A stretch of 64,000 bases of DNA from Methylocystis heyeri (GTDB lineage: Bacteria > Pseudomonadota > Alphaproteobacteria > Rhizobiales > Beijerinckiaceae), in contig NZ_CP046052.1 in assembly GCF_004802635.2 (NCBI RefSeq), positions 1,054,001 through 1,118,000 on the forward strand. Direction: 5' to 3'. The translations under genes and the position numbers were made by a program. The notes under the pieces are model-generated. The model searched no databases and was not told the origin of the DNA. It saw only the letters and a list, made by a program, of their open reading frames with translations. Positions 1-64,000 of the stretch are shown piece by piece (within the stretch, counting starts at the first letter, position 1; every line of letters begins with the position of its first letter).

Positions 1-48
1 CTCGCGGGGTTTGAACGGCAGCAGGCCGCCGAAGAGGCTCAAGCGCAT
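1..48 (-). CDS. Possible 5' end of a minus-strand gene (truncated by window edge)
   Basis: An ATG on the minus strand at 48 opens a frame of 16 codons running off the window (begins MRLSLFGGLLPF). A purine-rich GGAAC lies about 12 bases upstream. The fragment is too short to assign a family; it could equally be chance. Confidence 0.25.
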   Translation of the reverse strand, partial: MRLSLFGGLLPFKPRE

Positions 49-229
49 GAGTCTGATTGTTCCTGTTCCGTTTTGACGGGATTGCGAGCATGACGGCGTA
101 CCGCAAATAAATCAACAAACCGCCCATTGATCTCCGATAGCGGTCGAATTGGAAGAACAGAGCTAAATTCGCAGGCCCCTGTTACAAAACGACCTGCTCC
201 GGCGTAAGCGGTTCAGGAGGAATTCCAGC

Positions 230-1210
230 ATGGCCGAAGAAACCGAATTTTCGACCGATCAATTACCGCAGGCGGAGCGTTTCGATCTGTGGCGGGAGAC
301 CTACCGCACCCTGGGGCTCAATTGCGAGCCTCTCGGCGAGACGGCGTCGTTCCAGGCGAAACTCACGCACAAGGCGAAGTGGCCGCTCCAGAGCTTCCAT
401 ATCAAGACCGGCGTCGCCTCGGTGTTCCGCACGCAAAGGGAGATCGCCGATCGTTCCTGGAACGCCTACATGATCCACTACGAACAGGGCGAAGGCGGCC
501 TGACCGCCTTCAGCCGGCGGGAGTTTCCGACCCGGCGTGGAACCCTCGTCGTCGCGGATTCCGATCAGCTCTACAGATCCGACCGCAGGTCTTGCTATCA
601 CAAATATGCGATCGCGATCCCCAAGGCGATGCTCGACCGCTATCTGCCGATCGCTTCCGATCCGCTGGCCAGATTGCTGCCCGCCCAGAATGGGGTTGCA
701 GGGTTGGCCGCAGGCTATATCGCCTCTCTCGCCCGCGAGTGGGACAACATTGATGACGCCGCCATGGGGTCGGTGGCCGAGGCGCTGGCCCAATTGATTT
801 CGGTGACTTGCGGCGCGCGCGCGGAAGAATACCAGGACGCGGTGCGCGCCGGGCGGCTCGTCCAGGCCAAGCGGTACATCGAGCAGCGCCTGACCGATCC
901 GTCGCTCTCGCCGGCCCTTGCGGCGTCGGAACTGCGCATCTCGGTGCGCGTGCTTCATGCCGCGTTCGAACCTTCCGGAACCACCTTCGCCGCCTATGTC
1001 CGTCGACGCCGGCTTGAGGAATGCCGGGTGGCTCTGCTGGCTCATCCGTCGCGGCCGGTGACCGAAATCGCCTTCGCCTTCGGCTTCAACAGTCTTTCGA
1101 GTTTTTATCGCGCCTTTCAGTCTGAATTCGGCGCCTCGCCCGGCGATCTGCGCAACACCCTGCAACAGGGTTCGAACGCCGGCGATCTCGCACTAACCGG
1201 GATCAAATAG
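230..1210 (+). CDS. AraC-family transcriptional regulator
   Basis: A 326-residue DNA-binding regulator. The C-terminal ~100 residues form the double helix-turn-helix of the AraC/XylS family: a first HTH around SPALAASELRISVRVLHAAF and a second containing PVTEIAFAFGFNSLSSFYRAF, followed by FGASPGDLR, the family signature. The N-terminal ~200 residues look like the AraC-binding-like (cupin-type) sensor found in many alphaproteobacterial members. The start is supported by an AGGAGG box 9 bases before the ATG. It stands alone; the next gene, an outer-membrane protein 110 bases downstream on the same strand, is a possible but unproven target. Effector unknown. Confidence 0.88.
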   Translation: MAEETEFSTDQLPQAERFDLWRETYRTLGLNCEPLGETASFQAKLTHKAKWPLQSFHIKTGVASVFRTQREIADRSWNAYMIHYEQGEGGLTAFSRREFPTRRGTLVVADSDQLYRSDRRSCYHKYAIAIPKAMLDRYLPIASDPLARLLPAQNGVAGLAAGYIASLAREWDNIDDAAMGSVAEALAQLISVTCGARAEEYQDAVRAGRLVQAKRYIEQRLTDPSLSPALAASELRISVRVLHAAFEPSGTTFAAYVRRRRLEECRVALLAHPSRPVTEIAFAFGFNSLSSFYRAFQSEFGASPGDLRNTLQQGSNAGDLALTGIK

Positions 1211-1319
1211 AGCGCCCAAACGGAGGCTCGGCTGCCGCGCTCATGAAATAACCCTTCCGCTTCGCCGACTTGGCGCATTTCCCTCGATTCGGGCGAGGCG
1301 CCTGAGGGAAGGCTCATTC

Positions 1320-2126
1320 ATGAAGGTGCTACCGATGAAGATTATTGGCTTCGCCAGCGCGCTGGCGATCACGCTGGCGGCCGGCTCCGGGCGCGCCGCC
1401 GATCTCCCGTCCCACAAGGCTCCGCCTCCAGCCTATGCGCCGCCTTCTTTCGTGTGGACCGGTTGCCACGCCGGCATCAATGCGGGCGGCGGCTGGGGTC
1501 AGACCCAATGGAAGGACACTTTCGGCAATTCGGCGCTGCTACAAGGAGATTTCGACGGAAACAACGCCGGCAATACGGCGGCGACCGACCAGTCGGGCGG
1601 CGTCATCGGCGGGCAGATCGGCTGCGACTATCAGTTCTCCGGGGGCTGGGTGCTCGGCGTCGAAGCCAAATTCTCCGGCGCGACGATCAGCTCCACCAAT
1701 GTCGATCAGTTCAATCAGAACTGGTCGCTGCGCAACAACACCGATTGGTTCGGCACGGTCACGGGCCGCGTCGGCTATGCGCCTATCGATCCCCTGCTGA
1801 TCTATGGACGCGCCGGCTTCGCCTACGCCGACAACAAGGCAGCTATCACCAACGCAGGCTTCCTGATCGGCTCGGGCGCGTTGCAGACCCGCACCGGCTG
1901 GACCGCGGGCGGCGGCTTCGAATGGGCTTTCGCGCCCAATTGGTCGGTGTTCCTCGAGGGCAATTACCATAACCTCGGGGGCCAGGACGACTATTTTCCC
2001 GGCAATGCGGCGGGAGCGCAAAATCCTTTCGGCGCGCATACGCGGCAGACCTTCGAGACCCTCACGGTGGGCGCGAATTACCGCGTGAATTTCTTCGGCC
2101 CTGCCCCGGTCGCCGCTCGCTACTGA
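1320..2126 (+). CDS. Outer-membrane beta-barrel protein (Omp25/31-like)
   Basis: A 268-residue exported protein. A signal peptide ends near GSGRAADLP, followed by a proline-rich linker and a region rich in alternating Gly/aromatic strands (GGGWGQTQW, GGVIGGQIGCDYQF, VTGRVGYAP, LIYGRAGFAYAD). It ends in VGANYRVNFFG...ARY, with the terminal aromatic residue typical of barrels inserted by the BAM machinery. This matches the small eight-stranded Omp25/Omp31/opacity family common in Rhizobiales. A second ATG 15 bases downstream is an alternative start; GGAAGG precedes the first. Role: probably surface structure or adhesion, not a specific transporter. Confidence 0.85.
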   Translation: MKVLPMKIIGFASALAITLAAGSGRAADLPSHKAPPPAYAPPSFVWTGCHAGINAGGGWGQTQWKDTFGNSALLQGDFDGNNAGNTAATDQSGGVIGGQIGCDYQFSGGWVLGVEAKFSGATISSTNVDQFNQNWSLRNNTDWFGTVTGRVGYAPIDPLLIYGRAGFAYADNKAAITNAGFLIGSGALQTRTGWTAGGGFEWAFAPNWSVFLEGNYHNLGGQDDYFPGNAAGAQNPFGAHTRQTFETLTVGANYRVNFFGPAPVAARY

Positions 2127-2319
2127 TTTGATTTCCGCGAGATCGCCGCGCGCGATCCGCGGAAACAATCCATCTGGCGCCGGCGAACGAGATTCCGCTG
2201 CAAAAAGAGGGGCGTTTGAAGTCCGGATCATTGATCCGGCTCGGATCGTTATGTAATAAAAATAATGTCTGCTGATTATCAGGTTTATTCCGAAAACGAC
2301 GAACCCGAGGCGCCTTTTC

Positions 2320-2703
2320 ATGAAAGCGGCAGTAGTTTTTTTGTGTCTGATAGGGATTTCTCAACCGGCTCTCGCCCAATCGCTCTTTGATGGCTTTGGC
2401 GGCGCGCAAAATTCCGCGCAGCCGGCTCCGAGAGCGGCCAATCGGGAAGAACAGAAATGGAAGCAGTTGGTTGCTCAGCAGGTACGGGAACGGACTCCAC
2501 GATTATACTTAGGAGACGGAGAGGTAACTGCCAATTTTTACGTCAACTCCGCTGGGCGTGTTACCGACTTCAGACTCCTAAAGTATCAGAGTAAAGCTCA
2601 AGCGCTCGTTGTTATGGCCGCGATATCATCGCTCAGATTGCCGCCGCCGCCGCCATCATTGAGGGACGGTTGCTGGTTTCAACAGTGGTATCACTTCCAT
2701 TGA
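2320..2703 (+). CDS. Secreted protein with TonB C-terminal-like domain
   Basis: A 127-residue protein with a clear signal peptide (AVVFLCLIGISQPALAQ). The rest resembles the TonB/TolA C-terminal fold: VTANFYVNSAGRVTDFRLLKYQSKAQALVVMAAIS, then a Pro run and a WF tail. There is no transmembrane anchor or proline-rich spacer, so it is not a classical TonB. Codon usage is noticeably less GC-rich than neighbouring genes (for example TTA leucine codons), which suggests acquisition. Function unknown; the family call rests on motif shape only. Confidence 0.6.
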   Translation: MKAAVVFLCLIGISQPALAQSLFDGFGGAQNSAQPAPRAANREEQKWKQLVAQQVRERTPRLYLGDGEVTANFYVNSAGRVTDFRLLKYQSKAQALVVMAAISSLRLPPPPPSLRDGCWFQQWYHFH

Positions 2704-2820
2704 GCAGTGGGGCATTCGGCATCGGACGCGAGGCTGTGAACTGAAACTCGTGTGGTTCCTGGAATCAATTCCGCACACATTGAACCGGCGCGCGAGGGCG
2801 GCCTGCTCGCCGCCATGCGC

Positions 2821-2925
2821 CTAGAGCGCGTTCGGTTTAAACTCAGTCGAACGCGCTCCAAATCTCATTGACGGAGCACGTTCTTTTCCAAAAACCGCTT
2901 TGCACTTTTTGGGAACATGCTCTAG
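2821..2925. repeat. Dispersed palindromic repeat, family A, complete two-module copy
   Basis: A 105-bp element bounded by CTAG at both ends. Module 1 (2824-2858) has perfect 11-bp arms GAGCGCGTTCG/CGAACGCGCTC. Module 2 (about 2874-2922) is a hairpin with GAGC...CCAAAAA and TTTTTGG...GCTC arms. The first 52 bases recur at 4744-4795 with one mismatch and a diverged copy lies at 5735-5808. The rest of the 2704-3055 gap holds no credible gene. Confidence 0.9.
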
Positions 2926-3055
2926 TGGCGGCAAGGGCATTGACGCCGGCGCGAAACTGCAATCGGATGAGCCGCGCCCCCACAGGGGCGATTTTCCGCC
3001 TCGGCGCCGAAGACCTCGCGCCCCACAGCGGGCGGGCTCCCCGGGAGATGGCCTT

Positions 3056-3712
3056 GTGCAAGACCAGCTGACTTTATTCGTGACCACGTTCACGACCCTG
3101 CTCGCGATCATCAATCCCTTCGAGGTGTTGCCGGTCTTCCTGAAGCTGTTGCAGGGAAAGGATGCGGCCGAGCATCGGCGCGTCGCCCTCGATTCCTGCC
3201 TCTATGCAACCGGCCTCTGTTTGTTCTTCCTGGTCTTCGGCACGTTGCTGCTGAGATTGTTCGGCGTGCCCTTGAGCATGATCCGCATCGCCGGCGGCAT
3301 AGTGCTGATGCGGATCGGCTTCGATCTGTTTTCGCCGCCGCCGGCGGGGCAAGGAGCCGGCGCCGCCGCCGACGCGGAAGAGGATTCGAATTTCGCCTTC
3401 ATGCCGCTGGCGATGCCGCTGATGTTCGGTCCCGGCGCGATCGCGACGATCCTGGGCATGGCGGCGAGCGTCAGACATTCCGGCAATGAGATAGGTTCAT
3501 TTCTCGCGATTATCGTCGCCATCCTCGCGACCATGACGGTGACCTTCCTTTGCCTGATCTTTGCGGGGAGCCTCGCGCATCGCCTCGGCGCCATGGGCAT
3601 CGACGCGATCACCCGCATCGTCGGATTTTTCGTCTCGGCCATGGGCGTCGGACTCATTTTCAATGGAATTATCGAAGCCTTGCAGACCCATGGGCTGACC
3701 ATGCTGCACTGA
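3056..3712 (+). CDS. MarC-family integral membrane protein
   Basis: A 218-residue inner-membrane protein of the MarC (UPF0056) family with about six hydrophobic segments. It begins LTLFVTTFTTLLAIINPFEVLPVFL, the characteristic first helix with its INP motif, and contains FMPLAMPLMFGPGAIATILG, the family's second signature. I start it at the GTG at 3056, preceded by GGGAG about 9 bases upstream, because the longer upstream frame runs into repeat family A. The molecular function of MarC proteins is not established; the old link with multiple antibiotic resistance has been withdrawn for E. coli MarC. Confidence 0.85.
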   Translation: MQDQLTLFVTTFTTLLAIINPFEVLPVFLKLLQGKDAAEHRRVALDSCLYATGLCLFFLVFGTLLLRLFGVPLSMIRIAGGIVLMRIGFDLFSPPPAGQGAGAAADAEEDSNFAFMPLAMPLMFGPGAIATILGMAASVRHSGNEIGSFLAIIVAILATMTVTFLCLIFAGSLAHRLGAMGIDAITRIVGFFVSAMGVGLIFNGIIEALQTHGLTMLH

Positions 3713-3826
3713 CCCCCGGAAAAAGGTCAGGCGCCGGACCTTTCGGCACATATGCGCCGCAAGATCGGCCCCTATACTCTTCTCGGCCGACCGATGTCGG
3801 CCGTTCTTCAAAAACAGGAGTGCAAA

Positions 3827-4357
3827 ATGGGCATTCTGGATTTTCTTTCAAAGAAAGGCTCTGCCGCGCCGGCTCCGGCAGGCGCCAGCGAAACCGCCCC
3901 TGCCCCCGCGGAGGCCCTGAAAGCCGAGATCGCCAAACTCGGGTTCGACGCCTCCAAGATCACTGTGGCGGTCGACGGCTCCACGGTCACGCTCAGCGGC
4001 TCGGCGCCGACCACGGCGGACGCTGAAAAGATCGCTCTCGCCGTCGGCAACACGCAGGGCGTCGCCAAAGTCGTCAATAATATTGCTGCGGCGAGCGCCC
4101 AGGCGGGCTCTGGCTTCTATACGGTGAAGTCAGGCGACAGCCTGTGGAAGATCGCCGAGGCCGTCTACGGCCACGGACATGGGGCCAAATATCAGGAGAT
4201 ATTCGAGGCCAACAAGCCGCTGCTGAAAGACCCCGATCATATCTATCCGGGCCAGGTGCTGCGCATTCCGACCGCCTCGGACGGAACGGCGCCGCAAGCC
4301 GCCGCCGCGCCGCCGGCGTCCAGCGACGACATCGTCTGGAAGGCGCCGACCACCTGA
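3827..4357 (+). CDS. BON-LysM protein, Kbp/YgaU-like
   Basis: A 176-residue cytoplasmic-looking protein with a BON domain (about residues 25-85, with ITVAVDGSTVTLSGSAPT and AVGNTQGVAKVVNNI) and a C-terminal LysM domain (FYTVKSGDSLWKIAEAVYG ... IYPGQVLRIP). The order and the absence of a signal peptide match E. coli YgaU/Kbp, a potassium-binding protein. That function is carried over from the family, not seen here. The ATG follows an AGGAG box. The upstream in-frame codons back to 3752 lack a ribosome-binding site. An Ala/Pro linker precedes BON, and an Ala/Pro-rich tail follows LysM. Confidence 0.85.
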   Translation: MGILDFLSKKGSAAPAPAGASETAPAPAEALKAEIAKLGFDASKITVAVDGSTVTLSGSAPTTADAEKIALAVGNTQGVAKVVNNIAAASAQAGSGFYTVKSGDSLWKIAEAVYGHGHGAKYQEIFEANKPLLKDPDHIYPGQVLRIPTASDGTAPQAAAAPPASSDDIVWKAPTT

Positions 4358-4485
4358 TCCGGGCTCTCTCCCCTCGCCCTTCAAGGCCTTCAGGGCGAGG
4401 GATTCGGGAGAGGCGCCCAACGGCTCGCGCTTGCCTCTATGCTCGGGGGCGATAATTGGGACTCGCAGAAAGAGCGGGAATTCCC

Positions 4486-4746
4486 ATGATCGAGACCAGG
4501 CGTTTTTTTCTCCTCGGCGCGATCGTCGCCGTGCTGCTGTTCGCCGACACGGCGGCGTCCCGATCCGCGACCATGATCTACGACGATCAACCGGTCTTTG
4601 TGCGTCCCCCTCCTCGCGCGGCCAGCCATGGGCGCGAGTGTCCGACCTGCTACAAGGGCTATGATTTCGGCAGTGGTTGCTTCCAATATGTTTGGGACGG
4701 GTTCCACAACATCTGGAGCAATGTCTGCCTTTGGGGATGGCATTAG
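4486..4746 (+). CDS. Small secreted Cys-containing protein, unknown
   Basis: An 86-residue protein with an N-terminal hydrophobic segment or signal (FFLLGAIVAVLLFADTAASRS) and a mature part with three cysteines (ECPTCYKGYDFGSGCFQY...NVCLWGW). The start follows GGGAA at good spacing. Its TAG stop is formed by the first bases of a repeat-family-A copy, so the original C-terminus may have been longer. No family recognised. Confidence 0.6.
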   Translation: MIETRRFFLLGAIVAVLLFADTAASRSATMIYDDQPVFVRPPPRAASHGRECPTCYKGYDFGSGCFQYVWDGFHNIWSNVCLWGWH

Positions 4747-4795
4747 AGCGCGTTCGGTTTAAACACAGTCGAACGCGCTCCAAATCTCATTGACG
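4744..4795. repeat. Dispersed palindromic repeat, family A, single-module copy
   Basis: 52 bases identical to the first half of the 2821 copy except at one position, with the same 11-bp arms GAGCGCGTTCG/CGAACGCGCTC. The second module is absent. It abuts the stop codon of the preceding gene and lies 3 bases from the end of the glutathione S-transferase gene. Confidence 0.9.
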
Positions 4796-4798
4796 GGC

Positions 4799-5395
4799 CT
4801 ATCCCCTCGTCGCCTCGAAAGCCGGCGTCGCACGGCTGAAAGCCTCGAGCCAGGCGACCAGTTTGGGATATTTCGCACGCCAGGCGCCCTCGAAGCGCAA
4901 ATCGAGATAGCCGAGGGCGGTTGCGACGGCGATATGCCCGATATTGACCGGGCCCGCCGGCGGCTCGGCTTCGAGCGTTGCGAGCCCGCGATCGATCTTG
5001 CCCTGTTGCAGCTCCAGCGAGGGGGCGTGGCGCATCGGCTCCGGCCGGGCGGTCTGCTCGTAGCGGACCAGCAGCGCGGCGTCGTTGATTCCATCGCCCA
5101 GCGCCTGCAGCCGCAAGGCCGGAAACCGCAGCGCCGGATCGGACGGGAACAGTTTTCCGCCGCCTGCGAGCCAATCGAGATATTCGGCGATGACGCGGCT
5201 GTCGTAGAGCGACGAGCCGTCCTCCAGCGCCAAAGCCGGTATTTTGCCCAAGGGATTCTGCACGCGTATGCTGTCCGAGGGATCGGAAAGGTCGACGCCG
5301 GCGATTTCGATGCGGTTCGTCAGTCCCAAAATATCCGCGGCGATCCGAATCTTGCGCGCATAGGGCGAGGCCGGAGAATAACGGAGGATAAGCAT
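4799..5395 (-). CDS. Glutathione S-transferase family protein
   Basis: A 198-residue cytosolic protein with the GST N-terminal thioredoxin-like domain (MLILRYSPASPYARKIRIAA; the NPLGKIPAL loop with the cis-proline; the DSRVIAEYLD motif that contacts glutathione) followed by the all-helical C-terminal domain. The length is typical. The SPASPYARK start resembles the beta-like/YfcG-type bacterial GSTs in which a Ser or Cys near the N-terminus contacts glutathione. Substrate unknown. Single gene facing the upstream cluster. Confidence 0.88.
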   Translation of the reverse strand: MLILRYSPASPYARKIRIAADILGLTNRIEIAGVDLSDPSDSIRVQNPLGKIPALALEDGSSLYDSRVIAEYLDWLAGGGKLFPSDPALRFPALRLQALGDGINDAALLVRYEQTARPEPMRHAPSLELQQGKIDRGLATLEAEPPAGPVNIGHIAVATALGYLDLRFEGAWRAKYPKLVAWLEAFSRATPAFEATRG

Positions 5396-5506
5396 GTGCG
5401 AGTTCCCTGAACGAGGCTGTCGCTTATAGCAACAGGTCTCCTGTTTGGGGAAGATTGACTCGAAACGCGCGCGATTCAGGTAGATCGGTCAAAGGGAAAC
5501 ACGCCG

Positions 5507-5713
5507 ATGAAAAGCCAGCAGTTGAAATTTCACAAGCCCGAGCGCGATCAGAAGTCGCTCTATGCGGCGATCGTCGGATTGCTGATCGCTCTCTACGGCC
5601 TCAATATGAAAGACGAAATGGTGGGCAATGTCGTGGCCCTGTTCGGCGCCGCCTGCGCCGTCGTCAGCATCGCCTATTGGATATTCCGGCCCCGGCACGG
5701 CCTGGGCGGGTGA
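5507..5713 (+). CDS. Small two-helix membrane protein, unknown
   Basis: A 68-residue protein with a charged N-terminus (KFHKPERDQK) and two hydrophobic segments (LYAAIVGLLIALYGL and VVALFGAACAVVSIAYWIF), ending in basic residues. It has a purine-rich AAAGGGAAA before the ATG. Probably an inner-membrane protein of unknown role. Confidence 0.55.
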   Translation: MKSQQLKFHKPERDQKSLYAAIVGLLIALYGLNMKDEMVGNVVALFGAACAVVSIAYWIFRPRHGLGG

Positions 5714-5734
5714 CACCCTGCGCCGGATTGTGGG

Positions 5735-5808
5735 TTGGAGCGCGTCGTCAACGCGCTCCAAATGTTTCTGAACGAGCAAGTTTTTTCCCAAGAACCTCTT
5801 GGCGCTAG
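5735..5808. repeat. Dispersed palindromic repeat, family A, diverged copy
   Basis: Two modules as in the 2821 copy but diverged: GGAGCGCGT/ACGCGCTCC around a short loop, then GAGCAAG ... CCCAAGA/CTTGG ... ending in GCTAGC. The terminal CTAG supplies the TAG stop codon of the multiheme cytochrome gene on the minus strand. The right boundary is accurate to about one base. Confidence 0.75.
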
Positions 5809-8099
5809 CGGATCGGATTCGAATGGCAGAGTCCGCAACCGATCTGCGTTCCTGCCGGGATCGTCACTTTTTGTTCGCCCGTACAGAGCGTTCCTCGCTC
5901 GCATTCCAGGCCCGTGCGGGCGACGGCGACCTTCGCGAGCGCTGTCCCCTCGCCTTTCAAGCCGTGGCACGCCTTGCATTCCGCGGTTCCGTGCGACTCG
6001 GCGTAGTCGCCGTGCGCCGAGACCCATTGCGCCGAATAGCCGTTGTTGCCGACGGGGTGCATGCCGTGAGGCCCTTTGAGAGCGACGCCCAGGGACCCGG
6101 AATGACAGGTCGCGCACTCCATCACCACGCCGGCATGGCCCTGCAACTCGACCGCCGCCATATTGTCGTTCGCATTGACGTTACGGACGGGCCATTCCGC
6201 ATGGGTGGCGCCATGGCAGCCTTCGCAGAAGACGCCGCCGTGTTGATCGACGCTCAAGCGGAAGAGCTGGGGGTTGCCCGTGGCGGGCCCGGTGGACACT
6301 CGTGGCTCCGCAAAGCGCATGTTTGTCGGCAGGATTGGCGTCGCCTTGGGATCCGAAGACAGGAACGCTTGAAGCAGGCGGATATTGTCAGACGATTTGA
6401 TCGCGCCGGGAGCGCTGGTCAGGTTTGAAACGGCGTCGCCGGTATGACACGAGCCGCAGGTGGGCTCGTTCAGCCACGGCACGCGGGGCGTGCTCGGATT
6501 TTTGTAGTAATCCGCGGCGACGATGAAGGCGCCGCCCGGCTTGTTCTTCGAGAAGTCGTCGCCGACCTGGGTCATCTGCCCATGGCAGTCCTGGCAGACG
6601 GCGCCCGCCTCATTATACATCGCGCCGCGCAGGCACTGCGTTCGCTTGCCGGGATGGCATTGATAGCAGGTCGCCTCCAGCCGCCCCTGCGTAAAGGCGT
6701 TGATGGGAGCCGAACCGCCGGCGTTGGCGCGCAGAGGGTCGTTAGGCGCTGGCATGGTTGGAAAAAGATCGACGCCGTTGATCTTGAGAAGCCCGTGATT
6801 GAGATGCATCACGCGCGACATCGACTCGTGCGAGGCCTGCGTAAGTCCCCCGGCGTCCTGGGGCCCCGCCTGAGCGAGGTCGAGGGCGGGCGTATAATGG
6901 CAGGTCTGGCAGACGACCGGCGTGGGCGCTTTGCCGCCCGCGTCATAGCCGGTGAAGAGAGTTGTCGCGTGCATGAGATCGTGCAGGCGCAGCGTGTTGA
7001 CGTCTGCGGCCCATTCTTCGCTCACCCAGACCGGCACATGGCCCCAGGAGGGATCGTCCGACGGAAGCCTCGGCTGGGATATGCGCTGTGTCGCATAGCC
7101 GTTGCCGAACGGCGCGGGAAGATGACAGGTCTTGCAGTTCGTTTCGCCGGAGACCGGCACGACCGTATCCAGGCTGGCGAGCGTCGCGCCGGTCGTTTTG
7201 CTCCTGGCCTGAACCCGCATCAGTGGGAAGGGATTTTCGCGTCCTATGTCGTCGAATGTGGTGAGCGGTATGCCTTCCGCCGCAAACCAGGCGACATTAT
7301 GCGCCACATAGCCGAAAGCGAAGCTCGTGAACAACGGCCAGTTGGTTTCAAAGGTCTTGAACGACTGCGGGGCATTCGCCGTATAGGGCTTCGTGACCAG
7401 TGAAATCGGAACATGGGTGACGGGATCGATCGTCAGTTGCGTGACGCTCGGCATGGTCTGCTGGCTGAGCGAGAGCTTTCCCGTGCCGAGATACAGCATT
7501 TCGTCGTCCGGCACGGGCAAGCCTATATCCACGCGACCGAGCGCGGAGGGGAAGAAAGTGGCTAGAACGCCCGGCGGGTAGAATGGGCCATAGCCCCCGA
7601 GGTTTCCCCAGAAATTGGCTTTGAACACGCTGCCATCGGCCGCCAGCGTGGGCGCGTTGGCCATCGCCGGGTCGTTTGGATTGGAGGCCGCCGAGTAAAC
7701 GACGTCCACGGCGCTGTTGTCGAGCAGGGTCGGCTTTGTTCCCTTCAACAGAACCTGGGCGTGAACGACATTATATGGCGGCAGGATCGAAGAAATGCGG
7801 GCGTCGAAATCCGCGCAGTGCATTCCGAGGTCATTCGAAACCAGCAGACGATGGCTGGAATCCTGGGAGAAAATCTGTGGGCGGATCGGAGAATAGGGTC
7901 CGGCTGCACGGCCCTGACTGGTGGAGTTGATCGAAGGAATCGCGACCGCCGGAGCGTTTACGCCGGGCGGCGGCGCGGCGAGCGGAGCCCATTGGGCGCT
8001 CGCTCCCGGCGGCGATAGGGAAAGCGGAGCCGCCAAAAGGAGTCCCGCCGCAAGTTTTTTACTGAAAGAGCATGCGCTGCTAGAGCGTTCTATTCGCAT
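5805..8099 (-). CDS. Periplasmic multiheme cytochrome c with nine CxxCH sites
   Basis: A 764-residue exported protein. A signal peptide (LAAGLLLAAPLSLSPPGASA) is followed by a ~320-residue haem-free N-terminal region that carries NDLGMHCADFD, then nine CxxCH motifs: CKTCH, CQTCH, CYQCH, CQDCH, CGSCH, CEGCH, CATCH, CKACH and CGLCH. It is therefore probably an electron-transfer protein or reductase of the periplasm. I do not recognise a named enzyme such as nitrite or hydroxylamine reductase. The start at 8099 has GGGGG eight bases upstream. No cytochrome-maturation or quinone-oxidising partner gene is adjacent. The TAG stop lies in a repeat terminus. Confidence 0.85.
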   Translation of the reverse strand: MRIERSSSACSFSKKLAAGLLLAAPLSLSPPGASAQWAPLAAPPPGVNAPAVAIPSINSTSQGRAAGPYSPIRPQIFSQDSSHRLLVSNDLGMHCADFDARISSILPPYNVVHAQVLLKGTKPTLLDNSAVDVVYSAASNPNDPAMANAPTLAADGSVFKANFWGNLGGYGPFYPPGVLATFFPSALGRVDIGLPVPDDEMLYLGTGKLSLSQQTMPSVTQLTIDPVTHVPISLVTKPYTANAPQSFKTFETNWPLFTSFAFGYVAHNVAWFAAEGIPLTTFDDIGRENPFPLMRVQARSKTTGATLASLDTVVPVSGETNCKTCHLPAPFGNGYATQRISQPRLPSDDPSWGHVPVWVSEEWAADVNTLRLHDLMHATTLFTGYDAGGKAPTPVVCQTCHYTPALDLAQAGPQDAGGLTQASHESMSRVMHLNHGLLKINGVDLFPTMPAPNDPLRANAGGSAPINAFTQGRLEATCYQCHPGKRTQCLRGAMYNEAGAVCQDCHGQMTQVGDDFSKNKPGGAFIVAADYYKNPSTPRVPWLNEPTCGSCHTGDAVSNLTSAPGAIKSSDNIRLLQAFLSSDPKATPILPTNMRFAEPRVSTGPATGNPQLFRLSVDQHGGVFCEGCHGATHAEWPVRNVNANDNMAAVELQGHAGVVMECATCHSGSLGVALKGPHGMHPVGNNGYSAQWVSAHGDYAESHGTAECKACHGLKGEGTALAKVAVARTGLECERGTLCTGEQKVTIPAGTQIGCGLCHSNPIR

Positions 8100-8334
8100 T
8101 TCGTAACCCCCGCGTAATATATACGTGGACATAGGGAGCGGCTCTGCTACGATTGCAAGTCAATGCTGAATAGATCAGTTACTTTATAAACTATCGTGAA
8201 ATCTTCATCGCCATGGATCATAATTTGCCGCAGTCGCAACAAAGTTTGAAAAGAGCTTGCGCTCATTTCATAAGTCTATACCAAAGAAGAAAAGCGGCAA
8301 CAAAGCGGCGAAGATAAAGCCGGGTATATTTCAC

Positions 8335-9177
8335 TCACTCTCCCGTCAGGGTCTCGATCAGGAGTTCGGCCCCCTGCCCTTGCGCCAGGCGTTGCGCCAG
8401 GTACGCGCCGATCTCACGGGATTCGTCTTCGAAGACATAAGGCGGGTTGACGACGATGAGGCCGGTGCGGTTGAGGCGATCGCCGCTCCCCCCGATCGAA
8501 AGTTCGAGGCGAAGCGCGCGGCGCGCCTCGCTCCGCCTGATCCCCTCGATAAAGGCGCGAACCTGAGCCGGGTCCTTTACCGGATACCAGAGAGCGTAGG
8601 TTCCGGTCGGCCATTTGCGATAGGCGGTCAGGAAAGAATCGAGCAGCGCCTGGAACTCGTCGACGCGCTCGAAAGGCGGATCGATCAGAACCAGGCCGCG
8701 CCGCTCCACCGGCGGCACGAAGGCGCCCACGCCGGTGTAGCCGTCGAGGTTTATCGCCTTGACGCGCTTGTCGCGAGCAAAGCGCCGCGCCAGCGCGTCG
8801 AAGGCGTCGGGGCGCAGCTCGCAGAATATCGCCCTGTCTTTCGCGCGCATCAGCCTTTGCGAAATCAGCGGCGAGCCGGGATAGAGCAGCGGACGTCCCC
8901 CGACGAAGGGGCCGACGCATTCGAGATAGGGCTTCAGCAGCGCCGCCGCCGGCTCCGTTGCGCCGGAAAGCTCCGCGAGCCGGCCGATTCCGCCGCGCCA
9001 TTCGCCGGTGCGCTCGGCTTCGTCGCCGGAGAGATCGTAGGCGCCTTCGCCGGCGTGAGTGTCCACGATTCTGAACGGCGCATCCTTGCGGCCGAGGTAA
9101 AGCAGCAGCCGGACGAGAAGCGCGTGTTTGAACACGTCGGCGAAATTGCCGGCGTGAAAAGCATGCCGATAGTTCAT
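8335..9177 (-). CDS. rlmJ: 23S rRNA (adenine2030-N6)-methyltransferase RlmJ
   Basis: A 280-residue methyltransferase. It begins MNYRHAFHAGNFADVFKHALL, diagnostic of RlmJ/YhiR, has the SAM-binding DTHAGEGAYDL and the catalytic LIDPPFE (DPPY-type N6-adenine motif). It methylates A2030 of 23S rRNA from SAM in E. coli. Length and termini match the family. Ten bases separate it from the RNase T2 gene upstream on the same strand, so the two are likely cotranscribed. Confidence 0.93.
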   Translation of the reverse strand: MNYRHAFHAGNFADVFKHALLVRLLLYLGRKDAPFRIVDTHAGEGAYDLSGDEAERTGEWRGGIGRLAELSGATEPAAALLKPYLECVGPFVGGRPLLYPGSPLISQRLMRAKDRAIFCELRPDAFDALARRFARDKRVKAINLDGYTGVGAFVPPVERRGLVLIDPPFERVDEFQALLDSFLTAYRKWPTGTYALWYPVKDPAQVRAFIEGIRRSEARRALRLELSIGGSGDRLNRTGLIVVNPPYVFEDESREIGAYLAQRLAQGQGAELLIETLTGE

Positions 9178-9187
9178 GGCGACAGGA

Positions 9188-9928
9188 TCAGTAAGGGGCC
9201 GGCACGCGAATCTCGCGAGAGTGGCAACTGCGCCGCGCGACCTCCGGACAGGCGCGGAATTCCCGCAGGTCCCTGGTGAGGCAAATGCGCACCTCCTGCA
9301 ACATGCCGCGGTCGCAGGCGACGCTCAGCATGCCCGGGCGCAGCCGCGGGTTGGCTTCGGTGAAGGCGCGTTCGATATTCAGCGTTGCGATGGTTTCCTC
9401 GGAGGCCGCAGTTTCGAACGAGGCCGGGATCGTGACCAGCGCTCTGGCCCGGGCCACCTGGTCGAAGTAATCGGCCGGGCTCAGCCCCGTGCAGACGCCA
9501 TGCTTGCGCCATTCGTGGCGCGCCAGCCCCTCGTCCGGGTAAAGTCCCTTGACGCGATCGAGCGCAACGCGCGAGACCGTCGGCGATCCGCCGCAATTGG
9601 CTGGATAGCCATGTTCATACTGCGGCCACAGGCCGTGGACCACGAAGCCGCGCTTCGAGCCGGGCTCGCATTGAGCGCCCGCCCCGTCGTGCGATTCGCA
9701 AAAGCCCGGCGACCAGGACAGCGCCAGCACATAGAAGTCGAAGCTGCCGGAAGGCGCGGGGCCGCCGTAACGCGCCGCGGGTTTCGTCTCGGGGGCGGCG
9801 GCGGGGTTTTGGTCCGGCTTCGCCTGATCGGCGCATTTATCCAGCAGGCAGCCGTCGTCGAGCGCCAGGGCAGGCGCGGCCATGGCTGCGCCGAGAAGCG
9901 CCAGCAGGCCAAGAGCTAGTTTGTTCAT
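9188..9928 (-). CDS. Ribonuclease T2 family protein
   Basis: A 246-residue exported endoribonuclease. A signal peptide (LALGLLALLGAAMAAPALA) precedes the catalytic domain with both conserved active-site segments, FVVHGLWPQ (CAS-I) and EWRKHGVC (CAS-II), each with its catalytic histidine, plus paired cysteines. T2 enzymes cleave RNA to 2',3'-cyclic products; in Gram-negatives they act in the periplasm (compare RNase I). AAGGAG precedes the start. Followed 10 bases later by rlmJ and preceded by a small exported protein. Confidence 0.92.
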   Translation of the reverse strand: MNKLALGLLALLGAAMAAPALALDDGCLLDKCADQAKPDQNPAAAPETKPAARYGGPAPSGSFDFYVLALSWSPGFCESHDGAGAQCEPGSKRGFVVHGLWPQYEHGYPANCGGSPTVSRVALDRVKGLYPDEGLARHEWRKHGVCTGLSPADYFDQVARARALVTIPASFETAASEETIATLNIERAFTEANPRLRPGMLSVACDRGMLQEVRICLTRDLREFRACPEVARRSCHSREIRVPAPY

Positions 9929-9949
9929 CGGCGCTCCTTGCGCTTGTTC

Positions 9950-10408
9950 TTACGGCCCGGCGGCCTTGCAGGCGGGCGAAAAGGCGTGGTTGCGGTCAAG
10001 GCCCTGCACGCACCATGTGACGCCGAAGCCGATGCCGATGAATCCCAGCTCTTCGCCGATCTCATAGACGACCATACGCCTGTGTCCGTCGTTCAGCGCG
10101 GCCTGCGCCCGGCAATATCGGCGCGGAATGTAGCTCAGGCCGTTGGTGCGAAAGCCGGTTTCGCGAGGTTCTCCAAAACCCTCGATGACGAGGCCGCTCT
10201 GCCAGTAATTGCTTTCGCGGCGCTCGAACTCCGCCTGGATCCGCTCCAGAACGGAAGGGTCGCCGCAAGGCGGAACGTCCCCGTGGTAAGGGTTCATGCG
10301 CGCTTCCGCGGGAGGCGTGTCCGCCAGTCCCGGCTCCCCGGCCATTGCGGCGCCGATCGAAAGGCCGGCGAAAGCCAGGGCGGCCAGAGTGATCGCGCGA
10401 TGCGCCAT
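9950..10408 (-). CDS. Conserved exported protein, unknown
   Basis: A 152-residue protein with a signal peptide (ITLAALAFAGLSIGAAMAGEP). The mature part has PPCGDPSVLERIQAEFERRESNYW, SYIPRRYCRAQA and FGVTWCVQGLDRNHAFSPACKAAGP, that is, four cysteines consistent with disulfides. Similar small periplasmic proteins occur in Rhizobiales; no function is known to me. The start at 10408 is chosen for GGAG seven bases upstream. 21 bases before the RNase T2 gene, same strand. Confidence 0.7.
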   Translation of the reverse strand: MAHRAITLAALAFAGLSIGAAMAGEPGLADTPPAEARMNPYHGDVPPCGDPSVLERIQAEFERRESNYWQSGLVIEGFGEPRETGFRTNGLSYIPRRYCRAQAALNDGHRRMVVYEIGEELGFIGIGFGVTWCVQGLDRNHAFSPACKAAGP

Positions 10409-10512
10409 GCTTTTCTCCGCTGCGAAAATTTCGCGCCAGCATGAGGCCAAGAAACGCCTTCTCGTCAAGACCGCGTTTTTACCGCGCGAACGGTTTCGGC
10501 TATAATCCGCTC

Positions 10513-11850
10513 ATGATCGACACAACCCCGCGAAGCCGTTACGCCCTTTTTTATGTGGCGACGCTCGCGCTTGCGTTTCTCTTGACCGCAGGCTCGGGGG
10601 ACGCTCGGGCGCAGGATATTTTCTCGGATTTTTTTGGGGGGCTTTTCGGCGGCGGCGGCTCCCGCCATGCGGCTCCCCACCCCGCTCCGTCCTATCGCCC
10701 CCAACGCCAATATTATCCCGAACGGCGCGCGGCCCCGCCGGGCGAAGGGCGTCCTCATGCCTGGCGTCCCCAAAAGCCGACGCGCAAAAACGCTGCGCAG
10801 GACGGAGAGCGTCTTGCCGAAAAAACGCCGAGCGAGGCCAGTTTTTTCGTCGTCGCGCTCGGCGACGTCTTGAGCCTGAATCTCGCGGACGGTCTGGAGG
10901 AATCCTTCGAGGACACGCCTGAGATCGGCGTTCTGCACAAGGGCAAGGAAAGCTCCGGCCTGGTGCGGAAGGACTATTTCGACTGGACCAAGGCCGCTCA
11001 CGACCTCGCTTCGGGACCCCAGAAGATCGACGTCGCGGTGATGATGGTCGGCAGCAACGACCGCCAGCCCATCGTCGACGGCTCCCAGTCCCAGGAGCCC
11101 CTCTCGCCCCGCTGGCGCGAGCTCTACGCCGCGCGCGTCGACAGCGTCATTCAGGCTTTCAAGGAAAAGAACATACCGTTGATCTGGGTGGGCCTGCCGG
11201 TGATGAAGGGCGAGAAATATTCCGCCGACATGGCCCAGATCAACGAGATCCAAAGGGCCAGGGCGGCGGCTGCAGGCATAGGCTTCGTCGATCTGTGGGA
11301 CAAATTCGCCGACGACCGCGGCCAGTACAGCGCCTTCGGCCCCGACATAATCGGGCAAACGGTCAAGCTGCGCAGCGACGACGGCGTGCATTTCACCGGC
11401 GCGGGAGCGCGGAAGCTGGCTTTGTTCGTCGAAGGCGACATCAAGCGGCTGTTCGACGCCCGACAGAATCCCAAGCCCGCGGGGGAGGCCAAGCCTCCCG
11501 AGTCGCCTGCGCCCGGGGAGCCTTCCGCGAACGCGGCCCCGACAGCGACACAGCAGCCGGTGATTTTCCGGTCCCCATTGGGCGAACCACGGCCGGCGGC
11601 GCCCAGCCTGCCGCAGGATCGGCCCGCTATCGGCCCGGCACAGCCCCTGACCGGCGCCCCGGCTCTGGCGTCCGACGAACTCGCGCGCCGGGATAAGCAG
11701 CGAGGCCAGGCGAGGCCCGACTCGCCGGAGCACGCCGTCGCGGAGCATGTCTTCATGGAGGGCGGATCGCAGACCCATCGCCCCGGCCGGGCCGACGATT
11801 TTACGTGGCCCGAGAGCAAGGCCAGCAAACCGGCGGCGAGATCCGATTGA
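10513..11850 (+). CDS. DUF459/SGNH-hydrolase-like exported protein with altered GDSL motif
   Basis: A 445-residue protein with an N-terminal signal or anchor (ALFYVATLALAFLLTAGSG), a Pro/Arg-rich linker, and a ~200-residue SGNH fold domain of the DUF459 type. It contains VVALGDVLSLNLADGLEESF, MMVGSNDRQP and DGVHFTGAGARK. The block I (GDVL) has Val where the nucleophilic Ser of GDSL would be, while the Asn and the Asp-x-x-His motifs remain, so it may be non-catalytic or use another residue. The C-terminal ~120 residues are Pro/Ala-rich and probably disordered. A TATAAT hexamer sits 6 bases before the ATG and there is no good Shine-Dalgarno, so a leaderless start is possible. Confidence 0.78.
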   Translation: MIDTTPRSRYALFYVATLALAFLLTAGSGDARAQDIFSDFFGGLFGGGGSRHAAPHPAPSYRPQRQYYPERRAAPPGEGRPHAWRPQKPTRKNAAQDGERLAEKTPSEASFFVVALGDVLSLNLADGLEESFEDTPEIGVLHKGKESSGLVRKDYFDWTKAAHDLASGPQKIDVAVMMVGSNDRQPIVDGSQSQEPLSPRWRELYAARVDSVIQAFKEKNIPLIWVGLPVMKGEKYSADMAQINEIQRARAAAAGIGFVDLWDKFADDRGQYSAFGPDIIGQTVKLRSDDGVHFTGAGARKLALFVEGDIKRLFDARQNPKPAGEAKPPESPAPGEPSANAAPTATQQPVIFRSPLGEPRPAAPSLPQDRPAIGPAQPLTGAPALASDELARRDKQRGQARPDSPEHAVAEHVFMEGGSQTHRPGRADDFTWPESKASKPAARSD

Positions 11851-11867
11851 GAAGAGGCCTCCTCTTT

Positions 11868-11982
11868 CGAGACGCGAACAAAGCTCGCTCCTCAAGATGA
11901 GGCCTAAAACCAGCTGACAAAAGAAGAAACCCCTCATGCTGAGGAGCCTGCGAAGCAGGCGTCTCGAAGCATAAGGGGCGAT
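11868..11982. repeat. Dispersed repeat, family D, copy 1
   Basis: About 115 bases with a core GAGGAGCCTGCGAAGCAGGC and flanking CCCCTCATGCTGAGG and CGAAGCATAAGGGGC. A second copy lies at 49326-49440 in the same orientation. The inverted CCTGCGAAGCAGG hairpin and the outer CCCCTC/AAGGGG arms make it foldable as one stem. Located just past the DUF459 gene. Confidence 0.85.
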
Positions 11983-11996
11983 ATCGAACAGTCTAA

Positions 11997-12015
11997 GCCC
12001 CGGAAACTCCGGGGC
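11997..12015. terminator. Hairpin between convergent genes
   Basis: A perfect 7-bp stem GCCCCGG/CCGGGGC with loop AAACT lies between the convergent DUF459 and 12022 genes. A short T-rich stretch follows on the plus strand. It is a plausible bidirectional terminator. Confidence 0.5.
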
Positions 12016-12021
12016 CTATTG

Positions 12022-12264
12022 TTATTTCGGCGCGCTGTCGGTCGTAATCGGAGCGTCGAGCTGGGGGCACTCCATGACCACGTTGTTCACATAGTTCAGC
12101 GCGATCTGAAGCGGCAGCCATACGCCGATCAGGATCCAGCCGAGCTTTTTGCGGTTCTGACCATAATAATATGCGCCGATTAGAGGCACCACGAGCAGCG
12201 CGAACGACCAGGGGCCGCCGACCATATGCTCACAATACCATGATCCGTAATCGCCCGTCGGCAT
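12022..12264 (-). CDS. Small membrane protein, unknown
   Basis: An 80-residue protein with two predicted membrane helices (GGPWSFALLVVPLIGAYYYG and LGWILIGVWLPLQIALNYV) and two cysteines. GAGG precedes the ATG. It follows gltD by only 6 bases on the same strand and may be the last gene of the gltB-gltD transcript. No family recognised. Confidence 0.6.
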   Translation of the reverse strand: MPTGDYGSWYCEHMVGGPWSFALLVVPLIGAYYYGQNRKKLGWILIGVWLPLQIALNYVNNVVMECPQLDAPITTDSAPK

Positions 12265-12270
12265 GTTTCC

Positions 12271-13689
12271 TCACCTTGGCAGAGTTGTTTCGCCCATCAG
12301 GAATTCGTCTACGGCATGGGCGCATTGACGTCCTTCGCGTATCGCCCAGACGACGAGCGACTGACCGCGCCGCATGTCGCCGCAGGCGAACACCTTGTCC
12401 CGCGATGATTTGTAAGAGCGCGTATCCGCCTCGACATTGCCGCGCTGATCGAGCTTCACGGCGAGCTTATCGAGCAAGCCCTCGCGCGCCGGCGACACGA
12501 AACCCATCGCCAACAGCACCAGATCCGCCTTCAGGGTAAACTCGCTCCCCGGGATGTCCTGCATCTTATCATCGACGCGAATGCAGCGCAGCTCTTTAAC
12601 CGACCCTTCCGAACCGCCGAATGCGACGGTCCTGACGGCGAACTCGCGTTCGGCTCCCTCCTCGTGAGACGAGGAGGTGCGCATCTTGAGCGGCCAGTCC
12701 GGCCATGTGCGCAGCTTGTTTTCCTTTTCCGGCGGCCGCGGCATGATCTCGAGCTGTGTGACCGAGAGAGCGCCGTGGCGGCGGGAAGTGCCGATGCAAT
12801 CCGAGCCGGTGTCGCCGCCGCCGATCACGACGACATCCTTGCCGGTCGCGAAAATCGGGGCGTTGCTGACGACCGGCTCGCCGGAAACGCGGCGGTTCTG
12901 CTGGGCCAGGAAATCCATCGCGAAATGGATGCCGTTGAGATCCCGGCCGGCGATCGGCAGATCGCGCGGGGCTTCGGCGCCGCCCGCGAGAACGACGGCG
13001 TCATAGGCCGAAACCAGTTCCTCGACGCTTTTGTCGATCCCGACATTGACGTCGTAGTGGAAAGCCACCCCCTCCGCCTCCATCTGCGCGACGCGGCGGT
13101 CGATGTGGCGCTTTTCCATTTTGAAATCGGGAATGCCGTAACGCAGCAACCCGCCGGCCTTGGCGTTTTTCTCGAAGACATGCACCCGATGGCCCGCGCG
13201 CGCGAGCTGCTGGGCGGCGGCGAGGCCGGCCGGCCCCGAGCCCACCACGGCGACGAGCTTCTCCGTGCGATGGCGCGGCGGCTCGGGAACGACCCATCCC
13301 TCATGGAAGCCGCGGTCGACGATGGCGCATTCGATCGATTTGATCGTCACCGGCTGGTCGGTGAGATTGAGCGTGCAGGCCGCCTCGCAGGGCGCGGGGC
13401 AGACGCGCCCGGTGAATTCCGGGAAATTGTTGGTCGAATGAAGATTGGCGAGCGCCCGCTTCCAGTCGCCGTCGTAAACGAGGTCGTTCCAGTCCGGAAT
13501 CTGGTTATTGACCGGGCAGCCGTTGTGGCAAAAGGGGATGCCGCAATTCATGCAGCGCGCCGCCTGATTGCGCGTCGCCTCCTCCGAAAGGGGGATCACG
13601 AACTCGTCGTAATGGCGAATGCGATCCGCAGCCGGCTTGTATTTCCGGTCTTGCCGGTCGATCTCGAGAAAACCAGTAACCTTGCCCAT
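12271..13689 (-). CDS. gltD: Glutamate synthase (NADPH) small subunit
   Basis: A 472-residue flavoprotein subunit of GOGAT, which passes electrons from NADPH through FAD and iron-sulfur clusters to GltB, where glutamine plus 2-oxoglutarate yield two glutamates. It shows the N-terminal cluster cysteines ([14 protein letters not shown] and CPAPCEAAC), the FAD-binding [15 protein letters not shown] and the NADPH-binding [13 protein letters not shown] start it at [14 protein letters not shown], the usual N-terminus; codons upstream are not conserved in kind. 178 bases downstream of gltB on the same strand. Confidence 0.95.
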
Positions 13690-13867
13690 CGCCTCGCTGC
13701 TCGCCCTTCGTCCCGCTGGTTCGCGCCGCCGACGCCCCAGCAGGGTTATAACTTCACTAACGCGCGGCCGATAGCGCCGAAATGCGCCGCTTCCGGCCCG
13801 CAAACCATATTTGATCTCGAGCGATTTCCTTTCCGCCGGGCGCTTTTTCGTCCGGCGGATGAGCGCT

Positions 13868-18529
<4,662 letters not shown>

Positions 18530-19000
18530 ATCAGCGTCTCCCATGCGGAGGCCGGCGTCTCGGCGCTCATCTGCAAAAGCCATGCTCCGACCCAACCCCC
18601 AAGCATCTTGCGCGGCGCCTCCGGGAAGCCACGTCCTTTGCGGGCGCTCCCGAAGAAAAAGCCGAAAACCTCTCCCCCGTTCATGTGACGGCCGCGCTTT
18701 CGCGGGCGGCGCCTTCCGTCCCGCTTTGCGGCGGCGGAAGATCGCTGGCCGCTCCGCTCCGAGCGAACATGCGACAGACGTGACGGGGCCTTGCGTCTCC
18801 GAATGGTCAGAATGGCTGACCATTCGTGAGGGCATATTCTTGCCAGATTTAAAGACGCCGCACAAGCAAGCCGAAAGCTGGGCCAAATTCGTGCTTTTGC
18901 GCGGAACGGAGGGGGACTAATCGGATTTTTGGCGGGAAAACAAGTCGATTCGCCTTCGCGCGCGCGCGGGAGGCCCGGAACTGCGGCCCCGCGCCCCGAT
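18530..19000. other. Intergenic region upstream of gltB
   Basis: About 470 bases without a credible gene between gltB and the hsp20 terminator. It must carry the gltB promoter. The only clear structure is the palindrome at 18801-18825. A σ54-like TGGCA...TGC pair near 18840 on the minus strand has 9 rather than 10 bases between GG and GC, so I do not call it. Confidence 0.5.
18801..18825. promoter_or_regulatory. Perfect 10-bp inverted repeat, candidate operator of gltBD
   Basis: Arms GAATGGTCAG and CTGACCATTC separated by AATGG, about 275 bases upstream of the gltB start. The perfect symmetry, without a T-tract, suggests a dimeric regulator site or mRNA-leader hairpin rather than a terminator. 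The regulator is unknown. Confidence 0.45.
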
Positions 19001-19032
19001 AAAAAGAGAAAACCCCGTCGCGGGACGGGGTT
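19001..19032 (-). terminator. Rho-independent terminator of the hsp20 gene
   Basis: On the minus strand, a GC-rich stem AACCCCGTC/GACGGGGTT with a short loop is followed by TTCTCTTTTT. A second hairpin (GGCGCC pairs, 19049-19064) lies between it and the hsp20 stop codon. Confidence 0.8.
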
Positions 19033-19086
19033 GGACGCAGTCGCGGAGGGCGCCTTTCGGCGCCTCTCCTTATATGAATACGCAGA

Positions 19087-19569
19087 TCAGGCCGCCTGCA
19101 CCTCGACGGGTTTCGCCTCGAACGCTTGCGCAGCCGCGTTTCTCGGCGTCGCGATGTCGATGCGGCGCGGCTTCTTGGCTTCCGGTATCTCGCGCACGAG
19201 TTCGACGTGCAGCAGGCCGTTCTCGAGAGCCGCCCCCGTCACAACCACATGGTCGGCGAGTTGGAAGCGTCGTTCGAAGGCTCTCGCCGCGATTCCCTGA
19301 TGCAGGAACTCGCGGCTCGAATCGGCCGGAGCCGGCTTCTGGGCGCCGCGGATGGTCAGGGTGTTCTCCCGCGTCTCGATAGAGAGGTCCTCGCGGGGAA
19401 AGCCCGCGACCGCGAGCGTTATTTTATAGGCGTTTTCGCCGGTCCTCTCGATATTGTAGGGCGGGTAGTTGGGCGCAGGCTCGAAGCCTCCGCTCTGGGT
19501 CAGCGTGTCGAGCATGCGGTCGAATCCAACCGTCTGGCGGAACAGGGGGGAAAGATCGAAAGCGCGCAT
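19087..19569 (-). CDS. Small heat-shock protein (Hsp20/IbpA family)
   Basis: A 160-residue chaperone that binds unfolding proteins without ATP. The N-terminus MRAFDLSPLFRQTVGFDRML is typical of IbpA-like class A rhizobial sHsps. The alpha-crystallin domain spans about residues 35-130 (YNIERTGENAYKITLAVAGF ... ENGLLHVELVREIPE). It ends in a short Ala-rich tail, with no canonical IxI seen except RIDIA. The start follows GGAGG, which is sequestered in the predicted ROSE hairpin, implying heat-induced translation. Divergent from the hydrolase gene at 19812. Confidence 0.93.
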   Translation of the reverse strand: MRAFDLSPLFRQTVGFDRMLDTLTQSGGFEPAPNYPPYNIERTGENAYKITLAVAGFPREDLSIETRENTLTIRGAQKPAPADSSREFLHQGIAARAFERRFQLADHVVVTGAALENGLLHVELVREIPEAKKPRRIDIATPRNAAAQAFEAKPVEVQAA

Positions 19570-19572
19570 TGC

Positions 19573-19595
19573 ATATCCTCCGTTTGAAGCGACAT
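19573..19595 (-). promoter_or_regulatory. ROSE-type RNA thermometer hairpin (3' stem-loop) in hsp20 leader
   Basis: Read on the minus strand, AUGUC pairs with GAUAU and CUUC pairs with GGAG across a four-base AAAC loop, leaving one unpaired G on the 5' side. The stem occludes the whole GGAGG Shine-Dalgarno. The 5' strand contains UCGCU, matching the UYGCU core with a bulged G known from ROSE elements of rhizobial small heat-shock genes. Upstream leader helices were not modelled. Confidence 0.7.
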
Positions 19596-19676
19596 GATCG
19601 AGTTTTCTGGACGGTCTCTCTGGATTCCCCGGGAGGCTCCGCCCGAAAGCGCGTCCGTTGCGGCCCGCGCAAAAAA

Positions 19677-19705
19677 GATTTGGGAAGCCTTTTTGCTCCT
19701 GCAAG
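19677..19705 (-). promoter_or_regulatory. Candidate RpoH (σ32) promoter of hsp20
   Basis: On the minus strand CTTG, 17 bases, then CCCAAATC, resembling the CTTG-N17-CCCCAT pattern of alphaproteobacterial heat-shock promoters. The predicted transcript would have a leader of about 100 bases, the usual size for a ROSE leader. Single weak match. Confidence 0.4.
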
Positions 19706-19811
19706 AGGCCCTCGGCTTTGAGCAGCGATTTCCGCGCGGCCTGTGGTAGAAGGAGCCCCGCCTTAAAGGCAGGCGGGCCTCGGGGGGCCCGCTGCCAATC
19801 GGAGCCGAGGA

Positions 19812-20837
19812 ATGATCGAACTGGTGGCTACGCCGGATAATCCAATCCCTCCGGGGGCGAGGCTTTATCCCCTGAACGCCGCCGACGGCGCCGTCCTGCG
19901 CATGGCGCGCTTCACACCCCAGCAGGCCCCGCGCGGAACCGTCGCGCTGTTTCAGGGGCGCGCCGAATTCATCGAGAAATATTTCGAGACCATCCACGAC
20001 CTGACGCTGCGCGGGTTCGAGGTCGTGACGCTGGACTGGCGCGGCCAGGGCGGCTCTGAGCGCGAGCTCTCCAATGCGCGCAAGGGCCATATCGACGACT
20101 TCGCCCAATATCAGCGCGACCTCGACGCCTTTCTGTTCAAGATGAGCCTGCTCGGCTGTCCGCGGCCCTGGTTCGCCCTCGCTCATTCCATGGGCGGGGC
20201 GATATTGTTCGAGAAGGCCCACGACGGCGACGCGCAATTCGCCCGCCTCGTCGTCACCGCCCCGATGATCGACCTCTACGGGCTCCGTTTTCCCGTCGCC
20301 TCGCGGATATTCGCCAATACACTGGACATGCTCGGGCTCGGCGCGATGTTCATTCCCGGCGGCGGCGAAGCCACGCTTTCGCTCGGCGGCGACGAACCGG
20401 ACCTGATCGCCGGGCCCGGCAAGCCGCCGGTGTTCTGTCTCACTTTCGAGGGCAACAAGCTGACGTCGGATCGCGATCGCTTCACCCGCAACGCCGGCGT
20501 GCTCGCCCGGGAGCCCAATCTCGGGATCGGCGATCCCACCATAGGCTGGGTCAACGCCGCTTTCCGACAGATGGCGCGTTTTATCGACCTCGACTATCCG
20601 AGACGCTGGAAGACGCCCACCCTGCTGATCACCTGCGGCAGGGACGAGATCGTTTCGACCCCCGCGATAGAGCGCTTCGCCCAGAGGCTCGACATCGCGA
20701 CGCTGGTCGACATACCCGGCGCCCGGCACGAGGCCATGATGGAGCGGGACGAGCTGAGAAGCCTGTTCTGGGCGGCCTTCGACGCCTTCGTTCCCGGTCA
20801 CTTCGGCCAGGACGATCGGATCAGCCTGAAGGGTTGA
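19812..20837 (+). CDS. pldB: Alpha/beta hydrolase, lysophospholipase L2-like
   Basis: A 341-residue serine hydrolase of the PldB/monoglyceride-lipase group. It has FQGRAEFIEKYFETI and VVTLDWRGQGGSER near the N-terminus, the nucleophile elbow LAHSMGGAI (catalytic Ser), a late Asp in CGRDEIVS and the His of ARHEAMME. These are the complete triad. Predicted to release fatty acid from lysophospholipids or monoglycerides, cytoplasmic or membrane-associated since no signal peptide is visible. GGAG precedes the ATG. Divergent from hsp20. Confidence 0.85.
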   Translation: MIELVATPDNPIPPGARLYPLNAADGAVLRMARFTPQQAPRGTVALFQGRAEFIEKYFETIHDLTLRGFEVVTLDWRGQGGSERELSNARKGHIDDFAQYQRDLDAFLFKMSLLGCPRPWFALAHSMGGAILFEKAHDGDAQFARLVVTAPMIDLYGLRFPVASRIFANTLDMLGLGAMFIPGGGEATLSLGGDEPDLIAGPGKPPVFCLTFEGNKLTSDRDRFTRNAGVLAREPNLGIGDPTIGWVNAAFRQMARFIDLDYPRRWKTPTLLITCGRDEIVSTPAIERFAQRLDIATLVDIPGARHEAMMERDELRSLFWAAFDAFVPGHFGQDDRISLKG

Positions 20838-20995
20838 GGGCCGGCGCGCGAGCCCGCCGGGATCGGAGCGAGCCGGCTCTCAAGCTAAACTGAAACATCA
20901 GCTATGAGATATAAGACTATGATTATAAAAAATATCTCTGTTGAAGTTAAAGTTCTTTCTTATCGGTCGTCGCGGTCCTGCGGAGCCGTCTAGCC

Positions 20996-21970
20996 GTGGC
21001 TTCTGAAAGCGACGCCCTCCAGCGCCTGATCGAACCGGCCCAGTTCGTGGAGCCGCCGCGCAGGCGCTTTGGCGCCATTCTGGGCGTCGTGCTTCTTTGC
21101 CACCTCGCCGTGCTGGCGGCGCTGGTCCTTCTCGACGCGATCCTCACGCCGCGCGACATGCAGGCCGTGGAGACTCCCGTCGAGGTGATCGTCGAGCCGC
21201 CGGCGCCGGAGCCCCCGCCCCCGCCCGAGGAGCAGCCGAAGCCGGAACCAAAGCCCGAGGAGCAGAAACCCGAGCCCAAGCAGTCCTCCTATTATGAAGA
21301 GCCCGCCACCGACGCGCCGCGGGCGCCGAACAAGGAGACCGTCGAGCGAAAGGCGCAGGACGCCGAGACCAGGGCCCAAAGCAAGGCGCCGCGCACCGCC
21401 CAGGCGGCGCAGAAGCCCGAGCCTCAAAAACAGACCAGCGAGACCGAGGAAGCGGCCAGAGAGGTCTCGGACAAGACCGCGGCCTTGAAAAACGCCGAGG
21501 ACAGGCCCGACGCCGAAACGATCGAACAGGCCGACATCGACCAGCAGCGGCCGCCAGAAAACGAATCGACCGCCCAAACCCAGGCCGAGACCCGAAAGGG
21601 CGCAAAATCCCTGGCCGAGCAATTGACCGACCCAGACCCTGCCCCGCAATATATGTTCAGCGGCGCGGCCAAGGCCTCGCCGGTGTCGGGCGGCAAGGCC
21701 AACTCCACCTATCTTTCCATTCTGTGGGGCATGATCATGCCGGGCATGCATGTGCCCGAGCGGGTCACGACCAATCGTCTCAAGGGAAACGGGGTGGTCC
21801 TCTTCCGGGTCGACATCAAGGGCAATCTAACCGGGGTCTCCGTCTACAAATCCAGCGGCCTGCCCGATCTCGACGCCGCCGCCGTGGCGAGCGTTCGCCG
21901 CGCCGCGCCTTTCCCCCCGCCGCCGCGCGGCCTGATCGCGCCGATCAATTTTAACTATACCAGCAACTGA
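20996..21970 (+). CDS. TonB-family energy-transducer-like protein
   Basis: A 324-residue protein with one N-terminal transmembrane helix (FGAILGVVLLCHLAVLAALVLL), a long Pro/Glu/Lys-rich periplasmic spacer and a TonB C-terminal domain (GVVLFRVDIKGNLTGVSVYK ... VRRAAPFPPPP). It could couple the proton-motive force to an outer-membrane receptor, or be a TolA-like protein; no ExbB, ExbD or receptor gene is adjacent. The start is a GTG with GGAG about 11 bases upstream. The 160 bases upstream are AT-rich. Confidence 0.8.
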   Translation: MASESDALQRLIEPAQFVEPPRRRFGAILGVVLLCHLAVLAALVLLDAILTPRDMQAVETPVEVIVEPPAPEPPPPPEEQPKPEPKPEEQKPEPKQSSYYEEPATDAPRAPNKETVERKAQDAETRAQSKAPRTAQAAQKPEPQKQTSETEEAAREVSDKTAALKNAEDRPDAETIEQADIDQQRPPENESTAQTQAETRKGAKSLAEQLTDPDPAPQYMFSGAAKASPVSGGKANSTYLSILWGMIMPGMHVPERVTTNRLKGNGVVLFRVDIKGNLTGVSVYKSSGLPDLDAAAVASVRRAAPFPPPPRGLIAPINFNYTSN

Positions 21971-21981
21971 AGCGCGTTGCG

Positions 21982-21996
21982 GAACGCAGCAGGAAC
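21982..21996 (+). promoter_or_regulatory. SOS box (LexA operator) of lexA
   Basis: GAAC GCAGCAG GAAC, an exact match to the alphaproteobacterial LexA operator GAAC-N7-GAAC, 101 bases before the lexA start. This implies autoregulation. Confidence 0.85.
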
Positions 21997-22097
21997 GTCT
22001 ATGCTTGCGTTCATGATTTGTTTATGAGCGGCGGCCATAGTTCCGCCCGGCGGAGCCCGAAAATGGTCCGACTGCCGCTCCCGGGGGCAAAAAGCCG

Positions 22098-22805
22098 ATG
22101 TTGACGCGAAAGCAGAGCGATCTCCTGCGTTTCATTAACGAACGCCTCAAAGAGACCGGCGTGCCTCCCTCCTTCGACGAGATGAAGGACGCGCTCGATC
22201 TGCGCTCCAAATCCGGCATCCATCGCCTGATCCTCGCACTCGAGGAGCGCGGTTTCATACGCCGCCTGCCCAACCGCGCCCGCGCCCTGGAGGTGCTCCG
22301 CCTTCCAGAGTCCTCCACTCCTTCGGCGCCGAACCGGGCGCGCAAATTCTCGCCCAATGTCATCGAGGGCAGCCTCGGCCGCGTGCGCCCTTTGCAGGAG
22401 CGCGAGGAGAACAACGAGAATCAGCAGGTTGCGATTCCGGTGATGGGACGCATCGCCGCCGGCACGCCGATTTCGGCGATCCAGTCGCGCAGCCACACCA
22501 TCAGCCTGCCGCCCGATCTGCTTTCGAACGGCGAGCATTTCGCGCTCGAGGTGCGCGGCGACTCGATGATCGAGGCCGGCATCCTCGACGGCGATACGGT
22601 CGTCATCAAGAAACAGGACCAGGCCGAGAGCGGCGACATCGTCGTCGCGCTGATCGACGACGAGGAAGCGACGCTGAAGCGCCTGCGCAAGCGCGGGGCT
22701 TCGATTGCGCTGGAGGCGGCCAATCCGGCCTATGAGACCCGTATCTTCGGTCCTGACCGCGTGCGCATCCAGGGCAAGCTGATCAGCCTGGTGCGGCGTT
22801 ATTGA
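22098..22805 (+). CDS. lexA: LexA repressor
   Basis: A 235-residue SOS repressor and self-cleaving serine peptidase. It has an N-terminal winged HTH ([13 protein letters not shown] ... [13 protein letters not shown]), the Ala-Gly autocleavage site in [13 protein letters not shown], the catalytic Ser in [10 protein letters not shown] and the Lys in EEATLKRL. All key residues are present. RecA filaments trigger cleavage and derepress genes carrying GAAC-N7-GAAC, including dnaE2 at 36970 in this window. Start has GGGGG 12 bases upstream. Confidence 0.97.
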
Positions 22806-22844
22806 GGTTTGGGGGTCCCGCCGAATGAAGGGAAGCACCATGGA

Positions 22845-22996
22845 ACGTGGGGCTCCCCATCCCTCCCCCTTGCGGCGGGGAGGGTGGCCCGGCGGAGCCG
22901 GGTCGGGTGGGGGTTAAATAGTGTAAATTGCAGTGGAAATCGCCCCACCCCGCCGCTTCGCGGCGACCCTCCCCGTCACGTCAAGGGGGGATAACG
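22845..22996. repeat. Long imperfect inverted repeat between lexA and comEC
   Basis: CCCTCCCCCTTGCGGCGGGG, then GGTGGCCCGGCGGAGCCGGG and GGTGGGGG on one side, with CCCCACCCCGCCGC and CGGCGACCCTCCCCGTCA on the other. The arms pair into one long stem with an internal CCCGGCGGAGCCGGG hairpin. It lies between the convergent ends of lexA and comEC and could terminate both. This repeat type recurs in many alphaproteobacterial genomes (from memory). Confidence 0.75.
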
Positions 22997-23011
22997 CCCC
23001 GGGTAGACTCC

Positions 23012-25336
23012 CTACTCCTCGAAATCCGCTGCCTCCCCGTCTCCGCCCGCATTGGGCTCGGGCGGCGGCGTGAAAATCTTATGCCCCGGGGGCGGTTTGG
23101 ACCATGGCCGATCCTCGCCGCGGCTTCGCCCCGTCGACCATTCGACCCCCGACGGCTTCAGGCGCAGGGCGACCGCGCCGGTTTCTTCGAGTTTCCGGCG
23201 GTCTATGACGACCGGCGCGTCGCACCCGGAAGGCGCATAGAGCGGCGTCACGACAATTGCGGCCTTGGCGCAATCTTCGATCAACGCAGCCCGCTTCTCG
23301 ACGAGGACGACGAATCTACCGTCGATGGCGCGGGCGACGCAGCCGTAGCTGTCGCAGGAGACGCCGCCGCGGGCGTCACCCGGCGCGCGAGAATCGGCGT
23401 CGGCGCGCAGCCATTGCTCGGCCGCGAAGGCGCCGGGTTTTGATCCCAGCAGCGCAAGGCCGCCTTCCGGCAGACGCACGGCCGCTGATTCTCCGCTCGG
23501 CGCCACTGCGAGGTCGAACCCAGGGCCGCTGGAGGCGCCGAGGAGACCGAGCAGAGCGAGCGGCAATGCGAAGGCGCGCAGCGTCCAGCTGCGCCAGAGC
23601 ACCATGAAGAGCATAGCGAGGGCGAGCAGGAAGATCGCCCAGGGCGCGAAGCTTTTCACCGGCAGGCTGGCGCCGGGCGCCGAGCCGATGAGTTTTGCGA
23701 TGGCGACCACGAGGTCGATCCCGAGGCCGAGATAGCTCCACACCAGCCCGTCGAGGCCGAGCGGGTAGAGCGCCGCCCCGAGCAAAGCCGCCGGCACCGC
23801 GAAAAATTCGATGATCGCGAGCGTGAGCGGGTTTCCGACCAGCACATAGGGGCTGATCTCATGGAAGTCGTTGGCCATGAAGGAGGCGGTCGCGGAGGTG
23901 GCGCAGAAGGTGGCGAACAACGCGGCGCCGGGCCCGAGCAGCAGCCCGCGTTTGAGCCGGGCGAGCCAGTATTCCTGCGCAGGGCGCGGAGAAAGGACGG
24001 AGACGTCGCCGGCGCGCTCGCGGTCGAGATTGCGCACATCGGCTTTCGCCTCATAGACCGCGATCAGGGCGGCGACCGCAGCGAAGGAGAGCTGGAAGCT
24101 CGCGCCCAGCAATGCCTCGGGTTCGAACATCACCACGAAGAATGCGGCCCAGGCGAGGTTGCGCATCGAGAAGGCGGCGCGATCCAGCAGGACGGCGAGG
24201 AGCATCGCGAGGGTCATGACCAGGGCGCGCTCCGTGCCGACCCGCGAGCCGGTGAAGATGTCGTAGACCGCTGCGCCCACAATCGCGAGCGCCGCCGCCC
24301 ATTTCTTGATCGGGTAGTGGAGCGCTAGCGTCTGCGACAGGGACAGGATGCGGCGCAGGCCGACGAAGAAAATTCCCGCGACGAGCGACATCTGGACGCC
24401 GGAAATGGTGACGATATGGAAAATGCCCGCGCGCCTGATCAGCTCTTTGGCGTTTTCGGAAAGGAAATCCCTCTTGCCCGTGACCATGGCGGCGGCGATG
24501 GCGCCGACGTCGCCCTCGAGGGCGTTGTAGACCCTCAGCGCCAGGGCGTTCCGCGCCCGGTCGATGGCGGCGCCGAAACGCAGCGAGACGGGCGCGGGGT
24601 CGGGCGGCGGCATGGTCTCGATGCGCCCTAATGCGCTGCCGACCGCGCCTATGCCCATGAAATATGCGTCCCGGGCGAAGTCGTAGGAGCCGGGCAGCGA
24701 GGCGTGAGCCGGCGGCAGCAGGCGCGCCTTGAGCGCGATGAAATCGCCCGCCTTGAAATCGGGTTCGCCCCGCGTCGTCAGACGGACGCGCGTAGGCGCC
24801 GCGTCGCCGGGCAGCCCCTCAGCACTGGCCACGCGCAGAACGAATCGCGCCCCGCCGCGGCGCAGATCGAGCTCCTCGACATAGCCGGTGAGCTGGCCGA
24901 CGCCGGTGCGCGGGACGATGGGCGCGTCGACCCGAGCCGCGCGCCAGACCGCCGAGAAAAACCCGCCACAGACGCAGGCGAGCAGCAGGAGAGGAAGATG
25001 AAAGCGCGGATTGGCGCGGGTGCGCCAGGCGCCGAAGGCCAATAGAGCGAAAAGCGCCAGCGCGACGGGAAGCGAGGGTTCGTGCTCCGCTGCGAAATAC
25101 AGAAGAGCGCCGGCGCCGGCTGCGACCGGAGTCCAGAGGAAAGGTCGGCGCAGGGCTGATTCTTTTTCATAGGCGGCGCTCAAGGCCGCTCGCAGACGCA
25201 GCGCCAGCGCGCCGAAGACCGGCCCGCGCCCCTGCCCCACGCGGCCCAGGGCCCCATGTCCAATTTTGGCGATCTGCTGCGTCAAACCAGCGATGGAGCC
25301 ACCTGTAATCGCTGCGCCTTTCCCGGGGAAGGCCAA
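23012..25336 (-). CDS. comEC: ComEC/Rec2-family DNA-uptake membrane channel
   Basis: A 774-residue polytopic inner-membrane protein. N-terminal helices and a DUF4131 domain (residues ~90-220) precede the Competence domain (FHIVTISGVQMSLVAGIFF ... GSRVGTERALVMTLAMLLAV), giving roughly ten helices. The C-terminal ~170 residues show a short Cys-containing region (CDSYGC, IEDCAKAA) but no HxHxDH, so the metallo-beta-lactamase nuclease domain of Bacillus ComEC is missing, as in many alphaproteobacterial homologues. The start is uncertain: the frame opens with TTG at 25336 and no in-frame ATG lies near. Confidence 0.85.
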   Translation of the reverse strand: MAFPGKGAAITGGSIAGLTQQIAKIGHGALGRVGQGRGPVFGALALRLRAALSAAYEKESALRRPFLWTPVAAGAGALLYFAAEHEPSLPVALALFALLAFGAWRTRANPRFHLPLLLLACVCGGFFSAVWRAARVDAPIVPRTGVGQLTGYVEELDLRRGGARFVLRVASAEGLPGDAAPTRVRLTTRGEPDFKAGDFIALKARLLPPAHASLPGSYDFARDAYFMGIGAVGSALGRIETMPPPDPAPVSLRFGAAIDRARNALALRVYNALEGDVGAIAAAMVTGKRDFLSENAKELIRRAGIFHIVTISGVQMSLVAGIFFVGLRRILSLSQTLALHYPIKKWAAALAIVGAAVYDIFTGSRVGTERALVMTLAMLLAVLLDRAAFSMRNLAWAAFFVVMFEPEALLGASFQLSFAAVAALIAVYEAKADVRNLDRERAGDVSVLSPRPAQEYWLARLKRGLLLGPGAALFATFCATSATASFMANDFHEISPYVLVGNPLTLAIIEFFAVPAALLGAALYPLGLDGLVWSYLGLGIDLVVAIAKLIGSAPGASLPVKSFAPWAIFLLALAMLFMVLWRSWTLRAFALPLALLGLLGASSGPGFDLAVAPSGESAAVRLPEGGLALLGSKPGAFAAEQWLRADADSRAPGDARGGVSCDSYGCVARAIDGRFVVLVEKRAALIEDCAKAAIVVTPLYAPSGCDAPVVIDRRKLEETGAVALRLKPSGVEWSTGRSRGEDRPWSKPPPGHKIFTPPPEPNAGGDGEAADFEE

Positions 25337-25571
25337 TCCACGCCGAGATTAGGCTGCGCCCATCTGGAATCCAAGGGCTTTGGGCGCGCTCCGCAGGGCC
25401 GTCATGGCCGGGACAAGCCGGACAAACGGCGCCGCCTGGCTCAGCCGCTCGTTCGCTCTCGCCTTACGGGCGAGACCGGCTCGAAAAGCCGGCCGGCCCA
25501 TGTTACAACGCGCCGCGCCGGCGAGAGCCGGCTTTTCCGCCGTTCTTCTCCCGGTCCAGTCTGGTTCCTAA

Positions 25572-26999
25572 ATGTCGCAACAGGTCGTCACTCGTTTCGC
25601 TCCTTCCCCCACCGGCTTCCTCCACATCGGCGGGGCGCGCACGGCGCTCTTCAACTGGCTCTATGCGCGCAAGCGCGGCGGAAAAATGCTGCTGCGGATC
25701 GAGGACACCGACCGCGAACGTTCGACCAAAGAGGCGATGGAGGCGATCCTCGACGGCCTGCGCTGGCTCGGGCTCCATTGGGACGGCGAGGTGATCTATC
25801 AGTTCGCGCGGGCGCCGCGGCATCGCGAGGTCGCCGAGGAGCTGCTGGCCAAGGGCGCGGCCTATCGCTGCTGGGCTTCGGCGCAGGAGCTCGAGGAAAT
25901 GCGCGAGAAAGCGCGGGCCGAAGGCCGGCCGCCGCGTTACGACGGCCGCTGGCGCGACCGCGATCCTTCCGAGGCGCCCGTGGGCGTCGCGCCCGTCATT
26001 CGCCTCAAGGCCCCGCGCGACGGCGAGACCGTGATCGAGGACGCGGTTCAGGGACGCGTGGTATTCCCCAACAAGGACATGGACGATTTCGTCCTGCTGC
26101 GCTCGGACGGCGCGCCGACCTATATGCTCGCCGTGGTGGTGGACGATCACGACATGGGCGTCACCCAGATCATCCGGGGCGACGACCATCTCACCAATGC
26201 GGCCCGGCAGAAGCTGATTTATGAAGCCCTCGGCTGGGAGACCCCCGCCTTCGCGCATATTCCGCTGATCCACGGGCCCGACGGCGCCAAGCTCTCGAAA
26301 CGCCACGGCGCGCTCGGGGTCGACGCCTATCGCGAGATGGGCTACCTGCCGGCCGCCTTGAGAAATTACCTCGCGCGGCTGGGCTGGAGCCAGGGCGACA
26401 AGGAGTTCTTCACCGGCGACGAGCTGATCGAGGCTTTCGATCTCGCCCAGGTGCACCGCTCGCCCGCGCGCTTCGACTTCGTGAAGCTCGAGAACATGAA
26501 CGGCCATTTCATGCGCGCCATGGACGACGCGGAGCTGTTTGCGGCCTTGATCGACACCCTGCCCTATCTCAAGGGCGGGCCCGAGATCGCGGCCAAGCTC
26601 GACGAGGGCAGGAAGGCGCAATTGCTCGCCGCCATGTCCGGCCTCAAGGCGCGCGCCAAAACCCTCAATGAGCTTCTCGACGGCGCCGGATTCCTCTTTG
26701 CGGCGCGCCCGCTCGCGATGGAGCCGAAAGCCGAGCAGATCCTCGCCCAGGGCGGCAGGGACCGGCTCGCCGCCCTCCACCCGCGCCTCGCCGCGCTCGG
26801 CGAGTGGTCGGCCGCAGCGACCGAGAGCGTCGTGCGGGAGACCGCCGAAGCCCTTTCGATCAAGCTCGGAGACCTCGCCCAGCCTTTGCGCGCGGCCCTC
26901 ACCGGCCGCACCACTTCGCCCGGAATTTTCGAGGTCATGGAGATTTTGGGCCGCGAAGAAAGCCTCGCTCGCCTCGCCGATCAGGCCTCCGCGCAATAA
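25572..26999 (+). CDS. gltX: Glutamyl-tRNA synthetase
   Basis: A 475-residue class I aminoacyl-tRNA synthetase that charges tRNA-Glu (and probably tRNA-Gln, later transamidated, as in other alphaproteobacteria). It shows the HIGH motif in [30 protein letters not shown], and the KMSKS-equivalent KLSKRHGAL. The C-terminal anticodon-binding helices are intact. Divergent from comEC with 235 bases between. Confidence 0.97.
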
Positions 27000-27227
27000 A
27001 TAGCGTTCCCAGCGGCGCATCGCGGGGCGGTCGGCTTCGGTTTCCTTCGGCCTTCACCGTCGCTTGACAAGCCGCGGCGTTGTTATAGCGTTTTGCGGTG
27101 CACAATTCGCCTGTCCGGCCGAACTGGAAGTAATTTCTTCCACATGCGGCGCCCCCGCGCAGAAAAAGCGCTTTCGGGGACCGCATCAGCGAAGGCCCGG
27201 ACGGCTGAGTTCAAGGAAGGTGGAGCG

Positions 27228-28517
27228 ATGACCGAGTCCAAGGGATCAATTACAGTCGACGGAAAGTCGGTCGAACTCCCCATCAAGCACGGCTCGGTCG
27301 GGCCGGACGTGATCGACATTCGTTCGCTGTACAGCGTGACGGGGATGTTCACCTATGACCCCGGCTTCACCTCGACCGCGAGCTGCGAATCGAAGATCAC
27401 CTATATCGACGGCGACGCCGGGGTGCTGCTCTATCGCGGCTATCCGATCCAGCAGCTCGCCGAGCACGGCGACTTCCTCGAGACCTGCTATCTGCTGCTT
27501 TACGGCGAGCTCCCCACCGGGGCCCAGAAGGCCGATTTCGACTACCGCATCACGCGCCACACCATGGTGCATGAGCAGATGGCGAAGTTCTTCCAGGGAT
27601 TCCGCCGCGACGCCCATCCGATGGCGGTCATGGTGGCGGCGGTGGGCGCGCTCTCGGCCTTCTATCACGACTCGACCAACATCGCCGATCCGACCCAGCG
27701 GCTGGTCGCTTCGACGCGCATGATCGCCAAGATCCCCACGCTGGCGGCGATGGCCTATAAATATTCCATCGGCCAGCCTTTCGTTTATCCCAAGAACGAC
27801 CTCGACTACACCTCCAACTTCCTGCGCATGTGCTTTGCGGTTCCCTGCGAGGACTACAAGGTCAACCCCGTGCTGGCGCGGGCGCTGGACCGCATCTTCA
27901 TCCTGCATGCGGACCACGAGCAGAACGCCTCGACCTCGACGGTGCGTCTGTCCGGCTCTTCGGGCGCAAACCCCTTCGCCTGCATCGCCGCCGGCATTGC
28001 GTCGCTGTGGGGGCCGGCCCATGGCGGCGCCAACGAGGCGGTGCTGAAAATGCTCGAGGAGATCGGGACGCCCGAGCGCATCCCGCATTACATCGCCCGG
28101 GCCAAGGACAAGGACGACCCCTTCCGCCTGATGGGCTTCGGGCACCGGGTCTATAAGAACTACGATCCGCGCGCCAAGATCATGCAGACGACGACGCGCG
28201 AGGTGCTGAGCGAGCTCGGCGTGAAGGACGTGCTGCTGGACGTCGCCCTGGAGCTGGAGCGCATCGCGCTGCACGACGACTACTTCATCGAGAAAAAACT
28301 CTATCCCAACATCGACTTCTATTCGGGCATCACGCTCAAGGCGATGAACTTCCCCACCGCTATGTTCACGGTGCTTTTCGCCGTGGCGCGCACCGTGGGC
28401 TGGATCGCGCAGTGGAAGGAGATGATCGAGGACCCGGGCTCCAAGATCGGCCGCCCGCGCCAGCTCTACACCGGCGCGCCGCAGCGGGAATATGTTCCGA
28501 TCACAAAGCGGGCGTGA
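27228..28517 (+). CDS. gltA: Citrate synthase
   Basis: A 429-residue type II (hexameric, NADH-sensitive class) citrate synthase condensing oxaloacetate and acetyl-CoA. Catalytic residues lie in [12 protein letters not shown] (first His), [14 protein letters not shown] (second His) and [10 protein letters not shown] (Asp). I choose the ATG at 27228, preceded by GGAAGGTGGAG. The frame is open 135 bases further upstream but that part is not citrate synthase. 228 bases after gltX, so it has its own promoter region. Confidence 0.97.
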
Positions 28518-28586
28518 GGCGCAACGCCACTCCCGGACGGCCGCGGAAGGGGATAAAGTCGGATTTTCGATTCCAACCCCCTCCGC

Positions 28587-31500
28587 ATGACCCCGCAAGA
28601 TTTCATCCGCAAATGGAAGACCCACGCGCTGACCGAAAGGGCCTCGGCGCAGGAGCATTTTATCGACCTGTGCCGGCTCGTGGGTCATCCCACCCCGGCC
28701 GAAGACGACCCCCAGGGCGATCATTTCACTTTCGAGAAAGGGGCCTCGATCGTCGGGGGCGGCGACGGCTGGGCGGACGTCTGGAAGAAGGGCTATTTCG
28801 CCTGGGAGTATAAAAAGCGGCGGCGCAATCTCGACGAGGCGATGACGCAGCTCACGCGCTACGCTGCGGCGCTGGAGCACCCGCCGCTTCTGGTCGTTTG
28901 CGACACGATCCGTTTCCAGATCCTGACCACCTGGACCAATCTGGAGACCAAGAAATACTCCTTCGAGCTCGAAGACCTCACGGACCCGGAAAAGCTCAAG
29001 ATCCTCCACGCGGTCTTTCACGATCCCGAGGCGCTGAAACCCACGCGCACGCGGGCGATGATCACCGCCGATGCTGCGAAGAAATTCCAGACGATTTCCG
29101 ACGCGCTGCAAAGCCGCAACCCCGACCGCGAGGCGGTGGCGCATTTCGTCAATCAACTCGTGTTCTGCTTCTTCGCCGACAGCGTTAAGCTGCTGCCCGA
29201 AGGGCTTTTGAAGAAACTGCTCCAGACGGCCGAGAAGCGTCCGCACAAATCCCGGGAATATCTGCAAAAGCTGTTCGATCAGATGAAGGACGGCGGGGAG
29301 TTCGACCTCACCGAAATCGCCTGGTTCAACGGCGGCCTGTTCGACGGACGCGCGCCGCTCGCGCTGGAGCACGTCGAGATCGGCCTGCTTTTCGCGTTGA
29401 CTAGCCTCGACTGGAGCCTGATCGACCCCACTATTTTCGGCACGCTGTTCGAGCGCTTTCTCGACCCCGACAAGCGCGCGCAGATCGGCGCGCATTACAC
29501 CGACCCCGACAAGATCATGATGATCGTGGAGCCGGTGGTGCTGCGGCCTCTGCGGGCGCGCTGGCGCGATGCTTTCGGCAGGATCGGGGAAATCATGCGG
29601 CCGGCGGGAGAAGCCGGAGCGGCGGGCCGCAAGGGCCAGAAGGATCAGGACAGGAAAATCGCCGCCGCCCGCGCCAGGGCGGAAGGCTTGCGGGACGAGT
29701 TCATCGACGGACTGACGAGGCTGCGCATCCTCGATCCGGCCTGCGGCTCGGGGAATTTTCTCTATCTCGCCCTTCAGGGCGTGAAGGATATCGAATATTG
29801 CGCCATCAACGATTGCGAGACGCTGGGCCTTGGTCGTCCGGTCACGCGGGTCGGGCCGGAGATATTGCTCGGCATCGAGATAAACCCTTTCGCGGCCGAG
29901 CTGGCGCGGACGACCATCTGGATCGGCGACATCCAATGGTCGATCAAGAACGCGATCTACTCGCGGCCGACGCCGATCCTGCGCAAGCTCGATTCGATCG
30001 AACAGCGCGACGCCGTGCTGAACGCGGATGGAAGCGAGGCCCAATGGCCCGAGACGGATTTCATCATCGGCAATCCGCCGTTTTTGGGCGGGAAAAAGCT
30101 GCGCGCTGGGCTCGGCCACGATTATGTGGAAAGACTGTTCGCCGCCTATGACGGGCGCGTGCCGGCCGAGGCCGATCTCGTCTGCTACTGGTTTTCGAAA
30201 GCCTGGGAGGCGGTCGGCGCCGCCCGCGCCAAAGCTGTGGGACTGGTCGCGACCAACTCCATTCGCGGCGGCGCCAACCGGCGCGTGCTGGAGCCCATCG
30301 CGCAGGCCAACGCCATTTTCGAGGCCTGGAGTGACGAGCCCTGGACCATCGACGGCGCCGCGGTGCGGGTCAGCCTCGTGTGTTTTGGCGCGACGGAAGA
30401 AGAGAGGCGGCTGGATGGCCAGCCGTCAGCGGCTATAAATGCCGATCTTTCCGGCCGGTCCTCGGACGTCACGCTGGCGCAGCGCCTGAAGGAAAATGAA
30501 GGCGTCGCCTTCATGGGCGACACCAAGGGCGGCGCCTTCGACATCCCCGGCGAATTGGCGCGGGAATGGCTGCGAGCGCCGCTCAACCCCAACGGCAGGC
30601 CCAACAGCGAAGTGCTGAGGCCTTGGGTCAACGGTCTCGATGTGACGCGCCGTCCGCGCGACATGTGGATCATCGACTTCGGCTGGGAAATGAGCGAAGA
30701 TGAAGCGGCGATGTATGAGGCGCCCTTCGCCTATGTGCTGGAGCATGTGAAGCCTGAGCGCGACAAGAATCGTCGCGACGCCTATCGCAAATACTGGTGG
30801 CGGCATGTGGAGGCGCGCCCGGCGATGTGGGCGGCTATCAAGGCCCTCGCAGCAACGTCCCCCGCCCCGGATCAAAAGGCGTCATTGCGACCGCGAGCGA
30901 CAAGCGAACCGGGAAGCAATCCAGGAGTCGAGGGCGGCCCCTCGTCGGCTTCGCCTCCTCGCAAAGACGCCACGTCGGGAGCGAGATATATCGCGACGCC
31001 GAGGGTAGCTAGGTACAGAAGTTTTCTATGGATGCACGGGTCCTGTGTGCCGGACTCTCGTTGCTTCGCGCTAGCAAGAAACGACGAAGCGTTTTTTGGT
31101 ATCTTGCAAAGTGGATTCCACGAGCATTGGAGCATGGCGACGGGTTCTTGGCATGGCGTGGGCGATGATCCAGTTTATAATACAAGTACTTGCTTCGAAA
31201 CCTTCCCCTTCCCCGCTGGGCTCACGCCGAATATTCCGGCCACGGATTACGCCGACGACCCCCGAGCAAAGCGCATCGCGGCGGCGGCGAAGAAGCTCGA
31301 CGAGCTGCGCCGCAACTGGCTCAACCCGCCCGACCTCGTCGAGATCGTTCCCGAGGTGGTTCCAGGTTATCCCGACCGCATCCTGCCCAGGGACGAGAAA
31401 GCCGCCGACCTGCTCAAGAAGCGCACACTGACCAATCTTTACAACGAGCGGCCGCAATGGCTCCAGAACGCCCATGCCGAACTCGACCGCGCGGTGGCCG

Positions 31501-31589
31501 CGGCCTATGGCTGGCCGGAGGATATTTCGACCGAGGACGCGCTGGCCAAGCTGCTGGAACTCAATCTGGAGCGCTCGGCCCGGCAATGA
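28587..31589 (+). CDS. MmeI-like single-chain restriction-modification protein (type IIL/IIG)
   Basis: A 1,000-residue protein combining nuclease, methylase and specificity parts. N-terminal domain (1-150) carries a PD-(D/E)xK-like pattern, GWADVWKKGYFAWEYKK. A helical spacer follows. The N6-adenine methylase domain (~250-560) has LDPACGSGNFLYLAL (SAM site) and IIGNPPFLGG (NPPF catalytic). The C-terminal target-recognition domain includes ARYIATPRVARYRSF and FETFPFPAGLTPNIPATDYA. If nuclease-active it would both methylate and cut; methylation only is possible. Residues ~765-795 come from an inserted REP element. The following ~200 bases are less GC-rich than the rest. Confidence 0.85.
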   Translation: MTPQDFIRKWKTHALTERASAQEHFIDLCRLVGHPTPAEDDPQGDHFTFEKGASIVGGGDGWADVWKKGYFAWEYKKRRRNLDEAMTQLTRYAAALEHPPLLVVCDTIRFQILTTWTNLETKKYSFELEDLTDPEKLKILHAVFHDPEALKPTRTRAMITADAAKKFQTISDALQSRNPDREAVAHFVNQLVFCFFADSVKLLPEGLLKKLLQTAEKRPHKSREYLQKLFDQMKDGGEFDLTEIAWFNGGLFDGRAPLALEHVEIGLLFALTSLDWSLIDPTIFGTLFERFLDPDKRAQIGAHYTDPDKIMMIVEPVVLRPLRARWRDAFGRIGEIMRPAGEAGAAGRKGQKDQDRKIAAARARAEGLRDEFIDGLTRLRILDPACGSGNFLYLALQGVKDIEYCAINDCETLGLGRPVTRVGPEILLGIEINPFAAELARTTIWIGDIQWSIKNAIYSRPTPILRKLDSIEQRDAVLNADGSEAQWPETDFIIGNPPFLGGKKLRAGLGHDYVERLFAAYDGRVPAEADLVCYWFSKAWEAVGAARAKAVGLVATNSIRGGANRRVLEPIAQANAIFEAWSDEPWTIDGAAVRVSLVCFGATEEERRLDGQPSAAINADLSGRSSDVTLAQRLKENEGVAFMGDTKGGAFDIPGELAREWLRAPLNPNGRPNSEVLRPWVNGLDVTRRPRDMWIIDFGWEMSEDEAAMYEAPFAYVLEHVKPERDKNRRDAYRKYWWRHVEARPAMWAAIKALAATSPAPDQKASLRPRATSEPGSNPGVEGGPSSASPPRKDATSGARYIATPRVARYRSFLWMHGSCVPDSRCFALARNDEAFFGILQSGFHEHWSMATGSWHGVGDDPVYNTSTCFETFPFPAGLTPNIPATDYADDPRAKRIAAAAKKLDELRRNWLNPPDLVEIVPEVVPGYPDRILPRDEKAADLLKKRTLTNLYNERPQWLQNAHAELDRAVAAAYGWPEDISTEDALAKLLELNLERSARQ
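30878..30971. repeat. REP-type palindrome inserted in frame in the R-M gene
   Basis: The left arm GGCGTCATTGCGA and right arm TCGCAAAGACGCC differ at one position. Inside are GAAGCAATCCAGG and GGCTTCGCCTCC, the hallmark words of the widespread GTCATTGCGAGCG...GAAGCAATCC REP family. The translation across it (Pro/Ser/Arg-rich) has no counterpart in MmeI-like proteins as I remember them, where the RYIATP motif follows the preceding helix directly. Confidence 0.8.
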
Positions 31590-31634
31590 AATATGCGCAA
31601 AGCGTGTTATTGTTTCGCGCAAAGGAGTCCCGTC

Positions 31635-31880
31635 ATGAACGTCTCGGTCGGCCAGCGCTGGGAAGAATTCATCGACCAACTGGTGAAATCGGGTCGCTAC
31701 GCCTCTGCCGCTGAAGTGATGCGCGAGGGCCTGCGCCTCGTCGAAGAACGCGAGGCCAAGCTGAAGTCGCTGCGCGAGACGATCCAGGAGTCGCTGGCCG
31801 AGGGCGGGGAAAACACGGTCGCCGATGCTCGCGAGCGTATCGAGCGTAAGCATCGGGAGCTCGAGGTCCGGCCTCGGTGA
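31635..31880 (+). CDS. parD: ParD-like antitoxin
   Basis: An 81-residue ribbon-helix-helix protein. MNVSVGQRWEEFIDQLVKSGRYASAAEVMREGLRLVEERE is the ParD/CC2985-family DNA-binding and dimerisation fold; the acidic, Arg-rich C-terminus should wrap the toxin. AAAGGAG precedes the ATG. Its stop overlaps the toxin start by one base (TGATG). It presumably represses its own operon with the toxin. Confidence 0.92.
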   Translation: MNVSVGQRWEEFIDQLVKSGRYASAAEVMREGLRLVEEREAKLKSLRETIQESLAEGGENTVADARERIERKHRELEVRPR

Positions 31881-32197
31881 TGCGCACGCCAATCTTTTTG
31901 AACGCCGCCTTGCGTGATTTGGATGACATCTTCGAATATCTCGCCGAGCAGTCGGGCGATCTCGCCCTTGCGCGTGAATTCGTCGATTCCATCGTCGAAC
32001 AGGTGGAGAAAATGGCCGCCCTGCCCGGGACCATTGGCCGTCCACGCGACAACCTAGCAAAAGGGCTACGGAGCTTCCCCTTTCGAGGTTATTTGATATT
32101 CATGCGCTATGAAAAAGACAGGCTGTATGTCGTTGACGTTCTTCACCAGCGCCGCGATGTGGAATCGGCTTTCGTGAAAGACACCTTCCCCAAATGA
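31880..32197 (+). CDS. parE: ParE-like toxin
   Basis: A 105-residue RelE/ParE-superfamily toxin. Recognisable are ALRDLDDIFEYLAEQSGDLA, GIGRP-like TIGRPRDNLAKGLRSFPF, and a C-terminal YLIFMRYEKDRLYVVDVLHQRRD, the ParE hallmark. ParE proteins poison DNA gyrase; that role is inferred from family. Translationally coupled to parD (one-base overlap) and to trmJ (four-base ATGA overlap), an unusual placement of a toxin directly ahead of an RNA methylase. Confidence 0.92.
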   Translation: MRTPIFLNAALRDLDDIFEYLAEQSGDLALAREFVDSIVEQVEKMAALPGTIGRPRDNLAKGLRSFPFRGYLIFMRYEKDRLYVVDVLHQRRDVESAFVKDTFPK

Positions 32198-33087
32198 CCG
32201 GCGCCGGAACCGATCACACCAAGCCGAAGCTCGAAGGCGGGCCGGCGATCATTCTGGTGCGGCCTCAGCTCGCCGTGAACATCGGCATGTGCGCCCGCGC
32301 CATGGCGAATTTCGGCCTGTCGGATCTGCGTCTCGTGGCGCCGCGCGAGGGCTGGCCGCGCACCGGGGCCTATCGCAAGGGGGCCTACGCCGCCGCCGCC
32401 GGAGCGGTGCATCTGCTGGAAAGCGCCAAGGTCTATCCCGACGTGCCCACGGCCATCGCGGACCTCTCCTTCTGCTACGCCGCCACCGCGCGCGGGCGTG
32501 GGCAGATGAAGCCTGTGCATATTCCCTCTCAGGCCATGCCCCAGACCGCCGCGCGCATCGCCGCCGGCGAGAAGCATGGCGTGATGTACGGCCCCGAGCG
32601 CACCGGGCTGGACAATGACGACGTGGCGCTCGCCGACGCCATCCTCACCTTTCCGGTCAATCCCGCCTATGCCTCGCTCAATCTGGCGCAGGCAGTTCTG
32701 CTGACGGGCTATGAATGGTTTCGCTCCGCCCATGGCGACGCCCTGCCCTTCGATACTTCCGAGCGCTCGCCGCCGGCGACGCGCGAGATGACGGCCGCCT
32801 TCTTCGAATTTCTGGAGGAGCAGCTCGACGCGCGCGAGTTCTTCCGGCCCAAGACCAAGAAGCCGGTGATGGCCCGCAACCTGCGCAATATGTTCCATCG
32901 CATGAGCCTGACCGAGCAGGACGTGCGCACGCTGTGGGGCGTGGTGGTGCGGCTGGTGGAAGGACCCCGCCGGGAGCCCAACGCCCGCCGGCGCAAGAAG
33001 CTGGAAGAGGCGCAGGCGCGGGAGGAGGCCGCCGCGGCCGAACGGCTGCGCATACCCAAAGGCGCGCCGCCGGAAGCGCCGGAGTGA
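32194..33087 (+). CDS. trmJ: tRNA (cytidine/uridine-2'-O)-methyltransferase TrmJ
   Basis: A 297-residue SPOUT-class RNA methylase of TrmH family group 1. The N-terminus AIILVRPQLAVNIGMCARAMANFGLSDLRLV, GVMYGPERTGLDNDD and PAYASLNLAQAVLLTGYE are the three knot motifs. It is predicted to 2'-O-methylate position 32 of several tRNAs with SAM. Its ATG overlaps the parE stop by four bases. The long charged C-terminal tail is longer than in E. coli TrmJ. Confidence 0.92.
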   Translation: MTGAGTDHTKPKLEGGPAIILVRPQLAVNIGMCARAMANFGLSDLRLVAPREGWPRTGAYRKGAYAAAAGAVHLLESAKVYPDVPTAIADLSFCYAATARGRGQMKPVHIPSQAMPQTAARIAAGEKHGVMYGPERTGLDNDDVALADAILTFPVNPAYASLNLAQAVLLTGYEWFRSAHGDALPFDTSERSPPATREMTAAFFEFLEEQLDAREFFRPKTKKPVMARNLRNMFHRMSLTEQDVRTLWGVVVRLVEGPRREPNARRRKKLEEAQAREEAAAAERLRIPKGAPPEAPE

Positions 33088-33107
33088 TTTTGGCGCCTAG
33101 ATCTTGC

Positions 33108-33614
33108 TCACTTGCTGAACGAAAGCGCCATCAGCGTTTCGTCGAGATAATCCCCATCGGCGAGTTTCACGGAGCGCGGCTCGCAGCCATAGGCGCGAAA
33201 ACCCCATCGCTCATAGAAGCGAATCGCGCGCGGGTTGCTGGCGACAGCTGTGAGAACCACCTGCTCCACGGTCCCGGCGGCGTGATCGAGCAGCGCCCGC
33301 ATGATGGCGTCGGCGGCGCCGGCGCCCCGGGCCTCCGGCTTCACATACATGCCCCAGATCAGGCCCTTGTGACCGACCTTGGCGCCGGAAAAGCAGCTGA
33401 AGCCCCCTAATCCGACGAGGCCGCCCGTTCCGAAAGCGGCGACGACGTAATCGTTTCCGAGCCGGCGGGCGAATTCCTCCAAAGGAAGGCCGCTTTCGTC
33501 TTCGGGCGCAAAGCGGAACTCGCGCGGCTGGCTGCGAAACATCTCCTGCCGCGCCTCTTTGAAAGCTCCGGCGTCCGCCGCATTCAACCGCCTGATCGAA
33601 AAACCTGCCGGCAT
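33108..33614 (-). CDS. GNAT-family N-acetyltransferase
   Basis: A 168-residue acetyl-CoA-dependent acetyltransferase. It shows FSIRRLNAADAGAFKEARQ at the start, the acetyl-CoA pyrophosphate-binding segment KPEARGAGAADAIM (Q/RxxGxG/A type) and ALLDHAAGTVEQVVLTAVASNPRAIRFYERWGF, the beta5-alpha4 signature. Substrate unknown. An alternative ATG lies 39 bases upstream at 33653. Convergent with trmJ. Confidence 0.85.
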   Translation of the reverse strand: MPAGFSIRRLNAADAGAFKEARQEMFRSQPREFRFAPEDESGLPLEEFARRLGNDYVVAAFGTGGLVGLGGFSCFSGAKVGHKGLIWGMYVKPEARGAGAADAIMRALLDHAAGTVEQVVLTAVASNPRAIRFYERWGFRAYGCEPRSVKLADGDYLDETLMALSFSK

Positions 33615-33707
33615 CGTGCTCGCCTCGACATGGAACTGCCGTGGATAGTGCATGGGCCGGCGAACGAAGGCCAGAGCATTACAGGCGGGAGGCCGGCGCC
33701 CAACGGG

Positions 33708-34004
33708 TCATCTCGTGCAGGGAAGAGCCGGAGTAGTTCCGTTTTCGGGCCATATCCCCGTCGTCGAAGCGGATGAATAAAGGGATTGGCACCGATTGGC
33801 GTCCAGGCCTCGAGCAGACTGATCCCCGATCTGATCGGCCTGAGTATGGGAGAGAGCGTTGAGGCGGCGCGCCATGTAGGCTTCGCAGTTCTGCTTCAGC
33901 TGGAGGCAGCTCAGTTCCTTGGCTCCAACGGGCGCCGAACCGCATGAGAGGGCGATCGAGAGCGCCCCGGAGACGAAAACGGATTGTATTTTGAGGCCGC
34001 GCAT
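33708..34004 (-). CDS. Small secreted Cys-containing protein, unknown
   Basis: A 98-residue protein with a signal peptide (SVFVSGALSIALSCGSAPVGA) and a mature chain bearing four cysteines (ELSCLQLKQNCEAYM ... DANRCQSLY ... LPCTR). AGGAAAAAG precedes the ATG. It follows the TadG-like gene by 59 bases on the same strand. The open frame extends far upstream antisense to nothing recognisable. No family recognised. Confidence 0.6.
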   Translation of the reverse strand: MRGLKIQSVFVSGALSIALSCGSAPVGAKELSCLQLKQNCEAYMARRLNALSHTQADQIGDQSARGLDANRCQSLYSSASTTGIWPENGTTPALPCTR

Positions 34005-34063
34005 TTGGTCTTTTTCCTGGCTAAATCTGTGTCGGAGGCTTTCTTCGGCGTCGGCTCCAATCG

Positions 34064-35167
34064 TCATTTCACGAGACGGACCGGCGTAGCCGCCGTGCTC
34101 GTCGGACAGGTCGACCAGTTGAATTGCGCCGTCGTGGCGGTGGGACCGCTCACCAGGAAGTCTGCGGCCTTGTAATCGTCGATCCCCGCGAGCGTCCCAC
34201 CCCAGAAGCCGCCTGGAACGCCGCACAGCCCGGCGTTGGTCGCCGTGATGTTGATGTCGCCCATCGCGTATTCGTCATAGGTTATGAAGATGTTGTAGGT
34301 CGCCGTCTTGATGTTCACCATATTGTCTGAGGCATAGAAATTGGTGAGGTCGGTGATCTTGGTGTTTACGAGTCCGCCCAGATAGCTGTGCGTGCCGATG
34401 ACCGGCGGATAGGTCACGCCGTCTATGGCGATCGCGCCGAACCAGGCCGTCTTCGGATCATAGGAGGCGGTTCCGGACGAGTTGAAACTCGGCTGCGGCG
34501 CATAGAGCGATATCACATGCGTCCCGAGCAGAATGGAGAAGGACTGAAGAACCGACATATTGTCGCCGGAGTAATTCACGCAGGAGACGTTTACTTCGAT
34601 GCCGGAGTCGCTGAGCAGATTATACCAGCCCCCCGTCCCGCAATCGAGATAGCCGTTCGTGCCGTCGGCGCCGCCGACATGAGGATCCCCCGCCACGGAG
34701 CCGTTGCCCGCATAATGCGTGTAGGAAATCGGGGAACCCGCAGCGGCCGCGGTCGCCGTCGCGCTGGCGGCGACCGCCGTCGTGTTGATTCCCGCGAGCC
34801 GCATGAATGTGTTGTTCACCTGTGCGGTCGCGGAGACTGAATAATTTCCCGAGGACTCCGTTTCCGTGACTGCGGGGGTTGCGGTCCAGGCGGAGTGGCT
34901 CAGATTGGCCAGCGCCACATTTTGGGCGAGGCTCTGGCGTGCGGAATGGGTGAGGCCCGGCTGCGCCGCTGCGGCGAGCGCCGCCGCATCCGCCGCCTGC
35001 TGGAGCGCCAGCTTGGCCCGCGAGGCCCGCCCGGTGTCGATGGCGACGCCGAGCATCAACATCAAAGGCACCGCCGCGACTCCGAACATCACCGCCGCCG
35101 CGCCGGAGTTCTCCGAGCGGAAGCTGGCGAGGGCGGGCGAAACCGAAACCAAGTCTTTATTATCCAT
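34064..35167 (-). CDS. TadG-like pilus-assembly/secreted protein
   Basis: A 367-residue protein with the N-terminal Tad helix (NSGAAAVMFGVAAVPLMLMLGVAIDTGRASRAKLALQQAADAAALAAA), typical of the TadE/F/G minor pilins that anchor Flp-pilus components in the membrane. The remainder is a Ser/Thr/Gly/Asn-rich extracellular domain with several Cys (LDCGTGGWY, VNVSCVNYSGDN, AGLCGVPGG). No other tad/flp gene is present, so it may be an orphan with another surface role. Start MDNKDLVSV chosen. Upstream is AT-rich. Confidence 0.8.
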   Translation of the reverse strand: MDNKDLVSVSPALASFRSENSGAAAVMFGVAAVPLMLMLGVAIDTGRASRAKLALQQAADAAALAAAAQPGLTHSARQSLAQNVALANLSHSAWTATPAVTETESSGNYSVSATAQVNNTFMRLAGINTTAVAASATATAAAAGSPISYTHYAGNGSVAGDPHVGGADGTNGYLDCGTGGWYNLLSDSGIEVNVSCVNYSGDNMSVLQSFSILLGTHVISLYAPQPSFNSSGTASYDPKTAWFGAIAIDGVTYPPVIGTHSYLGGLVNTKITDLTNFYASDNMVNIKTATYNIFITYDEYAMGDINITATNAGLCGVPGGFWGGTLAGIDDYKAADFLVSGPTATTAQFNWSTCPTSTAATPVRLVK

Positions 35168-35574
35168 AGCGACCAATCCGTGAGCCGAGAGCCGTGAGCC
35201 GGCGTGAGCTGATTTGTCGCAGCTATACCCTCGTACGAATACGTATAACATTGCGTAATTATGATATAATTAAACTTTACTTAAGATGAAAGCCCAAGAA
35301 AGCATAACAAATGCTTTCCAGAAAAAGTTAATTCTACAAATAAATTTGGGACAGGCATTCTATTTCTGTTTCATTGTCCTCTTTGCAGCCCCGAGCGCGC
35401 CAGGCTCGACAATATCCAACCGAACTCCCCAACGTCTTCGCGAGTCCGAATAGTTCAATACGCCGTTAAGATTGTTTGATCATCCAGCTCGCGGCGGAAG
35501 GCGCTTTAAATCGATCGTGAGCGCTCCAGGCTAGAAGTCTTTTTCGTCGGTATTTGATTGGAAGGAATTGGACG
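35168..35574. other. AT-rich intergenic region between divergent genes
   Basis: About 400 bases separating the TadG-like gene and the DUF4034 gene. 35230-35345 is strikingly AT-rich (TTATGATATAATTAAAC and neighbours) compared with the flanks and probably holds the TadG promoter. No gene or perfect repeat is seen. Confidence 0.5.
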
Positions 35575-36843
35575 ATGAAAAGGATTTCGATCCTGGCTTC
35601 CTGTCTCGGCTTTTGCTGCGTCGCAACGGACTCTGCGGTAGCGGAGAAGCAGGTGATCGCGAAGGCGCAATTTCCAGCTCCGCAGAGCTCGGAAACGGAC
35701 AAGGAGTGGAACTGCTACTGGCCCGCCTATTATTTGCGCTATCACGCGTACGACGTGCCCCGATCCGTCGTTAGCCCGCTGCTGACGCAGGACCCTGAGG
35801 CGAAAAAGCTTCCACTCGTGCAACCTTCGCCGGTCTTTGTTCCCGTTCCACGCGCTGCAGAACCTGCTTGCCATGACTATTCCGATCTCGACGCCGAGGG
35901 CAGGCCAATCTGGTTCGACGGCATTGCAGCAGGGCAGCTCAGCAATCTCGTCCAAATGTTGCTTGCGCAGGAGAAGTTCGCCGATCTCGACCGCCTGATC
36001 GACGACTGGACGTCCAGGCAGGAGCGCATTGCGGACGGCAGATGGAAACTCACCTTCTTGTTGGACGGCTTCAAGAACCAGAGTTACCAACCCAACGGCT
36101 GGGAGCGGATGGGCGCAATTATCCAGCGGTGGAAGGCCGCCAACCCGACCTCTGCGGGAGCGGCGATCGCCGAGGCGAACTACTATTACTCTCTGGCATG
36201 GAAGGCCCGAGGCGGTGGCTATGCTTCCTCGGTGGAGTCGGAAGGTTGGCGGCTGTTTGAAGAAAGGCTTCGGAAAGTAGAGCGGATATTGTCGGATAGC
36301 AAATCCTATGCGTCCAGGAATCCACTCTGGGGTAATCTCTATCTCGATGTCGTCGCGCTTCTGAATTGGCCTAGAGAACGCCAATACGAACTGTATCGTG
36401 CGGTTACCAAGGAACACAAATATTACTATTGGGCCTATGACGCCTACATAACTTTTCTCGCTCCAAAGTGGGGCGGCGACTGGAGTCTGGTCGACGCAGT
36501 GATAAAGGACGCGGAAGAAAAAACCCGCGACGTCGACGGCGCTTCGACTTACACCCGGATGTACTGGCTGGTTTCGGGCTCCGAAGAAATCGGCTTCAAT
36601 ATTTTCAAGGATACGCGCGCCGACTGGCCGCACATGAGACAGGGCTTCAAGGACATGTTGAGGCTCTATCCGCACAGCGCCTGGAACGCCAATGCCTATG
36701 CGGTCTTCGCCTGTTTGGCGAGAGACGGCGACAGTTTTTGGGAAGCGCGAGCCCGGATGAAGGATAAAATCATGGAGCAGGCTTGGCCCTCCAATCTATC
36801 CATCGACGTATGCGAGGCAAGATTTCCCGGCCACGCGCTGTAG
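35575..36843 (+). CDS. Exported DUF4034-like protein
   Basis: A 422-residue protein with a signal peptide (ISILASCLGFCCVATDSAVA). The body resembles DUF4034 proteins: a helical-repeat-like scaffold with LLAQEKFADLDRLIDDW, DGRWKLTFLLDGF, GAAIAEANYYYSLAWKARGGGY and HSAWNANAYAVFACLARD. Function unknown. The ATG follows GGAAGGAA. The TAG stop is the first triplet of a short repeat copy (TAGAGCATTTTCG). Base composition is somewhat below the window average. Confidence 0.65.
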   Translation: MKRISILASCLGFCCVATDSAVAEKQVIAKAQFPAPQSSETDKEWNCYWPAYYLRYHAYDVPRSVVSPLLTQDPEAKKLPLVQPSPVFVPVPRAAEPACHDYSDLDAEGRPIWFDGIAAGQLSNLVQMLLAQEKFADLDRLIDDWTSRQERIADGRWKLTFLLDGFKNQSYQPNGWERMGAIIQRWKAANPTSAGAAIAEANYYYSLAWKARGGGYASSVESEGWRLFEERLRKVERILSDSKSYASRNPLWGNLYLDVVALLNWPRERQYELYRAVTKEHKYYYWAYDAYITFLAPKWGGDWSLVDAVIKDAEEKTRDVDGASTYTRMYWLVSGSEEIGFNIFKDTRADWPHMRQGFKDMLRLYPHSAWNANAYAVFACLARDGDSFWEARARMKDKIMEQAWPSNLSIDVCEARFPGHAL

Positions 36844-36873
36844 AGCATTTTCGAGCGAACCCGGTTCGTGGGC
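36841..36873. repeat. Short degenerate copy of repeat family B
   Basis: TAGAGCATTTTCGAGCGAAC followed by CCGGTTCGTG, resembling the first part of the 41948 element (GTGTTTTCGAGCGAA...CCGGTTCGCG) with a central deletion. It contains CGAACCCGGTTCG, itself nearly palindromic, and starts on the stop codon of the DUF4034 gene. Confidence 0.55.
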
Positions 36874-36902
36874 TTTCGATGACAGCACTGGAGCCGCAGT
36901 GG

Positions 36903-36939
36903 TTGACATGAAGGGGTAAAAAGAGAACAATAAAGGAAC
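36903..36939 (+). promoter_or_regulatory. SOS-regulated promoter of dnaE2
   Basis: A perfect -35 TTGACA (36903-36908), a 17-base spacer and a -10 AACAAT (36926-36931) overlapped by an exact SOS box GAAC AATAAAG GAAC (36925-36939). LexA bound here would block the -10, so dnaE2 should be DNA-damage inducible from its own promoter. Confidence 0.85.
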
Positions 36940-36969
36940 ATTTCTGCGACGCTGCGTCCGGAGCGTTTC

Positions 36970-39900
36970 TTGATCATCCCCCTGCCCCGCTACGCCGAGC
37001 TTGCGACGACGACCAATTTCTCCTTCCTGCGCGGCGCCTCGCACCCGGAGGAGATGGTCGCCCGCGCGCTGGAGCTCGGTCATTGCGGCATCGGGATCGC
37101 TGATCGCAATTCGGTGGCGGGCGTGGTGCGGGCGTTCTCTTTTCTGCGGGCGCATGATGGCGTCGCGCCGGAGAGTTTCCAGCTCGCCGTCGGCGCAAGG
37201 CTGGTCTTTTCCGACAAGACCCCGGACCTTCTCTGCTACCCGCGGAATCGCGCCGCCTATGGGCGCCTCTGCCTGATGCTGACGCGCGGCAATATGCGCG
37301 CCAAGAAAGGCGAATGCGCGCTCACGCTCGGGGATCTGCTCGAATTCAGCGATGGGCTGCAACTGATCGCGCTCGGCGACGCCGCGCCGCCCGCCGAGAT
37401 CTATTCCGCCTTCAAGGATCGGCTGTGGCTCGGCGCCGGCGCCCTTTACGACGAAAGAATGCGGGAGCGGCTCCGCCGCCGCGCCGCGCAGGCGCGCAAG
37501 CTCGGCCTGCCGCTCATCGCGGTGAACGAGGCGTATTATCACGAGCCCGGGAGGCGGCCGCTCGCCGATGCCCTGGCCTGCATTCGCGAAGGCGTGACGC
37601 TCGAGAACGCCGGCTTCAGGCTCGCCGCCAACGCCGAGCGCCATCTCAAGAGCGCGGAGGAGATGAGCCGTCTCTTCGCCGAGGCGCCGGGAGCGGTGGA
37701 CGAAACCGCGCGTTTTCTGGAGCGCGTCGAATTCCGCCTCTCCGACCTCGCCTATGATTATCCCAGCGAATTGCGCGAAGGCTTCGCGAGCGAACAGGCG
37801 GCGTTGGAGGCTTTCGCCTTCGAGGGCGCAAAAAAGCGCTATCCACAAGGCGTTCCGGGCCATGTGCAGGAGCTGCTCCGACGCGAATTGAGCCTCATCG
37901 GCCAATTGAACTACGCCGCCTATTTTCTCACCGTGCACGATATCGTGCGCTTCGCCCGTTCGCGCGGGATTCTGGCGCAGGGACGCGGCTCGGCGGCCAA
38001 CAGCGCGGTGTGCTTTTGCCTCGGCGTCACCGAAGTCGATCCGACCAAGCACGATCTCCTGTTCGAACGCTTCGTTTCGGCCGAGCGCAACGAGCCGCCC
38101 GACATCGACGTCGATTTCGAGCATGAGCGGCGTGAGGAAGTGATCCAATATATCTACCAGCGCTTCGGCCGCGCCCATGCGGGCCTCGCCGCCGCCGTCG
38201 TGACCTACCGCTCGCGGTCGGCCCTGCGCGAGGTCGGCAAGGCGTTCGGTTTTTCGAGCGATCTTCTGGGGCGGCTTTCCGCCCTGTCGTCGGGCGGAAC
38301 GACGCCCGAACAGCGCCGCGCCGACATGATCCGCTCGGGGCTGGACCCGAGCGAGCCGCGCTTCGCCATGGCGCTGGCGCTGGCGCAGGAGCTCAAGGGA
38401 TTTCCCCGCCATCTCACCCAGCACAGCGGAGGCTTCGTCATCACCAGGGCGCGGCTCGACGAGGTGGTTCCGGTCGCGCCCGCCGCGATGGAGGGCCGCA
38501 CCACCATCATGTGGGACAAGGACGATCTCGACGCTCTCGGCATTCTCAAGATCGACGTGCTGGCGCTCGGGATGCTCACCTGCCTGCGCAAGGGCCTCGA
38601 TCTGCTGGCGGCGCATTACGGAATTCGTCGCCGCCTTTCGACGCTGCCCGCCGAGGACGAGCGCGTCTACGCCATGGTCAGCCGGGCCGATACGGTGGGC
38701 GTGTTCCAGATCGAGAGCCGCGCCCAGATGTCGATGCTGCCGCGCCTCAAGCCGCAATGCTTCTACGACCTCGTGATCGAGGTGGCCATCGTGCGTCCCG
38801 GACCCATTCAGGGCGATATGGTTCATCCCTATCTGCGCCGCCGCATGAACAAGGAAAAGGTCGAATATCCCTCGCCCGAACTGGAGCAGGTGCTCGGCAA
38901 GACTCTCGGCGTTCCCTTGTTCCAGGAGCAGGCGATGAAGATCGCCATCGTCGCGGCCGGTTTTTCTCCCGCGGAAGCCGATCAGCTCCGCCGGGCCATG
39001 GCCACCTTCAAACGCGCGGGGCTGGTGAGCGCTTTTCGGGACAAGATGATATCCGGCATGATGGCGCGCGGCTATCCGCAGGATTTCGCCGAGCGCTGCT
39101 TCCGGCAGATCGAAGGCTTCGGCACTTACGGCTTCCCCGAAAGCCACGCGGCTTCCTTCGCGCTGCTGGTCTATGCCTCGGCATGGCTCAAATGCCGCTA
39201 TCCCGATGTTTTCGCCTGCGCGCTCCTCAATTCCCAACCGATGGGGTTTTACGCGCCGGCGCAGATCCTGCGAGACGCTCGGGAACATGGGGTCGAAGCG
39301 CGGGAGGTCGACGTAAACGCTTCCCAGTGGGATTGCGCGCTCGAGCCTTCCCCTGGAGTGTTTTCGAGAGAAGCGGACGCCGGTTCGCGTGAAGAAAGCA
39401 CGATCGAACAAGGACGCCTGCATCCGCGCCACGAGTCGATGGCTTCCGACATTGCGGGAAATTGCGCCCTGCGTCTCGGTTTTCGCCTCGTCAAAGGCGT
39501 CGCGGAGGCGGAGATGCGCCTGCTCGTGGAGCGGCGCGGCGCCGGCTATGATTCGGTGCGCGATTTATGGCTGCGCACGGGCCTGCCGCCCTCGACGCTT
39601 GAAAAACTCGCGGAGGCCGACGCCTTCTCCAGTCTCGGCCTCACCCGGCGCGAGGCGCTATGGGCGATCGCCGGCCTCAACCGCGCCGGCGACAAGGACG
39701 ACCTGCCCTTGCTGCGCATGCTGGCCTTTTCTCCGACGGAGCCCGACGCAGATCTGCCGCCCATGCCGCCCGGCGAAGAGGTGATGGAGGATTACCGCTC
39801 GCTCTCGCTCTCCTTGAAGGCGCATCCGGTGGCGTTTTTGCGCCGGTCGCTGGCCGGGCGGGGCGTCGCCCCCTGCGCGGATCTGTCGCGCCCTTACGAG

Positions 39901-40209
39901 CCGCCGCCTCTGCGCGCCGCCATTGCCGGGCTGGTGCTGATGCGCCAACGTCCGGCCACGGCCAAGGGGGTGATCTTCATGACGATCGAGGATGAAACCG
40001 GCGCCGCCAATATCATCGTCTGGCCGAAATTATTCGAGAGATTCCGGCCGGAAGTGCTCGGTTCGCGTCTTGTCGTCGTCACCGGCAATGTGCAGAACGA
40101 ATCCGGCGTCGTGCATGTCGTCGCCACCCGAATCGAAGATATTTCGGCCGATCTGCGCAAAATCGAAAAGGCGCGGGCTGCGACCCCGAAGGCGCGAAAT
40201 TTTCACTAA
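36970..40209 (+). CDS. dnaE2: Error-prone DNA polymerase DnaE2 (ImuC)
   Basis: A 1,079-residue C-family polymerase alpha subunit used in damage tolerance. Order: PHP domain (YAELATTTNFSFLRGASHPEEMV), polymerase palm with catalytic acidic motif PPDIDVDFEHERREEV (~375-390), fingers and tail (LPLFQEQAM-like VPLFQEQAMKIAI), tandem HhH region (CALRLGFRLVKGV) and OB fold (IAGLVLMRQRPATAKGVIFM). The start is TTG with GGAG about 8 bases upstream. Residues ~795-830, between WDCALEP and CALRLGF, include sequence from repeat family B. imuA and imuB, its usual partners, are not adjacent. Confidence 0.95.
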   Translation: MIIPLPRYAELATTTNFSFLRGASHPEEMVARALELGHCGIGIADRNSVAGVVRAFSFLRAHDGVAPESFQLAVGARLVFSDKTPDLLCYPRNRAAYGRLCLMLTRGNMRAKKGECALTLGDLLEFSDGLQLIALGDAAPPAEIYSAFKDRLWLGAGALYDERMRERLRRRAAQARKLGLPLIAVNEAYYHEPGRRPLADALACIREGVTLENAGFRLAANAERHLKSAEEMSRLFAEAPGAVDETARFLERVEFRLSDLAYDYPSELREGFASEQAALEAFAFEGAKKRYPQGVPGHVQELLRRELSLIGQLNYAAYFLTVHDIVRFARSRGILAQGRGSAANSAVCFCLGVTEVDPTKHDLLFERFVSAERNEPPDIDVDFEHERREEVIQYIYQRFGRAHAGLAAAVVTYRSRSALREVGKAFGFSSDLLGRLSALSSGGTTPEQRRADMIRSGLDPSEPRFAMALALAQELKGFPRHLTQHSGGFVITRARLDEVVPVAPAAMEGRTTIMWDKDDLDALGILKIDVLALGMLTCLRKGLDLLAAHYGIRRRLSTLPAEDERVYAMVSRADTVGVFQIESRAQMSMLPRLKPQCFYDLVIEVAIVRPGPIQGDMVHPYLRRRMNKEKVEYPSPELEQVLGKTLGVPLFQEQAMKIAIVAAGFSPAEADQLRRAMATFKRAGLVSAFRDKMISGMMARGYPQDFAERCFRQIEGFGTYGFPESHAASFALLVYASAWLKCRYPDVFACALLNSQPMGFYAPAQILRDAREHGVEAREVDVNASQWDCALEPSPGVFSREADAGSREESTIEQGRLHPRHESMASDIAGNCALRLGFRLVKGVAEAEMRLLVERRGAGYDSVRDLWLRTGLPPSTLEKLAEADAFSSLGLTRREALWAIAGLNRAGDKDDLPLLRMLAFSPTEPDADLPPMPPGEEVMEDYRSLSLSLKAHPVAFLRRSLAGRGVAPCADLSRPYEPPPLRAAIAGLVLMRQRPATAKGVIFMTIEDETGAANIIVWPKLFERFRPEVLGSRLVVVTGNVQNESGVVHVVATRIEDISADLRKIEKARAATPKARNFH
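39353..39420. repeat. Repeat family B element embedded in dnaE2 coding sequence
   Basis: 68 bases align without gaps to the intergenic element at 41948-42015, with 55 identities by my count. The palindromic core (GTGTTTTCGAG ... CCGGTTCGCGTGAAGAAA) is retained. The TAG at the end of the intergenic copy is CTG-type here, so the frame stays open. Confidence 0.85.
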
Positions 40210-40377
40210 AGCTTTCAATGCCGCGATTACAAATAGCTCGCAGCCGAGCGTTAAGTTCGAGATCCGGATGGCCGTCGGATCGCGCAGGCATAATTAACGG
40301 TCGGCGCCGTTGTCGGTCGGCCGCGAATCGAAGGTCCCGAGTTTCAGGTCTTCCAGAAGCAAACAGAGGAAAAAGCC

Positions 40378-40899
40378 ATGAGCGATCTCGTCGTTATTGC
40401 ATTTCCGAGCGAAGCCAAGGCGGAGGAAGTTCGCCAGAAGGTGCTCAACCTGCAGAAGGAATATCTCATCGAACTCGGCGACGCCGCCATCGCCGTCAGG
40501 CAGGCCGACGGCAGCGTGCGACTCAACCAGCTCATGAACACTACTGCGGTCGGCGCCGCTTCCGGCGCTTTGTGGGGCACTCTCATCGGCCTCATTTTCC
40601 TGATGCCTCTGGCCGGCGCGGCGCTCGGCGCCGCATCCGGCGCCGCGAGCGGCTGGCTCACCGACGTCGGCGTCAACGACAGCTTCATGAAGGAAGTCGC
40701 CAGCAGCCTGGAGCCCGGCAATGCGGCGCTGTTTCTGCTGATCCGCAAATTCACCGCCGACAAGGTGCTGGAAGACCTCAAGGGCGTCGGCGGCAAAGTG
40801 ATGCGGACATCCTTCGATCACACCAAGGAAGAGGCGCTGCGCGCCGCGCTCTCCGAAGCGAGCAAGGCTGCTCCTCCCGCCTCCGCGCCGGGCGCCTGA
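40378..40899 (+). CDS. DUF1269 membrane protein
   Basis: A 173-residue protein of the DUF1269 family. It starts MSDLVVIAFPSEAKAEEVRQ, has a central Gly/Ala-rich double membrane segment (VGAASGALWGTLIGLIFLMP and AGAALGAASGAASGWL), GVNDSFMKEVASSLEPGNAALFLL, and ends with VLEDLKGVGGKVMRTSFDH. The glycine-zipper-like pattern suggests helix packing in the membrane; the function is not established. GAGGAAAAA precedes the ATG. Confidence 0.85.
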   Translation: MSDLVVIAFPSEAKAEEVRQKVLNLQKEYLIELGDAAIAVRQADGSVRLNQLMNTTAVGAASGALWGTLIGLIFLMPLAGAALGAASGAASGWLTDVGVNDSFMKEVASSLEPGNAALFLLIRKFTADKVLEDLKGVGGKVMRTSFDHTKEEALRAALSEASKAAPPASAPGA

Positions 40900-41091
40900 T
40901 CGTCCGCAGTTTCCGGCGAGCCTCGGCGCCCTCATCCGCCGCGGCTCGCCCTTACGCGTTTGTCCGTCGAAGGGGATCGTTCAAGCGACAAATCGCACGA
41001 AACATTATGGTGCGCCCGTTCGTCATGGGCGAAGCGGCGCGCGCATTTTTTGGACGCATGGAACGAGCAGGAAAATTTTGAGCCGGCCCCG

Positions 41092-41931
41092 TTATTTCGT
41101 CGGGAACAGTAACGAAAGTTGGAAGCGAATTTGCCACCATGGCCCGTTGTCCGGGCGAACGACGTTATAGAATGTCTGAAGGGTCATATTGACCGCCTGA
41201 TCGTTGACCTTAAAGACCCGCCCCAAGCCGCCGCCGAGCGGAACCGTCCATTGATTGCGGGTTCGCGCCACCCAATCCGCCGTGATGATCGGACTCGACG
41301 TCAAATACCAGCCATCGGGAAAGTTGTAGCTGACGAAGGTCTGCGCCTGGAATTGATTGACGTTGCGCCGGCCGGGACCGGCGAACGACCACAGGTTGTT
41401 CGCTAGAAGGCCGACGACCCACGGACCGGAGAGGAACACGCCGACGCCGGTGACCCCGGATGCCCATTTTTGCGAACCAAGTTGCGCGCTGCCGGCGGTA
41501 GGAAGAAGGAAGATCGGTCCAAGACCCGCGACGATGCCCCCCGAGAGAAAGGGAATGGGCTTTGCGGGCGAGAGATAAAATTGCGGGTTGATGTCCCCCA
41601 AGCCGTATTCCGGGCCGATATCGGGGGCCAGACGAACCTGGGAAATCAGTGGAAAGATTGGCCGGCTGATGAGATTCCAGTCTTCGCTGAGGTGAAGCGG
41701 GATTACCGGCTGGATGTTGAGGATATTTCCAGTCTGATGGTAGGGGCCCTGGTGGATATTGTTGTTGTCCTGGAATGGAAGACTTATGAGGTCAGAGACC
41801 GGGTTCTGGACTTTTTTTGCGAGTTCGGTCGCGCTTTCGTCCGCGTCTTCGGCCCGGGCCCCGCTGAACGCGAGGACAAAGGCTGTTAAGGTGAGCAACA
41901 TCAGCCTATGATTTGGCTTGCAAGCCTTCAT
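41092..41931 (-). CDS. Outer-membrane channel-like protein (Phenol_MetA_deg/neuromedin U-like)
   Basis: A 279-residue exported protein. A signal peptide (LMLLTLTAFVLAFSGARA) is followed by LISLPFQDNNNIHQGPYHQTGNILNIQPVIPL, then alternating strands with Gly/aromatic residues to a C-terminal QIRFQLSLLFPTK. This pattern, PLGGGLGRVFKV and NMTLQTFYNV, fits the beta-barrel proteins annotated as transporter or neuromedin U-like in proteobacteria. Substrate unknown. Start at 41931 with GAGGAA upstream. The open frame continues through a repeat and antisense to the next gene and is not coding there. Confidence 0.72.
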   Translation of the reverse strand: MKACKPNHRLMLLTLTAFVLAFSGARAEDADESATELAKKVQNPVSDLISLPFQDNNNIHQGPYHQTGNILNIQPVIPLHLSEDWNLISRPIFPLISQVRLAPDIGPEYGLGDINPQFYLSPAKPIPFLSGGIVAGLGPIFLLPTAGSAQLGSQKWASGVTGVGVFLSGPWVVGLLANNLWSFAGPGRRNVNQFQAQTFVSYNFPDGWYLTSSPIITADWVARTRNQWTVPLGGGLGRVFKVNDQAVNMTLQTFYNVVRPDNGPWWQIRFQLSLLFPTK

Positions 41932-41947
41932 CTGATTCCTCGCAGGA

Positions 41948-42015
41948 CTAAAGTGTTTTCGAGCGAAGTGGATACCGGTTCGCGTGAAGAAAACACGATA
42001 AAACAAAGACTCTAG
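41948..42015. repeat. Repeat family B, intergenic copy
   Basis: A 68-bp element ending in CTCTAG with arms GTGTTTTC/GAAAACAC enclosing a GAGCGAAGTGGATACCGGTTC core. The homologue inside dnaE2 is at 39353-39420. It lies 16 bases upstream of the outer-membrane protein start, where it may influence expression. The rest of the 41932-42276 gap shows nothing recognisable. Confidence 0.85.
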
Positions 42016-42276
42016 CGGAGCAGTCAGGCTCGAACTTAACAGGCTTTCGGCCGGTTTTACTCTGTCATAAAGCCGCAGTCTGGCGCGGGGGCGGTTGTTT
42101 CCGCCAAGCCGCCGAGGGCCCTTTGCGAGCGCTGACGACCGGGCGCTATGTGTAAAAAGGCGGAGGACGAATCCAGCCGAGGGGATCCTTGCGAATCTCC
42201 AGATTGCGAAGACACCCCGACCGCCGTCCGCGATATATGACGTCGAAAGCCCCCTGCTTCGGGCCAAGAAAAGCCG

Positions 42277-43194
42277 ATGGATCGAAATTCGTTGATGTTC
42301 GACACTTCCGCGCCCGGACCCGCCGGCGTCGTCGCCGACGTCTCGCCGCTCACGCGTCGCCTGATCGCTCCCAATCCAGGCGCCTTCACCTTCAGCGGCA
42401 CCTGCTCCTATCTGGTCGGGCGCAGGCGGGTGGCGATCATCGACCCCGGTCCCGCCATCCCGGCCCATGTAGAAGCGCTCTTGAGGGCTGTCTCCGGCCA
42501 GGAGCTCGTCGCCATCCTCGTCACGCACACCCATCGCGACCACTCCCCCGCCGCCGCAATCCTGCGCGAGAAGACCGGCGCCCCTATCCTCGGTTGCGGG
42601 CCTTACGTCCCGCGAAGCAACGGCATCGCGGCAGGCTCCGGTCTCGACGCCTCCCACGACTTCGTCTACGCCCCGGATCGGGCCCTGAACGACGGCGAAC
42701 TGGTCAGGGTCGGCGAGGTCTCCATCGAAGCGGTGGCGACGCCCGGCCATACCGCGAATCATCTCTGCTTTGCGCTCCACGAGGAAGGCGTGGTCTTCAC
42801 CGGCGACCATGTGATGGCCTGGTCGACCACGGTCGTCGCGCCGCCCGACGGCTCGATGCGGGACTATATGGAGTCGATCGAGAAACTGCGCCGGCGCGCG
42901 GATGTTCTGCTTTGGCCCGGGCATGGCGGCCCGGTTCGGGAGCCGCAACGCTACCTGCGCGCCATCGCCCACCATCGGCGACAGCGCGAAGCCGCCATTT
43001 TGCAACGGCTCGACGAAGGGGATGAAACCATTCCGCAGATGGTCGCGCGCATCTACGAGGGGGTCAATCCGCGCCTGCACGGCGCCGCAGCCCTGACGAT
43101 CCTCGCCCATATGGAGGATCTGATTGCGCGCGGCGCGGTGGAGCCGAAGGGACCGGTCGATATTCTTCAGGGACGCTTTGTAAAGGTCGTTTGA
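42277..43194 (+). CDS. MBL-fold metallohydrolase (LACTB2-like)
   Basis: A 305-residue metallo-beta-lactamase-fold enzyme with the zinc motif THTHRDHSP (HxHxDH), a second His in ATPGHTANH, Asp in FTGDHVMAW and His in LWPGHGGPV. A C-terminal winged-helix-like segment (ILQRLDEGDETIPQMVARIY ... ALTILAHMEDLIARGAV) is typical of LACTB2-type RNases/hydrolases. Substrate not determinable. The ATG at 42277 has GGGCCAAGAAAAG upstream; MFDTS at 42295 is a possible later start. Confidence 0.85.
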   Translation: MDRNSLMFDTSAPGPAGVVADVSPLTRRLIAPNPGAFTFSGTCSYLVGRRRVAIIDPGPAIPAHVEALLRAVSGQELVAILVTHTHRDHSPAAAILREKTGAPILGCGPYVPRSNGIAAGSGLDASHDFVYAPDRALNDGELVRVGEVSIEAVATPGHTANHLCFALHEEGVVFTGDHVMAWSTTVVAPPDGSMRDYMESIEKLRRRADVLLWPGHGGPVREPQRYLRAIAHHRRQREAAILQRLDEGDETIPQMVARIYEGVNPRLHGAAALTILAHMEDLIARGAVEPKGPVDILQGRFVKVV

Positions 43195-43202
43195 AGGGGC
43201 GC

Positions 43203-43544
43203 TTACCGCGTCGTCGATCCGCCGTCCGCCGTCTGCGTCAGAATCACGACTTCGTTCTTATGCACGCGCCCCAGAAGCGCCCGCGCTTCCTCGTCGACGA
43301 TGTCGCGATCGACCGTCTCGCCGCGAATGAGCTTGATTCGCTTTTCCCACTGAAGCCGCTCGAGCTTGAGGAGATCGCGCTCCAGACGGAGCTGGCCGAG
43401 GCGCTGCTCATATTCCTCGCCCGTCTTCAGGCCGCGCTGGCCGTGGAGGCCATGCCAGATGAAGTAGCTCGCGATGAGTCCCGCCAGGCTGTAGAGGCCC
43501 AGGGGAACCAGGAGCGGACGTAGCATGGCGCGCAAGCGATACAT
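43203..43544 (-). CDS. ftsB: Septum formation initiator family protein (FtsB/DivIC-like)
   Basis: A 113-residue single-pass inner-membrane protein: N-terminal helix (LLVPLGLYSLAGLIASYFIWHGL), then a periplasmic coiled coil (RLGQLRLERDLLKLERLQWEKRI) and RGETVDRDIVDEEARALLG, typical of FtsB in alphaproteobacteria. FtsB works with FtsL and FtsQ in the divisome. In many relatives it lies between eno and pdhA; here it sits next to popZ instead. Convergent with the MBL gene at 9 bases. Confidence 0.85.
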   Translation of the reverse strand: MYRLRAMLRPLLVPLGLYSLAGLIASYFIWHGLHGQRGLKTGEEYEQRLGQLRLERDLLKLERLQWEKRIKLIRGETVDRDIVDEEARALLGRVHKNEVVILTQTADGGSTTR

Positions 43545-43607
43545 GGAGCCATGCTAAACAGACAGGGTATAAGCGGCGTTAACGCGGTTTGGCGGCGGCT
43601 CGAAATC

Positions 43608-44246
43608 TCAGCGCCGGCCGCCGCGGGCGACACGCTCGATTTCCGCTCTAACCAGACGCTCCACCAGGACCGGAAGGTTGTCGTCCAACCAGGCTTTCAG
43701 CATCGGCCGCAGCAGCTCGCGCGCGTAATCATGCAGCAGGCCGGAGTCGTTGATCAGCATGCTCGCGGCCAGAGTCTGGAACTGGGCGGTGACCGAAGCG
43801 GCGGCGTCCGGGGACACCAGAGGCGCCGGGGCTTCGTCGTGGAGATAATAATCGCCGGGTTCTTCGGAGATCTGCTCCGGCTCGTAATCGGCGAGCGCCG
43901 GCTCGAGGCCGCTTTCGTCGGTCTGTTCGATAGGGGCCGCATCATCCGGCAAGGGCGTGTCGAGCGCGTAGGTCTCTGTGGCTTCATAGGCCTCGAAGGC
44001 CGGCTCATCGAGATCGAACTCTTCCGGAGCCGGCTCGGCGGCTGCAGGCGCCGGAGCCGGAACTTCGTTTTGTTGCGCGATCGGAGCGATCTGAGGCTCG
44101 ATTCTCTCGCGGCGGCTTGCCGAGATGCTGTCCTCGTCCGCGATAATCCGCCGGATCGAGGCAAGAATCTCCTCCATGGAAGGCTCGTGCGCTCGGCGTT
44201 CCTCATCGAGAGAAGAGTGCGGAGCATGGACGTTCAAAGCGCTCAT
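43608..44246 (-). CDS. popZ: PopZ-type polar organising protein (DUF2497)
   Basis: A 212-residue protein with a conserved N-terminal helix (PSMEEILASIRRIIADED), a long acidic Pro/Glu/Ala-rich linker (residues ~45-140) and a C-terminal helical block (LLHDYARELLRPMLKAWLDDNLPVLVERLVRAEIERVA) required for oligomerisation. This three-part layout is PopZ, which forms the polar matrix that tethers ParB-parS and cell-cycle proteins in alphaproteobacteria. 63 bases upstream of the ftsB-like gene. Confidence 0.92.
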   Translation of the reverse strand: MSALNVHAPHSSLDEERRAHEPSMEEILASIRRIIADEDSISASRRERIEPQIAPIAQQNEVPAPAPAAAEPAPEEFDLDEPAFEAYEATETYALDTPLPDDAAPIEQTDESGLEPALADYEPEQISEEPGDYYLHDEAPAPLVSPDAAASVTAQFQTLAASMLINDSGLLHDYARELLRPMLKAWLDDNLPVLVERLVRAEIERVARGGRR

Positions 44247-44401
44247 AGGGCGTCGTCTTTTCTGGCTCTCGGCCGCGGCTGATCGGCCGGCGATTCAAAT
44301 CCAGTTATCCTGTGACGTCGGACGCAGCTCGAATCAACTGCGCCACTGCGAATTCCACACCTTTCGCGTTTCCCTGTCACGCAATGAAAACCAAAAAAGC
44401 G

Positions 44402-45880
44402 TCATCTCCCGTCGGGGGTGTCGACGCCGAACCATTGTTGTCTGACCTGATCGAAATGGACGGAAGGATCGTATTGCGCGACGTCGAGGTTCAACTGTTG
44501 CGCCGAGAGCCGGCCTATCGCGGCGAGCGCCGCATAGGAGGCGACGATTCTGTCGCGTTGCGCCACCACCAGATTGACGCGCGCGTTCAGCAGCGCCAAT
44601 TGGGCGTTGAGGACGTCCAGCGTCGTGCGCTGGCCTACCTTCGCCTCCTCGCGCACGCCCTGCAGCGCGATCTCCGCGGCCTTGACGGCGGCCTGATTCG
44701 AAACGATCGACGCTTTCGCCGTATCGAGCTGCGCGAAGCCGGACACGACGCTGACCCTCACGCTGTCGCGCTGCATGTCCGCGGATAATCTCGCCTGCCC
44801 CTGTTGCTCCTTGGCCTGACGGATCGAGGCGTATTCCGACCCGCCCTGATACAGGGGGATATTCAACTGGCCCGTCGCCTGGGCTGCAAACTGATGCGAG
44901 CCCGGAAGGCCGAAGAAGGAGTCGTAGGACGGGCCGACCTGCGCATTGAAGGACAGAGTGGGGTTCAGCGCGCTCTCCGCCACCTTCACGCCGAGCGCCG
45001 CGACATCGGCCTGATGCTGGGCCGCCACCACCGCCGGATTCTCCACCAGGGCGAGCGAGATCGCCTCGTTGAGCGATTTCGGCAGCAGCTTTTCGACGCT
45101 CTGCGCCGGTTCGAGCCGCTTGGGCTCGACGCCCACCACCTGCCGATAGCTGGCGATGCTGATTTTCAGCAGCCCTTCGGCGGCGTAAACATCGGAACGC
45201 GCCTGAGCGAGGGAAGCCTCAGCCTGAGCGACGTCCGTGCGCGTCACCTCGCCGACCGAAAAACGGTCCTTGGTCAGGCGCAATTGCTGCTCCAGCACAG
45301 AGACATTGCTTTTGCGCAGGTCGAGGATCGCAGTGTCGCGCAGCACATTCATGTAGTTGGCGGCGGCGCTCTGCAGAATCGCCTGTTCGGTCTGGGCCAG
45401 CGAGGCCCGGGCGGAAAGAACGGACGACTCCGCCTGTCTGACCGCGCTCGCCGTGCGTCCGCCGTCGAAGATCGGCTGCGAAACGTTCAAGGCCGCGCTG
45501 CGCGGCGCGCCTACATACTGGTCCGAAAAAAACTGTCGCTGACCGGTGGTCGAGTTGCGGCCGGCGGGAATGGTGATCGTGCCGTATTCTGGTCCTGCGC
45601 TGGCGGAAATGCTCGCCTTCGGGCGCATGCCCGCGAGCGCCTTGGGCGCATCCTCATCCCGAGCGCGCACGCTGGCGCGACTCTGATTGAGATCCGGATT
45701 GGCGTCATAGGCTCGCGCCAGCGCAGAATTGATCGTTTCGGCGCGAGCGCCAGGCACGGCGCCCCAGCCCCACGAAGCCGCCGCCAGAACCGAAAGAGCG
45801 ATCGCGCGCCGAAGACGGGGCTTCGATCGCGACAGGGGCAGGCGTCGATGCGGAAACGGGAATTCGGCGGGATCAGGCAT
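44402..45880 (-). CDS. tolC: TolC-family outer-membrane efflux/secretion channel
   Basis: A 492-residue outer-membrane factor. A signal segment (IALSVLAAASWGWGAVPGARA) precedes two OEP repeats of long helices and short strands: TINSALARAYDANPDLNQSRA, DRFSVGEVTRTDVAQAEASLAQA, PLYQGGSEYASIRQAKEQ and KVGQRTTLDVLNAQLALLNARVNL. It would form the trimeric exit duct for tripartite pumps or type I secretion. The start is at MPDPAEF, with the frame upstream not part of the family. A Pcm-like gene lies upstream on the same strand, an arrangement common in rhizobia. Confidence 0.92.
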   Translation of the reverse strand: MPDPAEFPFPHRRLPLSRSKPRLRRAIALSVLAAASWGWGAVPGARAETINSALARAYDANPDLNQSRASVRARDEDAPKALAGMRPKASISASAGPEYGTITIPAGRNSTTGQRQFFSDQYVGAPRSAALNVSQPIFDGGRTASAVRQAESSVLSARASLAQTEQAILQSAAANYMNVLRDTAILDLRKSNVSVLEQQLRLTKDRFSVGEVTRTDVAQAEASLAQARSDVYAAEGLLKISIASYRQVVGVEPKRLEPAQSVEKLLPKSLNEAISLALVENPAVVAAQHQADVAALGVKVAESALNPTLSFNAQVGPSYDSFFGLPGSHQFAAQATGQLNIPLYQGGSEYASIRQAKEQQGQARLSADMQRDSVRVSVVSGFAQLDTAKASIVSNQAAVKAAEIALQGVREEAKVGQRTTLDVLNAQLALLNARVNLVVAQRDRIVASYAALAAIGRLSAQQLNLDVAQYDPSVHFDQVRQQWFGVDTPDGR

Positions 45881-46086
45881 CGGACACCCCGGTATCGCAC
45901 GCAGTTTGGAGAGCCTGCCGCGATGGGCGGTCGCCAGCGACCGGAAATCGCATGGCTCCGCGAAAGGCGGCGGCTGGCGCGCCCTGGAGGCGTCAGCGCG
46001 GGGCGCTGACGGAAACGAACACAAATCACGCACACACATAGGCGATCGCCTCCACCCCGGATCGAGCCCGGGGCGGAGCCGAAGCG

Positions 46087-46836
46087 TCAAAACACGAAGG
46101 CTGGAGCCCTGGCGAAGGCCGGCAGCACAGGAGCCGCCGCGTCGAACAACGGCCTCACCCCGGCCGCATTGCCCTCGGAGCGCTCGAAGGCCACCACCTT
46201 CATGCCGCCGCCGCCGGCAAGGCGCATATAGGCGATCAGGCGGCCGTTGGGCGTGAGCTGCCGGAGCAGATCGTCGAGATTGGCCTCGACGGCGCCGTGA
46301 ACGAGAATCACGTCGAAAGGCGCCGCGCCGGGGACGCCCTTCTCCAGCGGTCCGCATTCGAGGCGGACGCCGGTCGCCCCGACCTCGTCGAGATTCTTGC
46401 GCGCCTGCGCCACGAGTTCGGCCTCGCTTTCGAGAGCCGTCACATCGGCCGCAAGTCCGGACAGCAGCGCCGCCGGGTAGCCGGTTCCGCCCGCGACGTC
46501 CAGAACCCTGTGGCCAGGCTGGATTTCCGCGACCTGAAGAAAGCGCGCCAGGACGAGCGGGGCCGGCATCGCGCGCGAAGCTGCGCCGGAATCGCCCTTG
46601 GCCGGTATGGCGAGGTCCGAATAAGCCACCGCCTCGAGCGCGGGAGGCAGAAAGACTTCGCGGGGAACCTCGAGAAAACGGTTCAGCACGGGCAGATCGA
46701 CGACGTCATAGGGACGGAGCTGGCGTTCCACCATCGTCCTGCGCAGATGCGCCGTGGCCTTGCCGAGGTCGTTGGCCGCCTTGGGCCCGGCGACGCCGCT
46801 CTCGGGCGCCACGTGATCCGTCGCTGCTAGAGCCAT
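46087..46836 (-). CDS. Protein-L-isoaspartate O-methyltransferase-like protein
   Basis: A 249-residue SAM-dependent methyltransferase of the Pcm family: LRRTMVERQLRPYDVVDLPVLNRFLEVPREVFLP, then VLDVAGGTGYPAALLSGLA (SAM motif I) and PFDVILVHGAVE. The family's substrate-loop GQTISQP is replaced by GDSGAASRAMPAPL, so isoaspartate repair activity is doubtful; alphaproteobacteria often carry this variant beside tolC. The start at 46836 has GGGAAGAA upstream; an earlier ATG lies at 46893. Confidence 0.85.
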   Translation of the reverse strand: MALAATDHVAPESGVAGPKAANDLGKATAHLRRTMVERQLRPYDVVDLPVLNRFLEVPREVFLPPALEAVAYSDLAIPAKGDSGAASRAMPAPLVLARFLQVAEIQPGHRVLDVAGGTGYPAALLSGLAADVTALESEAELVAQARKNLDEVGATGVRLECGPLEKGVPGAAPFDVILVHGAVEANLDDLLRQLTPNGRLIAYMRLAGGGGMKVVAFERSEGNAAGVRPLFDAAAPVLPAFARAPAFVF

Positions 46837-46980
46837 GCTTTCTTCCCGGCGAGCCGCCGGCCTCTTCGAATGATTGAGAAATCCGCGCTTCATCCGCGGG
46901 CGGGAGTGGGCGCTTTATAAATTCCCCGGTAATTGATGTCTATGCCTCGAGTGTTTCCCGCACAGGCATCCGGGCGCCTC

Positions 46981-47445
46981 TCAAGCCAGTTGAAGCCCTT
47001 TTTCTAGCATCTCGCCCGGCTCGCCTTTTTCGCCCAGTTCCCGCATCTGCTCCAGCGTCGTGCTGTCGAGAACGCTGGCGATGGCCTCCCGGGCCTTCAG
47101 CATCACCAGACGCACGGCGCAATGGACCTCGTCCGTGCAATCGTCGCAGCGGCGGTAAACCGTCTTGCTGGCGCATTGTATTGGAGCGAGCGGCCCGTCG
47201 AGCGCCCGGATGACATTGCCCACGCCGATTTCGGAAGGGTTTCGCGCCAGAGTGTAGCCTCCGCCCTTTCCCTTCTTGGAGTGCACGAAGCCCGCATTGC
47301 GCAGTTCGCCCAGAATCGCATCGAGAAACTTCTTGGGAATTTGATTCTCGCTGGCGATGTCTGCGACCAGCGCGGTCTGGCCCGGAGCCAGGCCGGCCAG
47401 ATAGACCAACGCCTTGAGCCCGTATTTGGCTTTCTTGGTCAGCAT
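46981..47445 (-). CDS. Rrf2-family transcriptional regulator
   Basis: A 154-residue winged-helix regulator. MLTKKAKYGLKALVYLAGL, IPKKFLDAILGELRNAGFVHSKKGKGGGYTLAR is the Rrf2 DNA-binding fold, and CASKTVYRRCDDCTDEVHC offers cysteines that could hold an Fe-S cluster as in IscR/NsrR. No isc/suf genes are adjacent. It is divergent from the AsnC-type regulator and cysK, which suggests a cysteine or sulfur link. GGAGG lies 11 bases before the ATG. Confidence 0.88.
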   Translation of the reverse strand: MLTKKAKYGLKALVYLAGLAPGQTALVADIASENQIPKKFLDAILGELRNAGFVHSKKGKGGGYTLARNPSEIGVGNVIRALDGPLAPIQCASKTVYRRCDDCTDEVHCAVRLVMLKAREAIASVLDSTTLEQMRELGEKGEPGEMLEKGLQLA

Positions 47446-47591
47446 CCCGCGATATTCCTCCCTGACCCCGCCCCGCTCGAAATGCGCGCCCGGCCGGTGC
47501 GGCGACGGCTAAATCCCTCATAACAGAAGCGAGAAATATTCCCTAGCGCATTGCGGTTTCGGAGAAGGCCGCGCTTGCGCGGGGATATTTG

Positions 47592-47621
47592 TTGACAAAA
47601 ACTACAGATATTATAGATAGT
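47592..47621 (+). promoter_or_regulatory. Promoter with overlapping dyad, upstream of AsnC-type gene
   Basis: TTGACA at 47592-47597, 18 bases, then GATAGT as a possible -10. Overlapping is an interrupted palindrome CTA-N3-ATA-T-TAT-N3-TAG (47602-47620), a good size for an Rrf2 or AsnC dimer. The divergent Rrf2 gene makes it a candidate target of that regulator. Confidence 0.45.
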
Positions 47622-47689
47622 GTTCCTCCTATCGGGAAGCCTATGGCCCTTTTCCTGCTTGCTCACGCTTGCGCCGCCCGGACGACGAC

Positions 47690-48196
47690 ATGGACGCCAT
47701 CGACCAGAAGATCCTCGCAATTCTCCAGGAAGACGCCTCCTTGCCGGTGGCGGAAATCGCTTTTCGCGTCGGACTCTCCCAGACGCCCTGCTGGAAGCGG
47801 ATACAAAAACTCGAGGCCACGGGCGTCGTAAAGCGCCGGGTGGCGCTGCTCTCGCCCGAAAAGCTCGGTCTCGGGCTCCGCGTCTATGTCTCCATCGTCG
47901 CCGGCGAGCACTCTCAGGCCTGGTTCGAGCGTTTCGCCGAAGAGGTCTCCAAAATGCCCGAGGTGGTGGATTTCGACCGCATGGCCGGCGACATCGACTA
48001 CATGCTGTGCGTGGTGGTTCCGGACATAGCCGGCTTCGACGAGTTCTACCGGCGCCTCGTGTCGATCACCCCGCTGCGCAAGGTCGTTTCGAGATTTACG
48101 ATACAACGCCTGAAGACCACGACCGCCCTGCCCTTGCCGGGACAGATCGAAAAGGCCTCCCGCACGGCGCGCATCGCCGAGGTCGCAAATCTGTGA
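47690..48196 (+). CDS. Lrp/AsnC-family transcriptional regulator
   Basis: A 168-residue regulator with an N-terminal HTH (MDAIDQKILAILQEDASLPVAEIAFRVGLSQTPCWKRIQKLEATGVV) and a C-terminal RAM ligand-binding domain (VVDFDRMAGDIDYMLCVVVPDIAGFDEFYRR). These sense amino acids and form octamers. Positioned 107 bases before cysK on the same strand; a role in cysteine metabolism (like DecR/CyuR-type homologues) is conceivable but unproven. ATG at 47690 chosen; TTG at 47669 is the upstream alternative. Confidence 0.88.
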   Translation: MDAIDQKILAILQEDASLPVAEIAFRVGLSQTPCWKRIQKLEATGVVKRRVALLSPEKLGLGLRVYVSIVAGEHSQAWFERFAEEVSKMPEVVDFDRMAGDIDYMLCVVVPDIAGFDEFYRRLVSITPLRKVVSRFTIQRLKTTTALPLPGQIEKASRTARIAEVANL

Positions 48197-48303
48197 CCGG
48201 CGTCAGGCGAGCGCGGTCGAGCCTGGCTGTGATGCATTTTTGAAATGGACCAGGGTCGCCCGGCAAGGCAAAATCGGAGCGATCCCAACACGGAGCAGCA
48301 ACA

Positions 48304-49284
48304 GTGTCGCAAACCCCGATCTATACGCCGCCGGCGAAACCCGGCCGCGGCCGCATCTATGATTCGATCACCCAGACCATCGGCGACACCCCGATCGTGC
48401 GCCTGGATCGCCTCGCCCAGGAAAAGGGAGTGAAGGCCAATCTGCTCGCAAAGCTGGAGTTCTTCAATCCGATCGCCAGCGTCAAGGACCGCATCGGCGT
48501 CAATATGATCGACGCCCTGGAGAAGAGCGGAACGATCGAGCCCGGCAAGACCACCATCATCGAGCCGACCTCCGGCAACACCGGCATCGCGCTGGCTTTC
48601 GTCGCCGCGGCCCGGGGCTACAAGCTCATACTGGTCATGCCCGAGTCCATGTCGATCGAGCGCCGCAAGATGCTCTCGCTGCTCGGAGCGGAGCTGGTGC
48701 TGACCCCGGCGGCCCAGGGCATGAAGGGCGCCGTCGCCAAGGCGAATGAGCTCAATGCGGAAAATCCCGGCTCGATCATCCCGCAGCAGTTCGAAAACCC
48801 GTCCAACCCCGCAATCCATTTCGCCACCACCGCCGAAGAAATCTGGAACGACACCAACGGCGCGGTGGATTATTTCGTCTCCGGCGTCGGCACTGGCGGC
48901 ACCATCACGGGCGTCGGGCGCGCGCTGAAGCCGCGCAAGCCGGGATTGAAGATCGTGGCCGTGGAGCCCGAGGATTCCGCGGTTCTTTCCGGTCGCCCGC
49001 CGGGACCCCATAAAATCCAGGGCATCGGGGCCGGCTTCGTGCCGCCCGTGCTCGATCGCAGCGTGATCGACGAGGTCGTCACCATCGGCAACCAGACCGC
49101 ATTCGAGACCGCCCGGCTGCTCGCCCGGATCGAGGGAATTCCGGTCGGCATCTCCTCGGGCGCGGCGGTGGCCGCGGCGCTGGAGATCGCCGCGAGGCCC
49201 GAGGCCGAAGGCAAGAATATCGTGCTGATCATCCCTTCCTTCGCCGAGCGCTATCTGTCGACCGCGCTCTTCGAAGGGCTCTGA
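48304..49284 (+). CDS. cysK: Cysteine synthase A (O-acetylserine sulfhydrylase)
   Basis: A 326-residue PLP enzyme that makes cysteine from O-acetylserine and sulfide. The PLP lysine lies in [15 protein letters not shown], the substrate loop in [16 protein letters not shown], and the PLP-phosphate loop in [14 protein letters not shown]. Complete. The start is GTG at 48304 ([14 protein letters not shown]); the ~15-residue N-terminal extension before [16 protein letters not shown] is longer than in E. coli. A hairpin terminator follows the stop. Confidence 0.94.
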
Positions 49285-49296
49285 ACGAGCTTACGG

Positions 49297-49323
49297 CCGG
49301 CGCCGTTGAGGCGCCGGTTCGTT
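49297..49323 (+). terminator. Rho-independent terminator of cysK
   Basis: Perfect 8-bp stem CCGGCGCC/GGCGCCGG with loop GTTGA followed by TTCGTTT, 12 bases past the cysK stop. Confidence 0.75.
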
Positions 49324-49325
49324 TA

Positions 49326-49440
49326 AGACGAGCAAAGCTCGTTCCTCGAGATGGGGCCTGACTGAGCATCTGACAAAATAAGACGCCCCTCTTGCTGAGG
49401 AGCCTGCGAAGCAGGCGTCTCGAAGCACGAGGGGCGATGC
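49326..49440. repeat. Dispersed repeat, family D, copy 2
   Basis: Second copy of the 11868 element: shared words include CAAAGCTCG, CTGACAAAA, and an uninterrupted GCTGAGGAGCCTGCGAAGCA...GTCTCGAAGCA stretch. Placed between the terminators of cysK and the convergent small membrane gene. Confidence 0.85.
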
Positions 49441-49462
49441 CCCGACTCTGTAAGCAGTCAGG

Positions 49463-49485
49463 CCGGCGCGCCTTTGAGGCGCCGG
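49463..49485 (-). terminator. Hairpin downstream of the 49492 membrane gene
   Basis: CCGGCGC/GCGCCGG arms with an inner GCC/GGC pairing, directly after the stop of the minus-strand gene. No strong T-tract, so a weak call. Confidence 0.45.
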
Positions 49486-49491
49486 TCCTGG

Positions 49492-49848
49492 TTACTTGCT
49501 GTTCAGCTTGGGCGCGCTCGTCGTGGCTTTCAGTCTGTCGTGATGGTGGCGGCCGTAGGCGCCGACGATATAACCCACCACGGTGATCACAGCGTAGACC
49601 AGGATCAGGAAGCCGCCCCGCTCATTGGCCTTCGAAGCTTTTTCCAGCAGGCCGGTCACGTCGGTCACATCCGCGAACTTATCAACTGCGACGCCGGAGA
49701 CCACGGCCACGATCGGAACCACCCAGGACGGCACTTTGAAATAGCCCAGCGCTGCGGCGATCAGGAAAGCGACCAGACCCACGAGATGGACAAACTGAAG
49801 GAAAATGGACTGCGACACGAGGCCGAGCAGTCGAATGATCTTCACCAT
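49492..49848 (-). CDS. Small multi-pass membrane protein, unknown
   Basis: A 118-residue protein with three hydrophobic stretches (IFLQFVHLVGLVAFLIAAALGYF, VVPIVAVVSGVAV, GFLILVYAVITVVGYIVGAYG) and a basic His-rich tail (RHHHDRLK). It lies 45 bases downstream of pyrB on the same strand, where rhizobia often have pyrC. No family recognised; the size and helices resemble small holin-like or DUF membrane proteins, without firm support. Confidence 0.6.
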   Translation of the reverse strand: MVKIIRLLGLVSQSIFLQFVHLVGLVAFLIAAALGYFKVPSWVVPIVAVVSGVAVDKFADVTDVTGLLEKASKANERGGFLILVYAVITVVGYIVGAYGRHHHDRLKATTSAPKLNSK

Positions 49849-49893
49849 TGGGTCACCCTTTAAGGTAGAGAACCGGAAGCTTCAGCCTCATAA

Positions 49894-50844
49894 TTACACG
49901 TTCGGCAGATGATGCGCGAGTGCTTCGAGCACCGCCATGCGGACGGCCACGCCCATCTCCACCTGCTCGCGGATCAGGGACTGGGGTCCGTCGGCCACGG
50001 ACGAGTCGATCTCCACGCCCCTGTTCATGGGCCCGGGATGCATGACGAGGGCGCCGGGGGCGGCGCGGGCGAGTTTTTCCTCGTCGAGGCCGAAAAAGTG
50101 AAAATATTCACGGGAGCTCGGCACCAGGGAGCCGCTCATGCGCTCGCGCTGAAGGCGCAGCATCATCACGATATCCGCCCCGTCGACGCCGCGCTGCATG
50201 TCGTTGACGACCTGGACCCCGAGGCGCTCCAGCCCGCGCGGAACCAGCGTCGAAGGTCCCACGGCGCGCACCCGCGCGCCCAGGGCGGCGAGCAGCAGGA
50301 TGTTGGAGCGGGCCACGCGCGAATGAAGCACGTCTCCGCAAATGGCGACGATCAGCCCTTCGATCCGCCCCTTGTTTCTGCGGATGGTCAGCGCGTCCAG
50401 CAGAGCCTGGGTCGGATGCTCGTGCGCTCCGTCGCCGGCGTTGACCACCGAACAGTCGACCTTGCGGGCGAGAAGATGCGCGGCGCCGGCCTGGGAGTGC
50501 CGCACCACGATGATGTCGGGGCGCATGGCGTTGAGCGTCATGGCCGTATCGAGCAGGGTCTCGCCCTTTTTTTCCGAAGACTGCGCCACCGACATGTTCA
50601 TGACGTCGGCGCCGAGGCGCTTGCCGGCGATCTCAAAGGAGGCCTGCGTGCGCGTGGAGGCTTCGTAGAACAGGTTGATCTGCGTCCGCCCGCGAAGCTT
50701 CGAGCTCTTCTTCTCCACCTGCCGCGATACTTCGATGGCGTTCTCCGCCATGTCGAGCAGCGCGACGATCTCGGGCCGCGACAGCCCCTCAATGCCGAGC
50801 AGATGACGGTGAGGGTAATAAGCAGTGGAGGAGTTTGAGGCCAT
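49894..50844 (-). CDS. pyrB: Aspartate carbamoyltransferase catalytic subunit
   Basis: A 316-residue transcarbamoylase, first committed step of pyrimidine synthesis (carbamoyl phosphate plus aspartate). It has the carbamoyl-phosphate motif [25 protein letters not shown] and the aspartate-side [12 protein letters not shown], all intact. The start at 50844 ([18 protein letters not shown]) is preferred; an ATG-type alternative lies 21 bases upstream. Neither pyrC nor a regulatory pyrI is adjacent. It follows the GGDEF-EAL gene on the same strand after 78 bases. Confidence 0.95.
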
Positions 50845-50922
50845 GCCGCCTGATACCATCTTCATGGGCGGCGTGGAACGAGCTTTTCTCTTCTCGTTTA
50901 CGCCGGCTCTGGAAGCCGGCGC

Positions 50923-52905
50923 TCAGGCCGCCCGTTCGCCTTCGAGGCAGGCCGCAAGGCGGGGAAATCCCATCAGGCCCGCCAATTCATCGGCCCGCGC
51001 CGGCGCCCCGAAAAAGGGCCCCTGGGCCTCGCTGCATCCCAGCTTGCGGACGGCTTCCAGCTGGCCCTCGTTTTCGACGCCTTTGGCTATGACCTCGAGC
51101 CCCAGCGCGCGGGCGACCTCGCAGGAAATCCTGGCGACGGTCGAGGAAATCGTGCCGGCGCCGAGTTCGCGCACCAGATTCGTGCCGAGGCTCAGCCTCG
51201 TCAGGGGCAATTCCACGAGATTGGAGAGTTCGCCCAGGCCGCCGTCCACATCCTTCAGGCCCACGGAAATCCCCATGTCCCGAAGCAGTCGGAGCTGCCG
51301 CATGGCGTCGGGGGACGAGACTATGAGGGGCGCCTGAGCCAATTCGATCTCGAGCCGCCGCGGATCGAAATCGTGGCGCGCGAGCGTTTTCTCCACGCTC
51401 CGCGCAAAGCCCTCACGGCATAATTGCAAATGGGAGACGGGCACGCTCGCCCTTAGAGCCTCGGGCCAGGAAACCGCGGCCTCGACCGCTTTTTCGAGGA
51501 GGAACGCCTCGACGGAGCCGCGCGAATCGCTGCGCTCCGCCGTGCAAAGGTTCTGATCCAGCCGCAGCGCGGCGCTGAAGCCGCTGGTCTGCAGCGCGCC
51601 GAGATTGACGCAAGGCTCGAACACGAGGTCCAGCTCCTTGGCCTCGGGCGCCCGCTCGGGTTCGCTTGCGCCGCCTGCGACGCTCGCCGAACGGTCGCGG
51701 AACAGCGCGAAGGCGCTCCTGCCGGAGTTCTTGGCGACGTAGAGGGAGCTGTCCGCATTGCGCATCAGCGTCACCCCGTCCATGCCGTCCCGGGGTGCGA
51801 GAGCGACGCCTACGCTGATTGTGATGCTGCGAGATTCGCCGTCGACGAGGAAAGGCTCCCTGAAACTCTGCACTATTCGTTCTGCGACGCTCCTCGCCTG
51901 CGCCTCGTTTGATGCGCCGGAGGCGATCAAGGCGAATTCGTCGCCTCCGAGCCGGGACACGACGTCGGCTCGCCGCGTGCAGCGCTCCAATCTGCGGGCG
52001 GCTTCGATCAGAGTCTGGTCGCCGGCCGCGTGGCCGAGGGTGTCGTTGACTTTCTTGAACCCGTCGAGATCCAGGCACATCACCGCGAAGCCCTCGCCCG
52101 TGCGTTCGAGGCGGGCCAGCGCTCGCGTCATCTGGTCGTGGAAGAATTTGCGGTTGGGCAGGCTGGTGAGTTCGTCCCGGAGGACATTGTCCTCGGTTTC
52201 CAGAAGCGTAGCGCAACGCCGCACGGACGCGTCCGACCGCGCAACGTTGGAGGCGAGCATGAAGAGCCCGAAAAATCCGAGGATGGTGGCGAAAGGCTCC
52301 AACCCTTTGGTTTGAGCGCTCTCCACGGCGTATAGCAGGCCCGTCATGACCGGCGCCATGAAGGCGACCGCGGCCGCGGGAATCGACGCCATGACCGTCG
52401 AGCCGACAAACATCATGCCGAGGCTGACGCAAATGACGATCAGCCTTTCGGCGGAGTCGCCCAAGGCGAGAAAAAGCGCCGGCGCAACGCTCCAAAGCAG
52501 GCCCAGCGCCGCAGCGCCCGTCGTGATCGCCGCCAAATCGCGCAGGCCGGGCTGCCCAGGCCTGGCGCTCAGCATCCCGGCCGCGCCGCCGGCCGTCAGC
52601 GCGATCACCGTCCCGCCCCACGCCGCCACAGGAACCGACGGCAGGCCGTTTCTCAAGGCGCAGGTCAGGACCACGGCGTTCAGGCAGCTTCCCAGCATCA
52701 TCAAGGGGGTGAATTTGCACACGGCTGCGAATTGCTCGCGCCGGATTCGCTTCGTAAGCGCGTCGGAGGGCTCCCCGCGGCCGAAATAGAGGGCGTCCCC
52801 TCTCAGGAACTGCAGGAACAGCTTTAACGGCTGGCTCCGCTGTTGAGGAATGATCGCTCGGGCAAAAGTGGCGTCATCGTCTACGCCAAAGGTCGGGGTC
52901 GCCAT
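50923..52905 (-). CDS. Membrane GGDEF-EAL protein with degenerate EAL domain
   Basis: A 660-residue inner-membrane protein. About five to six helices occupy residues 65-230. The GGDEF domain has an intact RLGGDEFALI active site and, five residues before it, an RRAD (RxxD) inhibitory I-site, so diguanylate cyclase activity is likely. The EAL domain is degraded: FSAALRL replaces the E-A-L glutamate, LKDVDGGLGELSNL replaces DDFGTGYSSL and LSLG replaces KID, so phosphodiesterase activity is unlikely; it may bind c-di-GMP or act structurally. Start at MATPTFGVDD; TTG at 52917 is the alternative. Confidence 0.9.
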   Translation of the reverse strand: MATPTFGVDDDATFARAIIPQQRSQPLKLFLQFLRGDALYFGRGEPSDALTKRIRREQFAAVCKFTPLMMLGSCLNAVVLTCALRNGLPSVPVAAWGGTVIALTAGGAAGMLSARPGQPGLRDLAAITTGAAALGLLWSVAPALFLALGDSAERLIVICVSLGMMFVGSTVMASIPAAAVAFMAPVMTGLLYAVESAQTKGLEPFATILGFFGLFMLASNVARSDASVRRCATLLETEDNVLRDELTSLPNRKFFHDQMTRALARLERTGEGFAVMCLDLDGFKKVNDTLGHAAGDQTLIEAARRLERCTRRADVVSRLGGDEFALIASGASNEAQARSVAERIVQSFREPFLVDGESRSITISVGVALAPRDGMDGVTLMRNADSSLYVAKNSGRSAFALFRDRSASVAGGASEPERAPEAKELDLVFEPCVNLGALQTSGFSAALRLDQNLCTAERSDSRGSVEAFLLEKAVEAAVSWPEALRASVPVSHLQLCREGFARSVEKTLARHDFDPRRLEIELAQAPLIVSSPDAMRQLRLLRDMGISVGLKDVDGGLGELSNLVELPLTRLSLGTNLVRELGAGTISSTVARISCEVARALGLEVIAKGVENEGQLEAVRKLGCSEAQGPFFGAPARADELAGLMGFPRLAACLEGERAA

Positions 52906-53088
52906 TCGTTGTCTCAACAGCCTGAAATTAACCCGGTCGCCGTCAAATCTTCCGCTTTGGCGCTTTCACAATTGTAAATGAATTGCATCGATTGCCGCTC
53001 ATTTTTGTTACGGTTTCCGAAGCCTGAACGGCCGTCGCTCGCACGGAAATGGCCTCGCGGCGATTTCGGAAAGGGAATGAAGTCCTTT

Positions 53089-54474
53089 TCAATCGGAATT
53101 TGATGTTCTCTGACTCGGAATCAGAAGATTTCCGGCGACGGACATCCAGTCGGGGTAGTGAAGACGATCCGGCAAGCTGCGCAACACTTCCATTTTAACG
53201 AACGGAAATCCGCTTTCGACGAGTTCCTCCCAATCGCAGGTCGTCGCATTGCGCTCGTATCTGGAAGGAAACAGCGCCTTGCATCGCAACCCGGCAGCCG
53301 AAAGCCGTCCAGCCAAACGGGTTTCGTACAAATTTATAACATCCTGCTTTTCCGAAAGGCTCTCGACGCGGTTGAAGAAGTCCGCAAACGCGCGCGAAGT
53401 AAGAACGCCGGAGTTGAAGGCCAGAAAATAGCTCTGCAGGTGCCATTGCCGCTCAATATTATCCGTAAGGCCTATCACATCCGCGTCTGTGTCGCGTATC
53501 CGCCGCATGACCTCCCCGAAGGCGTCGAGATCCAAGGGTCCGACGATGCTGTCATTGATCAAATAGAGGGTGTCGATCGCATGAAGTTCTGGGTCGAGGC
53601 GCAAGAGATGCGCCCATGCAGCAAAATCAAATCCAACATTTTGCCGAATATACATGCCGTCGACGAGATCTAATAAATAGTCGTCAGCATCGCGAAACGC
53701 AGTATCGCACGCTACGATCAGCACGAGACCGACGCCATGCCGCTTCAGCGCGGAAAGATGATGTAGAATATGCGGCTTCATTCGCCCGTCAGGCGAATGA
53801 GTGACAAAGAGAGCTGTTTCACTACGGATGGACAGCGGTTTGAGGCAATCGAGCCGGGCTGAAGCAACGTCGCCGACGACGTGTAGATTAGTTCGCCGGC
53901 CTTCGTTTATGCCGTAGTGTAGATAATGCGCAAGAGGCGCAAACCCTTCTGACGAAACTTCCGGGTAGGAATAGGCATAGTAATCGCTGTCAAAGCTCGG
54001 ATGGGGAGCGCGCCGATGCTTCGCGCCCCATCGAACATAATGCGCAAGCGGGTTGGAACTCGCGCAATCGGGGTTTTTTTCGCGATAAAAACCGGTGTCG
54101 AACACCGGGTTGGGTTGGCGGCCCTCCTCGGCGCCGTACAACAAATAATGGACGAGCGGGTCTATTCCCGCGGCCGATACATCCGGATTTTGTTCAAGGT
54201 AGAACTTCGTGTCGAAAAGCGGATGGGGGTTTCGCCTCTCCTTCGCGCCACACCGGACGTAATGGACGAGAGGATTGACGCCGCTGGCGACTATGTCGGG
54301 ATATTGCTCGAGATAGAAATGCGTATCGAACAAGGGGTGGGGATTGCGCCGTTCCGTTGCGCCGTGGATCAGGTAATGGGCTACAGGGTCGACGCCCGCG
54401 GAAGCCACATCCGGATATTGCTCCAGATAGAAGGAAACATCGAACAACTGGAGGAGATCTCGGTTCTCTTTCAT
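53089..54474 (-). CDS. RgpF-like (rhamnan synthesis F) protein with N-terminal 38-residue repeats
   Basis: A 461-residue protein. Residues 11-198 hold five tandem units starting with FD at 11, 49, 87, 125 and 161, each of the form FD-x2-FYLEQYPDVA-x-AGV-x-PL-x-HYL-x2-GA-x2-RR-x-PHPL. The C-terminal ~240 residues resemble rhamnan synthesis protein F (FVTHSPDGRMKPHILHHLSAL, NVGFDFAAWAHLL, LYLINDSIVGPL, DVIGLTDNIERQWHLQSYFLAF), found with glycosyltransferases of surface polysaccharides. No other polysaccharide genes are adjacent. Slightly lower GC than neighbours. Confidence 0.8.
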   Translation of the reverse strand: MKENRDLLQLFDVSFYLEQYPDVASAGVDPVAHYLIHGATERRNPHPLFDTHFYLEQYPDIVASGVNPLVHYVRCGAKERRNPHPLFDTKFYLEQNPDVSAAGIDPLVHYLLYGAEEGRQPNPVFDTGFYREKNPDCASSNPLAHYVRWGAKHRRAPHPSFDSDYYAYSYPEVSSEGFAPLAHYLHYGINEGRRTNLHVVGDVASARLDCLKPLSIRSETALFVTHSPDGRMKPHILHHLSALKRHGVGLVLIVACDTAFRDADDYLLDLVDGMYIRQNVGFDFAAWAHLLRLDPELHAIDTLYLINDSIVGPLDLDAFGEVMRRIRDTDADVIGLTDNIERQWHLQSYFLAFNSGVLTSRAFADFFNRVESLSEKQDVINLYETRLAGRLSAAGLRCKALFPSRYERNATTCDWEELVESGFPFVKMEVLRSLPDRLHYPDWMSVAGNLLIPSQRTSNSD

Positions 54475-54680
54475 GTCATGTCGTTGTTTGCATCGTTGAA
54501 ACGACGAAGACGCCCCCAGCGAGCCGTCTGAAAGTCAGATTTATATTAGATTCTGGCGCTCGGGGGCAAGAGTCCCCCACAAAGCGCTGCGCCGCGAGCG
54601 GAAGAAATCACAGTCGACCGGGATATCGACGCCGGGAGCCATGGTTCGCGCACGTGGCGGACCGCTTCCGATCGCCTCGC
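54475..54680. other. Intergenic region upstream of the nad operon
   Basis: About 200 bases between the divergent RgpF-like gene and the nad promoter. I see no gene, repeat or terminator in it. Confidence 0.5.
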
Positions 54681-54709
54681 TTGACATATGCTCTTAACGA
54701 GCATATGTC
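54681..54709 (+). promoter_or_regulatory. nadA promoter with perfect operator palindrome
   Basis: TTGACA (54681-54686), 17 bases, then TATGTC as -10. Superimposed is a perfect 11-bp inverted repeat GACATATGCTC-TTAAC-GAGCATATGTC (54683-54709). A repressor bound here would cover the whole promoter. The ATGCTC/GAGCAT core is like what I remember for NadQ operators of alphaproteobacterial NAD genes. Confidence 0.7.
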
Positions 54710-54784
54710 GGAACGCAATCTGGTTCACGGCAGGCGCTTCTCTCAGGAGCGCACAGGTCGGTGTTCAGTATAAGAATGGCCAGC

Positions 54785-54805
54785 TTATGCTCATAATGAG
54801 CAAAA
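54785..54805 (+). promoter_or_regulatory. Second nad operator in the nadA leader
   Basis: TTATGCTC-ATAAT-GAGCAAAA, the same ATGCTC-N5-GAGCA core as the promoter site, 95 bases further downstream and 30 bases before the nadA start. Two sites about nine helical turns apart could allow cooperative or looping repression. Confidence 0.6.
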
Positions 54806-54834
54806 CCGCCTCGGGCTTATGTTAGGAGTTCGCG

Positions 54835-55938
54835 ATGAGCACGCGGTCCCTGATGGGAGAAAAATTGGCGACGGTCGCCGGGGCGGCCTCTGCAGCCGCA
54901 GGTCTTGGCGACGGTCTCGTATCGCACTTTCCCGTCGTCACCAGGCCCAATCTGGAATGGACCGCCGAGGTGGAGGCGGCGACGGCGCATCTCTACGAGC
55001 GCGTCGCCAAGGTCATCCCCCCGGTCGAGTGGCCGTTTCATGCGCCTTACGTCAAGGCCATCAACGATCTGAAGCGCGAGCGCAACGCCGTCATCCTCGC
55101 GCATAACTATCAGACCCCCGAAATTTATCATTGCGTCGCCGATTATGTCGGCGACAGCCTTCAGCTCGCCAAGCTCGCCGCCGCCTCCCCTGCGGACGTC
55201 ATCGTCCAGGGCGGCGTGCATTTCATGGCCGAGACCTCGAAGATATTGAGCCCGGAAAAGACCGTGCTGATACCGGATTCGGAAGCGGGCTGTTCGCTGG
55301 CGGCCTCCATCACCGCCGCCGATGTTCGCGCCCTGCGCCGGGAATATCCGGGCGTTCCGATTGTCGCCTATGTCAACACCTCGGCCGAGGTGAAGGCGGA
55401 AGTCGACATCTGCTGCACGTCTTCCAACGCGCTCAAGATTGTCGAGAGCCTTGGAACGGACCGGGTCATCATGGTTCCGGACCGCTATCTGGCGCAGAAC
55501 GTCGCCGCACAGACCAAGGTGAAGATCATCGCCTGGCGCGGCGCCTGCGAGGTCCATGAGCGCTTCACCGCCGAGGAGCTGGAAAGCTACCGCGCCGATC
55601 ACCCCGGCGTGAAGATCATCGCCCATCCCGAATGCCCGCGCGAGGTGGTGGAAATCTCGGATTTCGCCGGCTCGACGGCGGCCATGATCGACTATGTCCG
55701 CACCAGGAAGCCGGCGCGGGTCCTGCTCGTCACCGAATGCTCGATGGCCGACAATGTCGCGGCGGAAACCACCGGGACGGAGTTCATCCGGCCCTGCAAT
55801 TTCTGCCCCCACATGAAGCGCATCACTTTGCCGAAGATTCTCGACAGCCTGATCTACATGCGCGAAGAAGTTCAGGTCGACCCGCTGCTGGCGGAGCGGG
55901 CGCGCGCCAGCGTCCAGCGTATGATCGACGTGGGCTGA
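54835..55938 (+). CDS. nadA: Quinolinate synthase
   Basis: A 367-residue [4Fe-4S] enzyme that condenses iminoaspartate with dihydroxyacetone phosphate to quinolinate in de novo NAD synthesis. It shows [45 protein letters not shown] and the C-terminal [10 protein letters not shown]; cysteines for the cluster are present. AGGAG precedes the ATG. First gene of nadA-DUF4202-nadB-nadC, controlled by the two upstream operators. Confidence 0.96.
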
Positions 55939-56044
55939 GCTTCGCCAAGGGGCGACGCCCTTCGTCCGACCCATGCGGATCTGGGCATGGCTCCAATCTT
56001 GCCAGCGGGCGGAAGGCGGATATCACGCTTCGGGGACTTCGGCC

Positions 56045-56686
56045 ATGACCGCAAACACACGCCTTGAATCCGTCATAGCGGCGATCGACGCGGCCAATGC
56101 GGCCGATCCGCGCAAATGCGAGTTGGACGGCGAGGAAATCGCCTTCGAGAAGCTCTATTCGCGGCGCATGAGCGAAAGGCTGGACAAGACCTATCCCGAG
56201 GCTTCCGAACTGCTCCGCGTCGCGGCGCGGGCGCAGCATTTGCGTCGCTGGGAGATCGCGCGCAGCGACTACCCCGAGGGAAGGCACGGCTACAACGAGT
56301 GGCGCAAGCGGTGCCGCCTCCACCACGCCGAGCTCGCTGCGGAAATCATGCTCCGGCACGGCTATGACGAAGCGGAAACGCGCCACGTCGGGGCCTTGAT
56401 CCGCAAAGAGCAGCTCAAGAAAGATCCCGAATCCCAGGCCCTGGAGAATGTGGCCGCGCTCGTGTTCCTCGAGTGCTATTTCGGCGACTTCCTGGCCAAA
56501 TATTCCGGCTATGAGGACGAGAAGATCATCGACATCCTCGGCAAGACCTTATGCAAAATGTCGCCCCGCGGCCACAAGGCGGCGCTGGAGATGAATTTGC
56601 CCGCGCGTTCGCTCGCTCTCGTCGCCGCGGCGATCGAGAAAGAATCCGCGGCGCTGGCGCGCCTCGCCGCCGTAGCGGTCGACTGA
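56045..56686 (+). CDS. DUF4202 protein inside the nad operon
   Basis: A 213-residue, all-helical, soluble-looking protein of the DUF4202 family: RLESVIAAIDAANAADP, ELLRVAARAQHLRRWEIARSDYPEGRHGYNEWR, RLHHAELAAEIM, IRKEQLKKDPESQALENVAALVFLECYFGDF. The spaced His/Asp/Glu residues resemble an HD-like metal site, but no catalytic activity is established to my knowledge. It sits 106 bases after nadA and 4 bases before nadB, so it is transcribed with NAD genes. Start MTANTRLE chosen. Confidence 0.85.
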   Translation: MTANTRLESVIAAIDAANAADPRKCELDGEEIAFEKLYSRRMSERLDKTYPEASELLRVAARAQHLRRWEIARSDYPEGRHGYNEWRKRCRLHHAELAAEIMLRHGYDEAETRHVGALIRKEQLKKDPESQALENVAALVFLECYFGDFLAKYSGYEDEKIIDILGKTLCKMSPRGHKAALEMNLPARSLALVAAAIEKESAALARLAAVAVD

Positions 56687-56690
56687 TCCG

Positions 56691-58229
56691 ATGGAGAGGA
56701 GCTATCCGCCAATACTAATCGTCGGCGGCGGTCTCGCCGGCGTATTCTGCGCCCTGAAACTCGCCCCCTCCCCGGTCGCGATCCTCGCGCCTTCCGGCGT
56801 CGGCGGCGCTTCGTCCTGGGCGCAGGGCGGAGTCGCCGCGGCAGTCTCGGAAGGCGATACGCCCGAAACCCATGCCGCGGATACGGTTGCTGCGGGCGCA
56901 GGAATCGTCGACGCCGACATTGCTCTCGGCGTCGCGATGGAAGCCCGGGCGCGCATCGAGGATCTCGCCGCCTATGGCGCGCCCTTCGACCGCGACGCCC
57001 AAGGCCTGCTGCAGCCCTCGCGCGAAGCCGCGCACACCCATCGCCGCATCGTCCGGGTGAAGGGCGACGTCGCCGGCCGCGCCATCATGGAGACCCTGGC
57101 GCGGCAGGTGCGCGAGACGCCTTCCATCGAGGTGATCGAGGGCGTCACGGCGTACGATATCGTCATGGCCGGAGGGCGCGTCGCCGGAATCTGCGGCCAT
57201 GACGCCGAGGGGCGCGAGCGCTTCATTCCCTGCCGCGCGCTCGTGCTGGCCACGGGAGGCGTCGGTCATCTCTACCGGGTCACCACCAATCCTCTCGACG
57301 CCTGCGGCGCCGGCGTCGCCATGGCCGCGCGCGTCGGCGCGCATATCGCCGACGCGGAATTCGTTCAGTTCCATCCCACCGCCATCGACATCGGCGTCGA
57401 TCCGGCGCCGCTCGCCACCGAGTCGCTGCGCGGCGAAGGCGCGCTGATCGTCGACCGGGACGGACGCCGCTTTTTGCTCGACGCCGACCCGGCCGCCGAA
57501 CTCGCGCCGCGCGACATCGTGGCGCGGGCGGTGTTCAGCAGCATCGCGCAGGGCAAAGGCGCTTTTCTCGATGCGAGGGCGGCGGTCGGGGAGCACTTCC
57601 CCGCGAGGTTCCCCACCGTTTACGCAAGCTGCATGGGCGCCGGGATTGATCCGGTGAAAGACGCGATTCCCATCGCCCCGGCGGCGCATTACCACATGGG
57701 CGGGATCGCCACCGACGCCAACGGCCGCACCACGGTCGCCGGCCTCTGGGCCGCGGGCGAAGTCGGCTGCACCGGGTTGCACGGGGCCAATCGCCTCGCC
57801 TCCAACTCCCTGCTGGAGGCCCTGGTCGTCGGGGCGCGGGTCGCCGTCGACATTTTGTGCAGCGACGCGCTGAACCAGTCCGTCGGCGCCCCTGCCGATC
57901 TGCCTCGCTTTGGCTACGACCCCAATGAAGGCGCGGTGATCGAGGAGCTTCGCGACGTCATGGCCTCCCATGTCGGCGTGGTGCGCGACGGCGCCGGCCT
58001 TTCTCTTGCTCTCGAGCGGATCGCCCGGCTCGGCGCGCAGACCAAAAGCTCAAGAGCGCAAAACATGCTGACGACCGCCATGCTCATCGCCAGCGCGGGT
58101 TTCGTCCGGCGCGAGAGCCGGGGCGCGCATTTCCGCTCCGATTATCCGGAAAGTTCGGCCGCGTTCGCGAAGCGCTCCCGCTTTACGCTCGGCGAGGCGC
58201 AGGAAATCGCAAGGCGGGCCGCGCCATGA
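56691..58229 (+). CDS. nadB: L-aspartate oxidase
   Basis: A 512-residue FAD enzyme that oxidises aspartate to iminoaspartate for NadA. FAD-binding [40 protein letters not shown], the active-site region [10 protein letters not shown] and [10 protein letters not shown], and [20 protein letters not shown] are intact. It starts 4 bases after the DUF4202 stop and its own stop overlaps the nadC start by four bases (ATGA), so these are translationally coupled. Confidence 0.96.
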
Positions 58230-59095
58230 GCGAGCTTCCCGCCCTGCCCGCCCAAACGGTCGAGAGCGCGGTTCGCGCCGCTTTGCTCGAAGACCTCGGC
58301 CGCGCCGGCGACATCACCACCCAGGCCACCATTCCCGCTTCGGCGCGCGCCACGGCCGTGATCGCCGCGCGCGAAGCCGGCGTCGTCGCCGGCCTCGCCC
58401 TCGCCAAAGAAGCCTTTCGCCAGACCGATCCGGCGGTGAGCTTCATCCCCTGCCTCGAGGACGGAGCCCGCGCAACCGCCGGCGCCGTGATCGCCAGGAT
58501 AGAGGGACCGGCGCGCGGAATTCTCTCGGCGGAGCGGGTCGCGCTCAATTTCCTGGGCAGGCTTTCGGGCGTTGCGACTCTGACCTCGCGATATGTGGAG
58601 AAGATTTCGCACACCCGCGCCAAGGTCTGCGACACCCGCAAGACGACCCCCCTGCTCCGCGCTTTTGAAAAATACGCGGTGCGCTGCGGCGGTGGCGCCA
58701 ATCATCGCTTCGGCCTCGACGACGCGGTGCTGATCAAGGACAATCATATCGCTGTCGCCGGCGGCGTTACTGCGGCGCTCCGCGCGGCCAAGGCTTTCGT
58801 CGGCCATCTGGTCAAGATCGAGATCGAGGTCGATACGCTCGATCAGCTGCGTGAGGTTTTGAGCGCGGGCGCCGATGTCGTGCTGCTCGACAATATGCCG
58901 CCAGAAAAGCTGCGCGAGGCGGTCGGGTTGATCGGCGGGCGCATGGTGGCGGAAGCCTCCGGCGGCGTGACGCTGGACACCATCGCCGCGATTGCCGAGA
59001 CCGGCGTGGACCTCATCTCCATCGGCGCCCTGACCCACTCCGCCAGGGTGCTGGATCTGGGGTTGGATATAGAGATGGATTCCGGTCCACGGTGA
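58226..59095 (+). CDS. nadC: Nicotinate-nucleotide pyrophosphorylase (quinolinate phosphoribosyltransferase)
   Basis: A 289-residue enzyme converting quinolinate and PRPP to nicotinate mononucleotide, completing the NadB-NadA-NadC route. It has [19 protein letters not shown], the PRPP/quinolinate-binding [40 protein letters not shown] and the C-terminal [23 protein letters not shown]. Length and motifs are standard. Overlaps nadB by four bases. Last gene of the operon; no obvious terminator noted. Confidence 0.96.
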
Positions 59096-59140
59096 TGGAA
59101 TTCTCAGAGTAACTAAACAGCAAGCCTCGCGAGTTCTCGC

Positions 59141-59570
59141 CTATAGCCGATCAACACGGGTCTGGCCCGCCATGAGTATCGGGCGGAACGCCTTCAGCAC
59201 AGTCTTCAGAAATCTGTGCGAGAGTTTCGGTAGCGGCGAAGCCGGTGGCTCCAAAGAAAACGATCGCTCCAAAATGTCGTAATTATATTCGGAGACGATG
59301 ATCCAGGCTTGTTTGAATTCGCTGAGGCCGATGCGCCGGATTTCGAGCGCTGGAACCTCCACTGCGAGCTGATCGGCGCGCGGGGTTGTCCGGGTAATTG
59401 CTAGCAAGGCGAGATGCGTCAAACCATCGCCGCCTCGACTGGCGATCGCCACGCAAATGGGACGGGCTCTTACGGCCCTCTTCCTCGCCGCGCTGGCTTT
59501 GCCGAAGCCACAGATAAGGATAAGCCGGGATGATATCGCCAGATTCGATCGAAGCGCGGCGCTGAATCAT
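59141..59570 (-). pseudogene. PemK/MazF-like toxin gene with a one-base frameshift
   Basis: Read in one frame from the ATG at 59570: MIQRRASIESGDIIPAYPYL, WLRQSQRGEEEGRKS. The expected continuation RPICVAIASRGGDGLTHLAL lies in the next frame and runs to 59141. One extra base in the GC-run near 59464-59466 accounts for the break. The joined product (~143 residues) has the GD-I start and GRKSRP motif of PemK/MazF-type endoribonuclease toxins. It overlaps the antitoxin gene by 101 bases. Assembly or sequencing error is an alternative. Confidence 0.7.
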
Positions 59571-59811
59571 CCGGTGTATCCAAGACGCGGTCGATTTCCG
59601 CCAGGAATGGGCCAGCGATCTCTGGAGGCGTCTCACCTGCGCCGAAAGCCCGCTGCGGAGCGCCTGCTTTCCGCAGCCGCTCGAAATCCTCAATCGACAT
59701 CATCACGAAGCGGTCTTTGCGATGTTCCGTGATGATGACGGGCTCGCGCGCGGCGACGGCCTTGATGTCGCCGATGTTCTTGTCGAGTTCGACCGTGGTG
59801 AAGCGGCGCAT
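59470..59811 (-). CDS. Phd/YefM-like antitoxin
   Basis: A 113-residue protein whose first ~50 residues (MRRFTTVELDKNIGDIKAVA, EPVIITEHRKDRFVMMSIEDFERLRK) are the Phd/YefM DNA-binding fold. The C-terminal part, where it would contact the toxin, is followed by a tail overlapping the toxin reading frame. GAGG precedes the ATG at 59811. The gene itself is intact although its partner toxin is frameshifted. Confidence 0.8.
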   Translation of the reverse strand: MRRFTTVELDKNIGDIKAVAAREPVIITEHRKDRFVMMSIEDFERLRKAGAPQRAFGAGETPPEIAGPFLAEIDRVLDTPDDSAPRFDRIWRYHPGLSLSVASAKPARRGRGP

Positions 59812-59949
59812 GGGAACCTCTTTAATATCCAGCATATCGGGTTATTTGGCGAGATGAAGCAGGTTTTTGGCCGACCATATTATGATGCCCGACTCGAGCT
59901 TGCGTTTTTGTCCTTGCCGTTTGCCGCGGCCGCGCGATAAGAACAAAGC

Positions 59950-60720
59950 ATGGACGAGCTTTTAAACCAGATCGCCGTAAAAAAGGCTGCGCTCGATCGT
60001 TTGCGCCCGCTGTCGGGGCCGGCCCTGGCGCAGCTGCAAAAACACTATGACGTCGATCTGACCTACACGTCCAACGCGATCGAGGGCAACACCCTCACTC
60101 TACGCGAGACGGCCGAAGTCATCGAGCACGGGATTACTGTCGGCGGCAAATCGCTTCGCGATCACCTCGAGGCGGTCGATCATTATGATGCGCTGCTCTG
60201 GATGCGCGAGCTTGCGGCGGCGACCACGCCCGTCGATGAAAACGCCGTATGCGAATTGCATCGGCGCATCGTCGCTCGCAGCCAGCCTCAGATTGCAGGA
60301 ATTTACAGCCGAAACCCGCGCCGGATTGCGGGCTCCCCAGTCGTTTTCCCGAACCCGGCCAAGATTCCCCAGCTCATGGAGGAGTTCGGCGCGTGGCTGA
60401 CGACTGCGCCCGTGACGCCGGCGGCGGCCTTCGAGGCGCATTATCGCCTCACCGCCATTCATCCTTTCGCCGACGGCAACGGGCGCTCGGCGCGGCTTTT
60501 GATGAATCTTATTTTGATCCGCGGTGGCTACCCGCCGGTTGCGGTGCGGCCCGAAGATCGCAAGGCTTATCTCGATAGCCTTGAAAGCGCTTCGCTGGCG
60601 GACGATCCTGCTCCCTACCAGACTTTCATGCACCAGCGCCTGGACGCGACTTTGGCGGAGTATCTAAGCGTTTTGCGGGAAGCGCTTCCGCCGCCTATGC
60701 CCAACGCTGGGGGCGAATGA
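59950..60720 (+). CDS. Fic-family protein (AMPylase-type)
   Basis: A 256-residue protein with the Fic active site HPFADGNGRSARLL (HxFx(D/E)GNGRxxR), needed to transfer AMP from ATP to a target hydroxyl. An N-terminal TSNAIEGN matches the inhibitory helix motif (S/T)xxxE(G/N) of class II Fic proteins, where the Glu blocks the ATP site, so the enzyme should be self-restrained. No HTH domain is visible. It is flanked by toxin-antitoxin remnants. Weak ribosome-binding site. Target unknown. Confidence 0.9.
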   Translation: MDELLNQIAVKKAALDRLRPLSGPALAQLQKHYDVDLTYTSNAIEGNTLTLRETAEVIEHGITVGGKSLRDHLEAVDHYDALLWMRELAAATTPVDENAVCELHRRIVARSQPQIAGIYSRNPRRIAGSPVVFPNPAKIPQLMEEFGAWLTTAPVTPAAAFEAHYRLTAIHPFADGNGRSARLLMNLILIRGGYPPVAVRPEDRKAYLDSLESASLADDPAPYQTFMHQRLDATLAEYLSVLREALPPPMPNAGGE

Positions 60721-60742
60721 GTGAAGTATATAAGGCAAGCCG

Positions 60743-61246
60743 ATGATCGATCCGTCCTTTGCGCAAACCATGGCGCGCTACAATCAGTGGCAGAACCAAA
60801 ACCTTTTTTCCGCCGCGGACGCCTTGCCCGAGGAAGAGCGTCGCAAGGACCGTGGCGCCTTCTTCAAGTCGATCCACGCGACGCTCAATCACCTGCTATG
60901 GGCCGATCATATGTGGCTGAGCCGCTTCGCCGGGGGCCCGCAGCCCGAATGCAGCCTCGATGAATCGAGCGGCTTTCGCGCGGACTGGCAGGCGCTAAAG
61001 GACGACCGCACGCGATGCGATCTGCGGCTGATCGAATGGGCCGACAGTCTCGACACGGCGGCGCTAGGGAGCGAACTGTCCTGGTATTCGGGCCTGCTGC
61101 AAAGGACGATCACGAAGCCGAGGCGTCTCGCCGTGGTCCATATGTTCAATCACCAGACCCACCATCGAGGGCAGGTTCACGCCATGCTGACCGCGGCGGG
61201 CGCGCAGCCGCACGGGACGGATTTGATAATGATGCAGCCTGGCTAG
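60743..61246 (+). CDS. DinB-family metal-binding protein
   Basis: A 167-residue four-helix-bundle protein of the DinB/YfiT group: MARYNQWQNQNLFSAADALP, SIHATLNHLLWADHMWLSRF (first metal His) and VVHMFNHQTHHRGQVHAML (C-terminal metal histidines). Such proteins bind zinc or nickel and include thiol-dependent transferases; the DNA-damage link of the name applies to Bacillus DinB and no SOS box is seen here. 22 bases after the Fic gene. Confidence 0.88.
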   Translation: MIDPSFAQTMARYNQWQNQNLFSAADALPEEERRKDRGAFFKSIHATLNHLLWADHMWLSRFAGGPQPECSLDESSGFRADWQALKDDRTRCDLRLIEWADSLDTAALGSELSWYSGLLQRTITKPRRLAVVHMFNHQTHHRGQVHAMLTAAGAQPHGTDLIMMQPG

Positions 61247-61296
61247 CGCGGAGCGCTTGCTTTTATGCCTTAAGCTAGGCGAGCTTTTGAACAAGA

Positions 61297-61503
61297 ATGA
61301 AATATACCGTCGTTCTCGCGCATGTTCGCGGCTTCTTGGCGTTGATGGCTCGGACAAGCGTGGCCATGAAGGTGCAGTCTCGCCGTCTTAAGGGCGAGCG
61401 CAATGGCCAACCCTTGATCGCCACCCTGCAGGCGTCGCCCTACCGTGATATCGACATCGAGCCGCGGCGCGATCCTATGCCCGTGCGCGGCGTAGAGCTG
61501 TGA
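61297..61503 (+). pseudogene. Remnant of an antitoxin gene
   Basis: The C-terminal part (GQPLIATLQASPYRDIDIEP, then RRDPMPVRGVEL) looks like the tail of antitoxins that precede PIN-domain toxins in alphaproteobacteria. The first ~35 residues from MKYTVVL are not a recognisable DNA-binding domain, so the gene's 5' part seems lost or rearranged. Its stop codon overlaps the PIN gene start. Confidence 0.45.
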
Positions 61504-61565
61504 CCGGGTGGCTCCTCGACACCAATGTGCTATCGGAACGTAAGCGCAAAGCCGAGGCCGTTTAG
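61500..61565 (+). pseudogene. PIN-domain (VapC-like) toxin cut off by IS66
   Basis: GTG at 61500 overlaps the antitoxin stop and opens TGWLLDTNVLSERKRKAEAV, then TAG. WLLDTNVLSE is the N-terminus of VapC-type PIN ribonucleases with the first catalytic Asp. The homology ends at about 61539 where the IS66 terminus (GTAAGCG) begins, so only some 13 of about 140 codons remain. Confidence 0.75.
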
Positions 61566-63154
61566 GCGACGTAATTCCAGGGCATGAGAGCCTCGATGTC
61601 GCGGTTTGGCCAGCCGTTGGCGATGCGCTCGAGGGTTTGCTTGAGCCAGGCGAATGGATCGGCGCCGTTCATTTTCGCGGTGGTCAGCAGGGTCGCCAAA
61701 GTTGCCCACGTCCGGCCACCACCGTCGGAACCGGCGAAGAGCGCATTCTTTCTTGTAATGGTCTGGGGCCGGATCGCCCGCTCGACTACATTGGAGTCGA
61801 TCTCGACGTGGCCGTCGGCGAGGAACAGTTCCAAGCTGGCTCGGCGCCCCAAAGCGTAGCGGATGTGTTCGGCGAGCTTGGATTTGCCCGAGATGAGCGC
61901 CAGCTCCCGTTCCCAGCGCGCAAACAATTCGGCGACGATCGGAGCCGAGGATTGGCGGCGCGCCGCCAACCTATCGTCCGGCATCAGATCGCGAACCTGG
62001 TCTTCCACCGACCAGAGATCCTTCATCCGCTCGACCGTAGCGGTGGCCAAGCTGGAGCTGCCGGCGACATGCAGTTCGTAAAATCTTCGGCGCAGATGCG
62101 CCCAGCAGCAGGCCAGGAGCAAAGCCTTCTCGCCGCGATCTGCCCCGGCCAGCCGCTGATAGGCGGCGTAGCCATCGACTTGCAGAATGCCGTAATACCC
62201 CTTCAGATGCCGCAAGGCGCAATCGCCGGAACGGCTGTCCTCGAAGCGGTAGGCGACCATCGGCGGATCGCCGCCGCCAAAGGGCCGATCGTCTCTCGCG
62301 TAGGCCCATAAATAGGCTTTCTTCGCCTTGCCGGCGCCGGGCTCCAGCGTCGGCAACGTCGTCTCGTCGGCAAAGACGCGCGGGCTCTGCTTGATCCGCC
62401 ACAGCACATGGTCCGAAAGCGGCTCCAGTTCGAAGCCAAGCCGCCCCATCCATTGCGCCATCAGCGAACGATCAAGCTCGACCCCGTCGCGGGCGTAAAT
62501 GCCTTCCTGCCTATAAAGCGGCAGGCCGTCGGCGTATTTGGAGACGGCGATCATCGCCAACAGGGCCTCGGTGGGAATGCCGCCCTCGATAATGCGCGCG
62601 GGAGCAGGCGCCTGGATGACGCCATCGACGTCGACGTCTTTGAAGGCGTATTTCGGGCGGCGGGTGACGATCACCCGGAAGCGCGGCGGCTCGACGTCCA
62701 AGCGTTCACAAACGTCCTCGCCGATCTTGATCTTCTCCTTGCCCAGATGTTCGGCGGGTACCTCGGGCTCGATCACCACCTCGACCCGTTCAAGATGAGA
62801 GGCGAACGCCTTACGCGGACGCGGCGCCCGCTTTTGTTTGGCCGAGCCGCCCGCTTTGTCCAGCCCCGCCTTGATTTCGGCGATGCCGGTCTGGATCTCC
62901 TCAAACACGAAGGCCTGCTGTTCGGCCGCGGCAGCCCCCAGCTTTTCCGAGCGCTTGCCGAAGCGGTTTCGCTCCAGCGCCTTGAGGATCGAAGTCAGCC
63001 GGGCGATGCGTTCGTCAGCTGCCGCATTGAGGACTTTGAGGTCGCGGATTTCGCTTTCGAGCGCCTCTGTGCGCGCCGCCTTTTCGGCCATGACGCGGAC
63101 CAGCGCTTTCAGCGCGTCAACATCGTCAGGAAGCGGAAAATCGAGCATTTTCAT
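61562..63154 (-). CDS. tnpC: IS66 transposase TnpC
   Basis: A 530-residue DDE transposase. An N-terminal leucine-zipper-like coiled coil (LESEIRDLKVLNAAADERIARL), a basic region, a zinc-finger/helical part, and the catalytic core with FADETTLPTL (first Asp), GILQVDGYAAYQRL (second Asp) and DSNVVERAIRPQTITRKNAL (Glu). The C-terminal IS66 tail NGWPNRDIEALMPWNY is complete, so the gene appears functional. Confidence 0.95.
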   Translation of the reverse strand: MKMLDFPLPDDVDALKALVRVMAEKAARTEALESEIRDLKVLNAAADERIARLTSILKALERNRFGKRSEKLGAAAAEQQAFVFEEIQTGIAEIKAGLDKAGGSAKQKRAPRPRKAFASHLERVEVVIEPEVPAEHLGKEKIKIGEDVCERLDVEPPRFRVIVTRRPKYAFKDVDVDGVIQAPAPARIIEGGIPTEALLAMIAVSKYADGLPLYRQEGIYARDGVELDRSLMAQWMGRLGFELEPLSDHVLWRIKQSPRVFADETTLPTLEPGAGKAKKAYLWAYARDDRPFGGGDPPMVAYRFEDSRSGDCALRHLKGYYGILQVDGYAAYQRLAGADRGEKALLLACCWAHLRRRFYELHVAGSSSLATATVERMKDLWSVEDQVRDLMPDDRLAARRQSSAPIVAELFARWERELALISGKSKLAEHIRYALGRRASLELFLADGHVEIDSNVVERAIRPQTITRKNALFAGSDGGGRTWATLATLLTTAKMNGADPFAWLKQTLERIANGWPNRDIEALMPWNYVA

Positions 63155-63226
63155 TAGGATGATTAAAGCACAGATCCAGTGGAAACGCTCGTGTTTTCAA
63201 CGTAATCATGCCGATTTTCCGACCGT

Positions 63227-63571
63227 TCAGCCGGCGCTGACCGGGCGTTTGAGGTCGACCGGACGCACCCGTTTCCAATCCAATCCGTCAACCAGCGCCA
63301 TCAACTGGGCATGATTGAGTTGAACCTGGTTTGGCCCGATCCGCGGCCAGCAAAATTGCGATTCCTCCAATCGCTTCGAGAACAGGCACACGCCGGTCCC
63401 ATCAAACCAAACGATCTTGATTCTATCGGCTCTCTTGGCCCGGAACACATAAAGCGCGCCGTTGAACGGGTCGGCGCCGACATCGCGCACCAGCGACAGC
63501 AAACCGTCCGGGCCTTTGCGAAAATCGACCGGTTGGCTGGCCAGATAGATTTTCACGCCCGACGCGATCAT
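63227..63571 (-). CDS. tnpB: IS66 accessory protein TnpB
   Basis: A 114-residue IS66 Orf2 protein: MIASGVKIYLASQPVDFRKG, PDGLLSLV, then DPFNGALYVFRAKRADRIKIVWFDGTGVCLFSKRLE are the family signature. It is required for transposition together with TnpA and TnpC; its molecular role is not known. Start overlaps the tnpA stop by four bases. Intact. Confidence 0.95.
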   Translation of the reverse strand: MIASGVKIYLASQPVDFRKGPDGLLSLVRDVGADPFNGALYVFRAKRADRIKIVWFDGTGVCLFSKRLEESQFCWPRIGPNQVQLNHAQLMALVDGLDWKRVRPVDLKRPVSAG

Positions 63572-63957
63572 GCCGAGCGCACCGCGCGGATCACGCGACG
63601 CAGATCGGCTTCGCCAATGTCGGCGCTGACGCGGATCACTGTGGCGCCGACGGAGATTTCCACCGTTGGCGCAGACCTGCCCTCGACATCCGGCGGATTC
63701 GCGCAAGCGGTAGGCGAGGCCGTCACCGCACCTTCGCGCATCGCTTGCCGGCGCCAGCCAAAAAGCTGAGACGGCGAAATGCCCATCTCCCGCGCGGCCG
63801 CGGAAATATTCACGTCGGGATCCAGTGTCGCCGCAACAGCTCGTGCCTTGAACTCGTCAGACCACCGGCGACGGCGAGAAACCGGAGCGCCATCAAGACG
63901 ATCAACCACGGCTTCGATCAGTTGGAAACTTCTATCACCAGGCATAGGCGCAGACAT
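63568..63957 (-). CDS. tnpA: IS66 accessory protein TnpA
   Basis: A 129-residue HTH protein of the IS3/IS911-like transposase family used by IS66: RRRRWSDEFKARAVAATLDP, NISAAAREMGISPSQLFGWRRQ is the helix-turn-helix. The C-terminal half (VEISVGATVIRVSADIGEADLRRVIRAV) is typical of IS66 TnpA. Overlaps tnpB by four bases. Intact. Confidence 0.93.
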   Translation of the reverse strand: MSAPMPGDRSFQLIEAVVDRLDGAPVSRRRRWSDEFKARAVAATLDPDVNISAAAREMGISPSQLFGWRRQAMREGAVTASPTACANPPDVEGRSAPTVEISVGATVIRVSADIGEADLRRVIRAVRSA

Positions 63958-64000
63958 AGATGCTCACAGCAGTACAAATTGTGCTGCTATTGATAGCTGG

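Follow-up and report, generated by a model that had tools for sequence, protein, structure and literature searches.

The gene for a DUF4202 protein interrupts the NAD synthesis operon of Methylocystis heyeri, raising the question of whether its product serves NAD synthesis or has a different role and is merely carried in that operon. We have approached this question from the layout of the locus, the predicted fold and conserved residues of the protein, its distribution among genomes, and the genes that accompany its relatives elsewhere.

Results

The DUF4202 gene shares an operon and its operators with nadABC

The window is the whole stretch of 64,000 nucleotides analysed here (contig NZ_CP046052.1, positions 1,054,001 to 1,118,000); the features of the locus are collected in Table 1. 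An earlier note on this DNA had placed the DUF4202 gene between nadA and nadB, 4 bases from nadB and behind the nad operators, and this arrangement is confirmed by the coordinates, the NCBIfam assignments and the palindromes. The DUF4202 frame stops at 56686 and the ATG of nadB lies 4 bases further on; nadB shares its last 4 bases with nadC. The product of 56045-56683 matches PF13875 over residues 9-193 (E 7.7e-68) with 228.4 bits, above the Pfam gathering cut-off of 35.1 bits, and no other Pfam family, PF01966 (HD) included, matches it up to E 1. An alternative in-frame ATG is present upstream at 55973; the proteins of relatives begin near 56045. The genome of the window contains one DUF4202 copy only.

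Table 1. Coordinates of the nad operon, the embedded DUF4202 gene and the NadQ-type operators within the window
Feature	Position	Strand	Basis
NadQ-type operator 1, perfect 11+5+11 palindrome around TGCTCTTAACGAGCA	54683..54709		sequence; consensus from PMC5343134
NadQ-type operator 2, TGCTCATAATGAGCA core at 54788	54786..54804		sequence; consensus from PMC5343134
nadA, quinolinate synthase	54835..55938	+	curated NCBIfam equivalog
DUF4202 gene, 213 aa, predicted degenerate HD-superfamily fold	56045..56686	+	PF13875 match, predicted model
nadB, L-aspartate oxidase	56691..58229	+	curated NCBIfam equivalog
nadC, quinolinate phosphoribosyltransferase	58226..59095	+	curated NCBIfam equivalog

The motif TGCTC-N5-GAGCA occurs at exactly two sites in the window, 54689 and 54788, both just 5' of nadA; with 10 fixed bases, chance would produce about 0.06 sites in a stretch of 64 kb. 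The motif agrees with the NadQ consensus published for Proteobacteria (PMC5343134). A scan of 54560-56760 turned up no sigma-70-like promoter; terminator-like sites were absent from the + strand and numbered three on the - strand. DUF4202 thus shares an operon and operators with nadABC in the window. The possibility that nadQ itself lies beside nadA was rejected, the conserved gene 5' of nadA in relatives resembling pyrB in its first residues. Two further genes of the region were recorded: one for a 461-aa protein built of ~38-residue repeats on the theme YLEQ(Y/N)PDV...G..PL.HY (53089-54474, - strand), and one for a Fic/DOC family protein downstream of nadC (59950-60720, + strand).

A predicted HD-derived fold with replaced metal ligands

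The predicted model of the window protein (pLDDT 94.2, pTM 0.89) has as its best VIA match the HD hydrolase 2pq7 (Z 12.1 over 154 residues at 3.8 Å), with lower scores for YpgQ (Z 11.4), Dup1 (11.4), SdeD (10.6) and human Mesh1 (10.1); middling Z values are easily reached by helical folds. Foldseek ranks SdeD first (probability 1.00, E 0.077) and YpgQ second (0.99), with no match below E 0.001. Sequence searches of solved structures returned no relative for the single protein, and a profile search gave weak, chance-level rows only, among them one for the HD enzyme DatZ (E 0.91). The sequences of L103 and L105, two divergent relatives, are recognised by the DUF4202 model and by the HD model alike. 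The predicted structure thus suggests that DUF4202 has an all-helical fold derived from the HD superfamily.

When aligned by profile, the HD ligands of L105 fall at DUF4202 positions 38, 64, 65 and 135. In DUF4202 these positions of the H...HD...D pattern hold Y38, Q64-H65 and D/N135 (N135 in the window), and Y38, Q64 and H65 are each present in 76 of 77 aligned rows. The HD-like character that the earlier note had attributed to the protein therefore holds at the level of the fold, as indicated by the model, Foldseek, VIA and the two divergent relatives, but not for the HD metal ligands, which are replaced. With three of the four ligands exchanged for other, nearly invariant residues, a canonical metal phosphohydrolase is unlikely, and this reading was rejected. 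Because the ligands are replaced, DUF4202 in all likelihood dispenses with the metal pair typical of HD proteins and is probably independent of metal. The hybrid HD/DUF4202 protein at L105:344-2222 has kept the canonical HD ligands; its gene overlaps by 11 bases another whose product combines NTP_transf_3 and CDP-alcohol phosphatidyltransferase domains.

Eight residues, R68, R73, Y83, W86, R87, K121, E134 and K171, are identical in all 77 rows, and R62 is found in 75; H94 is not invariant, and no cysteine occurs among the conserved positions. Nad-embedded and other copies have 28 conserved positions in common, and nine are specific to the nad context, five of them in a C-terminal tail that is longer in the nad-embedded clade. 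Position 135 is N in that clade versus D in 48 of the 55 other rows. (The A1 set covers 21 of 22 loci, with L016 omitted and L022 included together with its unrelated N-terminal extension.) R62, R68, R73, R87, K121 and K171, together with Y38, Q64, H65 and E134, probably hold a negatively charged ligand; being positively charged, such a set could accommodate a poly-carboxylate tetrapyrrole no less than a phosphate.

One interpretation of these features is that DUF4202 is a metal-free phosphodiesterase or nucleotide binder of broad use, like the SidE/Dup proteins or the alarmone/NADPH hydrolases, placed in varied redox operons. SdeD and YpgQ at the head of the Foldseek results, the VIA scores for Dup1, SdeD and Mesh1, and the conserved Arg/Lys/His/Glu set are all consistent with it, and DupA offers a precedent, its catalysis relying on two His and one Glu with a His-linked intermediate (PMC6941232). 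However, the Z values do not separate one branch of the HD superfamily from another, no Foldseek match lies under E 0.001, and DUF4202 is the sole Pfam assignment. The order of H65, H94 and E134, which are conserved to varying degrees, also differs from that of the DupA catalytic residues H67, E126 and H189 (PMC6941232), and H94 is not invariant. This interpretation furthermore leaves unexplained the CbiX fusions described below, and we regard it as somewhat unlikely.

Nad placement is faithful in one lineage and not seen elsewhere

The order nadA-DUF4202-nadB-nadC recurs in 20 of 22 relative loci from genome contigs, the two exceptions being Marivivens MAGs. The gap between DUF4202 and nadB measures -4 to 7 bases in 19 of the 20 and 20 bases in the last (L002). 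In the GTDB family of the window, 26 of 199 genomes have a DUF4202 match, including nine of the ten members of g1, the window's own genus (Methylocystis-type). All 17 sampled DUF4202-positive genomes of g1 and of a second genus, g489 (Methylosinus-type), have the gene in the nad operon, and in seven further positive genomes of the family the DNA read around DUF4202 contains no nad gene. Among 16 DUF4202-free relatives with readable nadA surroundings, nadB is directly next to nadA in 12; another DUF4202-free relative (G882) ends at the contig edge. Since nadA and nadB are adjacent in most relatives that lack DUF4202, the gene was most likely inserted between them once.

The tree agrees with a single nad-embedded group. 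It contains 97 rows including duplicates; L103, where no DUF4202 gene was picked, and L105, which is divergent, were dropped. The 36 nad-embedded rows, which are not independent in that the same contig can appear twice (e.g., L002/L167, L005/L160, L008/L157 and L012/L162), form one clade (99/92). This clade is nested in a 41-row clade (100/100) with L089 from a nirBD locus, L091 and L093 from dsr/apr loci, and copies from ribosomal operons, and other DUF4202 genes from the window's own family are placed elsewhere in the tree. The simplest reading is that a DUF4202 subfamily entered the nad operon from outside that family.

The two Marivivens copies (L010:7995-8642 and L022:7749-8543) lie, by our reading of the proteins, inside the ribosomal spc operon, flanked by genes resembling those of L30 and L15; they adjoin an ORF of 164 aa that no Pfam family matches.

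The picture changes in wider samples. DUF4202 was detected in 34 of 398 genomes of an even phylum sample and in 20 of 385 genomes of a class sample; only two of the 34 are nad-linked, both from g1. Outside g1 and g489, 13 of 53 DUF4202-positive genomes have no NadA (11 of 49 among the well-completed ones), and in the 40 that do, NadA is never closer than ~20 kb (nearest in G471). Linkage to nad genes is therefore not a feature of the family as a whole. A survey for co-occurrence with nad genes had been proposed as a check on the NAD hypothesis, with a location mostly next to unrelated genes counting against it, and the survey largely gives that outcome: DUF4202 is mostly found beside other genes. 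Transport as phage or mobile cargo was also considered and rejected, there being no DUF4202 in 50,697 phage records; 38 pattern matches among viral contigs yielded no confirmed case.

These distributions bear directly on a lineage-specific role in NAD synthesis, in which the protein would remove a side product, whether phosphorylated or reactive, or aid the transfer of iminoaspartate from NadB to NadA. The presence of the gene in the nad operon of every positive g1 and g489 genome, the tight spacing to nadB and the NadQ-type operators upstream all argue for it, and a tight placement so faithfully kept is itself evidence for such a role in that lineage, which is why we continue to consider it there. 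Against it are the two nad-linked genomes out of 34 at phylum level, the absence or distance of NadA in the other positive genomes, the direct nadA-nadB junction of most DUF4202-free relatives, and the same conserved set in nad and non-nad copies. The role with NAD intermediates suggested in the earlier note thus retains its nad link in the Methylocystis/Methylosinus-type lineage and does not generalise beyond it; within that lineage we consider it unlikely.

Some relatives accompany siroheme, nitrite and sulfur genes

Neighbours were mapped in 55 non-nad loci, a selection of which was annotated by HMM. Deposited annotation was read for eight records, two of which had none, and genes in unannotated loci were called with a home-made codon-score picker seeded with the DUF4202 and Nad matches. 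CbiX is the sirohydrochlorin chelatase. In two loci a single open frame encodes both DUF4202 and CbiX: L095:8356-9696 (- strand; DUF4202 at residues 7-187, CbiX at 220-314, E 7.7e-20 in two stretches) and L098:8518-9846 (- strand; DUF4202 at 24-197, CbiX at 337-419, E 2.8e-10). The two fusions come from two families and lie on separate branches of the tree. Other long frames, such as those of L091 (637 aa), L099 (408 aa) and L078 (359 aa), differ from these two in that DUF4202 is their sole Pfam domain, and have probably been called too long. L090 and L097 each have a cbiX-like gene that shares 4 bases with DUF4202, and in L118, L121 and L127 cobA or cysG adjoins DUF4202 or lies within a few kb. 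DUF4202 relatives are thus found both fused to and in apparent operons with siroheme genes.

Genes of nitrite and sulfur metabolism form a second group of neighbours. nirB, nirD or nasA neighbour DUF4202 in L084, L089 and L121, and genes of these types lie 6-8 kb away in L108. In L091, L093 and L118 the gene stands amid dsr/apr genes, the dsr letters being our reading of the families: it is flanked by dsrP-like and dsrN-like genes in L093 and by a dsrN-like gene and cysG in L118, and in L091 it lies 3' of aprA and runs convergently with a dsrN-like gene. A Crp/Fnr family gene is immediately 5' of DUF4202 in L088, L108, L126 and L128, and nor-type genes (NorQ, VWA, COX1-type subunit) are beside it in L088 and L126. 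A siroheme, nitrite or sulfur link is present in ~12 of the 55 loci, or 15 if the Crp/Fnr-nor loci are added; no such link was seen in the other 40, whose neighbours are only partly annotated. One genome (G124) carries six DUF4202 copies (L039, L043-L047), two of which (L039 and L044) encode an additional N-terminal region of ~150-200 residues with cysteines.

Among 52 genomes with a single placed DUF4202 copy, NIR_SIR lies within 12 kb of it in six, compared with an expectation of ~1.0 as an upper bound (Poisson 7e-4). NirB is present in 29 of 34 DUF4202-positive genomes and in 158 of the remaining 364 (Fisher 2.5e-6, uncorrected for kinship); the 34 include G430 and G461, whose copies are divergent and HD-like and without which the counts are 27 of 32 versus 160 of 366.

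NadA, NirB, Dsr and Apr are cluster enzymes, and methanotrophs make NOx. A factor that shields or repairs siroheme and Fe-S enzymes exposed to nitrosative or oxidative stress would fit the occurrence of cluster enzymes in the nirB, dsr, apr and nad contexts, the Crp/Fnr genes directly upstream in four loci and the nor-type genes in two, yet the conserved positions lack cysteine, such neighbours are absent at most loci and the CbiX fusions indicate a cofactor and not damage, making this a rather improbable explanation.

Discussion

We favour, at a probability of roughly 40%, the reading that DUF4202 descends from the HD superfamily, has been re-wired so that it probably needs no metal, and is linked to siroheme or tetrapyrrole chemistry, its gene having been taken into the nad operon in type II methanotrophs. 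The CbiX fusions on two branches, together with the cobA/cysG, nirB and dsr neighbours, point to siroheme or a close relative of it, and since relatives are fused to or located beside siroheme, nitrite and sulfur genes, a siroheme-type helper is likelier than a dedicated NAD enzyme. In the paper collection searched, no account of a siroheme connection was found for this family, and a full-text search of it gave no paper on DUF4202 or PF13875.

The family may bind or oxidise sirohydrochlorin or precorrin-2, hand it over to the chelatase, or otherwise service siroheme enzymes. In an ancestor of the Methylocystis/Methylosinus-type lineage, a member of a subfamily otherwise located in nirBD, dsr/apr and ribosomal loci would have been inserted once between nadA and nadB. 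The gene now appears spaced for translation coupled to that of nadB and is presumably under NadQ control, and its product may have kept the siroheme role.

Several observations count against a siroheme role. The 40 mapped loci in which no siroheme, nitrite, sulfur or Crp/Fnr-nor link was seen do so, as does the tight nad placement. No CbiX match was found in the window's genome, and the CysG N-terminal (precorrin-2 dehydrogenase) domain is present there, so that no siroheme step is missing for DUF4202 to fill. TIGR01470 is absent from 12 of 27 genomes with both NirB and DUF4202 versus 18 of 80 with NirB and no DUF4202 (Fisher 0.046, uncorrected for kinship, the 80 controls being a hand-picked part of the NirB-positive list). 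As a candidate replacement for precorrin-2 dehydrogenase, DUF4202 is nevertheless weak, given the CysG N-terminal domain in the window's genome and the counter-examples G442 and G663, which belong to the same families and have neither DUF4202 nor TIGR01470.

NirB-positive genomes without a CysG N-terminal match are an observation in their own right (G420, G424, G456, G502, G535, G669, G703, G729, G731, G741 and others). Whether they carry DUF4202 or, like G442 and G663, do not, they may mark a gap in the known synthesis of siroheme.

A stronger form of the siroheme reading, which we think doubtful, is that DUF4202 is an unrecognised metal-free HD-derived siroheme protein, acting for instance on precorrin-2 or sirohydrochlorin, that partners CbiX and has come under NadQ control in type II methanotrophs. 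If so, NAD synthesis and the supply of siroheme, the nitrite reductase cofactor, would rise together. The conserved nad insertion is a natural system in which to ask whether the two are coupled in methanotrophs. The CbiX fusions offer a concrete and cheap first test of DUF4202 function.

Comparison with known systems

The window protein is a full-length match to DUF4202 (PF13875), a family without a described function, and the nad-embedded clade differs from the other members in N135 and its longer C-terminal tail. The HD superfamily (PF01966; 2pq7, YpgQ) has a fold like that predicted here, but its H, H, D, D ligands contrast with Y38, Q64, H65 and D/N135. The SidE/DupA-type phosphodiesterase domains have in common with DUF4202 an HD-like fold, predicted in its case, and a non-classical active site; they differ in the order of the His and Glu residues, and the two have no sequence match and no common context. 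The siroheme enzymes of the CbiX/SirB-CysG type are of a different kind from DUF4202, which no Pfam model assigns to the chelatases, methyltransferases or Rossmann dehydrogenases, and they are the partners of its relatives, by fusion or by adjacency.
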